From Candidatus Brocadiia bacterium (GTDB taxonomy: Bacteria > Planctomycetota > DG-23 > SLPQ01), in NCBI GenBank assembly GCA_007131925.1, contig SLPQ01000195.1, positions 1-37,815 on the forward strand: 37,815 nt of DNA, written 5' to 3'. Position 1 is the stretch's first letter. Each line of letters starts with the position of its first letter. The notes beneath the pieces are model-generated. The model had not been told where the DNA came from, searched no databases, and saw only the letters and a program-made list of their open reading frames with translations. This document shows positions 1 to 37,815 of this stretch, piece after piece. The translations under genes and the position numbers were made by a program.

Positions 1-54
1 TATAAGGCGTTGCTGGCAAAGGAGATAGTGAGACAGAAGTTTTCACTGAGGTAG
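1..54 (+). CDS. C-terminal tail of an unidentified protein (partial)
   Basis: Reading frame 1 is open from the window edge to a TAG at 52-54 and encodes 17 residues with a plausible amphipathic, basic composition (starts YKALLAKEI, ends KFSLR). The other two forward frames close within 26 bases. This looks like the last turn of an upstream gene in the same direction as uvrC. Too little is present to name a family. It could also be a chance open stretch. Confidence 0.35.
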   Translation, partial: YKALLAKEIVRQKFSLR

Positions 55-109
55 TGAGCGCATGGCTCCGGCCGGCAATATCTTCCATGCAGGTGCAGGT
101 TGTGCGCAC

Positions 110-137
110 TTGTATTGCATGGTGGGAAGGGTATAAT
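110..137 (+). promoter_or_regulatory. Likely sigma-70-type promoter for uvrC
   Basis: A perfect TATAAT lies at 132-137, about 41 bases before the GTG start of uvrC. The best -35 candidate, TTGTAT at 110-115, gives a 16-base spacer but matches only half of the consensus. The call therefore rests mainly on the -10 box. A small palindrome, GTGCGCAC at 102-109, sits just upstream and could bind a regulator, but it does not resemble a known LexA box. Confidence 0.45.
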
Positions 138-178
138 CTGTAGCTGGAAGCCAAGCGGAGGCGGGAACCTGCATCACT

Positions 179-1564
179 GTGGATGAGCAGTCACTGATAG
201 CCAAGGTAAGGGCATTTCCTGCCGGTGCCGGCGTGTACCTTATGAAGGACTTGCGCGGGCGCGTCTTGTATGTGGGAAAGTCGGTCTCGTTGAGGGACCG
301 GGTGCTTTCCTATCTGCGCGGCGGGGAGGCGGCTCGTCAAAACGTAGCCGCCATGATGGAAAAAGTTGTAGACATAGATTTCATCGAGACCCCGGGCGAG
401 GTTGACGCGCTGCTGGCCGAGCAGCGTCTGATAAAGGACTTGCGTCCGAAGTACAATGTGGACCTCAAGGACGACAAGTCCTATCCCTATTTGGAGATCC
501 GTCAGAGACAGCCTTTCCCGCAGGTGCTGGTCAGCCGCGAGGTCAAGCGTGGCAGCAAGGTCTACGGCCCTTTTACGGATGTTGAGGGCCTCAGGGCGGC
601 TCACGCGCTGTTGCAGCGGATTTTCAAGTTTCGAGTTTGCAGCCTCGAGATAGAAGAGGATGACAGGCGCCGCTTTTCGCGCAGGCCATGTCTTTATTAC
701 TACATCGACTCGTGCCTGGGGCCATGCGCCGGGCACACCACGAAGTCTGAGTACCGCGAAGCGATCAGGCGTCTTCGTCAGTTTCTCGAAGGCGGACGCA
801 CTAAGGTTATTCGAGGGCTTACCAGGCAGATGGAGGCTGCGGCGAAGGAGTTTGACTTTGAGGCTGCCGCCAAAAAGCGCGACGAGATCAAGGCCATCGA
901 AAGCCTCTCGAAAAGGGGGCTTTTCGCCGACTATCGCTCGGCAGGGGCGATGGATTTTGAGCCGGTAAGGGCGCTTGAAGAGCTTGCAGGGATCATGGGT
1001 CTTGATGCGCCGCCACGGTTGATCGAGGGGGTGGATATAGCCACCATACGAGGCAGCGACTCGGTGGGATCGGTGGTCACCTTTGCGGATGGCAGGCCCT
1101 TTAAGGACGGGTACAGGAAATACCGGATCAAGCGCACCAAAGGCATGGACGACTACGCCATGATAAGGGAGGTGGTCGCGCGGCGCTACCGCAGGCTGGC
1201 CGCTGAGGAGAGCTTCATGCCCGACCTGCTGATTGTGGACGGAGGGCCCGGCCAGCTGTCCGCTGCCCTGTCCGGCTTTGATGAAGCCGGGGCGAGACCG
1301 CGGGCGGCGGCATCGCTGGCAAAGCGGGAGGAGCTGTTGTTTGTCGAGGGGCGTGCTGAGCCGGTAAGCCTGCCCGGCAGCTCGCCTGCGCTGAAGGTAC
1401 TGCAGTATGTGAGAGACGAGGCGCACCGCTTCGCGCAACGTTACCACCATGCTTTGAGAGACAAGAGGTTTTTCGGCAGGGATTCTTCTAAGATTGCCAA
1501 GCGGGCGGCAGGCCAGAGGCGCCGCCGCCGCGAGGCCCGGTCGGAGCGAAACAATGGCAGCTAA
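179..1564 (+). CDS. uvrC: UvrC-type excinuclease subunit, short form lacking the C-terminal HhH region
   Basis: UvrC cuts DNA on both sides of a lesion handed over by UvrAB in nucleotide excision repair. The GIY-YIG domain is at about residues 13-90 (GVYLM, then LYVGKS). Cysteines 154, 171, 179 and 183 follow the spacing of the UvrC iron-sulfur cluster region. A UVR (UvrB-contact) motif is near 224-245. The RNase H-like endonuclease domain follows, with IEGVD, GMDDYA, LLIVDGGPGQL and DEAHRF, which carry the acidic and histidine residues expected for the 5' incision. At 461 residues it is about 150 shorter than E. coli UvrC: it ends in a basic, Arg-rich tail soon after DEAHRF, and no tandem helix-hairpin-helix domain follows. 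The start is GTG behind a GGAGG-like site. The next gene overlaps its stop. Confidence 0.93.
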   Translation: MDEQSLIAKVRAFPAGAGVYLMKDLRGRVLYVGKSVSLRDRVLSYLRGGEAARQNVAAMMEKVVDIDFIETPGEVDALLAEQRLIKDLRPKYNVDLKDDKSYPYLEIRQRQPFPQVLVSREVKRGSKVYGPFTDVEGLRAAHALLQRIFKFRVCSLEIEEDDRRRFSRRPCLYYYIDSCLGPCAGHTTKSEYREAIRRLRQFLEGGRTKVIRGLTRQMEAAAKEFDFEAAAKKRDEIKAIESLSKRGLFADYRSAGAMDFEPVRALEELAGIMGLDAPPRLIEGVDIATIRGSDSVGSVVTFADGRPFKDGYRKYRIKRTKGMDDYAMIREVVARRYRRLAAEESFMPDLLIVDGGPGQLSAALSGFDEAGARPRAAASLAKREELLFVEGRAEPVSLPGSSPALKVLQYVRDEAHRFAQRYHHALRDKRFFGRDSSKIAKRAAGQRRRRREARSERNNGS

Positions 1565-2669
1565 GACCAGAGGATTTCGCAGGGTCCTGGACCTCTGCGA
1601 CCAGTTGAGCGAGATCAGAGACAGGATGGGCCGGCGCAAGGGAGCTTCAGGAGAGGCCGCCGAGGGCCTGCTCAACCAGAGACGCGACAAGCTCGGCGAG
1701 CTCTGGGGAGAGCTGCCAGCAGCCTTTGCAGGGGGCTCGCTCGGTGAGCTCAAAGACAGGTTTGAGCTCAGCTCTCAGGACCTTTTCGTGATCGCGCTGC
1801 TTCTTTCCCACAGGATAAGAAAGGGTGACAGGGGGCTCTCCGGCCGCGCCGTGCTTTCAATGATCCACGAAAGCGTCTACGACATGGTGCGCGGCATGGA
1901 GATACTCGGGCCCGAGGGCAGTCTGCGCCGGGCCGGCGTCATAGTAGTCTGTGAGCCCTATGGCAGCGATGTCTTCGAATCGACCTTCCGGCTGACCGAC
2001 GGCATTTTCTACCTGCTGCTTGATGAAATCGGCGGGCGGGCCTCCTCAGGCGAGCGCTCGCCGGCCCTGAAGCCCTTTTCAGCGCCCAGAGAGCATCTGC
2101 TCGAGATGGGTCGACTGACCGCGCTGTACCGCAAGCGGGCCGTGACGCTTTTTCCCGTGGAGGCGCAGGATTTCTTTAATCTCGAGGGTGAGCCGGCCCT
2201 CGACGAGATTGAGTACCGCATCGATGCCGGCTGGGACGATATCGACCAGCGCCTTTTGCTGACACCCCGCTACGAGGAATACCCCCTCATCAGGCTTGAG
2301 CGCACGTACAGGCTCTCGCGCGAGGAGATGATCATCGTCGTGAGTCTCTTTTTCGTGGAGCTGGTGTCTCCGGCGCCCTACCTGGTCGTGGGCGACCTTC
2401 TCAAGCTGGTAAGCCGTGACGAAAGCGAGCTCATGGCCGTGAGGCGGCTGCTCGCTGAAGAGTCGACACTTGTGCGCGCCGGGATAGTCGTGCTTGATGA
2501 GGAGCACGGAGTTCATCAAAAGATAACTACTTTCGATGCTTACCTGGCAGACTGGGTGGTGGAGAGGCTCACCGGATCTACGCGGGGTTCAAGAGAGATT
2601 ACAAGCGACATGCAGATCGACGTTCACGAGTACTTGAAGGGCCTCTCGCCGCCAGCGCCTTCGGAGTAG
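1554..2669 (+). CDS. Protein with two winged-helix-like repeats resembling AAA-ATPase N-domains; function unknown
   Basis: This 371-residue soluble protein starts at ATG 1554, inside the last codons of uvrC, behind GGAG, so the two are probably translationally coupled. An earlier in-frame start at 1494 lies deep in uvrC and is unlikely. It contains an internal duplication. Residues around 68-135 (FELSSQDLFVIALLL ... LRRAGVIVV) match residues around 250-315 (YRLSREEMIIVVSLF ... LVRAGIVVL) in length, hydrophobic pattern and the closing RAGxxVxxE motif. The pattern resembles the variant winged-helix domain found before AAA+ modules in many bacterial ATPases. No Walker A or B motif is visible, so the ATPase part is absent. 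The role is unknown; linkage to uvrC is the only functional hint. The domain assignment is inferred from pattern, not from a search. Confidence 0.75.
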   Translation: MAAKTRGFRRVLDLCDQLSEIRDRMGRRKGASGEAAEGLLNQRRDKLGELWGELPAAFAGGSLGELKDRFELSSQDLFVIALLLSHRIRKGDRGLSGRAVLSMIHESVYDMVRGMEILGPEGSLRRAGVIVVCEPYGSDVFESTFRLTDGIFYLLLDEIGGRASSGERSPALKPFSAPREHLLEMGRLTALYRKRAVTLFPVEAQDFFNLEGEPALDEIEYRIDAGWDDIDQRLLLTPRYEEYPLIRLERTYRLSREEMIIVVSLFFVELVSPAPYLVVGDLLKLVSRDESELMAVRRLLAEESTLVRAGIVVLDEEHGVHQKITTFDAYLADWVVERLTGSTRGSREITSDMQIDVHEYLKGLSPPAPSE

Positions 2670-2750
2670 TACTTTCAAAAAAATCGGGAACAAATATCGT
2701 CCATTGGAGGTATAAGGAAATGGAGGGTGCATCAGCAGGTGGGTGAAGAG

Positions 2751-3176
2751 ATGATCAGCAAGTGGTGGCATCAGAAGTGGGACTGGAAGCGACTCTCCGT
2801 TGAGGACGACTCGTCGGAAGAAGCTCAGCGAAAGTTCGAGGTGGCCTTTTTTGAGTCGGTGGTGAGGCGCCAGGGAGACTACTGGGAGGTGCTGGCGCTC
2901 CTGGGAAACCACTACACCGCCGAAAAGCGTTACCGCGAAGGCTTGGCAGTCGACCGGCGCCTGGCACAGCTGCGGCCGGACGACCCGGTCGTCTTTTACA
3001 ACCTTGCCTGCTCTTACTCTCTGGTAGGCTGGATGCCCTCCGCTTTGAGGGCCCTTGAGCGATCCCTTGAACTGGGGTACAGGGATTTCAAGCACCTGAT
3101 GCGGGATCGTGATCTCGATGCCCTCAGGAGAGATAAGCGCTTCAAGAGTCTTCTGGCAAGCTACGCCCGCACCTGA
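2751..3176 (+). CDS. Small TPR-repeat protein
   Basis: About 141 residues from ATG 2751, which has AGGTGG nine bases upstream. A GTG at 2727 would add eight residues and cannot be excluded. The body holds two TPR-like helix pairs (around YWEVLALLGNHYTAEKRY and VVFYNLACSYSLVGWMPSAL). It closes with a motif typical of TPR proteins of this kind, DRDLDALRRDKRFKSLL. There is no signal peptide or membrane segment, so it is probably a cytoplasmic scaffold. It follows the winged-helix gene by about 80 bases on the same strand and may share its transcript. No specific partner can be named. Confidence 0.8.
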   Translation: MISKWWHQKWDWKRLSVEDDSSEEAQRKFEVAFFESVVRRQGDYWEVLALLGNHYTAEKRYREGLAVDRRLAQLRPDDPVVFYNLACSYSLVGWMPSALRALERSLELGYRDFKHLMRDRDLDALRRDKRFKSLLASYART

Positions 3177-3194
3177 CAGGCCCGCGCCGGAGAC

Positions 3195-3222
3195 TTGACT
3201 TTCCTGTCTCGCCAGCCAGAAT
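3195..3222 (+). promoter_or_regulatory. Putative promoter for the dehydratase-flippase gene run
   Basis: TTGACT at 3195-3200, a 16-base spacer, and CAGAAT at 3217-3222 give a plausible sigma-70-type promoter with a start point near 3229. The downstream GAGG (3245-3248) and ATG (3255) then form a short leader. If real, it excludes the TTG at 3195 as a start codon. Confidence 0.45.
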
Positions 3223-3254
3223 CACTCACATCCTTTCCTGACTCGAGGCCCCCT

Positions 3255-4289
3255 ATGGATGTAGGACGTGATCCCCGCACTATAGGCATAACTTCGACAA
3301 TACCGGTAGAGGTGGTTTTCGCTGCCGGGCTTGCTCCCGTGGACCTCAACAATCTGTTCATGACGCATGGCCGGCGCCGCAGCCTCGTGGCCGCTGCCGA
3401 AGCAGCGGGCTTTCCACTGAACTTCTGTGCGTGGATAAAGGGTATCTACGGCGCGTGCAAGCATTACAGCATACAGCGCGTCATAGGTGTCGTCCAGGGC
3501 GACTGCTCAAACACGCACCTTCTCTTTGAGATACTGGAGGAGGAAGGGGTGGAGGTGGTGCCTTTCGAGTATCCTCCCGGGCGGGATGCCTCCCGGCTGA
3601 AAGCCTCCATCGAGAGGCTGGCCTCAACTTTGGGCACGGACCTGGCCTCCGCCGAGGCGTCTCGCCTGCAGATGCAGCCGCTGCGCGAAAAGCTTGAAAC
3701 TCTCGACAGCATGACATGGCGTGAGGGCAGGGTAACCGGCCGGGAAAATCACCTCTGGCTTGTCAACTCAAGCGATATGCGCGGTGACCGTTACCGATAT
3801 GAAACCGAGCTTGACTTGTTCCTCGCCGAGGCGGCCGGCAGGCCCGCAAATCATGCGCCCCTCAGGCTCGGCTTTCTGGGGATACCGCCGATTGTGGACG
3901 ATATCTATGAGGCGCTCGAACAGCGAGGAGCGCAGGTGGTCTTCAACGAATTTCAGCGGCAGTTCTCCATGCCTGGTGCTCATCGCTGTATCGTGGAGCA
4001 GTACCTCACGTACACCTATCCCTATCGAACTGCTTTGCGCCTGGCCGACATAAAGGAAGAAACTGCCAAAAGAAAGATCGACGGTCACGTACATTACGTG
4101 CAGAGCTTCTGCTACAGGCAGCTCCAGCACAGGGCCGTTAAGAAGGCGGCAGGTGTGCCGGTGCTGGCGCTTGAGTTTGACAGGCCGGGGCGCCTTGATG
4201 GCAGGAGCATTACCAGGATAGAGGCGTTTATCGAGCTCCTGGAGGCGCGGCGCCTTCGCGCGGTCAAGAGAGGTCAGGAAGGATCATGA
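3255..4289 (+). CDS. 2-hydroxyacyl-CoA dehydratase D-component-like protein (HgdB/BcrB/FldB family)
   Basis: This family binds a [4Fe-4S] cluster and, with a partner subunit and an ATP-driven activator, removes water from 2-hydroxyacyl-CoA or reduces aromatic acyl-CoA. The N-terminus IGITSTIPVEVVFAAG and the following DLNN are family hallmarks. Candidate cluster ligands are Cys58 (FCAWIKGIYGA), Cys84 (QGDCSNTH) and a Cys near 292 (SFCYRQLQHR). The 344-residue length fits a single subunit. The start is ATG 3255 with GAGG six bases upstream; a TTG at 3195 is less likely because it lies in the putative promoter. No second subunit or activator gene is in the window, so the substrate is unknown and classical dehydratase activity is not assured. 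Its stop overlaps the next start (ATGA). Confidence 0.85.
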   Translation: MDVGRDPRTIGITSTIPVEVVFAAGLAPVDLNNLFMTHGRRRSLVAAAEAAGFPLNFCAWIKGIYGACKHYSIQRVIGVVQGDCSNTHLLFEILEEEGVEVVPFEYPPGRDASRLKASIERLASTLGTDLASAEASRLQMQPLREKLETLDSMTWREGRVTGRENHLWLVNSSDMRGDRYRYETELDLFLAEAAGRPANHAPLRLGFLGIPPIVDDIYEALEQRGAQVVFNEFQRQFSMPGAHRCIVEQYLTYTYPYRTALRLADIKEETAKRKIDGHVHYVQSFCYRQLQHRAVKKAAGVPVLALEFDRPGRLDGRSITRIEAFIELLEARRLRAVKRGQEGS

Positions 4290-5524
4290 GCAAAAGGCGC
4301 TCACAGCTGTGGGCTGCGGGCAGGGTAACGCTTGCGATGGTTTTGCTGGTAATCGTATTCAGGTATATAATACCGATGCGCGATACCGTGGAGCTCGCTG
4401 ACGGCACGCTTTTGACCGGTGCTTTCATAGAGCAGCGCGCCGATGTGGTCGTCATGGACACAGCCGACGGTATCATCACGGTGGCCTACTCACAGATGGC
4501 ATACGACGCTGCAGGCGAGCCCGAGGTCTCTCGAGGTTTCATACCGCTCTTGAGAGAGATGCGTGCCGGGAGATATCTCATAGGCCTGGCGATGCTTGGC
4601 ATGATTCCCTGGATCGCCGCTGTACGGTGGTGCACGCTGATGCGCGCGCAGGGGATGCCTCTGGGCTACTGGCGGGCGCTGGAGCTGACGTATCTCGGTC
4701 TTTTCTGCAACAACTTCATGCCCGGGCTGACCGGAGGCGACGTGGCGAAGGCGTATTATGCAAGCAAGCTCACCTCCACGCTCAAGACCAACGCGGTGGT
4801 GACGGTATTTCTGGACAGGCTTGTAGGGATAGTTGTGCTTGCGATGCTGGCAGGCGCGGCGGTGCTGGTGGCGCTGGTGTTCGCGCGTAGTGAGAATTCG
4901 GCGGACTTTCTAATCGCTGCGCGGATTATCCTGATCTTTGTCCTGTGCTCTCTTGCCGGTATAGCCGGCTTCTTCAGCAGGCGGACCAGAAGGCTGCTTC
5001 GGAAAATAGTGAAGGCTGTGCCGGGCCACGACCGCCTCCGGGAAAATCTCCTGGTCCAGAAATTGCTCGCATTCGGCAAGAGGATAGATGCGGCCGTCTT
5101 TCTCTACCGCCATAAGAAACGCGCCCTCATGTGGGCGGCATTGCTGTCGGTGGCGGCGCACTCGAGTGCGGTCAGCGGCATCCTTTTCTTTGGCAGGGCA
5201 CTGGGTGTCGCAGAGGTGACGCTGATGAACAGCTTTGTGGTGGTGCCGGTGGCTTTCATAGTCTCGAGCATACCCATTGCCCCCGCCGGCTGGGGCATCG
5301 GCGAGATGGCCTTCAAGACCTTTTTCGCCACGGTGGGCGTAGGCGCTGCCGCAGCGGTGACCATATCGGTTGTGTTCAGACTGACGCAGGCGCTCTGGAC
5401 GCTGCCGGGCGGCCTTTTCCTGATGGTTCAGAAGGAGCGGCCGACCTTCGAGGAGGTTGACGAAGAAATGGACACGGCAGGGCAGCGCCTGGAGGATATG
5501 GCGGAAGATCCCGATGCGGTATAG
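4286..5524 (+). CDS. Lysylphosphatidylglycerol synthase-type membrane protein (flippase-like, UPF0104)
   Basis: A 412-residue polytopic inner-membrane protein. TM1 is at about residues 10-30. After an unusual soluble insert, further segments run from about residue 96 to 385. Family motifs include GLFCNNFMPGLTGGDVAKAYY, FLDRLVG and the late SSIPIAPAGWGIGE. These match the transmembrane part of MprF and its stand-alone relatives, which move lipids or lipid-linked compounds across the membrane. No aminoacyl-transferase domain is attached. The insert between TM1 and TM2 (about residues 33-85) contains a DGTLLTGAFIEQRADVVVMD stretch that looks like a small beta-rich domain. The start overlaps the stop of the dehydratase-like gene by four bases, indicating coupled translation. 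The C-terminus is acidic. Confidence 0.85.
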   Translation: MSKRRSQLWAAGRVTLAMVLLVIVFRYIIPMRDTVELADGTLLTGAFIEQRADVVVMDTADGIITVAYSQMAYDAAGEPEVSRGFIPLLREMRAGRYLIGLAMLGMIPWIAAVRWCTLMRAQGMPLGYWRALELTYLGLFCNNFMPGLTGGDVAKAYYASKLTSTLKTNAVVTVFLDRLVGIVVLAMLAGAAVLVALVFARSENSADFLIAARIILIFVLCSLAGIAGFFSRRTRRLLRKIVKAVPGHDRLRENLLVQKLLAFGKRIDAAVFLYRHKKRALMWAALLSVAAHSSAVSGILFFGRALGVAEVTLMNSFVVVPVAFIVSSIPIAPAGWGIGEMAFKTFFATVGVGAAAAVTISVVFRLTQALWTLPGGLFLMVQKERPTFEEVDEEMDTAGQRLEDMAEDPDAV

Positions 5525-6533
5525 GCGGATCAAGGGTGCTGTTCACATACACACCTCTTACAGCGATGGCAGTGGCACCGTTGCGGAAATCATCGACGCG
5601 GCTGCCGCGGCTGGTCTTGAGTACCTTGTCGTAGCCGACCATGATACAACTGCCGCACGCGAAGATAGCGATTTCAAACGGCGCGACGGCGTGCTGCCGA
5701 TAGGCGCAGTGGAGATCTCGCCCGCCAGGCGCGGCCACTGCCTGGCCATAGGCGCTCGACAGGTCGCAGGATACCGCTGGATGCCCGAAAGCTTCTACCT
5801 GCAAAAGCTCAGGCGTGACGGGGCCGATACCTACATAGCTCATCCCGAGGGGCGCGTCAAGCGAAGGTTTGGCATAAACCTCAAGCAGTGGCATGCGTGG
5901 GACCATGAGCATTTCACGGGCATGGAGATATGGTCTTACATGCACGACTGGGTTGACAAGGTCGGCTGGCTGAACCTGCCCGCCCTCTATCGCAACCCCG
6001 CCTCAGCCATTGACGGACCTGACAAGAGAGTACTTGGCCTGTGGGATCGGCTTAACTCTCGCCGGAGGGTGGTGGGCATAGGCGCGCTCGATGCCCATGC
6101 AGTGAAGATGTTTTTCGGCATGCTGGTGGCCTTTGAGTACGAATTCCTGTTTCGCACCGTCCTGACTCATGCGCTTGTTGAGTCGTGGGGTCGCAGCGAG
6201 GCCGAGGATGAGCTCTCACTTCGCTCGGCCCTTCGCGAGGGCAGGGCCTTTGTGGCATATGAGGCGCTTTTTCCGGGGGACGCCTTCAGGTTTGAAAGTA
6301 CCGATGGACTGCAGATGGGTGCGCGCGCGCCCCTGGCGGGCGTCAGGACGCTCATGGCCTCTGTAGACAGACCAGCCGAAATCACCCTTGTGCACAATGG
6401 CAGCGCCTCCTGCGTTACGAGCGGAAGACAGGCTCGATTTGACGTGCACAGTGCGGGAGTTTACCGGGTGGAGGTGCGCGTGGAGGGCAGGCCCTGGATT
6501 TTCTCGAATCCGATATACCTTGGGGACGATTAG
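5514..6533 (+). CDS. PHP-domain metallohydrolase (CehA/McbA-like)
   Basis: PHP domains are metal-dependent phosphoesterase-type hydrolases. The motifs are clear: H11-x-H13 and D18 in GAVHIHTSYSDGSG, ADHD around 41-44, a later EIWSYMHDW, and GIGALDAHA near residue 190. A C-terminal beta-sandwich (about 260-335, around RTLMASVDRPAEITLVHNG and YRVEVRVEGRPW) is typical of the CehA-like branch. Length is 339 residues with no signal peptide, so it is probably cytoplasmic. ATG 5514 overlaps the flippase stop by 11 bases and has GCGGAAG upstream. The substrate is unknown. Its position behind the flippase suggests a lipid-linked or phosphorylated compound, which is inference. Confidence 0.85.
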   Translation: MRYRRIKGAVHIHTSYSDGSGTVAEIIDAAAAAGLEYLVVADHDTTAAREDSDFKRRDGVLPIGAVEISPARRGHCLAIGARQVAGYRWMPESFYLQKLRRDGADTYIAHPEGRVKRRFGINLKQWHAWDHEHFTGMEIWSYMHDWVDKVGWLNLPALYRNPASAIDGPDKRVLGLWDRLNSRRRVVGIGALDAHAVKMFFGMLVAFEYEFLFRTVLTHALVESWGRSEAEDELSLRSALREGRAFVAYEALFPGDAFRFESTDGLQMGARAPLAGVRTLMASVDRPAEITLVHNGSASCVTSGRQARFDVHSAGVYRVEVRVEGRPWIFSNPIYLGDD

Positions 6534-6575
6534 TAATATTTGCGGGAGGTTGGCGCTCGACGTACAATCTTTGAC

Positions 6576-6604
6576 TTGTCGAGAGGCGCTCCGGCCTATA
6601 TAAG
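6576..6604 (+). promoter_or_regulatory. Putative internal promoter before the PilZ gene
   Basis: The 108-base gap after the PHP gene contains TTGTCG at 6576-6581 and TATAAG at 6599-6604 with a 17-base spacer, giving a start near 6611 and ATG at 6642. An overlapping TTGACT at 6571 has a less suitable 20-base spacing to TATATA. This is the one clear break in an otherwise overlapping gene run. Confidence 0.45.
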
Positions 6605-6641
6605 TAATCCCTACGTAACCGGGAACCGTGGAGATGGCTCG

Positions 6642-7409
6642 ATGGAGATCGACCGCAGTCTTTCGCCTGGCCAGCGCGATGTGATACTCGCTGAAGCCTG
6701 CGGGCGAAATCTGCCAGCGGAGGTGGTGCTCGCCGGCACTGATGACAATGCCCCCCTGCGCAGCCGGCTGCTGCAAGCTGCCGGTACTCTTCTTGTTATA
6801 GAGGTGCCCACCCGTGAGGGCACGAGGGTCATGCTCCATGAGGGGGACCGTCTCAACGTGGTTTTCATGTTCGGCGGGCAGAAATTCGGCTTCAGCTCTA
6901 CAGTCAGGGAACGCTCGAAGCTCAAGCTGGGCGAGAGTGTGGAGGTGGCGACGCTGGTGCTGGGCCGACCGCAGAAGGTTCTCAAGATGCAGCGGCGGCG
7001 CTTTTTCAGGGTGACCCTGCCGCCCACGAAGCCGCTCGTGGTGCAGTGCGCGGCGCACGATGCAAAGGCGGAGGCCGCGGGGGGCGACGGGCTTGTACGT
7101 TTTGAAACTATCGCTTATGACCTGTCTTCGGGCGGCATCGCCATCCGCATACCTCGCGCGTATCTGCCGTTGGCGGCTCCCGGCAGGCGCATAGCTCTTG
7201 TTTTCGACCTTGAAGGCGTGCGCAGGACGCTTCGCCTGATCGGCGAGGTGCGGCATCTCGCCCGGAAGCCTTCAGGCGACAACGTGGCGGGAATGCAGTT
7301 TGTGGAGTGGCAAAAGACACTGGCCGGGCGAAAGGCGGTAAACGCGATTACCCGCTTTGTCGTCAAGCGCCAGCGGGATGAGCTGCGCAAGAAGAGTGGT
7401 CTCGAGTGA
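6642..7409 (+). CDS. PilZ-domain cyclic-di-GMP binding protein (YcgR-like)
   Basis: A 255-residue cytoplasmic protein with an N-terminal YcgR-N/PilZN-like beta-barrel (about residues 15-110) and a C-terminal PilZ domain. Both c-di-GMP signatures are present: the Arg motif in QRRRFFRV (residues 117-124) and D160-L-S-S-G-G. In YcgR the two domains link c-di-GMP level to flagellar braking. No flagellar genes lie nearby, so the target here is unknown. The start ATG 6642 has GGAG eight bases upstream. It follows its own putative promoter, and its stop overlaps the GTG start of the Ogt gene, so the two are co-translated. Confidence 0.88.
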   Translation: MEIDRSLSPGQRDVILAEACGRNLPAEVVLAGTDDNAPLRSRLLQAAGTLLVIEVPTREGTRVMLHEGDRLNVVFMFGGQKFGFSSTVRERSKLKLGESVEVATLVLGRPQKVLKMQRRRFFRVTLPPTKPLVVQCAAHDAKAEAAGGDGLVRFETIAYDLSSGGIAIRIPRAYLPLAAPGRRIALVFDLEGVRRTLRLIGEVRHLARKPSGDNVAGMQFVEWQKTLAGRKAVNAITRFVVKRQRDELRKKSGLE

Positions 7410-7954
7410 CTCAGACACGCCTTTTCTACGAAATAATTCCTGACAGCCCGGCACGCTCTGTACTTGTCGTGTCGCATGGTCGCATGCTCGTCGCCGTGGA
7501 AATCGGTCTTCTCTCGGTCAAAGACGCCCGTACGCGGGCAGCAAAGCGCTTCCCCCTCGCAGTGCCGGCCCGCACCAGCGCCGCCACGCAGCTCAGGGAG
7601 TACTTTGCAGGGAAGCGCCGCGCATTCGACCTCGACGTCGAGCTGGGAGGACTTGGACCGTTTCACACTGCCGCCCTCAGGGTGTGTGGGGGCATCCCCT
7701 TCGGCTGTGTGGCTACGTACGGGCAGGTGGCTGAGGCTGCCGGCTCGGCGCGCGCGGCGCGCGCTGTAGGAGGGGCCATGAGAGTGAACCCGGCCCCAAT
7801 CGTCATCCCCTGCCACAGGGTGGTGGCCTCAGACGGGCTCGGGGGCTTCATGGGGCGCGGCGGCCTCGACATAAAGCGTGCGCTTCTGGAGCTCGAAGGC
7901 GCGCACTTGCCGGCCAGAGGTATGCATGGCAACCGGATGCGCCAGGCCCCGTGA
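7406..7954 (+). CDS. ogt: Methylated-DNA--protein-cysteine methyltransferase
   Basis: Repairs O6-alkylguanine by transferring the alkyl group to its own cysteine, a suicide reaction. The acceptor motif is IPCHRVV with Cys136. It is preceded by the helix-turn-helix part IPFGCVATYGQVAEAAG and the NPAPIVIPCH context, and followed by GGFMGRGGLDIKRALLELE. The N-terminal domain is compact, and total length (182) matches Ogt/MGMT proteins. The GTG start is embedded in the stop of the PilZ gene (GTGA). The last dozen residues are a basic extension with no evident role. It is the second DNA-repair gene in the window after uvrC. Confidence 0.93.
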   Translation: MTQTRLFYEIIPDSPARSVLVVSHGRMLVAVEIGLLSVKDARTRAAKRFPLAVPARTSAATQLREYFAGKRRAFDLDVELGGLGPFHTAALRVCGGIPFGCVATYGQVAEAAGSARAARAVGGAMRVNPAPIVIPCHRVVASDGLGGFMGRGGLDIKRALLELEGAHLPARGMHGNRMRQAP

Positions 7955-7967
7955 CATTCGCGCAGAG

Positions 7968-7995
7968 TTGACAGCATTTGCTGGGCGATTATAAT
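7968..7995 (+). promoter_or_regulatory. Consensus sigma-70 promoter of tRNA-Arg(ACG)
   Basis: Perfect TTGACA (7968-7973) and perfect TATAAT (7990-7995) are separated by 16 bases. The tRNA 5' end lies 11 bases beyond the -10 box, so the transcript leader is only a few bases long. This is the best promoter match in the window and fits a strong stable-RNA gene. Confidence 0.85.
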
Positions 7996-8005
7996 TTCAA
8001 GTCGC

Positions 8006-8082
8006 GCGCCCATAGCTCAATCGGACAGAGTAGCGGCCTACGAAGCCGAAGGTTGGAGGTTCGAGTCCTCCTGGGCGCGCCA
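8006..8082 (+). tRNA. tRNA-Arg, anticodon ACG
   Basis: The 77-nt cloverleaf folds fully. The acceptor stem is GCGCCCA (8006-8012) with TGGGCGC (8072-8078). The D arm starts GCTC at 8015. The anticodon loop CTACGAA (8038-8044) carries ACG at 8040-8042. The T arm GGAGG/CCTCC encloses TTCGAGT. Discriminator G is 8079 and CCA is encoded at 8080-8082. The outermost anticodon-stem pair (8033 with 8049) is G-A. An A34 is expected to be deaminated to inosine to read CGU, CGC and CGA. Confidence 0.96.
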
Positions 8083-8102
8083 TTTCTTGTCGCGGATATT
8101 TG

Positions 8103-8128
8103 CCGGCGTGCTCACAGCCAGACGCCGG
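8103..8128 (+). other. Stem-loop between tRNA-Arg and the ferredoxin ribosome binding site
   Basis: CCGGCGT (8103-8109) pairs perfectly with ACGCCGG (8122-8128) around a 12-base loop. No U-tract follows, so it is not a typical terminator. Its 3' arm runs into the GGGGAGGGA ribosome binding site of the ferredoxin gene. It may mark processing of a tRNA-mRNA transcript or modulate translation. Confidence 0.5.
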
Positions 8129-8142
8129 GGAGGGACAGATCG

Positions 8143-8367
8143 ATGGCCAAGCACATCAAGGTAAGCGAAGAGGACTGTATCGCCTGCGAGGTGTGCGTGG
8201 AAATGTGCCCGACCACGCCATGTGTCTTCGAGATGCAGAAGCTTACGGCCGTGGCGGTCCATCCCGCGCTGTGCGAAAGCTGCATGCTGTGTATGGAAAA
8301 CTGCCCAACCGACGCCATCTCGATGAGCGACAGCGAGGACATATTCCTCGACATAGGCGAGATCTGA
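8143..8367 (+). CDS. Ferredoxin with two [4Fe-4S] clusters
   Basis: A 74-residue electron carrier with two complete cluster motifs, CIACEVCVEMCP near the N-terminus and CESCMLCMENCP in the second half. This fits a bacterial 2[4Fe-4S] ferredoxin, although the linker between the motifs is longer than in clostridial types and carries an extra Cys (TTPCVF). The acidic tail ends SEDIFLDIGEI. ATG 8143 has GGGGAGGGA eight bases upstream. It lies just downstream of tRNA-Arg with no clear terminator between, so it may share that strong promoter. Its redox partner is not evident; the dehydratase-like protein upstream is a speculative candidate. Confidence 0.9.
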   Translation: MAKHIKVSEEDCIACEVCVEMCPTTPCVFEMQKLTAVAVHPALCESCMLCMENCPTDAISMSDSEDIFLDIGEI

Positions 8368-8555
8368 CCAACTTCGAGGCGATCCGTGCGGTAAGATGAC
8401 TGCTGCCCGCATCTGACGGCGTCCACCGTGCCTTCAGCGGCCGGCTCGTTCTTCCACCTCTTCGAAAGGTCGTGTGCCCATCCCACCTATGAGAGGCCTG
8501 CAGCTCCCGGCTACGCCTTGCTCAAGGGTTTAAGCAGGTCTCTGTTACGATCTTC

Positions 8556-11500
8556 TCAGTTGCCTCCTCCAACGAGCGGCTGTTCGCTCAGTATCACCTC
8601 CTGGTAATCGCTTTCAACCGTTATGGTACGATCCACATCTATGGCGAGCACCCGCCAGTAGAATGTCTCGCCGTCACCCCAGCGGTTAAGCAGGAATTCG
8701 ATGCGTCGGGTGCGAAAGCGGTTTACCTCGAAGCTTGCTCCCAGCCGCACAAGGGGCATGTTGAGCGTCTGGACACCGCGGGGAAAGTCAGGACTTACCG
8801 AGATCTGCGGCCTGAAGAAGGGGTATCCTTCGGCCTCGACCCCCCAGTCCAGCTCAAACGCCTCATCCGGTTTCACGCTGCCGTCACGCCTGGGAGCCGG
8901 CTTGCGCAGGGTGAAGGTTGGTGTATTGACGATCATGAGCTGCGGCAGGCTGGCCGCATGAAAGGCCCTGTGCTCGTCCATCCCCCTCACGCGCCAGTAT
9001 ATGCGGCCTTCATTTACTCCTGCAAAGCGGCGCTTGATGATGCGCCACTGCCCGATTGTAGGCCGCCACCACGTCAGGGACCTGTTGGGCGAGCGTATCG
9101 AAAAGGTGTTTCGACGGTCGTTGATATTGATGTCCGGCGTCGCAGAAAAGTCCAGAAAGTAGGTGCCATAAACAGGATTTGAGACGTTCCACGCAAACTG
9201 CGGACGGTTTTGCGGCCATACCGCCGGCTCGGTGCCCTTGAGATGTTGAGGAGCGAAAGCCAGCTCCGTAAAGGTGCCCGTGTCAAAGCCGTACTGCGCA
9301 AAGACCTCGCTGTGGTTCACGCCGAGGGCGCGATTTGTCAGCGCGCGTGCTTCCACGCGCCAGTAGAGCGTGCCATCCATGTCCGAAGCGATCCGCTTGA
9401 GCAGACGCCACTGCCCGAGAAGCGGCTCAAAGGTCGTCTGCCCCCTCCTGACTGGAAAGCTTATCGTGCGGGCAAGTCGCCTGCGCTCGTCCCGGTAGGG
9501 TCTGAGCGGAAAGTCGGGTACGTTGGAAAACTGGACCCTGAAAAAGTCGTATATGTTTGAGCGCCATTCAAACACCGGTTGCGTGGGGATGTCGAGGTAG
9601 CTCTCGTCCTGTGGCGAGTCGAGCGCTACGTAGGGATTCGGATCGGCCAGCGTCTCAGCGGTGGCCACCGGCGAGACCGCCGACCAGTTGTCATAGTCAT
9701 CCCTGCTGCGAACCGCGAAATAATAAATGGTGCCGGGCTCGAGTCCGCAGACATCCATCTCCTCACGCGTTCCCGGCGAACCTGGTATGGGCGGGTCATC
9801 ATTTGGCGTGTGACCTGCGAAGGAGTCGGTCAGTTGGGCGCTGTCGGTGGAGTAGCGTACCTCGTAAAGCGCAGCCTGTCCGGTCGGACCGATGTCAGAC
9901 GGCGCGGTCCACTCGAGGATGGCCGCTCGCGAGCCCCCTGACTCCGTGTAAAGTGCGATCCCGGCGATCTCCGCTGCCCAGAGCCCGGATATCTCATGAT
10001 GCCGCGTGGAGCCGATTTCGAGCCGCACCTTCGAGGCCTTGCGCGCGCCGAACTGCCACGCGTTTGCATCCGGGTCGACCTCGTAGTCGGACTCCGTCAC
10101 TACGCTGTACCACGCATCGCCGTCATAGAGCTTTACCTTGAATGTACTGGGAAAGAGTGCCATGTCACCCGCCTTGAGCGTGACCTTGCCGAGATAGCCC
10201 TCATAGTCGACGTCAAGCTCAATCGCCTCTGCGGTCGGCATCTCCTGGGGAAGCGTTATCCAGCTGGTAGCGGCATTTCCGTCAATGGCCCTGACCGGCT
10301 CGTGGCCTGCCATGTGGCTTGTCGCAGAGGCAACTGCCAGCGCAACGGGCTCTTCGATAGCCGGAGGTGCAGGCCGGGCGTAAAGGTCCATTATCCTCTC
10401 AGGCGGGATGCCGTCGACCACGTTTATCGGATAGTGGAAAGGGTCGCTCCAGAAGCCTGCCTCGTCGCGGGCCCTTATGTAGATGTTGTAAGGGCTGTCC
10501 ACAAAAGTCCAGCCGGTGGTGTTCAGCGGTGCTGATAAGGCCTCGATCGGCGAGTCAAAGGCCCCGTCCGACGGCTGCATGGGTATCGCCGCGCCGAGGC
10601 CGGGATCGGTGTCCACGAAGTACTCCGCGTACACTATATCGCTGCCCCCGCGCCCTATGTCGGTGGCGGTAGCGGTCAATGTGACGCTGGTAGTGATGTC
10701 TTCCTTGACCCATGTCGGTATTATGGCAACGTCTTGAACGGCCGGCGGCGTAGTGTCAGCGGCAAGTGTCGTGCCGCTGCCGGCAGGTGAAAAGTCGGTC
10801 TCAATGCCGTTGCCGTTTCTGGCCTTCACTACGAAATGGTGCGTGGTGTCACTGGCAAGGCCGCCGGCCCTCATACCGTCCCACATGGAGCGCGTCGCCC
10901 ACCAGGCGGCGGCCGACGGCGAGCCGTCTGCCGCGACCCATGTGGACGAGGTGACGTTGTAAACGGCGTACTCAGTATATGCCGGGTTTGCGTCACCGCC
11001 TCCAAGGGTGATGTACAGCCGGGTCGGCGATGGGTCGTCGAGGGTGGGAGCGGTCGGAGTATTGGCCAGGGTGAAGGCGGAGGTAAGTGTCGACCAGCGT
11101 GTTACATTTGGAACGGGCGCTGAGTCCCTTGCGCGCACGCGATAGGTGTACTGAGTGTTGACCGCAAGGCCCGCATCGGTGTGGGTCCTGCTTGAGACCC
11201 AGTCTGTACCGCTGCCGCCCGGACCGCCTGATGTCTCCTCAAACTGGTACTGTACCGGCGGGCTTTCGCTGTCTATGGCCTCAGTGGCGGTCATTGCGAT
11301 GGCACTGGTGCTTACCGCGTAAGGCGCCTGCTCAAAGCTCATCGGATCCGGCGCCGGAGGCAGGCTGTCTCCGTACACCAGTGCTGCCGAAAAGGACCAG
11401 TGCTGGCTTGTATACAGCCCGGAGGTGGCCGGCGTCACTACCAGAATCCCCTCATCCACGGCACCGATAAAAGGACTGAGCCCCGTGAGAACGCCCGAGG

Positions 11501-12956
11501 ATGTCGCTTCACGGGTGTAGTTTGATCCCTGCCTCGACATCATGGCCCCGGTCCACTGGCCGAAGCCCGTACCGTACCATGTGAGGCTGAGGTTGTAGCC
11601 CGCTCCCCCCAGGGGCATAAAGCGCACGTAGTTGGAGCCCAGCCCGGCCGGCGGAAAAGAAGGCGAGCGGATTCCCGAGGGATAGGTATATATGCTGGGC
11701 TCTATCCACAGGCTGCCGTACTCGACGGGAAACTGCGCAGCCTCGGGATAGTCCGCCTTGTAGTTGGCGACCAGAAAGTCCATCCAGGCCGTATTGAACC
11801 CACCCGTCACGTGCGTGGCCAGGACGTTGTGGTTTGCCTTGATCGCGTTTGTGTGTTCGCACTGTTCCCACATCTGTCGGATTATGTCGCCGCTCGGATC
11901 GATATGAGCCTGGAGAAAGATGGGCCACATCGCCGATGCGTACCAGTGCCAGCTCATCCATTCCCGGTTGTCATCCAGGGATACCTCCGGATACTGCAGG
12001 AAGTTCATTACACTTCCAAGGTGGCTGAGATCCCCCTGCCAGGCCGGTCCGGGCTGCTTCTGGCTCCACACCGCGGTGGCCTCCATCCACCATGGCTCTT
12101 CCAAAGCGTCATAGGCAAACTGGACTGCGTGATAAAACTCGTGCGTAGCCGTCGCCCGCATCAGGTCAAATGCCGGCATCAGCTGCCCGGTGGGAGTCCT
12201 GTAACCGGAAAAGTCGTTAGTCAGGGAGATAAACGCCCTTGTATGAGACGCTGGATAATCGATCATCAGGCAGTAGCCGAGGTATCCGGGAGCGAGGTTC
12301 TCGAAATAGACGTTAAGGTAGTAATCCTCAGTGTCGACAGGCATCCTGTAGCCGCTGGCAAGCATCCAGCTCCTTGTACCCTCCAGCGCCTCTCCCGCCA
12401 GCTCAACGATATCCGGCACGCCGCTGCCGTTCGTGTCCTGGTTTTGCGCGAGGCTGTGCTCGCCGCTGGACATCCAGTGGATCAGGAAGTTGGCGGTGGC
12501 GTACGTGCGGTCATAGGGCGGCGCGCGGTGGTGGTCGCCGGGATCGGCCTTGGCCGGCGCCTCCAGCATCGTCATTGAGGCACGGCTGCCCTTGGCAGAA
12601 AAGATATTCTCTCTGCTGATCGACGGGCGCATGTGCGGGGGGACAAACTGCCTGGCATCCTGGGGTAAAATGTCCCAGTCGTCCCACAGCAGGCGCAGGT
12701 CCGAAGTCAGGCACCGCCTGTCCTCCAGGGTGATGGGAGCCCTGTACTTCTCCGGCAGGGTCTCAGGCGCGAAGATGGCCTGCGTCCTGTAGAGGGCTGC
12801 CTGTGATGGGCTCAGCTTGCTGCGGCCAAGGTCATCCGCCACCCTTGACCGGCTGGAGTCAAGTACGGCCCTCGTGCGTGGGGTGTCTTCGGCCCCCCGG
12901 GCAAACGCGCCGAGCGTAATGAAGACTATGAGAAAACCGACCAGCGTCTTTTTCAC
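8556..12956 (-). CDS. Large secreted protein: HExxH metalloprotease-like domain, Fn3 and discoidin-like domains, three C-terminal beta-sandwich repeats
   Basis: A 1466-residue exported protein. It starts at GTG 12956 behind AGGGAGG and has a clear signal peptide (KKTLVGFLIVFITLGAFARGA). The N-terminal third resembles the MXAN_6640-type putative metalloproteases: DTNGSGVPDIVE near 190, then H272-E-F-Y-H276 and, 16 residues on, E292 in WWMEATAVW, a gluzincin-like zinc site. Fibronectin-III-like segments follow, then a discoidin/F5-8-like module near 870-1010 (SATSHMAGHEPVRAIDGNA) and another Fn3 (GLEPGTIYYFAVRSRDD). About residues 1105-1460 form three related repeats of roughly 110-120 residues sharing an F-x-W start, a PDFP/PDIN element and a closing YWRV. 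Likely a surface or extracellular adhesive protease. No sorting signal or anchor is visible at the C-terminus. Confidence 0.82.
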   Translation of the reverse strand: MKKTLVGFLIVFITLGAFARGAEDTPRTRAVLDSSRSRVADDLGRSKLSPSQAALYRTQAIFAPETLPEKYRAPITLEDRRCLTSDLRLLWDDWDILPQDARQFVPPHMRPSISRENIFSAKGSRASMTMLEAPAKADPGDHHRAPPYDRTYATANFLIHWMSSGEHSLAQNQDTNGSGVPDIVELAGEALEGTRSWMLASGYRMPVDTEDYYLNVYFENLAPGYLGYCLMIDYPASHTRAFISLTNDFSGYRTPTGQLMPAFDLMRATATHEFYHAVQFAYDALEEPWWMEATAVWSQKQPGPAWQGDLSHLGSVMNFLQYPEVSLDDNREWMSWHWYASAMWPIFLQAHIDPSGDIIRQMWEQCEHTNAIKANHNVLATHVTGGFNTAWMDFLVANYKADYPEAAQFPVEYGSLWIEPSIYTYPSGIRSPSFPPAGLGSNYVRFMPLGGAGYNLSLTWYGTGFGQWTGAMMSRQGSNYTREATSSGVLTGLSPFIGAVDEGILVVTPATSGLYTSQHWSFSAALVYGDSLPPAPDPMSFEQAPYAVSTSAIAMTATEAIDSESPPVQYQFEETSGGPGGSGTDWVSSRTHTDAGLAVNTQYTYRVRARDSAPVPNVTRWSTLTSAFTLANTPTAPTLDDPSPTRLYITLGGGDANPAYTEYAVYNVTSSTWVAADGSPSAAAWWATRSMWDGMRAGGLASDTTHHFVVKARNGNGIETDFSPAGSGTTLAADTTPPAVQDVAIIPTWVKEDITTSVTLTATATDIGRGGSDIVYAEYFVDTDPGLGAAIPMQPSDGAFDSPIEALSAPLNTTGWTFVDSPYNIYIRARDEAGFWSDPFHYPINVVDGIPPERIMDLYARPAPPAIEEPVALAVASATSHMAGHEPVRAIDGNAATSWITLPQEMPTAEAIELDVDYEGYLGKVTLKAGDMALFPSTFKVKLYDGDAWYSVVTESDYEVDPDANAWQFGARKASKVRLEIGSTRHHEISGLWAAEIAGIALYTESGGSRAAILEWTAPSDIGPTGQAALYEVRYSTDSAQLTDSFAGHTPNDDPPIPGSPGTREEMDVCGLEPGTIYYFAVRSRDDYDNWSAVSPVATAETLADPNPYVALDSPQDESYLDIPTQPVFEWRSNIYDFFRVQFSNVPDFPLRPYRDERRRLARTISFPVRRGQTTFEPLLGQWRLLKRIASDMDGTLYWRVEARALTNRALGVNHSEVFAQYGFDTGTFTELAFAPQHLKGTEPAVWPQNRPQFAWNVSNPVYGTYFLDFSATPDININDRRNTFSIRSPNRSLTWWRPTIGQWRIIKRRFAGVNEGRIYWRVRGMDEHRAFHAASLPQLMIVNTPTFTLRKPAPRRDGSVKPDEAFELDWGVEAEGYPFFRPQISVSPDFPRGVQTLNMPLVRLGASFEVNRFRTRRIEFLLNRWGDGETFYWRVLAIDVDRTITVESDYQEVILSEQPLVGGGN

Positions 12957-12988
12957 GTCACGCCTCCCTTGGCATGCCTGAGAGAGTA

Positions 12989-13024
12989 GCGATGGCTGAT
13001 CTCCGGCCATCGCATCATGAGATC
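12989..13024 (-). promoter_or_regulatory. Structured leader upstream of the large secreted protein
   Basis: Two interleaved inverted repeats lie 33-68 bases before the GTG start. GCGATGGC (12989-12996) pairs perfectly with GCCATCGC (13006-13013). GATCTC, inside that loop (12998-13003), pairs perfectly with GAGATC (13019-13024) outside it. The arrangement allows alternative hairpins or an H-type pseudoknot in the minus-strand mRNA. It matches no riboswitch I know. Confidence 0.4.
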
Positions 13025-13125
13025 CCCTGACGGGCACAGACCGCAGGATGCCCTGAAAGCCGCTTGATCTCGACGCGCACGTGCCAGGTCTGTGCACTGC
13101 TAAACGCTATTGTGTTCAAAAAAAT

Positions 13126-13153
13126 TTGCTAATGCAAGGTCTGTTTCTACTAT
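13126..13153 (+). promoter_or_regulatory. Weak promoter candidate for the TIM-barrel gene
   Basis: The AT-rich part of the 255-base divergent region holds TTGCTA (13126-13131) and TACTAT (13148-13153), 16 bases apart, about 60 bases before ATG 13212. Each hexamer matches four of six consensus bases. Confidence 0.3.
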
Positions 13154-13211
13154 TTTCAAATATATTTCTGCTGACTTTGCTGGCCCAATCAGGTCAAGAG
13201 AGGAGAGAGGC

Positions 13212-14063
13212 ATGAAGTTTGCCATTTTCACAGTGATGCTGCCGGAGTGGGATATCGAGACCGCCCTTGAAAAACTCAAGGAATACGGCTATGACGGCGT
13301 CGAATGGCGCGTCACAAACACCAGCCCACAGGTCGCCGGGCAGGAGCCGTCCTTCTGGGGGAACAATCTATGTACCGTCGAGCTGGACGACGTGCTTGAG
13401 CGGGCGGGGTCTCTTCGCGAGATGAGCGAGGCTGCCGGGCTCGAAACGGCCGCCCTTGCCGGATATCGCACTATTGACGACTACCCGGCTGTTGAAACGC
13501 TCCTCGAGGCGGCCCAAATCATGGGTGCGCCCCTTATCCGCGCCGGTACCCCGCGCTATGACGGCAGCGTCCATCATGACAAACTCTTCGAAAAGGCGCG
13601 TTCAGGTTTTGAAAAAATGGCCCCGAAGGCACTCGAGGCAGGCGTAAAGATATGCCTCGAAACCCACATGGGCATAATATCCGCCAGCGCCTCTGCCGCC
13701 AGGCGTCTGTTGGACGGGCTCGATCCGCAGGCCGTCGGCGTTATCTATGACCCGGGCAACATGGTCACCGAGGGCTACGAGGACACGAAGATGGGCCTGG
13801 AGATCCTCGGTCCCTACCTTGCACATGTCCATGCCAAAAACGGCGCCTGGGTCAGAATGGAAAATACCACCTCCGGCGGGCATCCCTGGAGCCCCGGACA
13901 CCACTCGGCACTCGACGAGGGGATCATAAACTGGAAAAAAGTCACTGATGACCTCAAGGCCGTCGGATACGACGGATATATATCGTTTGAGGACTTCTCC
14001 TCCGGTCGCACTACTGAGGAAAAGGTCGCCTTCAACATAGAGTACATGAAGTCGCTCCTGTGA
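13212..14063 (+). CDS. Xylose-isomerase-like TIM-barrel protein (sugar isomerase/epimerase family)
   Basis: A 283-residue cytoplasmic protein of the AP-endonuclease-2 superfamily, whose members isomerise or epimerise sugars and inositols with a divalent metal. The metal-site strands are recognisable: CLETHMG, VIYDPGN, HVHAKNG and ISFEDFSSG, giving the usual Glu/Asp/His/Glu set. It begins MKFAIFTVMLPEW with the typical first strand, followed by YDGVEWR. ATG 13212 is preceded by GAGGAGAG. It is transcribed away from the large secreted protein. The substrate cannot be predicted. A second member of the same superfamily lies at 15504. Confidence 0.87.
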   Translation: MKFAIFTVMLPEWDIETALEKLKEYGYDGVEWRVTNTSPQVAGQEPSFWGNNLCTVELDDVLERAGSLREMSEAAGLETAALAGYRTIDDYPAVETLLEAAQIMGAPLIRAGTPRYDGSVHHDKLFEKARSGFEKMAPKALEAGVKICLETHMGIISASASAARRLLDGLDPQAVGVIYDPGNMVTEGYEDTKMGLEILGPYLAHVHAKNGAWVRMENTTSGGHPWSPGHHSALDEGIINWKKVTDDLKAVGYDGYISFEDFSSGRTTEEKVAFNIEYMKSLL

Positions 14064-14111
14064 GGGCGCTCGTCAGCCAGGGACGCCGGGCTCTTTCCAA
14101 AGGCAGTATGG

Positions 14112-14678
14112 ATGTCACTGAAACCGCTTGCAAAGTCAGAAATCGTCATCCGTCTGCTCGCCGACAATGAGCATGCGCTGGTGGCGCGTCTTGCTGTAGA
14201 GGGCGACGGGTCGGACGAGTTTTGCACTGCGCGTGCGCTCAGCGAGGAGATGGCCGGCATTTCCGAGCGTGAAGTGCCGCCGGGACGCATGATCTTCGGG
14301 CTTTTTGCCGGCGGGCACCTCGCGGCCGTCGGCTGTGCGAGGCTCGAAGGAGACGCGCATGGCTACATAAGCAGGGTACACGCGGGCCGGTTTCTGCGCA
14401 GGCGTGGCGCTGCACGGCTCCTGGTCGAGCACATGGAGTCTTATCTCAGGGAGCACGGCTGCCGTATTGCAAATCTCTACTGCTGGTCGCACTCGGTGGG
14501 CACGCAGCGCTTCTGGATGAAGATGGGTTATACGAGAGTCGCCACTCGCGCGCACAGCAACAGGGCAGCCCCAGGCAGCGCCGCCTGCTCGACAAGCGCC
14601 CTGTCGGGCGATTCGGGGCAAGAGGCCGAGGCAGCTCATAATCCCGCCGTGGTCATACGATGCAGAAAGGAGCTGTGA
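14112..14678 (+). CDS. GNAT-family N-acetyltransferase
   Basis: A 188-residue protein whose middle carries the GNAT fold: LFAGGHLAAVGCARLE (strands beta2-beta3), a core strand near YISRVHAGRF, and the acetyl-CoA pyrophosphate loop FLRRRGAARLLVEHMESYL, a variant of R/Q-x-x-G-x-G/A. It is followed by the terminal strand region and FWMKMGYTRV. The last 45 residues are low-complexity (Ala/Ser/Gly) and unlike the family. Two overlapping ATGs occur; the one at 14112 opens this frame and has AAAGG eight bases upstream. It starts about 50 bases after the TIM-barrel gene and probably shares its transcript. The acceptor substrate is unknown. Confidence 0.8.
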   Translation: MSLKPLAKSEIVIRLLADNEHALVARLAVEGDGSDEFCTARALSEEMAGISEREVPPGRMIFGLFAGGHLAAVGCARLEGDAHGYISRVHAGRFLRRRGAARLLVEHMESYLREHGCRIANLYCWSHSVGTQRFWMKMGYTRVATRAHSNRAAPGSAACSTSALSGDSGQEAEAAHNPAVVIRCRKEL

Positions 14679-14794
14679 AACTGCTGGGTGCTCATGGTCT
14701 GCGCCTCAAAGCGCTGCCGGCGTGACAAGCGACGGTGCCTGCAGCGAGTGGTCTGGACTTGCCGCACAGCCATGCGCGAAGGCACGAAGCGGCC

Positions 14795-15355
14795 CTACTT
14801 CACCCGTTCGAGGTACTGGCCTGTGCGGGTATCGACCCTGATGAGAGTGCCCTCAGAGACGAAGGGCGGCACCATGACCTTGTAACCGGTTTCGAGTACG
14901 GCGGGCTTTGATTTGTTAGTGACTGTGGCCCCCTTCAGCGGTGGTGCGGTCTCTACGATCTTCAGCTCGACCGATGCCGGCAGGTCCACGCCGATGGGTC
15001 TGCCCTCGATAAAAAACACCTGCACTCGCATATTCGGCTGGAGAAAGTTGTCAGCGCCCTCGACGAGGTCCTTGGATATGAAGTGCTGGTCGTAGGTGGA
15101 CGTGTCCATGAAGACGAGGTTGGCACCGTCGTCGTAGAGATACTCCATCTCGGTCCTCTCGACGAAGATGTCTTCGACCTTGTCTGAGCTGTTGAGACGG
15201 CGGTCGATGACGTTGCCGTTGACAATGTGCTTGAGCTTGGTCTGCAGGTAGGCCGGCCCCTTGCCGGGCTTTACCATCTCGTAGTCAACGACAATGTACA
15301 CCTCGCCGTCGAACCTGACGGCGAGCCCTTTTCTCAATTCGGTGGCGTTTATCAC
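14795..15355 (-). CDS. efp: Translation elongation factor P
   Basis: EF-P binds stalled ribosomes and helps peptide-bond formation at polyproline stretches. The 186-residue length and three-barrel layout fit. The domain I loop VKPGKGPAYLQTK exposes Lys32, the residue usually modified in the Lys-type EF-P branch. The central domain has the EYLYDD and VFMDTSTYDQ elements. The C-terminal part (PPLKGATVTNKSKPAVLETG, then VPPFVSEGTLIRVDT) is canonical. The GTG start has AGGAG six bases upstream. It is transcribed leftwards from a strong promoter at 15417-15444. No EpmA/EpmB-type modification gene is in the window. Confidence 0.96.
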   Translation of the reverse strand: MINATELRKGLAVRFDGEVYIVVDYEMVKPGKGPAYLQTKLKHIVNGNVIDRRLNSSDKVEDIFVERTEMEYLYDDGANLVFMDTSTYDQHFISKDLVEGADNFLQPNMRVQVFFIEGRPIGVDLPASVELKIVETAPPLKGATVTNKSKPAVLETGYKVMVPPFVSEGTLIRVDTRTGQYLERVK

Positions 15356-15416
15356 CCTGTGCTCCTGGGAAAACTGGGACCGAGACGGCAGACACGAAAC
15401 GAAAATGCGTCTTGCA

Positions 15417-15444
15417 ATTATATGAAATCACGCAAGAATGTAAA
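15417..15444 (-). promoter_or_regulatory. Promoter of efp
   Basis: On the minus strand TTTACA (15444-15439) and perfect TATAAT (15422-15417) are 16 bases apart, about 62 bases before the GTG of efp. The same AT-rich patch could carry a weaker opposite promoter (TTGCAA at 15412) for the TIM-barrel gene at 15504. Confidence 0.75.
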
Positions 15445-15503
15445 CCCTGTTGCCGTCGCGGATGGCGGCTCTGCCGGCATCACTGGCGCGAAAGGGGTCC
15501 TTG

Positions 15504-16373
15504 ATGAAGCTGGGACTGACCACGAACATCTTTTCCGAGGCGCTCTGGGCCGGGGAGGTAAACCTGGGGGGGATAGTGGAGCTTGCCGAGGAGGAGGGGT
15601 TTGGGGCAATAGAGGTGCGCGACGACGACGCCACGCTGGATACCAGCGAGCTGGCCGGATTTGTCAAGGACGCCGCCGCGGCGGGCATCGAGCTCTCGTA
15701 CGCAGTCAACAATGATATGTCTTACCGTGACGACCAGGCGCTCATCGAGCGCGGCATCGAGCGGGCCTGCTCCTGCGGAGAGGGCACGGTTTTGCGCTTT
15801 CTGGCGTCACAGTCGGCGCTGACCGGCGAAGGCAAGAAAGGCTATAGCGCCCAAGAGGTCCGGCGCATTGTTGAGGCGCTGCACTCCTACGCACAGGCCG
15901 CCACGCAGAGTGATGTTTCCCTGGCGCTTGAGCATGCGCGGGAGCCGCTGTACGGTGATGGCGAGACCTTCTTCGGCCTTCACGACATATTTGTTGAGAT
16001 AGAGCACTCCGGAGGGGTGCCTGATGACCTCGGCATCACCTTTGACCCGGCCAATGCGATCTCTGCCGGCCTCTGCAAAGCCCCGGCCACCCCAGCCAAA
16101 GTCCTTGAATTTCTCGCCACGCACAGCCAGTTCATAGCTCTCGTGCACTTGAAAACTACTCGCTCGGGCAGGGTCGCGCCCACTATAGGCGATGCCGACA
16201 TCGATAATGAGGCGCTCTTTGAAAGCCTCGCCAAGGTCTACAAGGGAGTGGTCTGCATTGAGATACCACCGGCCGGCGACCTGCTCAGTTGCAGGCGCAA
16301 TATAGAGGCCAGCCTCGACTACCTGCGCAGCTCAGGGCTCATGGGGTATTTTGCCCAGAAGGGTCGGGCCTGA
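15504..16373 (+). CDS. Second xylose-isomerase-like TIM-barrel protein
   Basis: A 289-residue member of the sugar isomerase/epimerase superfamily. The start MKLGLTTNIFSEALW, then GFGAIEVRDDD, is typical. Probable metal-site strands are ALEHAREP, ITFDPANA, VHLKTTRS and CIEIPPAG. ATG 15504 has AAAGGGG upstream. It shares only general fold motifs with the protein at 13212, so they are distant paralogues rather than a recent duplication. The gene diverges from efp and runs towards the nuclease gene at 16436. No substrate can be assigned. Confidence 0.83.
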   Translation: MKLGLTTNIFSEALWAGEVNLGGIVELAEEEGFGAIEVRDDDATLDTSELAGFVKDAAAAGIELSYAVNNDMSYRDDQALIERGIERACSCGEGTVLRFLASQSALTGEGKKGYSAQEVRRIVEALHSYAQAATQSDVSLALEHAREPLYGDGETFFGLHDIFVEIEHSGGVPDDLGITFDPANAISAGLCKAPATPAKVLEFLATHSQFIALVHLKTTRSGRVAPTIGDADIDNEALFESLAKVYKGVVCIEIPPAGDLLSCRRNIEASLDYLRSSGLMGYFAQKGRA

Positions 16374-16435
16374 GCCCGTTAGACCGGGAGCGCCACAAAC
16401 GGCCGGACTGTCGCTCTTTTGCTGCGGGCTCGCCT

Positions 16436-17479
16436 TCACTTGTCTCCCGGTTGCGGCGACGCCTTTTCGGATAGCTCTCCTACCCTGAATCCAGCCTCTC
16501 TAAGGTGCCGGCCAAACTCCTCCGGCCCGTGCAGTATGTAGATGATCTCCGGTTTTACAGCCGCCGCATAATCGATGAGCCCATCAAAATCCGCATGGTC
16601 AGAAAGAGGTATGGCCGAATGCGCACTGCGCGCGCGATGTGAGAAGCCGCCGATCGCCCAGCCCGTCAGCGCTGCCGAGCGCATTGGCCGTCCACGGGTG
16701 AAGGCGGCGACAGCCCGCATGTTTGGTGTGATCACCACCTCGCCCGGCTTCACGCCGCCGTCGAGCAGCCGGTAGCCACCGAATGCGATACCGAAGCTCT
16801 CATAAGTCCTTGCCAGGGCGTACGTCTCAGACTCGACGGCCGCACTGTAGCCTTGCTGAGTCAGTATCCGCAGCACCTCCTGCCCCTTGCCCAGTGCGTA
16901 GCACAGGAGCACAGGCGTCAGGCCGTCGGCAAAGGCCTCATCGACGAAAGCCAACAGCTTCTCTACAGTGCTCTCGCGCGGAGGAAAGCGATGCTCCGGC
17001 AGGCCGTAGGTGCATTCCATGATGAGCGTGTCCGCGGTGGGTATCTCGATATCTTCAGCTGCCGAGGTCGCTTCATGGCAAAAGTCACCGCTGTACAGCA
17101 GCCGCCTGCCGCCCCTTTCGACGAGTATCTGAGCGCTCCCGAGTATGTGGCCCGCGGGCAAGAGCGTAACGGTCGCTCCGTCAAGTCTCATCGGTGCATT
17201 GTAATCCAGTGGCACTTCGACAGGCTCACGGCGGGACGGACGCTTCATCTTTGCGCGCCTGATGCGGCGGCGCTCACGCGCGAGCGCCAGCGTGGCGGGG
17301 GTGGCAAGGATGCGTTCGTGGCGCGCTGAGTGGTCTGCATGGGCGTGACTGACAAATGAAAACGGCTTCTTGCGCTTTGCGTCAAGCCACAGATCCATGC
17401 CGGAAAGCCGTATGTCGCGGTCATATATAAACAATCTCTTCCCCCGAAAAGTCGCCTCACGCCCAGGCATATCCAGCAA
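16436..17479 (-). CDS. Metallo-beta-lactamase-fold exonuclease-like protein (beta-CASP type)
   Basis: A 347-residue cytoplasmic protein with the two-zinc hydrolase signature of RNase J/CPSF73/Snm1-like nucleases: SHAHADH (His45, His47, Asp49, His50), AGHILGSAQ, YSGDF, ECTYG, and the C-terminal LSDHADF and LHGPEEFG. Related proteins are annotated as putative mRNA 3'-end processing or ligase-associated DNA exonucleases. No ATP-dependent ligase is adjacent here. The likely start is TTG 17479 with AGGT five bases upstream; an ATG three codons in (17470) is the alternative. RNA versus DNA preference cannot be told from the sequence. Confidence 0.87.
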   Translation of the reverse strand: MLDMPGREATFRGKRLFIYDRDIRLSGMDLWLDAKRKKPFSFVSHAHADHSARHERILATPATLALARERRRIRRAKMKRPSRREPVEVPLDYNAPMRLDGATVTLLPAGHILGSAQILVERGGRRLLYSGDFCHEATSAAEDIEIPTADTLIMECTYGLPEHRFPPRESTVEKLLAFVDEAFADGLTPVLLCYALGKGQEVLRILTQQGYSAAVESETYALARTYESFGIAFGGYRLLDGGVKPGEVVITPNMRAVAAFTRGRPMRSAALTGWAIGGFSHRARSAHSAIPLSDHADFDGLIDYAAAVKPEIIYILHGPEEFGRHLREAGFRVGELSEKASPQPGDK

Positions 17480-17607
17480 AAGGTACCTGCCATTATCAGC
17501 CTGCAGGCGCGCAAGGCAAGAAAGACCGACGCAGGGAAGTCATTTGCCCGCTTTGCGCGATGATCTTCCAGGGCTTTTGGTCTTTTCTGTATTTCTGCTA
17601 CCGGCTG

Positions 17608-17630
17608 AAGGAGGGGTTGTCCTCCTTTTT
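17608..17630 (+). terminator. Terminator-like hairpin
   Basis: AAGGAGG (17608-17614) and CCTCCTT (17621-17627) form a perfect 7-bp stem with a 6-base loop, running into five Ts. It lies in the divergent region between the nuclease (-) and the HEAT-like gene (+) and reads as a terminator on the plus strand, although no plus-strand gene ends nearby. It may insulate the HEAT-like gene from read-through or act as an attenuator. Confidence 0.45.
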
Positions 17631-17710
17631 GGCTCGACTGGGCCATGACATATCGATATAAAGAGTGCAATTGGATCGAGCCATGTCAGCAATTTGCGAT
17701 GCAGGTGAAA

Positions 17711-18610
17711 ATGAATGTCCCATCCTTTTACTCAGAGACGGTAAGAGCGCTCGTTGAGGGCCGAGTCTGGAAGGCAGCGCGGGCGCTAATCGGTGCTGAT
17801 GAAGCCCTCCTTCGTGAGGTCGCCGATGCGGCAGGCAACGCCCTGTCTGACAGGCGCGAGGTGCTGGATCTCGCTTGTGAGCTGGCTTTCGCGCCGCCGC
17901 CGCCGCCGCAAGGTATCGACCCTCGCACGCGCCTGCTCTCTCTTGAGATCATGGGGCTGCTCTCGGCATACGTGGCCCTTGCCGTCGGCAAGGAAGGGTG
18001 GCGGGAGATTGCCCCATGCCTTGCCTCGCTCAGCGGCGCTGAGAGCCCCTTTCGGGTTCGGGAGGCGGCTGTGGTGGCACTGACGGTGATTGCGACGGAT
18101 GTCTTTGAGGAAAGCCGGTCGTTCTGGCAGGAGAGCCTCACGTCTGCCGACTCGGCGCGGGCGGGAGCTGCAGTGAGGGCGCTGGGAGCGTCGGGGGCGC
18201 CAGTTCTTCGAGTGCTGGATCTTTTTGACGCGGTTATCTTCGATACGCGCAAGGCCGTTCGAGAGAGTATTGCTCAGCGCGCCCTCGAGGACCTCGCCCG
18301 CCGCGACGCCCATGCCGTCTATGAACGCCTGAGGCGTTGGATCGCGACCCGTGACGAGATCGCCCGCTGGACGGTCGCACGAGCTTTGCAGACTGCTCTG
18401 GGCGGCATGTATGTCGAAGATGCGCTGGAGATTCTCGGCGTCCTGGCAGGCGATGAGCGGCCCATGGTCTGGCACGCGGCCGCGGGGGCACTTGCAGAGG
18501 TCGCCCAGCGAAACCCCCGCCGCGTACTGCCCGAGATCGCGCGCTGGCGGGATGATCCTGAGCGCTTTCGCACGGCAAACCGTGCCTTTGAGGTGCTGGC
18601 GAAAAGGTAA
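17711..18610 (+). CDS. HEAT-repeat-like helical protein
   Basis: About 299 residues, almost wholly alpha-helical, made of HEAT-like helix pairs (for example RVREAAVVALTVIATDVF, IARWTVARALQTALGG, MVWHAAAGALAEVAQRNPRR). The final part, with paired WRDDPERFRTANRAFEVL, recalls DNA-alkylation-repair-type HEAT proteins, but no catalytic residue can be assigned. A proline run (APPPPPQG) separates the first helices. ATGs at 17645, 17699 and 17711 are possible starts. I prefer 17711 because an AGGTGA lies just upstream (very short spacing) and the extra 22 residues are of unlike composition. It stands alone between a divergent nuclease and a convergent AIR-synthase gene. Confidence 0.72.
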   Translation: MNVPSFYSETVRALVEGRVWKAARALIGADEALLREVADAAGNALSDRREVLDLACELAFAPPPPPQGIDPRTRLLSLEIMGLLSAYVALAVGKEGWREIAPCLASLSGAESPFRVREAAVVALTVIATDVFEESRSFWQESLTSADSARAGAAVRALGASGAPVLRVLDLFDAVIFDTRKAVRESIAQRALEDLARRDAHAVYERLRRWIATRDEIARWTVARALQTALGGMYVEDALEILGVLAGDERPMVWHAAAGALAEVAQRNPRRVLPEIARWRDDPERFRTANRAFEVLAKR

Positions 18611-18697
18611 GGATACCATCAGCGCACCCCGGGTGATGCTGCCATGCGCAAGTCGCGTACGCTGAGCCGACGGCGCGCGGTACAGTGCAGCCGGCTT

Positions 18698-19765
18698 CTA
18701 TAACCGGGCCGCCGCGCCTCTTATCTCCCTGTCAAAGGCGGCCCAGAAGGGGTCGCTCTCAGGGTGCGTGAGTTTCACTATGCGGCCGCCCTCGGTGTAC
18801 GTGATGCCCCTTTCCTTCGGTACGACCTCGCCCACGATTGAGGCGGCGATGCCTTTGTCCGAAAGGCGGGTGACGATCTCTTTGGCCTTGTGCGGGCGGC
18901 AGGTGATGATAAGCGTGCCCTCCGATATGCTGGTATAGGGGTCTATCCTGAAGAGCTCGCATATCTTCGCTACGGCATCCTGGACGATAATGGCCGCCTT
19001 GTCAAGCGCCATGCCTACACCGGAGGCCTCAGCCACTTCAAAAAGCCCGCCCCAGACGCCGCACTCTGTGGCATCATGCATAGAGGTGACACCCGCGTCT
19101 CTGACGCCTGCCTTCACCGCCGTCATGCAGTCCTCGACGACGCTCATCTGGTGGAAGATAGCCTCGGCCTTGCGTGCAAACTGATCCCCGTAGGCGGCGG
19201 CGACCTTGTCGGGAAAGGTGACGGCGAAGATCCCGGCCGCCTCTATAGCGGCGCCTTTTGTGATTATCACCGCGTCACCTTCCCTCCCTCCCATGGGTGT
19301 CACGTAGCTGTCGGCCGCGCCCACGCTCATGACCGTCGCGCCACCCACCATTGGATAGTCGCAGCCGGCATATCGGCCGGTGTGTCCGGCTACTATGGAG
19401 ATGCCGAGGCTGGCAGCCTCCGCCGAAAATGCGCTCCACATCGTGGCCAGCTCATCCCGTGTCATCGAGAGTGGCAAATTCAGATCCACGCTCATCCACC
19501 TTGGCGGCAGGCCGGAAGTGGCCGCGTCGGATGCGAGGATGTGAACGGCGAACCATGCCGCGCGCTCCCAGCCGTACTGTGGCACGATGAAGACCGGGTC
19601 TGCAGTCAAAGTCATAACCTGTCCGCCGCCGATGTCCACCACTCCCACGTCCACACCGTGGTTCGGACCGACAATGATGCTGTCGTGGGCAGCGCCGAGG
19701 TTCGGCAGTATGACGTTATCAAAGACGCCGCGGGAAACCTTGCCCATCTCCGGAAGATCGCTCAA
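18698..19765 (-). CDS. AIR-synthase-related protein (HypE/ThiL/PurM superfamily)
   Basis: PurM-superfamily enzymes use ATP to activate an amide, thiocarboxamide or phosphate. The N-terminal half has DIGGGQVMTLTADPVF, then VHILASDAATSGLPPRWMSVDLNLP, and GHTGRYAGCDYPMVGGATVM. The C-terminal half has GVTSMHDATECGVWGGLFEVAEASGVGM, TLIITC, and a final AFDREI. This pattern fits the HypE-like stand-alone branch. The start is TTG 19765, because GGAGG lies seven bases upstream and this places the start four bases after the stop of the preceding AAC(3)-like gene. Hydrogenase maturation neighbours are absent, so hypE itself is unlikely. Substrate unknown. Confidence 0.83.
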   Translation of the reverse strand: MSDLPEMGKVSRGVFDNVILPNLGAAHDSIIVGPNHGVDVGVVDIGGGQVMTLTADPVFIVPQYGWERAAWFAVHILASDAATSGLPPRWMSVDLNLPLSMTRDELATMWSAFSAEAASLGISIVAGHTGRYAGCDYPMVGGATVMSVGAADSYVTPMGGREGDAVIITKGAAIEAAGIFAVTFPDKVAAAYGDQFARKAEAIFHQMSVVEDCMTAVKAGVRDAGVTSMHDATECGVWGGLFEVAEASGVGMALDKAAIIVQDAVAKICELFRIDPYTSISEGTLIITCRPHKAKEIVTRLSDKGIAASIVGEVVPKERGITYTEGGRIVKLTHPESDPFWAAFDREIRGAAARL

Positions 19766-19769
19766 TCTC

Positions 19770-20609
19770 TTACCTCCAGGGCTCGCCCCTGCTTGGTTTG
19801 TCGGCGGGATAACGCCGCCTGTAGTTTTCAAACATCTCAGTATCGGGATGCTGCCTGCATGAAGCGCAGTGATCGATGCCGGTCAGGCCCGTCACGAGGC
19901 GCACGACCGCTTTGATGACCATCTCACCTTTAATGAGCTGCACGTGCGCTGCGCCGATGTACGTGTCGCGAACCGCGCCAAGGTAGCGCAGCTGTCTCTC
20001 ATGGTCTCTGGCCGACCAGGGGCACACGCCGCTGCGCCAGGAAGGGGCGACGGCGCCGGTAAGCTCCCCCTCCTGGTCATAAAAGAGCACGGGCGAGGTG
20101 TCGATGCCGAAGCACCTGACGTTTCCCGCGACCTCTCCGTGGTGCTGCGCGGTGGACGCGCCATGCCCGCAGCCCATGAGCATCACCCAGCCGCCATCGG
20201 CGATGAGCCTGCCCAGTGGACTTTCCGGCCCCCATGTGACATAGCGATAATCACCCTCAAGATACCTTGTGGCGTCCGGGCCGATGGCCGCATAGGCGTG
20301 GGTGGGGTGCCAGGAGCGTCTGACCCCGGGCATGATGCGAAAAGTCTCGCTGATGCGGCCGTTAAAGGACGGCGTGCGGTCGTGGTCCCAAACCTCGACC
20401 TTGCCCTGCGAAAAAGTGGGCATCATGAGCGTCCCTTCGGCGCCCAAGACGGCCAGAAGCGCCCGGATGACCGCCTGCGCGCCACCCTCAACCCTGCCGA
20501 ATGCCGACAGGCTCGAATGCACCAGGACCTTGTCGCCGCGCCGCAGTCCGCAGCGTCGCAGGCCTGCTGCAATGTCGTCTTGCGTTACGGTTGGTTTTTG
20601 CTCGGCCAT
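19770..20609 (-). CDS. AAC(3)-family acetyltransferase-like protein (YokD type)
   Basis: A 279-residue protein of the aminoglycoside 3-N-acetyltransferase family, which uses acetyl-CoA. Family motifs are DKVLVHSSLSAFG, ALLAVLGAEGTLMMPTFS, RSWHPTHAYAAIGPDA and SPLGRLIADGGWVMLMGCG. Many chromosomal members do not act on antibiotics. Its placement between a URO-D-like and an AIR-synthase-like gene points to metabolism rather than resistance. The C-terminus has a Cys/His-containing stretch (GIDHCASCRQH) that might bind a metal and is worth noting. ATG 20609 has AAGGA upstream. Confidence 0.85.
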   Translation of the reverse strand: MAEQKPTVTQDDIAAGLRRCGLRRGDKVLVHSSLSAFGRVEGGAQAVIRALLAVLGAEGTLMMPTFSQGKVEVWDHDRTPSFNGRISETFRIMPGVRRSWHPTHAYAAIGPDATRYLEGDYRYVTWGPESPLGRLIADGGWVMLMGCGHGASTAQHHGEVAGNVRCFGIDTSPVLFYDQEGELTGAVAPSWRSGVCPWSARDHERQLRYLGAVRDTYIGAAHVQLIKGEMVIKAVVRLVTGLTGIDHCASCRQHPDTEMFENYRRRYPADKPSRGEPWR

Positions 20610-20645
20610 GCGCGGTCCTTCGTTGGGTATTCGGCGAAGGCCATC

Positions 20646-20673
20646 ATTTTACGGACAGAGAGGCGGATTTGAA
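20646..20673 (-). promoter_or_regulatory. Putative promoter for the AAC(3)/AIR-synthase pair
   Basis: On the minus strand TTCAAA (20673-20668), a 16-base spacer, and TAAAAT (20651-20646) lie about 36 bases before ATG 20609, in the 72-base gap after the URO-D-like gene. Read-through from that gene is also possible. Confidence 0.4.
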
Positions 20674-20681
20674 CGCCAAAG

Positions 20682-21641
20682 TCATGACGTATAGTTTCCT
20701 TCCTTTCGCCAGACGTCGAGCATGAGTTCGTAGCGGGCCAGTCGCATGCCGGTATAGATGCAGTTGGAGCTTGAAAATATGTACCCGCCTGCCGGCATGC
20801 CAGAGGCAAGCGCATGGCGGGCGGATCGTATAACCTCCTCATCGGTGCCGGTGTCGAGCGCGCCACAGGAGACATTTCCGGCAAGGCAGATCTCACTGCC
20901 GTAGCGGCGTTTGACCTCAGCAATGTCCACGCCGCCCTGCGGGTCCAGAGAGTGCAGCGCATCAGGTGCGGCCTCGACGAGCTGGTCGATTATGGGCATG
21001 ATGTTTCCGTCTGTGTGCTTTATCGTGTAAAAGCCCATTTCGCGGTAGCCCGCTATCAGCCTCTTGAGGCAGGGTGTCACAAATTCACCGAACTGCGCAG
21101 GCGATAGAAACGGCCCGACGTTGAAGCAGTAGTCGCTGCACAGGGCAAAGCCGTCGATCCCCCCATGACGCGAGAGGACCTCCGCACGTGCGAGCGCATC
21201 ATCTACGAGCGCGGCTGCCTCGGCCTTTAGGCTGCCGGGCTCCTCGATCATGCGCACGGAGAAATCCACCATGCTGTCTCCGTCCGGGATGGCGAATGTG
21301 GCGTCGCCGTGCATCATCAGAAAGTAGCGCCCCTCGGACCTGTCAAGCACGGCGTCGACCAGGCGCATAGCCTCTTCAGGGGAGCGGGGATTGGGGTGTA
21401 CGAAGATTGCCGAATGCTCAAAGCGCTCGGCAGTGCGCACGTAGATGTCGGCCATATCCGCCCGCTGCAGGCTTTTCTCACTTGCGGACATCTGGTCCCA
21501 CTGTCGGTAATCTCTGTGCAAAGGATGGACCTTACCGAAGGCCTCCATAGTAAGGAAAAAGACCAGCTCGAAATGCGGTACGCGCCCTGCCGGCGGCGCT
21601 TTCTCAAGTGCTGCTATGAAGCTGTCCCTGGGCTGCATCAT
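20682..21641 (-). CDS. Uroporphyrinogen-decarboxylase-superfamily protein (methyltransferase-like)
   Basis: A 319-residue TIM-barrel protein. URO-D-superfamily relatives outside haem synthesis are mostly corrinoid or CoM methyltransferases (MtaA, MtbA, CmuA). Recognisable elements are SDYCFNVGPFLSPAQFGEFV, KRLIAGYREMGFYTIKHTDGN, DALHSLDPQGGVDIAEVKRRYG, LAGNVSCGALDTGTDEEV, and GGYIFSSSNCIYTGM. The HTDGN motif and the loss of haem-type Arg residues fit the methyltransferase-like branch rather than HemE. There is no corrinoid protein in the window. The start is ATG 21641, directly followed by a second ATG, with AGAGGT upstream. Confidence 0.82.
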   Translation of the reverse strand: MMQPRDSFIAALEKAPPAGRVPHFELVFFLTMEAFGKVHPLHRDYRQWDQMSASEKSLQRADMADIYVRTAERFEHSAIFVHPNPRSPEEAMRLVDAVLDRSEGRYFLMMHGDATFAIPDGDSMVDFSVRMIEEPGSLKAEAAALVDDALARAEVLSRHGGIDGFALCSDYCFNVGPFLSPAQFGEFVTPCLKRLIAGYREMGFYTIKHTDGNIMPIIDQLVEAAPDALHSLDPQGGVDIAEVKRRYGSEICLAGNVSCGALDTGTDEEVIRSARHALASGMPAGGYIFSSSNCIYTGMRLARYELMLDVWRKEGNYTS

Positions 21642-21682
21642 GTTGGATACCTCTGGTGGTTGTCCTGCCGTGAAACGTTGAC

Positions 21683-21710
21683 ATGATATCTCTCAGACCT
21701 CGCTGTGCAA
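21683..21710 (-). promoter_or_regulatory. Weak promoter candidate for the URO-D-like gene
   Basis: TATCAT (21688-21683, minus) is a good -10 box. TTGCAC (21710-21705) is 16 bases upstream but matches only the TTG part of the -35 consensus. The pair lies about 42 bases before ATG 21641. Confidence 0.3.
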
Positions 21711-21972
21711 GAGAGCAGGACATATCTGTAGACGCAAGTTGATAATGTCATATGTATGCAAAGCTGGAATTTCCCGAGAGTCGTGGCTCTCTGTAGAAAG
21801 TAGGCGCCATGTTGGAAGAAGCATCACGGGTGAGTATCAGGAAGCCCTTGCGCTATGGGCAGGCACGGCGCGAGCGCAACTGAACGTGGACTCGTTCGCG
21901 GCGCGGCCTGTTTCCGGCCTCACAAACGTTCTGGCGGCACCCAAGCTGAAAGTGGCGCAGGGCCGCCCGATG

Positions 21973-22004
21973 TAAAGGGCCGGGCGGCATAAGCGGCCCA
22001 GCCC
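21973..22004 (-). terminator. Terminator of tRNA-Arg(CCG)
   Basis: Ten bases beyond the CCA end, the minus strand folds into a 12-bp GC-rich hairpin with two mismatches (arms 22004-21993 and 21988-21977, loop TTAT), followed by TTTA. The U-tract is short but the stem is very strong. Confidence 0.6.
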
Positions 22005-22013
22005 CGGATCGTC

Positions 22014-22089
22014 TGGTACGCCCGGCAGGATTCGAACCTGCGATCTCCGGCTCCGGAGGCCGGCGCCTTGTCCACTGGGCTACGGGCGC
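22014..22089 (-). tRNA. tRNA-Arg, anticodon CCG
   Basis: A 76-nt cloverleaf on the minus strand. The acceptor stem is GCGCCCG with CGGGCGT (first pair G-U). The D arm starts GCCC. The anticodon loop CTCCGGA carries CCG. The T arm GCAGG/CCTGC encloses TTCGAAT. The discriminator is A and CCA is encoded at 22016-22014. It reads CGG. Together with tRNA-Arg(ACG) at 8006 it covers the CGN box. Confidence 0.96.
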
Positions 22090-22099
22090 ACGGGCGACT

Positions 22100-22127
22100 A
22101 TTCTACCGGGGCAGCAAGCAGTGTCAA
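22100..22127 (-). promoter_or_regulatory. Promoter of tRNA-Arg(CCG)
   Basis: Minus-strand TTGACA (22127-22122), a 16-base spacer and TAGAAT (22105-22100). The tRNA begins 11 bases after the -10 box, the same geometry as the other tRNA-Arg promoter at 7968. Confidence 0.8.
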
Positions 22128-22144
22128 TGTTGTTGGGTTCGGGC

Positions 22145-22173
22145 TTGACTGCAGGGCGGTAAGCGGCTATATG
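22145..22173 (+). promoter_or_regulatory. Putative promoter for the coiled-coil/kinase/SIMPL genes
   Basis: TTGACT (22145-22150), a 17-base spacer and TATATG (22168-22173) lie about 57 bases before the TTG start at 22230. The element diverges from the tRNA-Arg promoter; only 17 bases separate the two -35 boxes. Confidence 0.55.
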
Positions 22174-22229
22174 TTGAGTGGTGCCGGTATGGGCCGGCAA
22201 AAGAGTATGTTTTTCAAAGGAGCCGTGAG

Positions 22230-22571
22230 TTGGGTATACTCGAGAAAACCCGCGCAATTCTGGTGTCGAGACTCGGACCGCTCATCGATGAATCGAGTGC
22301 GGACGTCGATGCGCTCAAGAAGCTTATTGTCGATCTTGAAGAGGCGCGCGCCGATATCACCGAGGGCCTGGGGGCACTCGAGCGCGAGGTAGAGTATCTC
22401 GAAAACCACGAACGCGGCGGCGGTCGGGAAGCCAGCCTTGAAAAGATCGAGGCGGACATAGCCGAGGGGGAGGCTGAGCTTCGGCGCGTCGAAAAGGGCA
22501 TCGAGGATGCCCGCCAGGCGCTGGGCGCCGCGATCAGCAAGGGCGCTGGGCGCCGCGATCAGCAAGACTGA
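22230..22571 (+). CDS. Small coiled-coil protein with a PspA-like N-terminus
   Basis: A 113-residue, almost entirely heptad-patterned acidic protein. It opens MGILEKTRAILVSRLGPLIDES, close in pattern to the amphipathic membrane-binding helix of PspA/IM30 proteins. A coiled coil (about 25-103) follows. It is only half the length of PspA, so it is at most a partial relative. The TTG start has AAAGGAG eight bases upstream. The C-terminus (GAGRRDQQD) comes from a 25-bp tandem duplication that shifts the frame; without it the protein would end about six residues later with a different tail. It precedes a kinase whose own C-terminus is a coiled coil, which suggests the two proteins may interact. 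Confidence 0.7.
   Translation: MGILEKTRAILVSRLGPLIDESSADVDALKKLIVDLEEARADITEGLGALEREVEYLENHERGGGREASLEKIEADIAEGEAELRRVEKGIEDARQALGAAISKGAGRRDQQD
22517..22566 (+). repeat. Perfect 25-bp tandem duplication
   Basis: The 25-base unit beginning GGCGCTGGGCGCC at 22517-22541 is repeated exactly at 22542-22566. Because 25 is not a multiple of three, the second copy is read in another frame and changes the C-terminus of the coiled-coil protein. Absence of any mismatch suggests a recent event or an assembly artefact. Confidence 0.95.
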
Positions 22572-22684
22572 AAGCAGTCCCGAAGGCTGACAAAAGCGAC
22601 CGGCGCCCGGGGCAGTGGGCAGGCAGGGGGCGTGTCCTGCGATGCGGGAGTCGGCCGAGAAAGCCGTCCAGGGTGTGCCGGGAT

Positions 22685-23983
22685 ATGAAGTTCCCACAGA
22701 TAGAAGGGTATCGAATCCACTCGGCGCTCGGTCGGGGTGGGATGGGTGCAGTGTATCGTGCGCTTCACCTGGAAAGTGGAGACGAGGTCGCCCTGAAGGT
22801 TATGCGCAGTGCGCTTGCCGGTGACGTCGAGTTTGTCCTGCGCTTCAAGAGGGAGGCCCGTGCTCTCAGCTCGGTCAGGCATCCTGCGGTGGCGCGCTTC
22901 GTGGAGTCGGGCAGTACGGACGACTCGATGTTTCTGGCCATGGAGTACATCGAGGGCGAGTCGCTCGAAGAGCGCCTGGCTGACGGGCCGCTTCAGGTAG
23001 ATCAGGCCTGCCGCGTGGTTGCCGAAGTCGCCGACGCGCTGGCGGCGGCGCACCAGGCCGGCATAATCCATCGTGACGTAAAGCCTTCAAACATCATCCT
23101 CTCTGCGACCGGCGCCAAGCTGACGGACTTTGGCCTTGCCCGCCGCGAGGACGGCTCGGGTCTTACCACTTCCGGGCGCGTCATCGGTTCGCTGGCTTAC
23201 ATGGCCCCCGAGCAGGTCAGGGGGGCGCCGGCCGGTCCCCTTTCAGACATATACTCTCTGGGAGCGGTGCTCTTTCGGATAGTCACCGGCAGGCTGCCCT
23301 TCGAGGCAGGGCGTGAAGAGGCCATGGCCACAAAGATCCTCACCCTTCCGGCGCCCATACTCTCCCGGCAGCGGCGTGATGCGCCGGTGGGGCTGGATCT
23401 TCTCGTCATAAAGATGCTTTCAAAGCAGCCTGAACTCAGACCACAGAGCGCAGCGGAGGTGGCCGATAGCCTGCTGGAGATATCCCACAGCCGCCACGGT
23501 GGCAGGTTTCGCGGCGCGCGTGGCGCGCCTGCTCAGCGTGCGTCGGCGCTGGCACGTGCCGGTGGACTCTGCTGTCGGGTGTTTCTGCGGATACTGCCGA
23601 GGTGGCGGGCGTCAGATCCGCTGACGCACTGGGCCGTACGCAGGGCGCGCCTCATGCTTGCAGACGGGGGGGCCGAATCCTTTATGCTGGAGGCGGCGGT
23701 CTTGAGGCGGGCAGTGCGTGTCGCCAGGCGCATGCTGGCCGGTCTTGAGCGCAGGCGCGACATGCGCCTGAGGGGCGCGCGAAGGGCCGAGCTGCGGGCC
23801 GGGCAGGCGGACGAGGCGCAGTCGCAGGTCTTGAAAAGGCTCGCACGCGAACTCAGAATGGAGGCGGAGATTTTCCAGGAGAGGATTGCCGAGGTCGGCG
23901 ACTCGGTGGCGAGCAGAGAAAAGCGCGCTGCCGATTTCGAGGAAAAGGCCCGGCTCGCGCATACGAGACATCGCAGCGCTTAG
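22685..23983 (+). CDS. Hanks-type Ser/Thr protein kinase with a C-terminal coiled coil
   Basis: A complete kinase domain spans about residues 9-265: glycine loop GRGGMGAVY (16-24), Lys38 in VALKVM, Glu57, HRDVKPSN with Asp131 and Asn136, DFG with Asp148, the activation loop ending GSLAYMAPEQ, and the SDIYSLGAVLF helix. All catalytic residues are present, so it should be active. Unlike typical PknB-type receptors it has no transmembrane segment or extracellular sensor. The remaining 165 residues are basic, then form a long Arg/Glu-rich coiled coil (about 325-425). ATG 22685 is chosen; a GTG at 22673 would add four residues. It lies about 110 bases after the small coiled-coil gene and before the SIMPL gene. 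Confidence 0.92.
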   Translation: MKFPQIEGYRIHSALGRGGMGAVYRALHLESGDEVALKVMRSALAGDVEFVLRFKREARALSSVRHPAVARFVESGSTDDSMFLAMEYIEGESLEERLADGPLQVDQACRVVAEVADALAAAHQAGIIHRDVKPSNIILSATGAKLTDFGLARREDGSGLTTSGRVIGSLAYMAPEQVRGAPAGPLSDIYSLGAVLFRIVTGRLPFEAGREEAMATKILTLPAPILSRQRRDAPVGLDLLVIKMLSKQPELRPQSAAEVADSLLEISHSRHGGRFRGARGAPAQRASALARAGGLCCRVFLRILPRWRASDPLTHWAVRRARLMLADGGAESFMLEAAVLRRAVRVARRMLAGLERRRDMRLRGARRAELRAGQADEAQSQVLKRLARELRMEAEIFQERIAEVGDSVASREKRAADFEEKARLAHTRHRSA

Positions 23984-24015
23984 AAGCCACGGGCCTGTAA
24001 CAAAGGAGAGCAGCC

Positions 24016-24729
24016 ATGATCAAGATACTTGTAGTGACAATGCTTCTTGCCGCCCCCGCGGCGGCCGGGTCCGTGACTGAGGGTTCGGACCTCCTGCCCC
24101 ACGCGGTCACTATAGAGGGTACCGCGTCTCTTGAGATTACAGCTGACACATGCAAGGCAATCTACGTGGTTGCCGTCAGCGATGAATCGCCTGCAGACGC
24201 CCTGGAGGGGCTCTCAGGTGCGCGAAGTACATTTGAGACAGCTCTGCGGAGGGTCGTCGGCACCAAGGGCAGTGTCGCCTATAAGCCGCCCCGCATAAAG
24301 CGCCTGGAAGACAGTGAGCCTGTGACCTACCAGGCGTCGCAGAAGGCCGTAGTGAAACTTGTTGAACTGCCCGGGACGGCAGAGGAGTTCAGTGAATACA
24401 TCGTCAGTATCACCAAGGCTCTTGTCGCAACAGGCGTCATCGACGAAAAGCTCGCTGCGCCAGAGCTGACATTCCAGATAACAAACCCAAAGGCGCTCGA
24501 ATCACGCTTTGTCTCTATGGCTATAGAGGATGCCAGGAGCAGGGCCGGCATGATCTCAAGACCGCTTAACCGGGGGCTCGGCCGGGTGCATTCGGCGAGA
24601 TTTCCTGCGGGTGTCACCATGGACGGCAGGATGCACCGCTTTTCGGGGAGGCCAACGCCTGTCGTCGGTACAGAGTTCAAAATGACGCTTACCTACACGA
24701 TACAGATCGTTTTTGATCTGGAAGTCTGA
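24016..24729 (+). CDS. Exported SIMPL-domain (DUF541) protein
   Basis: A 237-residue protein with a signal peptide (MIKILVVTMLLAAPAAAG, cleavage probably after the Ala run) followed by a SIMPL/DUF541 fold: VTIEGTASLEITADTCKAIYVV opens the domain, and LTFQITNPKALESRFVSMAIEDARSRA and FKMTLTYTIQIVFDLEV close it. Family members are periplasmic or outer-membrane-associated proteins linked to envelope stress; the biochemical role is unclear. ATG 24016 has AAAGGAG nine bases upstream. It starts 32 bases after the kinase gene, so the two are probably co-transcribed. It converges on the DUF4159 gene. Confidence 0.85.
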   Translation: MIKILVVTMLLAAPAAAGSVTEGSDLLPHAVTIEGTASLEITADTCKAIYVVAVSDESPADALEGLSGARSTFETALRRVVGTKGSVAYKPPRIKRLEDSEPVTYQASQKAVVKLVELPGTAEEFSEYIVSITKALVATGVIDEKLAAPELTFQITNPKALESRFVSMAIEDARSRAGMISRPLNRGLGRVHSARFPAGVTMDGRMHRFSGRPTPVVGTEFKMTLTYTIQIVFDLEV

Positions 24730-24747
24730 GAGGCTCGGCCTTCCGGC

Positions 24748-26934
24748 TCAGTAGGTAAGCGAGTAGAGTACGATATTGGTTGCCGCCCTGAATGCATCGT
24801 CGGTCACAAGACCCCTGATGCCGTAGGCGCTGAAGCCGTCAAGCGCGCAGCCGATGTCATAAGGCGAGTAGATCACCGCCCATCGGCCGTTGACCTTTGC
24901 GCCGTAGAGCGTGAAGACCTCCAGGTGCGGGCTTTGCTCCCGAACCGCAGCCGTATAGGTCACCCTGCGTACGTCGAATGCCATATCGTAGATCGGCGAG
25001 TCGGGCGGTATCTCCTCGAGGCGAGAGTCATCCAGTACGTCCCTGAGCATCGCACGGAAGGACCCGTCAAAAGCCTCCTGCCCCCCGGCGGCATCGGCGA
25101 AGAGGACTCCGCCCCGCTGGAGGTAGTCGGCAAGCGCGGTTGTCTCCGGCTCAGTGAGGACAAACCCGTGCAGGCCGGTCATGTAAAGGAAGGGGTAGTT
25201 GTGGAGATTCGGGTCTGTCAGAGGGATGTTTACCTGCTCGGCCGCGACCGGCAGGCCTGCCTCTTCATTGAGAAAGCGCAGCAGCTTTGGGCCCGAGCCG
25301 GGGTGAGGGTTCCACTGGCCTGAGTACATTGCCTGCGCAAAGGTGAATGCCCCCGGCGCGGCCGGTACTAGCGGCGTGATCTCCTGGGAGGCACGCTGCT
25401 CGAGCCGTGGCTGGAGCCGCTCCCTGCCCGTGGCGTACGCGGCGATATTTGCGCCGAATTCAAATTCTTCGCGCTCTTCGCTCGGGCGATTTCTCTCCCA
25501 GGCGCACGAGAGGTCCCTTGCGCTGTAGATGATCGGAGTGCGGCAGCCGGCATGGATGCCCTCGAGCTGGGGCGTGGCGTCGGTAAGCCTGAACCACGAC
25601 CTGTAGACACCGTGCGTGCTCTCAAGCCTTTCGAGGCTGCGGTCAGGAAATGCATCTCTCATGAAGAGACGAAATCCCTCGTCAAACTCCTCCCTCCCGC
25701 AGCATGCCTCGGCAAAGATAAAGCCTCCTCGCTCGATGTATGCATGCAGCCTGGCCGATTCCTCCGGTGAGAGCTCCGGCCATCTGTGGCCGGTGATATA
25801 AAGTATGGGTGCGGACATCAGCGTCTCAACCGAGTCGTCAAGGCTGACGACCTGCCAACTGAGGTTCTGGCCGAAAAGCTGTGATACGTAGGCGCTGAGG
25901 TTTTGCGCATCGTGCATGTCGGCGTTCCACTCGCCCGAATGCATAAGCTTGTTTATGAGAACCGGCGCATTTCCCTTCGCCAGGAAAAGAACAGCAAGGC
26001 AGGTGTTTGGTACACGATCACGCCCGGCCATCCAGGAGCCGTCTTCGTTTTGCGTGTCCACTATGAAGCGCGAGCCATCAAGGTACCAGTCATTGCCGCC
26101 TATCGTTCGCAGGCCGGAGAGCACGCCTACGCGTTCGAGGGCGTAAAGCCAGTAGTAAACCCACCCGTCCGGTCCTTGCGGGTGGGTTCTCACGGAGTAG
26201 TTTCTTTCAAGCCAGCCCATCGCCGCGGCAATGCGTGTGTCATGCTGGTACTCGCCGCATTCTTCGCCGTGTACATAAAGGCTGGAGCCCAGGATGTAAA
26301 GCGATGCGACGCCGGCGGCTGTCATCGAGCCGCGCGTAGGGTCGCCCGGTCTGTAGCCCCAGCCGCCGTCGGTATTCTGACTGGACTCGTAGTGCCTTTC
26401 GGCCTGTCTGAGAGCATCCTCATCGACGCTAAGCCCCACAGAGATCGCCGCCTGCAGTCCGAGCATGGCAAACTGGGTATTTGAGTTGTCGCCTACTACG
26501 CGCAGAGGGTCCCCACGCCGGTATGACCACATGCCGCGTGCGTTCTGGGCGCTCACGAGAAAGTCACGCATTCTTGCTATGTGGCGGATATGGCGTGCCG
26601 GGTTCACGGATGCGAGCGCCATGGCTATGCATGCGGCGTTGTATATCTCGGTGACCGGCTCCTCGAGAAAGTAGTTGATCCCTCTCTGTATTGCGGGGTC
26701 GTCCTCCGGTACTCCCGCTTCGCTGAGTGCCAGCACCGCCAGCGCAGCAGAGCCCTGGACGTGCTCTGGAGTCTGGTAAGGCCATGATCCGTCTTCGCGC
26801 TGCTCGGCCCTGAGAAACTCCACTGCCAGCTCGATCGCGCGGGAGACTTCCTCGTGCGTCACCTGGTCGGCGTGGGTGAGAGTCGCTCCAGCAAGCAGGG
26901 CAAGCCCCGCCAGCAGTCCGCCCTTTATCTTCAT
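24748..26934 (-). CDS. Exported protein: terpene-cyclase-like alpha/alpha toroid plus two DUF4159 domains
   Basis: A 728-residue protein with signal peptide (MKIKGGLLAGLALLAGATLTHA). Residues about 28-330 form repeats of the prenyltransferase/squalene-cyclase toroid type, with recurring DGSWPYQT, RGMWSYRRGD, DGGWGYRPGD and DGSWMAGRD. The cyclase DxDD acid is not evident, so this is probably a binding or structural toroid. Two DUF4159 domains follow in tandem (about 330-560 and 570-728). They share SGEWN/SGQWN, LYITG/LYMTG, YIERGGFIFAEA/YLQRGGVLFADA and REEFDEGFR/QEAFDGSFR. DUF4159 resembles class I glutamine-amidotransferase-like folds. The ATG overlaps the stop of the upstream DUF4175-like gene (TGATG), so the two are translationally coupled. 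TTG 26937 is a less likely start. Confidence 0.87.
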   Translation of the reverse strand: MKIKGGLLAGLALLAGATLTHADQVTHEEVSRAIELAVEFLRAEQREDGSWPYQTPEHVQGSAALAVLALSEAGVPEDDPAIQRGINYFLEEPVTEIYNAACIAMALASVNPARHIRHIARMRDFLVSAQNARGMWSYRRGDPLRVVGDNSNTQFAMLGLQAAISVGLSVDEDALRQAERHYESSQNTDGGWGYRPGDPTRGSMTAAGVASLYILGSSLYVHGEECGEYQHDTRIAAAMGWLERNYSVRTHPQGPDGWVYYWLYALERVGVLSGLRTIGGNDWYLDGSRFIVDTQNEDGSWMAGRDRVPNTCLAVLFLAKGNAPVLINKLMHSGEWNADMHDAQNLSAYVSQLFGQNLSWQVVSLDDSVETLMSAPILYITGHRWPELSPEESARLHAYIERGGFIFAEACCGREEFDEGFRLFMRDAFPDRSLERLESTHGVYRSWFRLTDATPQLEGIHAGCRTPIIYSARDLSCAWERNRPSEEREEFEFGANIAAYATGRERLQPRLEQRASQEITPLVPAAPGAFTFAQAMYSGQWNPHPGSGPKLLRFLNEEAGLPVAAEQVNIPLTDPNLHNYPFLYMTGLHGFVLTEPETTALADYLQRGGVLFADAAGGQEAFDGSFRAMLRDVLDDSRLEEIPPDSPIYDMAFDVRRVTYTAAVREQSPHLEVFTLYGAKVNGRWAVIYSPYDIGCALDGFSAYGIRGLVTDDAFRAATNIVLYSLTY

Positions 26935-29900
26935 CAATCCTCCGGGTGCCGACCATCAGCGAGGGCCTGGTAGTACATTTCTATCAGCCTCCTGTATTCC
27001 GGCGAGATATCTTCGTCGATGTATGCCATTGAAGGGTCTTCCGCGAGAAAATCATCCTCGACCTCGCCGCTGTCGGCCCTGCCCACGCTCTCGGCCGTGC
27101 GCACTCCGGCCATCAGCACGCCCGTGCCGTACCAGCCCTCCAGTTCAAGCCACTCTTCCAGGTCTGTCGGGTCGATGTCGCGCAGCTTATCCTCGTACTC
27201 GCGCACAAAAGTCCGCAGTGTGCTGACTGACCATCCGAGATATTCCAGCATTTCGCGGTTGGGGGTGCCTCTTTCAAGGTCACGTGCAACAGCTGAAACC
27301 AGCTGCCTGGTCCCCTCTATGCGCTCACCGATAGTCTGGCCGTCTCCGACCGGGTCGCTCGAAGGCAGCTCCACCTCGCCTCTCACACCGAAAGTACCGG
27401 CATCGCCCTGCCTGTCAACCAGACCGCCATGGCCGGCAAAGGCGTCTTCGTCCGCAGGCTCGGCTTCTGCAGCAGCGGCTTCGTGGGCGCTCTGGTCGTC
27501 ATCGCCTGCGCCTGGATCCGCCTCTGCCTGTGCGGGCGTGCTCTGATCATCGTGGTCCGGCCCCTCTGCGTCATGGGAATCATCATGGCCCGAAACCCCG
27601 TCTTCTCCGGTGAGCAGATCGGTCTCGGCCGGGGGAGGCCCGCCTTCGCCGGGCGCATCGAGCGGCACATCCGGCGCTTCATCAGTGGGAGGGGCATCCG
27701 ACAAGGGATGGCTCTCTGAGGGGGGTGAGTCCATGGACTCCGCGCGCGTCGCTTCGATATCAGCATCGCCCGGGGCATAGTCGTCGGATAGCTCTGAAGG
27801 CACTGCATCGGCCGCCTCGGCAGGCGATGCGCCCTCAGAAGGAGGCGGCGACAGCTCTTCTGCGGGCGTGGGGCTCGGCGCATCGGTTTGTGCGGCGGTG
27901 GCTTCGTGAGGCGCGAGCGGCTCAGCGCTCTCAGCCTGAGCAGTGGCGTCATAACTGTCTGTATGAGCCAGGTCAGGGCGAGCGAAAGTCTGGTCGTCAG
28001 CTGCAGCCACGTCAACTCCGGGCTGCTCGAAAGTACTCAGGCCCTCAGGTGCCCCGTCAGACGCGTCATCGCGGGCCGAGCCGTCCTGGTCGGTGCCCAC
28101 GCCGTCCCCCTCGCCGGCTTCGCCCGTCTGTGCGGCCTTATCCTGGCCGTCCCTGGGCGACTCCTCGAACGTAGGCTGAGCCTGGGCGACCGTGGCAGGC
28201 TCGTCACCGGCACCCTCTCTGTCCTGGGCGGCGCTCTCATCGGCTGCGCTCTCGGTGGGGCGCGCATCAGGAGTGCTCATGTGCCTTGCGATGGCTTCCC
28301 ATGTCTCATGGTCCTCCTCGAGCTGCTCCAGCAGACTGGAATAGGCCTGTGCGCGCTCAGCAGCCGAGCTCTCGGCAGACGGCGTGGCGCCGGAGTAAGG
28401 TGCATCGGCAACCTGCTTTTCCGGCTCACCTGCGGCCGGCCGGGGCGTTCCGGGCATGTCTTCGCCTTCGCGGACATCCCCTGTGGCTTCGTCTCTGCTC
28501 ATGCCCATTGGAGTCTGTCCGGCCGATGCCACCTTGAAAGAGTAGGTCTCCGTGCGCGAGGAAGCACCACGTGGAGTGCGATTGTCAATTGCCTCGAGGT
28601 GATAGCTAACCGTGTCTCCAGGACGTGCGCCGAGAAGCTCCGGCACCAGTGTCACCCGACGGGAGACCTCCATACGTTCAGGAGGCAGGATGAATGACTT
28701 CGTGCCGGGGTTGCCCTCGACCGCCTGAAAGTGAAAGACCATTCGGGATACACCGTAATCGTCACTGGCCCGAAACGCAAAATCAAGCCCCTTGCGCAGC
28801 TCGACAACCGCCCCATCCGGTGGACCCTCCAACGCCACAGCGGGCGGGTTGTCGGGTATGGCGACTATGTCGTAGCTCACCGGTGACCGCCCGCTCAGCC
28901 CGTGGCTGTCCACCAGATGCACCGTGTAGGAGCCCGAGCTCTCGACGGTAAATGCACCTTGCCCTGCGGCGCCGTCGACGGAGAGGTTTACGATCTTCTC
29001 GGGCAGTAAAGACAGGTGCGCCTCTTGCAGTTTCTTGTTGCTTCGGATGCCAATGGAGACCTTTGTACCCAGGGGTGCTTCGATATTGCCCTCGGTGATG
29101 ACGCGTGATTTAAGCATCGTGTACTCAGGGTAGTCGAGCCGGGCTTTGATAGACTCAAGGACGGGAGGCTCCATGGCTTCGATCTTGAAGATGCGGCTTT
29201 GCGCGTCGCCGGCTTTTACCATGTAAGATATGTCAGTTTCGAGGTGGTCTATCGAGCCTATCCATCCGTCTTCGCTATGAGACATCTGGCTTGATATCCA
29301 GAGTTCGTCATCTCTTGACCAGCGGATGTGGGCCGTTTCGGGCGTCCGACCGGCCAATTTGACGGCTATTTCGAGGTCGCTGCCGAGAACCACCGTGGCA
29401 TCTCCGGGTCTTACCGAGAGGATGCGCGTGCGCGTAGGGGGTGCAGCCATGCTCCACGGATTGGTGATCCTGACAAGGGAGACATACATGCTTTTGGAGG
29501 AAAGTGCGCTGTAAGCAAAAGCTACGACTATCAGCGCGACGGCAGCATAGCCGAGCTTGACAAAGCGGCTCGTGTCGAGCCCGGCGTCGATATCGACTCC
29601 ACCGAGGGCCTCAGCAGCGCGGTGCGCTACGAGCGGTCCGGCGCCGCGGGTGCGGCTGCGGCGCTTCATCTCGACAAATGTCGTAAGGCTTTCTCTAAAA
29701 TGTGGAAAGGCTATCTCAACCCGCCTTGCTACGTACAGTCGGGAGATAGAGCGAAAGAAAGGGACAAGAAGCGACGTGAAGCCAAAATACATCACCGTGG
29801 CGAGTATGGCTGTTAAAAGCGCCGTGCGCGCTGCAGCCGACAGGCTGAGTGCATGGTCAAGCACTACCGCCAGAAAGAGCACCCCGCTGGTCACAATCGC

Positions 29901-29990
29901 GACAAGCAGCCCGCCTTCCAGAAGCGCCATGAGCCTTACATGCCGCGCCCCGCGCCGCAGTGTCTTGATTATCAACTGCTCTGCACGCAT
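26934..29990 (-). CDS. DUF4175-like large membrane protein with a long acidic low-complexity region
   Basis: About 1018 residues from ATG 29990, which has GGAG ten bases upstream. A TTG at 30056 would add 22 residues from AT-rich sequence and is less likely. Three membrane segments occur near 20-44, 56-78 and 144-163. Beta-rich extracytoplasmic domains follow (around 190-500: ILSVRPGDATVVLGSDLEI, ARLDYPEYT, DNPPAVALEGPPDGA, FRASDDYGVSRMVFHF). The DYPEYT and DDYGVS motifs are typical of DUF4175-type proteins. Residues about 520-880 are a disordered Ala/Asp/Glu/Pro/Ser-rich stretch. A folded helical end (ERIEGTRQLVSAVARDLE ... YRRLIEMYYQALA) follows. Such proteins are usually found beside DUF4159 proteins, as here. 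The pair probably forms an envelope complex of unknown function. Confidence 0.82.
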   Translation of the reverse strand: MRAEQLIIKTLRRGARHVRLMALLEGGLLVAIVTSGVLFLAVVLDHALSLSAAARTALLTAILATVMYFGFTSLLVPFFRSISRLYVARRVEIAFPHFRESLTTFVEMKRRSRTRGAGPLVAHRAAEALGGVDIDAGLDTSRFVKLGYAAVALIVVAFAYSALSSKSMYVSLVRITNPWSMAAPPTRTRILSVRPGDATVVLGSDLEIAVKLAGRTPETAHIRWSRDDELWISSQMSHSEDGWIGSIDHLETDISYMVKAGDAQSRIFKIEAMEPPVLESIKARLDYPEYTMLKSRVITEGNIEAPLGTKVSIGIRSNKKLQEAHLSLLPEKIVNLSVDGAAGQGAFTVESSGSYTVHLVDSHGLSGRSPVSYDIVAIPDNPPAVALEGPPDGAVVELRKGLDFAFRASDDYGVSRMVFHFQAVEGNPGTKSFILPPERMEVSRRVTLVPELLGARPGDTVSYHLEAIDNRTPRGASSRTETYSFKVASAGQTPMGMSRDEATGDVREGEDMPGTPRPAAGEPEKQVADAPYSGATPSAESSAAERAQAYSSLLEQLEEDHETWEAIARHMSTPDARPTESAADESAAQDREGAGDEPATVAQAQPTFEESPRDGQDKAAQTGEAGEGDGVGTDQDGSARDDASDGAPEGLSTFEQPGVDVAAADDQTFARPDLAHTDSYDATAQAESAEPLAPHEATAAQTDAPSPTPAEELSPPPSEGASPAEAADAVPSELSDDYAPGDADIEATRAESMDSPPSESHPLSDAPPTDEAPDVPLDAPGEGGPPPAETDLLTGEDGVSGHDDSHDAEGPDHDDQSTPAQAEADPGAGDDDQSAHEAAAAEAEPADEDAFAGHGGLVDRQGDAGTFGVRGEVELPSSDPVGDGQTIGERIEGTRQLVSAVARDLERGTPNREMLEYLGWSVSTLRTFVREYEDKLRDIDPTDLEEWLELEGWYGTGVLMAGVRTAESVGRADSGEVEDDFLAEDPSMAYIDEDISPEYRRLIEMYYQALADGRHPED

Positions 29991-30078
29991 TTGCAGTCGT
30001 CTCCGGAAAAGCCTCTCTGCTATCTTATATGATAAAGATACCTTGTATTGATTCAAATAAAAGCGCTCTCCGGTGTGA

Positions 30079-30106
30079 TTGACTTTTTCCGCAAATTGGA
30101 TATTCT
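30079..30106 (+). promoter_or_regulatory. Putative promoter for the UVR/Lnt-like gene pair
   Basis: TTGACT (30079-30084), a 16-base spacer and TATTCT (30101-30106) lie in the divergent region, about 54 bases before ATG 30160. If correct, the TTG at 30079 is promoter rather than start codon. Confidence 0.5.
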
Positions 30107-30159
30107 ACTGTTGGAGAGGGGCGCTGAGACAGCGGCAGCGATTGGAGGACGCCGCGAAA

Positions 30160-30933
30160 ATGGCGGAGGATCTGTCACATATCCTCAAAGGTTGGGAGTA
30201 TGACCCCACCGATGAGCGGGCCAATGTGCGCACTGTAATCGGACGCGACGGTGCGCTGAAGGTTCAGCTGCGGGTGCGATTTGGCGTGCTGGAGCTTTAT
30301 GCAGATGGTTCGCCTGAGACCGGCGCGGAATGCGAACTGGACAGGCTGCGCAGGGAACTGGCGTCTCACAGGGCCAGGAAGGGCTCCGATGAGGGCTTTT
30401 CGATAAATGCAATGCGTACGGCGCTGATCTCCCAGGAGATACTCGACTATTACCAGAGGCGTGTCTGTTTTTTCATGCTGAGTGATTACCGCAGGGCGAT
30501 GCGCGACGCTGAGCACAACCTGGAGCTAACCGCGATGCTCAGAAAGTACAGTGGTGACCAGGAGGCGGCCTTCAAGCATGACAGATACCGCGCCTTCGTG
30601 ATCATGGATCGTGCCCGGGCGGCTGCGATGCTGGCCGTCGAAGAGGACGACTTTGACCGAGCCGTCGCTGAGATAGACGAGGCGATGACGGCCATAACGG
30701 ATTTCTACAAGGAGTATTCTCAGGAGGACCTTATAGAGGTATCCAAGGAGCTCGAAGTCCTTGGAAATCTCAAGGACGATCTTCGCAAGGACTACAACAT
30801 CCCGCTGTCGGACGCCGAGCGCATCGAGACCCTCAAAGAGGAGCAGGCACGGGCGATAGCACGCGAGGAATACGAAAAGGCAGCCAGGCTTCGCGACGAG
30901 ATTGCCGAGCTCCAGAGACGGCTGAGTCGCTGA
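30160..30933 (+). CDS. UVR-motif (UvrB/UvrC contact motif) helical protein
   Basis: A 257-residue soluble protein. The N-terminal 60 residues form a small domain rich in beta-strand (ALKVQLRVRFGVLELYADG). The middle is helical with two TPR-like pairs (ISQEILDYYQRRVCFFMLSDYRRAM; FDRAVAEIDEAMTAITDFY). The C-terminus is a UVR motif (LKEEQARAIAREEYEKAARLRDEI), used by UvrB and UvrC to pair and by other proteins such as McsA. ATG 30160 has GGAGGA ten bases upstream. It is not part of the repair nuclease itself. The Lnt-like gene starts 44 bases later on the same strand. Its function is unknown; a scaffold role is the simplest guess. Confidence 0.82.
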   Translation: MAEDLSHILKGWEYDPTDERANVRTVIGRDGALKVQLRVRFGVLELYADGSPETGAECELDRLRRELASHRARKGSDEGFSINAMRTALISQEILDYYQRRVCFFMLSDYRRAMRDAEHNLELTAMLRKYSGDQEAAFKHDRYRAFVIMDRARAAAMLAVEEDDFDRAVAEIDEAMTAITDFYKEYSQEDLIEVSKELEVLGNLKDDLRKDYNIPLSDAERIETLKEEQARAIAREEYEKAARLRDEIAELQRRLSR

Positions 30934-30976
30934 CTCACTTACAGCACGCTTATGAGGCGGGTCGAAAGGATTCGAA

Positions 30977-32632
30977 TTGGCGCGACCAGGCGTTTTCGGC
31001 ATGCCGGATGAATCCCCACAGGAGATCTCCAGGGAGGCGTTATACGAGCAGCGTGCTGAGCGTCTGACTGCCTCGAGAATAACAGTGCCGCCGGCAGCCC
31101 TTCGCCTGTCAGCGGCGGCCATAGGCGGCATATTTCTGCTTATCGCCCAGGCGGGTGCGCCGTGGGCCTGGATAGGTGCCGGCTTTGTGATGCTGTCGCT
31201 GGTGGGCGCTGCCGGACCTCTTGGCGCTCTCGCCGGCGCGATCGCAGCGTCAATAGCCTATTTCCGGGTGATCGAGTTTACGGACCCCTCTGGTGTATTC
31301 TGGGTATTGCTTCTCTTTCAGGCCGGGGGTGGCGCGCTTTTCGGCGCCCTGGCAAGCGAGATATCGCGCAAGCTGCCGCCGGTGGTCTTTGCGCCGCTTG
31401 CAGCATTGTTGCCGGCCGGGCTGGAGCACCTGGGCTCTTTCATCGGGCACGGAAACTTCCTGTCGACGGCCCTGACGCAGTATTCCTGGCCTACGGTGGT
31501 ACGGATCGCCAGGCTCGGCGGGATGTCCGGCGTGACATGGGTGATATTTTGCTTCGGTGGTGCTGCCGCCATAGCGGTGAGGTATGCCAAAGTGCCCGAA
31601 GTGCTCGTGAAAGCAACGCTGCCGGCAGTCGGCATTGTCGTCGCGGCGCTGATATATGGCGCGGCGAGCTCCAGTGCGGGCGGAGAGTCCCTCTTTGCAG
31701 TGGCGTACGCTCCGGAGATCCTGCTGAAGGAAACCGACGCGCTGGCTGCAAGGGGAGTATATGACAGCCCCGAGTGGCGGGGGCAGATATCGCGGCTGGC
31801 CGATGAGATGTTGCGAATATCTGAGAGGTCCCTTGCCGCAAGGGCCATCGACAGGCTCAGGGAGCCGGCAAAGCCTGACGTGGTGGTATGGCCCGAGGCT
31901 TCGATAATGCTCGATGCCTCCCTGAGGGAGGATTTTCTGGACCGTATTGGCGAGATAATGCGGCAAACATCGTGTGTTCAGGTATTCGGCTATTACGATG
32001 TAGAGGAGATGGCCAGCAGGGCTGTAATAACCGCCGGGCACCAGATAGGGCCTAACTACGCCCGGCGGGCTTATGTGCCCGAAAGGGACGATATCTTCAC
32101 TGCACAGCAGATAGCTCAGCCCGGCCTCGAGTGGCCCTGGGCTGAGTCCACACCAAAGGGCAGGATGGGCGCGCTTCTATCGCTCGATGCCAACAATTTT
32201 TCAAATTTCAGACGGCTTGCCGATGATGGAGCCGTCTTCGTCGGTGTGCCGGCCCTGGACGATACCATGACGCCGCAGGCTTCCCTGAGGCTCCTTGTTT
32301 ACAATGCGGCGCTCTCTGGCCTTGCAGTTGTGCGCGCTCCCAGAAACGGCACGCTCGCTGCGGTAAGCCCTGACGGCAAAATCATCGCCTCGGAAGAGAC
32401 GCTGGACCAGGTCAGTGTGCAGCTGCCGGTGAGCGTAGAGGTTGGCACCGGCCGCACAATTTTCCTGCTCGTGGGCAATGCCTTCGCCTGGATCAGTCTT
32501 TTGGGCGGACTGGCTGTCGGCTTCTATGCAAGCTCTCTGCAGGAGCCCCCCGAAGACCAGGCACGCCGCAGTGAGGCTGAAGTGACCGGACAGCTCACCT
32601 ACAGGACAAACAATGGCATGCGAGGGCTCTGA
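30977..32632 (+). CDS. Apolipoprotein N-acyltransferase-like membrane protein with a degenerate active site
   Basis: A 551-residue protein with the Lnt layout: about six N-terminal membrane segments (45-235), a nitrilase/CN-hydrolase-like periplasmic domain (about 245-500), and a final membrane segment (about 500-522). Lnt attaches the third acyl chain to lipoproteins with a Glu-Lys-Cys triad. Here Glu307 (VVVWPEAS) is kept. The Lys position in the Y-x-K-x-x-x-V-P motif is Arg363 (NYARRAYVP), and the Cys position in the G-x-x-x-C motif is Ser402 (GALLSLDANNF). The usual thioester chemistry is therefore unlikely. The start is TTG 30977 with AAAGGA six bases upstream; an ATG at 31001 is possible. 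It follows the UVR-motif gene closely and probably shares its promoter. Confidence 0.82.
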   Translation: MARPGVFGMPDESPQEISREALYEQRAERLTASRITVPPAALRLSAAAIGGIFLLIAQAGAPWAWIGAGFVMLSLVGAAGPLGALAGAIAASIAYFRVIEFTDPSGVFWVLLLFQAGGGALFGALASEISRKLPPVVFAPLAALLPAGLEHLGSFIGHGNFLSTALTQYSWPTVVRIARLGGMSGVTWVIFCFGGAAAIAVRYAKVPEVLVKATLPAVGIVVAALIYGAASSSAGGESLFAVAYAPEILLKETDALAARGVYDSPEWRGQISRLADEMLRISERSLAARAIDRLREPAKPDVVVWPEASIMLDASLREDFLDRIGEIMRQTSCVQVFGYYDVEEMASRAVITAGHQIGPNYARRAYVPERDDIFTAQQIAQPGLEWPWAESTPKGRMGALLSLDANNFSNFRRLADDGAVFVGVPALDDTMTPQASLRLLVYNAALSGLAVVRAPRNGTLAAVSPDGKIIASEETLDQVSVQLPVSVEVGTGRTIFLLVGNAFAWISLLGGLAVGFYASSLQEPPEDQARRSEAEVTGQLTYRTNNGMRGL

Positions 32633-32641
32633 GGTGGCCCG

Positions 32642-33229
32642 CTAAGCGTCGCTGAGACTCTCGATTACATCGGTCAGCTGCCTTATCGAAGTGATCTCAA
32701 AGTCCGCTGTCGTCTTGTACCGGCGCCCGGCGGCGTTGAGCAGTACCGTCGCAGCGCCGGCTGCACGGCCGGCCTCGATGTCAAACTCAACATCTCCGAC
32801 CACCAGGCATCGCCGGGTGCAGACACCCATCATCTCTGCGGCGGCGTGCACACCGTCGGGGTCCGGCTTCGGCAGGGCGTCCTCCCGCGTGATGATCGCG
32901 TCAAAGTGCAGCTTGTGCCTTGCGAGGACGATCCGGGTGCTTTGGCGGCTGTTTCTTGTCAATATGGCTGTCTTTATGCCACCGGCCTTGAGCAGGCGAA
33001 GTACTTCTGACACACCCTGGTTGAGCGTGGAAGCCTTTGCAGCGGCAATCTCATGCCTGCAGATAATAGAATTTGCGCGCCGGCGCGCGTGCGGAGTCAT
33101 GCGGGCCATCGACTCCAGGAGCGGCTCGCCCGGCGCGATGCCGACTTCGTCCCTGATCGCGGCGAAATCGAGAAGCGGGGCGGTGATGGTGCCGTCCATG
33201 TCGAAGATCACAGCAGCTACCTGATGCAT
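32642..33229 (-). CDS. HAD-superfamily phosphatase (phosphoglycolate-phosphatase-like)
   Basis: A 195-residue cytoplasmic hydrolase with the four HAD motifs: FDMDGTIT (Asp10, Asp12), AILTRNS, LPKPDPDG (Lys), and VGDVEFDIEAG. A short helical cap lies between motifs I and II. The overall pattern fits Gph/PGMB-type phosphatases that act on small phosphorylated metabolites. ATG 33229 has GGAG eight bases upstream, and the protein then begins close to motif I as usual. It is convergent with the Lnt-like gene, with nine bases between the stops. The substrate is not predictable. Confidence 0.9.
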   Translation of the reverse strand: MHQVAAVIFDMDGTITAPLLDFAAIRDEVGIAPGEPLLESMARMTPHARRRANSIICRHEIAAAKASTLNQGVSEVLRLLKAGGIKTAILTRNSRQSTRIVLARHKLHFDAIITREDALPKPDPDGVHAAAEMMGVCTRRCLVVGDVEFDIEAGRAAGAATVLLNAAGRRYKTTADFEITSIRQLTDVIESLSDA

Positions 33230-33410
33230 GTCCTTATCTCCTTTTGGCCGGCATTCTCCACATTTGCCGGGGCGTGGCAAGGGCCTGCGACAGGCAGGTG
33301 CAGCCTGTCAAAAGCTGGAAAAAACAGGCCGGTAAAGCCCAGGGTTTTTTTGCTGGCGGGCTCAGGGTCTTGCACAGGGGTGGCGCGCACGAGCGAGACT
33401 GCCCGCCATT

Positions 33411-33428
33411 TTTGAAAACAGTTTCAAA
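33411..33428. promoter_or_regulatory. Operator-like inverted repeat
   Basis: TTTGAAA (33411-33417), four bases, TTTCAAA (33422-33428): a perfect dyad typical in size of a dimeric repressor or activator site. It lies about 180 bases upstream of the HAD gene start and 330 bases upstream of the coiled-coil gene. It differs from the FNR/CRP-type TTGAT-ATCAA core. Confidence 0.4.
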
Positions 33429-33641
33429 TTTGCATCGGGCGTGTGGAACTTTCTTGCGCTTCAATCGTATATTAAAATAGAAGCCGTTTTTGGGCGGCGT
33501 GGGGGCCTCTAGTGCTGCTATGTGGGCGTGAGTCTGCGAAAAGCTGGTGGATATCCAGGCTGCCTTCCAGCAAAAGAGCTTCACCTTTGGAAAAAAGGAC
33601 AACGCAGGCACATGGCGGCAACGATTGGTGTTATTTTTCTC

Positions 33642-33668
33642 TTGACTTCAAACCGCCGCATAGATAAT
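33642..33668 (+). promoter_or_regulatory. Putative promoter for the coiled-coil membrane protein
   Basis: TTGACT (33642-33647) and GATAAT (33663-33668) both match five of six consensus bases, but the spacer is only 15 bases. The start would fall near 33675, about 64 bases before ATG 33739. Confidence 0.45.
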
Positions 33669-33738
33669 TTCCCATGGGGTGCTTCCATTTGCCTGGGGGA
33701 TCTGCTCCCAGCATCGACAAAGGCGGAGGAGGAGTGGA

Positions 33739-34932
33739 ATGGATTCAACTCAAAGGACAAGGCCCAAGGGTGGCGGTTCACCTGTCGGGTTGGTGGTTTT
33801 TATCATCCTGACCGTTGTATTCGCCGGTCTGAGTTACTGGGGCTTTGCCAAGTACACAGAGGCCCAGCAGGAGGTCATCACGGCCACAGCCGAACAGGAG
33901 CGGGCCGAGAGAGATCGTGCTGCGGCCAGAAGTGAGCTTGCGAACTTCCAGGATGTTGCGGGAGCGGAGACACCTGATGCGCTTGCAGACGTGATATCGA
34001 CTACATTGGGAAAGAGTCGAGAGCTCGGTTTTGGCAGTGAGGCTCAGGACACCGCCACAGATGCCCTGCAGGTGGCTCTAAGGGCTATGGAGGGCCAGCG
34101 CGACGCCATCGAAAAGCTCTCCTCGGATATGGCTGATCTCTCCGCGCAGGTCAGGACGGTTACTCAGCAACGGGATGCCGCCGCTGCAACCTACGAGGAG
34201 GAGCTTGCCAACCTTCAGGACGATATCCGAAGGCTCAACACCCAGGTGGCCGACCTGACCGCCGACACAAGGGCGCAGCTTCAGAGGGAAATCGACCAGC
34301 GCACTGCTTTGCAGGAGGAGTACTTCACCGCACAGGATGACTGGCGCGACAGCGAGATGAGGTACATCCTTCACGTCGCTGAGCTCCAGGAGCGCGTGAG
34401 AAGGCTCTCCGGCGAAGGTGCAATATTCGAGGAGGCTGACGGGATAGTCGCCAGCATCGACCATATGCACAATAAGGTCACCATCGACATTGGAGGCAGG
34501 GCCGGCGTAAGGCCGGGCATGAGATTTGTCATCTTTACAAGAGACGCACGTGGCCATGTCGTGCAGAAAGGCGTAGTCGAGGTCCTCGACACCACGCCTG
34601 ATGTATCCATGGCCGCAATAGTAGCCGTAGCCCCTGACCAGGCGATCGGGAGGGGCGATTATGTTTACAACCTGGCAGGACCTGATCCGCGTCTCTTTGT
34701 TTTTGCAGGAGAGCCGCAGAACTACACGATATCGGAGTGGACAAGCTTCATAAGGGCCAATGGGGGCGAGGTCGTTGGTGAGGTACAGAGAGGCGACAAG
34801 GTTGCGGATTATCTCATCATGGGCAGGTTTGATGAGGACGACCCGGTCGTCGTCACACAGGTGAGAGCGGCACGTGATTTTGGCCTGACCATCCTGACCG
34901 AAGAGCGGCTCAAGGAGGCCATGGGCCTGTAG
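33739..34932 (+). CDS. Membrane-anchored coiled-coil protein with a BRCT-like C-terminal domain
   Basis: A 397-residue protein. After a short basic cytoplasmic tail there is one membrane segment (about 16-36, VGLVVFIILTVVFAG). A long coiled coil (about 40-235) follows. A small beta domain (about 240-310) contains NKVTIDIGGRAGVRPGMRFVIF, a pattern seen in envelope proteins such as the C-terminus of FlgT. The last 80 residues (RLFVFAGEPQNY, FIRANGGEVVGEVQRGDKVADYLIMG, then FGLTILTEERLKEAM) have the strand-helix order of BRCT-like domains. Charge distribution puts most of the protein outside the cytoplasm. ATG 33739 has GGAGGAGG upstream. A terminator follows at 34961. Function unknown. Confidence 0.8.
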   Translation: MDSTQRTRPKGGGSPVGLVVFIILTVVFAGLSYWGFAKYTEAQQEVITATAEQERAERDRAAARSELANFQDVAGAETPDALADVISTTLGKSRELGFGSEAQDTATDALQVALRAMEGQRDAIEKLSSDMADLSAQVRTVTQQRDAAAATYEEELANLQDDIRRLNTQVADLTADTRAQLQREIDQRTALQEEYFTAQDDWRDSEMRYILHVAELQERVRRLSGEGAIFEEADGIVASIDHMHNKVTIDIGGRAGVRPGMRFVIFTRDARGHVVQKGVVEVLDTTPDVSMAAIVAVAPDQAIGRGDYVYNLAGPDPRLFVFAGEPQNYTISEWTSFIRANGGEVVGEVQRGDKVADYLIMGRFDEDDPVVVTQVRAARDFGLTILTEERLKEAMGL

Positions 34933-34960
34933 TAAGGGGCTTGCGCTGTTAGAAATCTAA

Positions 34961-34993
34961 AGGGCCGGTGGATAGCCGCCGGCCCTGCTTTTT
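34961..34993 (+). terminator. Rho-independent terminator
   Basis: AGGGCCGG (34961-34968) pairs perfectly with CCGGCCCT (34979-34986), with further GC pairing possible inside the loop, followed by GCTTTTT. It lies 29 bases after the coiled-coil gene and before the convergent phasin-like gene. Confidence 0.85.
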
Positions 34994-35016
34994 GACTATG
35001 AAAGCGACTGCAGTCT

Positions 35017-35388
35017 CTACTGCATGAACTCTTCGGGACCGGGCTCGCCGTGTTCGGGCTCCCCGGTGGCGGGCTCTTCAAGCTTCTCCCGCAGGATACG
35101 TACCTGGGCTTCGATCTTTGTGATTCGCGCATCGAGCTTGTCAAACTGGGGCTTGGTCACGACGGTTATTCGCTCGAGCGCATTGCGAACGCCCTTGTCG
35201 ATTCTTTTACCCAGATCCTGAGAATCCTTCTTGCCTCGCTCGACCAGCTCGTCGATAACCTTCCTGCCCTGCTCGGCAGTCAGTTCGCCCCGCTCGACAA
35301 GGTGATCGACCGCTTCTCGCACCTTTTCCACTGAGAAATCGACTGCGCCGAGGCCTGCCAGCAGGCTCTTCTTAATGCCGTCTTTCAT
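35017..35388 (-). CDS. Phasin-like (polyhydroxyalkanoate granule-associated type) small helical protein
   Basis: A 123-residue protein with the organisation of PhaI/PhaF-like phasins and their relatives. It starts MKDGIKKSLLAGLGAVDFSVEKVREAVDHLVERG, then has ELTAEQGRKVIDELVERGKKDSQD, then a coiled coil (TKPQFDKLDARITKIEAQVRILREKL) and an acidic Glu/Pro/Gly tail. Such proteins coat storage granules or act as small regulators. No PHA synthase gene is in the window, so a granule role is unproven and the fold may serve another purpose. ATG 35388 has GGAGG six bases upstream. It is the last gene of a three-gene minus-strand run. Confidence 0.75.
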   Translation of the reverse strand: MKDGIKKSLLAGLGAVDFSVEKVREAVDHLVERGELTAEQGRKVIDELVERGKKDSQDLGKRIDKGVRNALERITVVTKPQFDKLDARITKIEAQVRILREKLEEPATGEPEHGEPGPEEFMQ

Positions 35389-35402
35389 GCTCTACCTCCG
35401 CT

Positions 35403-35825
35403 TCATGGGCGAGGACCCTGCAAGCCGCCGAAGGCCGCCCGGGCAAAACCTCCGAACAGCTCCTCCAGCCTGCGACGCTCCTTGTCGCTTGCGGCTTGCG
35501 ATACTTCATGTGATTGTATCTTTTCTACCAGTCCCGGACAAACGAAAAGATACGCCGGATCCTCCACGCCATGGGCGCGTGCAAGCTGGATCATCTGCCT
35601 GTGGCATACGCGCTCGATGCCATGTTCATGGCAGAGGTCATAGAAAAGCAGGAGAGGCTGCCTGGACTTTTTCCTGTGATTTACCAGCCACCAGGTACCG
35701 AGGCCGCCCGCGACAAGCACAAGAACACTGACCGCGAAGATGGCAAATTCCGAGGATGACCCGGTCTGGTAGTTTCTGATACTCTCGCCAAGGTCTCTGG
35801 CTGCTATCTGGGCCAAAGGTATCAT
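35403..35825 (-). CDS. Small single-pass membrane protein of unknown function
   Basis: A 140-residue protein. About 30 N-terminal residues precede one membrane segment (about 27-48, AIFAVSVLVLVAGGLGTWWLV). A basic stop-transfer stretch (NHRKKSRQ) and a cytoplasmic helical domain (LLLFYDLCHEHGIERVCHRQMIQLARAHG ... YLFVCPGLVEKI) follow. Cys and His residues recur in the cytoplasmic part, but no metal-binding motif is clear. I do not recognise the family. The ATG overlaps the stop of the HEAT-repeat gene (ATGA) and has GGAG eight bases upstream, so the two proteins are made together and probably work together. The phasin-like gene starts 14 bases after its stop. Confidence 0.75.
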   Translation of the reverse strand: MIPLAQIAARDLGESIRNYQTGSSSEFAIFAVSVLVLVAGGLGTWWLVNHRKKSRQPLLLFYDLCHEHGIERVCHRQMIQLARAHGVEDPAYLFVCPGLVEKIQSHEVSQAASDKERRRLEELFGGFARAAFGGLQGPRP

Positions 35826-37678
35826 TGCGACTGCTCCCATGTCATGAGCGTCATAAGGGCTGCGTTTCGGACTTGCTCGTGGGCGTCATTTCTGGACATC
35901 GAGCGCACGAGGTCGGCCTCCTTTTCAATGCCGATTTGCCTGAGGCCCCACAGGCCCGAAAGGCGCATCTCGTACCGTGGACTCTTGAGCATATCCGCAA
36001 GCGCATCCCGACCGCGCTCATCACCCAGTGTCCATGATGCCTTTGCCGCATTTGCGCGCACTCGGTTGTCAGGGTGTTTCATCAGGGGGTCCAGCAGCCG
36101 CAGTATCTGCCTGTGGCCCGTCTCTTCGAGGGCTTCGACGGCGTTGGCCAGCACGCGCCGGTCGCGGTCATTGAGTATGGAAAAAAGAGCCTTCATGGCA
36201 TCGTAGGCGCCGGCCTTGCCGAGCTGCCTCACCGCCGAGGAACGCACGCGACTATCCGGGTGCTTTGCCAGGGCTGTCAGCTCGGTGGCGACGTCGGCCT
36301 GGCAGCCGGCGTACTCGATCACCCTTATGCCCCTGAGAACAGTCTCGGCATCTGTGTCAGTAAGTGCGCTCTTGACTTCTCTGGCGAGAATGCCCCTCGA
36401 GCGAAACTGGCCTACCGCGGCCTCTTTTTCACTGCGTGCCAGCGATTCGAATGAGTTCATGAAGTTGCGGAACAGTACCGACTCCGACAGCAGCTCTGAG
36501 CCGTCAGGGCCGGCCGGCGATCTTTCGGGGACAAGCTCGTCAATGTCCGGCTCCCAGACAGGCGCGTCGATCTCTTCGCAGCTTCGTTCAATTTTCACGA
36601 GCCCGGCGTCGATCCTCTCGGGGCTGACCTGCTTTGCCCGGGCAGTCATTACAAAGCGTGCTGCCGAAGCCAGCACGGGGCGATCTTGGCCGGAGAGTCG
36701 CTCAAATATGGCCTCCTGTTCGGTGTGCCTGGTGCCCGTGCACGCCAGAAACCTGACCGCACGTACTGCGAGGACATCAGGCAGCTCGGAGGTTTTCTGG
36801 GTGCCGGGACGCAGCCACGGCACAAAGTCGATCCCCGAAAGGGCGCGGCGCACAGCAGCGCTGGAAAGCAGGCTGTTCTGTGAGAGCAGCGCATTTATGA
36901 AGGCCGTGTCGAAGCGTGTTTCGATCACCTCATGGGCGAAAGCGGCGGTCTTTGAGTTTTTCATCATCGTAATCAGAAACCTGATGGCTCGCGGATATGA
37001 GACCGCCTCCAGTATGTCCAGTATTATCTTGCGGCGCCGATCCATGGGATTGGCCAGTATTTCCATCAGCACCTCATCGCCCCGCCTGTCAAGGGCCATC
37101 AGCGCGGCTATCACCTCAGGACGCTCGTGAGTCGAGTAAAATCGCAGCGCCGTCAGCAGCGCGTCGAGGAGCCCGAAACGGCGCGCCTCCAAGGTGGCGC
37201 GAGAGATGTCGGCCTTGCCTGCCTCGACAGCAAGCATATTGACATGGTAGTTGTGCGCCAGCGAAAGCAGGCCGTCCTGTGCGCTCTTTCTTATCTGTTC
37301 GCTGCTGTCCTGGATAAGCTCCGCCAGGAGGTGCGCCACCCGCGTGTCCTGCATGCGCACGAGAAACTCGCAGACGTTGGCCCGTACGCGAACATCCTTT
37401 TCTTTGACGTTCTGCCGCAGTACAGGAAGAAAGGCCTCTGCCGACTCGACAGCGCGCTCCTGGAGGTCTGCGTCCACCTGGTCGAAAACGCGCAGTACCG
37501 CCTCGAGCGAGCGCCGCTGGGGGCGCGATAACGCCGCCTCGATTGCGAGGATGCGTTCAGCGCCGGTGCAGTTGAGCACCGCAAAGCCCAGAACGTCAGG
37601 CGCGTTTGCGCGGCGGCTTTTCACCAGTGTCTTGAAAGTCCGCTCGAGCGGCCCGTTGGTGAAGCCCTCTTTGCTCAC
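35822..37678 (-). CDS. Large HEAT-repeat protein
   Basis: A 618-residue helical-repeat protein. HEAT units are clear in both halves: VRVRANVCEFLVRMQDTRVAHLL near the start and, near the end, DSRVRSSAVRQLGKAGAYDAM, DRRVLANAVEALEETGHRQIL, DNRVRANAAKASWTLGDERGRD and PRYEMRLSGLWGLRQIGIEKE. A central, less regular part (about 370-430) carries an acidic loop. There is no signal peptide, membrane segment or catalytic motif, so it is probably a protein-binding scaffold. The GTG start at 37678 has only a weak upstream GGGT; no better in-frame start is obvious. It overlaps the small membrane-protein gene downstream, suggesting it is recruited to the membrane. Confidence 0.85.
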   Translation of the reverse strand: MSKEGFTNGPLERTFKTLVKSRRANAPDVLGFAVLNCTGAERILAIEAALSRPQRRSLEAVLRVFDQVDADLQERAVESAEAFLPVLRQNVKEKDVRVRANVCEFLVRMQDTRVAHLLAELIQDSSEQIRKSAQDGLLSLAHNYHVNMLAVEAGKADISRATLEARRFGLLDALLTALRFYSTHERPEVIAALMALDRRGDEVLMEILANPMDRRRKIILDILEAVSYPRAIRFLITMMKNSKTAAFAHEVIETRFDTAFINALLSQNSLLSSAAVRRALSGIDFVPWLRPGTQKTSELPDVLAVRAVRFLACTGTRHTEQEAIFERLSGQDRPVLASAARFVMTARAKQVSPERIDAGLVKIERSCEEIDAPVWEPDIDELVPERSPAGPDGSELLSESVLFRNFMNSFESLARSEKEAAVGQFRSRGILAREVKSALTDTDAETVLRGIRVIEYAGCQADVATELTALAKHPDSRVRSSAVRQLGKAGAYDAMKALFSILNDRDRRVLANAVEALEETGHRQILRLLDPLMKHPDNRVRANAAKASWTLGDERGRDALADMLKSPRYEMRLSGLWGLRQIGIEKEADLVRSMSRNDAHEQVRNAALMTLMTWEQSQ

Positions 37679-37815
37679 AGGATTACCCGTTTGCCAGACC
37701 GGATGTCCACGCGAAGCAACTGCCCGCGCGGCCCAAAACTACTTACAACCTCTTATCGACCCCGAAACGCGCGAAATAAAGGATTATCCGCCTGCACGTG
37801 AGGCGTATGCGCGCA

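Follow-up and report, generated by a model that had tools for sequence, protein, structure and literature searches.

The window analysed here, the whole stretch of DNA with a length of 37,815 nucleotides, carries at 30977–32632 on the plus strand an open reading frame of 551 codons. It encodes a membrane protein of 551 amino acids that resembles apolipoprotein N-acyltransferase (Lnt) and is called pseudo-Lnt in the following. The start codon is TTG and is preceded by AAAGGA. This start is supported by an ortholog on contig JAGHCE010000180.1 of the Planctomycetota MAG AUK274 (G002), a genome of the same family as the source genome (G000). The ortholog, an intact frame of 556 codons for a protein 48% identical to pseudo-Lnt, starts with TTG as well, and the residues R-P-G-V-F-G right behind the start are common to both. 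Among the fetched loci, this head motif (window 30977–31000, plus strand) and a C-terminal tail motif, TY(K/R)TxxGM (window 32590–32629, plus strand), were found only in the two pseudo-Lnts. The protein consists of an Lnt-like membrane domain (residues about 39–230), a nitrilase-like domain (about 240–490) and a C-terminal transmembrane segment (about 495–513), and both its N- and C-terminal tails are extended.

The gene that ends 43 bp before pseudo-Lnt (30160–30933, plus strand) encodes a protein with a C-terminal UVR motif. Its frame is readable from 30079, and the homolog in another genome of the phylum (G003) begins at the position of the ATG at 30160. A large membrane protein with an acidic low-complexity part is encoded divergently upstream (26934–30056, minus strand), and a HAD hydrolase gene, 52% identical to its counterpart in G002, lies convergently downstream (32642–33280, minus strand). 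All three neighbours, the large divergent one, the UVR-motif gene and the HAD hydrolase gene, surround pseudo-Lnt in the same order in G002. The earlier note had considered co-transcription with the UVR-motif gene probable, and the close and conserved adjacency fits one transcript. No Lnt-like gene was detected beside the UVR-protein homologs of other Planctomycetota (46% identity in G003); the pairing thus appears to be specific to the family of G000 and G002, and a functional link, suggested by adjacency in these two genomes, is hypothetical. Further downstream, the window holds a small phasin-like frame (35017–35388, minus strand) near the gene of a large HEAT-repeat protein (35822–37678, minus strand).

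Homology to Lnt and the catalytic pocket

Single profiles recognise pseudo-Lnt weakly. The match to TIGR00546 (E 1.1e-9) reaches 38.0 bits and that of the G002 ortholog 39.5 bits, both below the equivalog cut-off of 132.9 bits; the match to Pfam LNT_N (E 1.3e-4) scores 22.6 bits against a gathering score of 27.1, and the ortholog scores 19.1 against CN_hydrolase, for which the gathering score is 23.2. A search of PDB sequences with the protein gave no match, and a PDB search with profile A1 gave best matches with E about 1 or worse. When a profile of the two pseudo-Lnts was aligned by hhalign with a profile of nine canonical Lnts including that of E. coli, a match of 98.9% probability (E 2.5e-17) was obtained over 444 columns, covering the membrane and the nitrilase domains. 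We conclude from the strength of this profile-profile match that the homology to Lnt is real despite the weak single-profile scores. The hydropathy profile is also that of E. coli Lnt: a membrane bundle followed by a soluble stretch of about 267 residues and one more transmembrane segment, corresponding to the N-terminal bundle, periplasmic domain of about 260 amino acids and final transmembrane segment of Lnt. The Lnt-like membrane layout and nitrilase motifs described in the earlier note are therefore upheld.

Lnt follows a ping-pong reaction with E267 (E. coli numbering) as the base, K335 in the oxyanion hole and C387 as the nucleophile (PMC6971011). E343 has been termed the 'fourth catalytic residue' that holds K335, and the mutants E267A, K335A, E343A, C387A and E389A are inactive (PMC5500890). 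In three alignments, E307, R363 and S402 of pseudo-Lnt fall on E267, K335 and C387, respectively. The base is kept (E307, codon GAG, 31895–31897), the catalytic lysine is replaced by arginine (R363, CGG, 32063–32065) and the nucleophilic cysteine by serine (S402, TCG, 32180–32182; all codons on the plus strand), so that pseudo-Lnt has Glu-Arg-Ser in place of the Glu-Lys-Cys triad of Lnt. This confirms the motif reading of the earlier note, and no conserved Lys and Cys came to lie at the site on alignment with E. coli Lnt. Sequencing error as the source of Arg and Ser is ruled out by the same residues in the independent G002 MAG. Two replacements go beyond those noted before, D371 for E343, the partner of K335 (GAC, 32087–32089, plus strand), and D404 for E389 (GAT, 32186–32188, plus strand). 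The pocket of both orthologs thus reads E-R-D-S-D, compared to E-K-E-C-E in canonical Lnt. Y388, which like E343 and E389 is essential in Lnt, has become L403 and W237 has become Val, neither change being conservative. The exchanges of K for R, C for S and twice E for D each introduce the chemically nearest residue, for which a post hoc count under a BLOSUM62 replacement model gives a probability of about 2e-4. Of 36 residues invariant in canonical Lnt, 25 are altered in at least one of the two pseudo-Lnt orthologs.

The active site was mapped by alignment alone; AlphaFold models of pseudo-Lnt had pLDDT values of 36 (two sequences) and 33 (three sequences) and were unusable. A migrated nucleophile and a substitute lysine were considered and rejected. 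The only Cys conserved between the orthologs, C333, lies about 70 residues upstream of S402, the only conserved Lys, K132, is in the membrane domain, and no Cys/Lys pair is evident. With E. coli Lnt (PDB 5N6H/5XHQ), pseudo-Lnt has in common the N-terminal membrane domain, the periplasmic nitrilase-like domain, the C-terminal transmembrane segment, the catalytic Glu and residues V339, P340, E136, G145, G168, D413, R442, G447 and G456. It differs by an identity of only 18%, by its longer tails, by replacement of R432, N445, W132 and W148 and by the absence of the W415-F416 loop.

Canonical Lnt and other Lnt-like proteins of the phylum

The source genome also encodes a canonical Lnt with intact Glu, Lys and Cys, the gene of which is split over the ends of two contigs. 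Its first half runs up to the final base of contig C101 (...WPET...YFDKVHLVP), and the second half starts at the end of contig C196 (EYVPMRDSF...SICFED). The unbroken version is found on contig C176 of G002, in the order lgt, panC, folK, divergent lnt, the gene of a coiled-coil protein, mreB, mreC, mreD, a PBP2-like gene and rodA. The contig ends in the source genome match this order: C101 carries Lgt and folK, and C196 the genes from the coiled-coil protein to rodA. Apart from Lgt and LspA, the gene names in this cluster were assigned by eye from the translations. Canonical Lnt is also present in both other genomes of the family (G001 and G002). Since Lgt (C101), LspA (C71) and canonical Lnt are all present in the source genome, pseudo-Lnt is not the sole Lnt; the second Lnt with an intact triad that the earlier note had proposed to search for does exist. 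The canonical gene heads an elongasome cluster with lgt beside it (L090 on C176 of G002; L088/L089 in the source genome). A coiled-coil membrane protein encoded in the window at 33679–34932 (plus strand) is 25% identical (E 5e-5) to the coiled-coil neighbour of canonical Lnt, a similarity to which coiled-coil bias may contribute.

Pseudo-Lnt was found in only two genomes, G000 and G002; the sample covered four genomes of the class and 392 of the phylum. A search of genome contigs for further relatives returned one match, the same G002 contig, and the scanned viral contigs contained one ordinary Lnt only. In G001, of the same family, neither pseudo-Lnt nor clear orthologs of its neighbour genes were found, and because the neighbours are missing as well the absence may be an assembly gap. 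Among the other aligned Lnt or Lnt-like frames of the phylum that extend over the site, nearly all have Glu, Lys and Cys. The exceptions are L095, with K-Q-G, and L100, a soluble CN-hydrolase of G002 with Ser. L095 (1291–2961, minus strand, contig C193 of G023) is an Lnt paralog about 8 kb from a canonical Lnt, with all triad residues replaced (Lys, Gln and Gly); it is a dead paralog unrelated to pseudo-Lnt. L100 (777–4826, contig C155 of G002) belongs to tandem soluble CN-hydrolase genes that also occur on contig C191 of the source genome (L004, 829–2217 and 2193–3584). In both genomes the Cys is missing from the first copy, which has Gly in G000 and Ser in G002, and is present in the copies that follow; the family has here a further dead copy next to live nitrilases.

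In the tree, the long branch of the two pseudo-Lnts lies next to a second Lnt-like clade of Planctomycetota with intact triads (L056, L092 and L094; support 92/85). This nearest clade has similar YAK/YAR and PxG-RxG motifs and, unlike pseudo-Lnt, keeps Glu, Lys and Cys. The pair does not group with the family's own Lnt; a recent duplication of that Lnt is not rejected by the AU test (p 0.14) and may also be the origin of pseudo-Lnt.

Selection and possible function

Between G000 and G002, the codon positions 1, 2 and 3 of pseudo-Lnt are 59, 66 and 35% identical, the third being near-random. The NG86 estimates are dN 0.52 and dS 2.4, the latter saturated, with dN/dS of about 0.2, a pattern that indicates purifying selection. 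The overall identity of 48% is near that of the canonical Lnt halves of the same genomes (51% and 61%). Within pseudo-Lnt, identity is higher in the membrane domain (59%) than in the nitrilase domain (42%; p 4e-4), whereas canonical Lnt compared between these genomes has 53% and 55% (difference from pseudo-Lnt z 2.9). Relative constraint has shifted away from the catalytic part and towards the membrane part, in line with a binding or scaffold role.

Selection of this kind makes it probable that the gene serves a non-standard, perhaps non-catalytic, function. We therefore consider it probable that pseudo-Lnt is a diverged second Lnt homolog that has lost standard N-acyltransferase catalysis and is kept as a membrane protein binding lipids or lipoproteins, an interpretation that draws on two orthologs only. 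Since neither a Cys for the thioester nor a Lys as oxyanion donor would be available, the protein should be unable to carry the ping-pong reaction through to an amine and presumably does not N-acylate apolipoproteins. Its pocket would stay charged, possibly with an R363-D371 pair in place of K335-E343. Pseudo-Lnt might then assist, titrate or regulate either canonical Lnt or some of the lipoproteins or phospholipids. The tails, which both orthologs conserve and which should be cytoplasmic, could contact a cytosolic partner; the UVR-motif protein would be one speculative candidate. Two points speak against a loss of catalysis. The four nearest-analogue exchanges look like tuning and not like relaxed constraint, and E. 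coli Lnt C387S reportedly still forms the acyl-enzyme although Lnt activity is undetectable (PMC3850990), which leaves partial chemistry possible.

Both points also count in favour of an active variant, which we regard as possible but unlikely. Here S402 would be the nucleophile and E307 the base, and R363 would occupy the oxyanion site, held there by D371; an ester acyl-enzyme formed from phospholipid would pass the acyl group to water or another acceptor, making the protein a phospholipase or an O- or N-acyltransferase of different specificity. The kept base and the identity of the exchanged pocket residues in both orthologs are in agreement with such a protein, and a change of substrate has a parallel in AatD, an Lnt homolog that acylates the N-terminal glycine of CexE in the Aat system (PMC7943197). 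AatD would also resemble pseudo-Lnt as a paralog with a changed job. However, AatD retains E, K, E and C and needs all four (PMC7943197), where pseudo-Lnt has E-R-D-S, and all canonical Lnts sampled likewise keep Cys and Lys; no Aat genes were recognised in the window. The lower conservation of the nitrilase domain and the loss of R432, N445, W415/F416 and Y388 also argue against activity. It is more doubtful still that the E-R-D-S-D pocket has become a working serine acyltransferase or lipase on a Cys-based Lnt fold, with Arg for Lys, that acts on phospholipid or special lipoproteins and is coupled to the UVR-motif protein. As to the earlier note's choice between a pseudoenzyme and a different acyl chemistry, an Lnt homologue with replaced residues is supported, and of the two alternatives the pseudoenzyme is the likelier.

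A relaxed, dispensable gene that is heading for loss and has no selected function could account for the many altered Lnt invariants and for the failure to find pseudo-Lnt in G001 or in the rest of the phylum sample. Yet both frames are intact, dN/dS is low, conservation is near that of canonical Lnt, and tails and neighbours are conserved, while the absence from G001 may reflect the assembly. In particular, a dying pseudogene would not be expected to keep E-R-D-S-D and its gene neighbours in the ortholog at such a dN/dS, and we think this explanation improbable. Least of all do we expect pseudo-Lnt to be the working Lnt of the organism with unusual residues: homology and topology would be suitable, but the source genome and both other genomes of the family encode a canonical Glu/Lys/Cys Lnt, and C387S is inactive in E. 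coli.

For the preferred reading, a second Lnt homolog without standard catalysis, there are precedents by analogy. Mycobacterium bovis BCG_2279c is, like pseudo-Lnt, a second Lnt beside a working one with the nucleophilic Cys replaced by Ser (C387S; S402 in pseudo-Lnt), and it cannot replace the main Lnt (PMC3850990). In BCG_2279c a single triad residue is lost, whereas in pseudo-Lnt the Lys is replaced too, and the two are likened by description only. Lnt2 of Streptomyces scabies is reported to be unable to replace Lnt1 and yet to influence N-acylation (PMC3850990); unlike pseudo-Lnt, it is not reported to be without triad residues.

Some bacteria retain a second Lnt; the copies of Mycobacterium and Streptomyces are not N-acyltransferases in their own right but may matter all the same. 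Pseudo-Lnt, in which Lys and Cys are both exchanged and the Glu and the charge pattern are kept, would be a clean case to separate binding from catalysis in lipoprotein maturation. Should the serine prove to work after all, it would show how a nitrilase fold can change its nucleophile.
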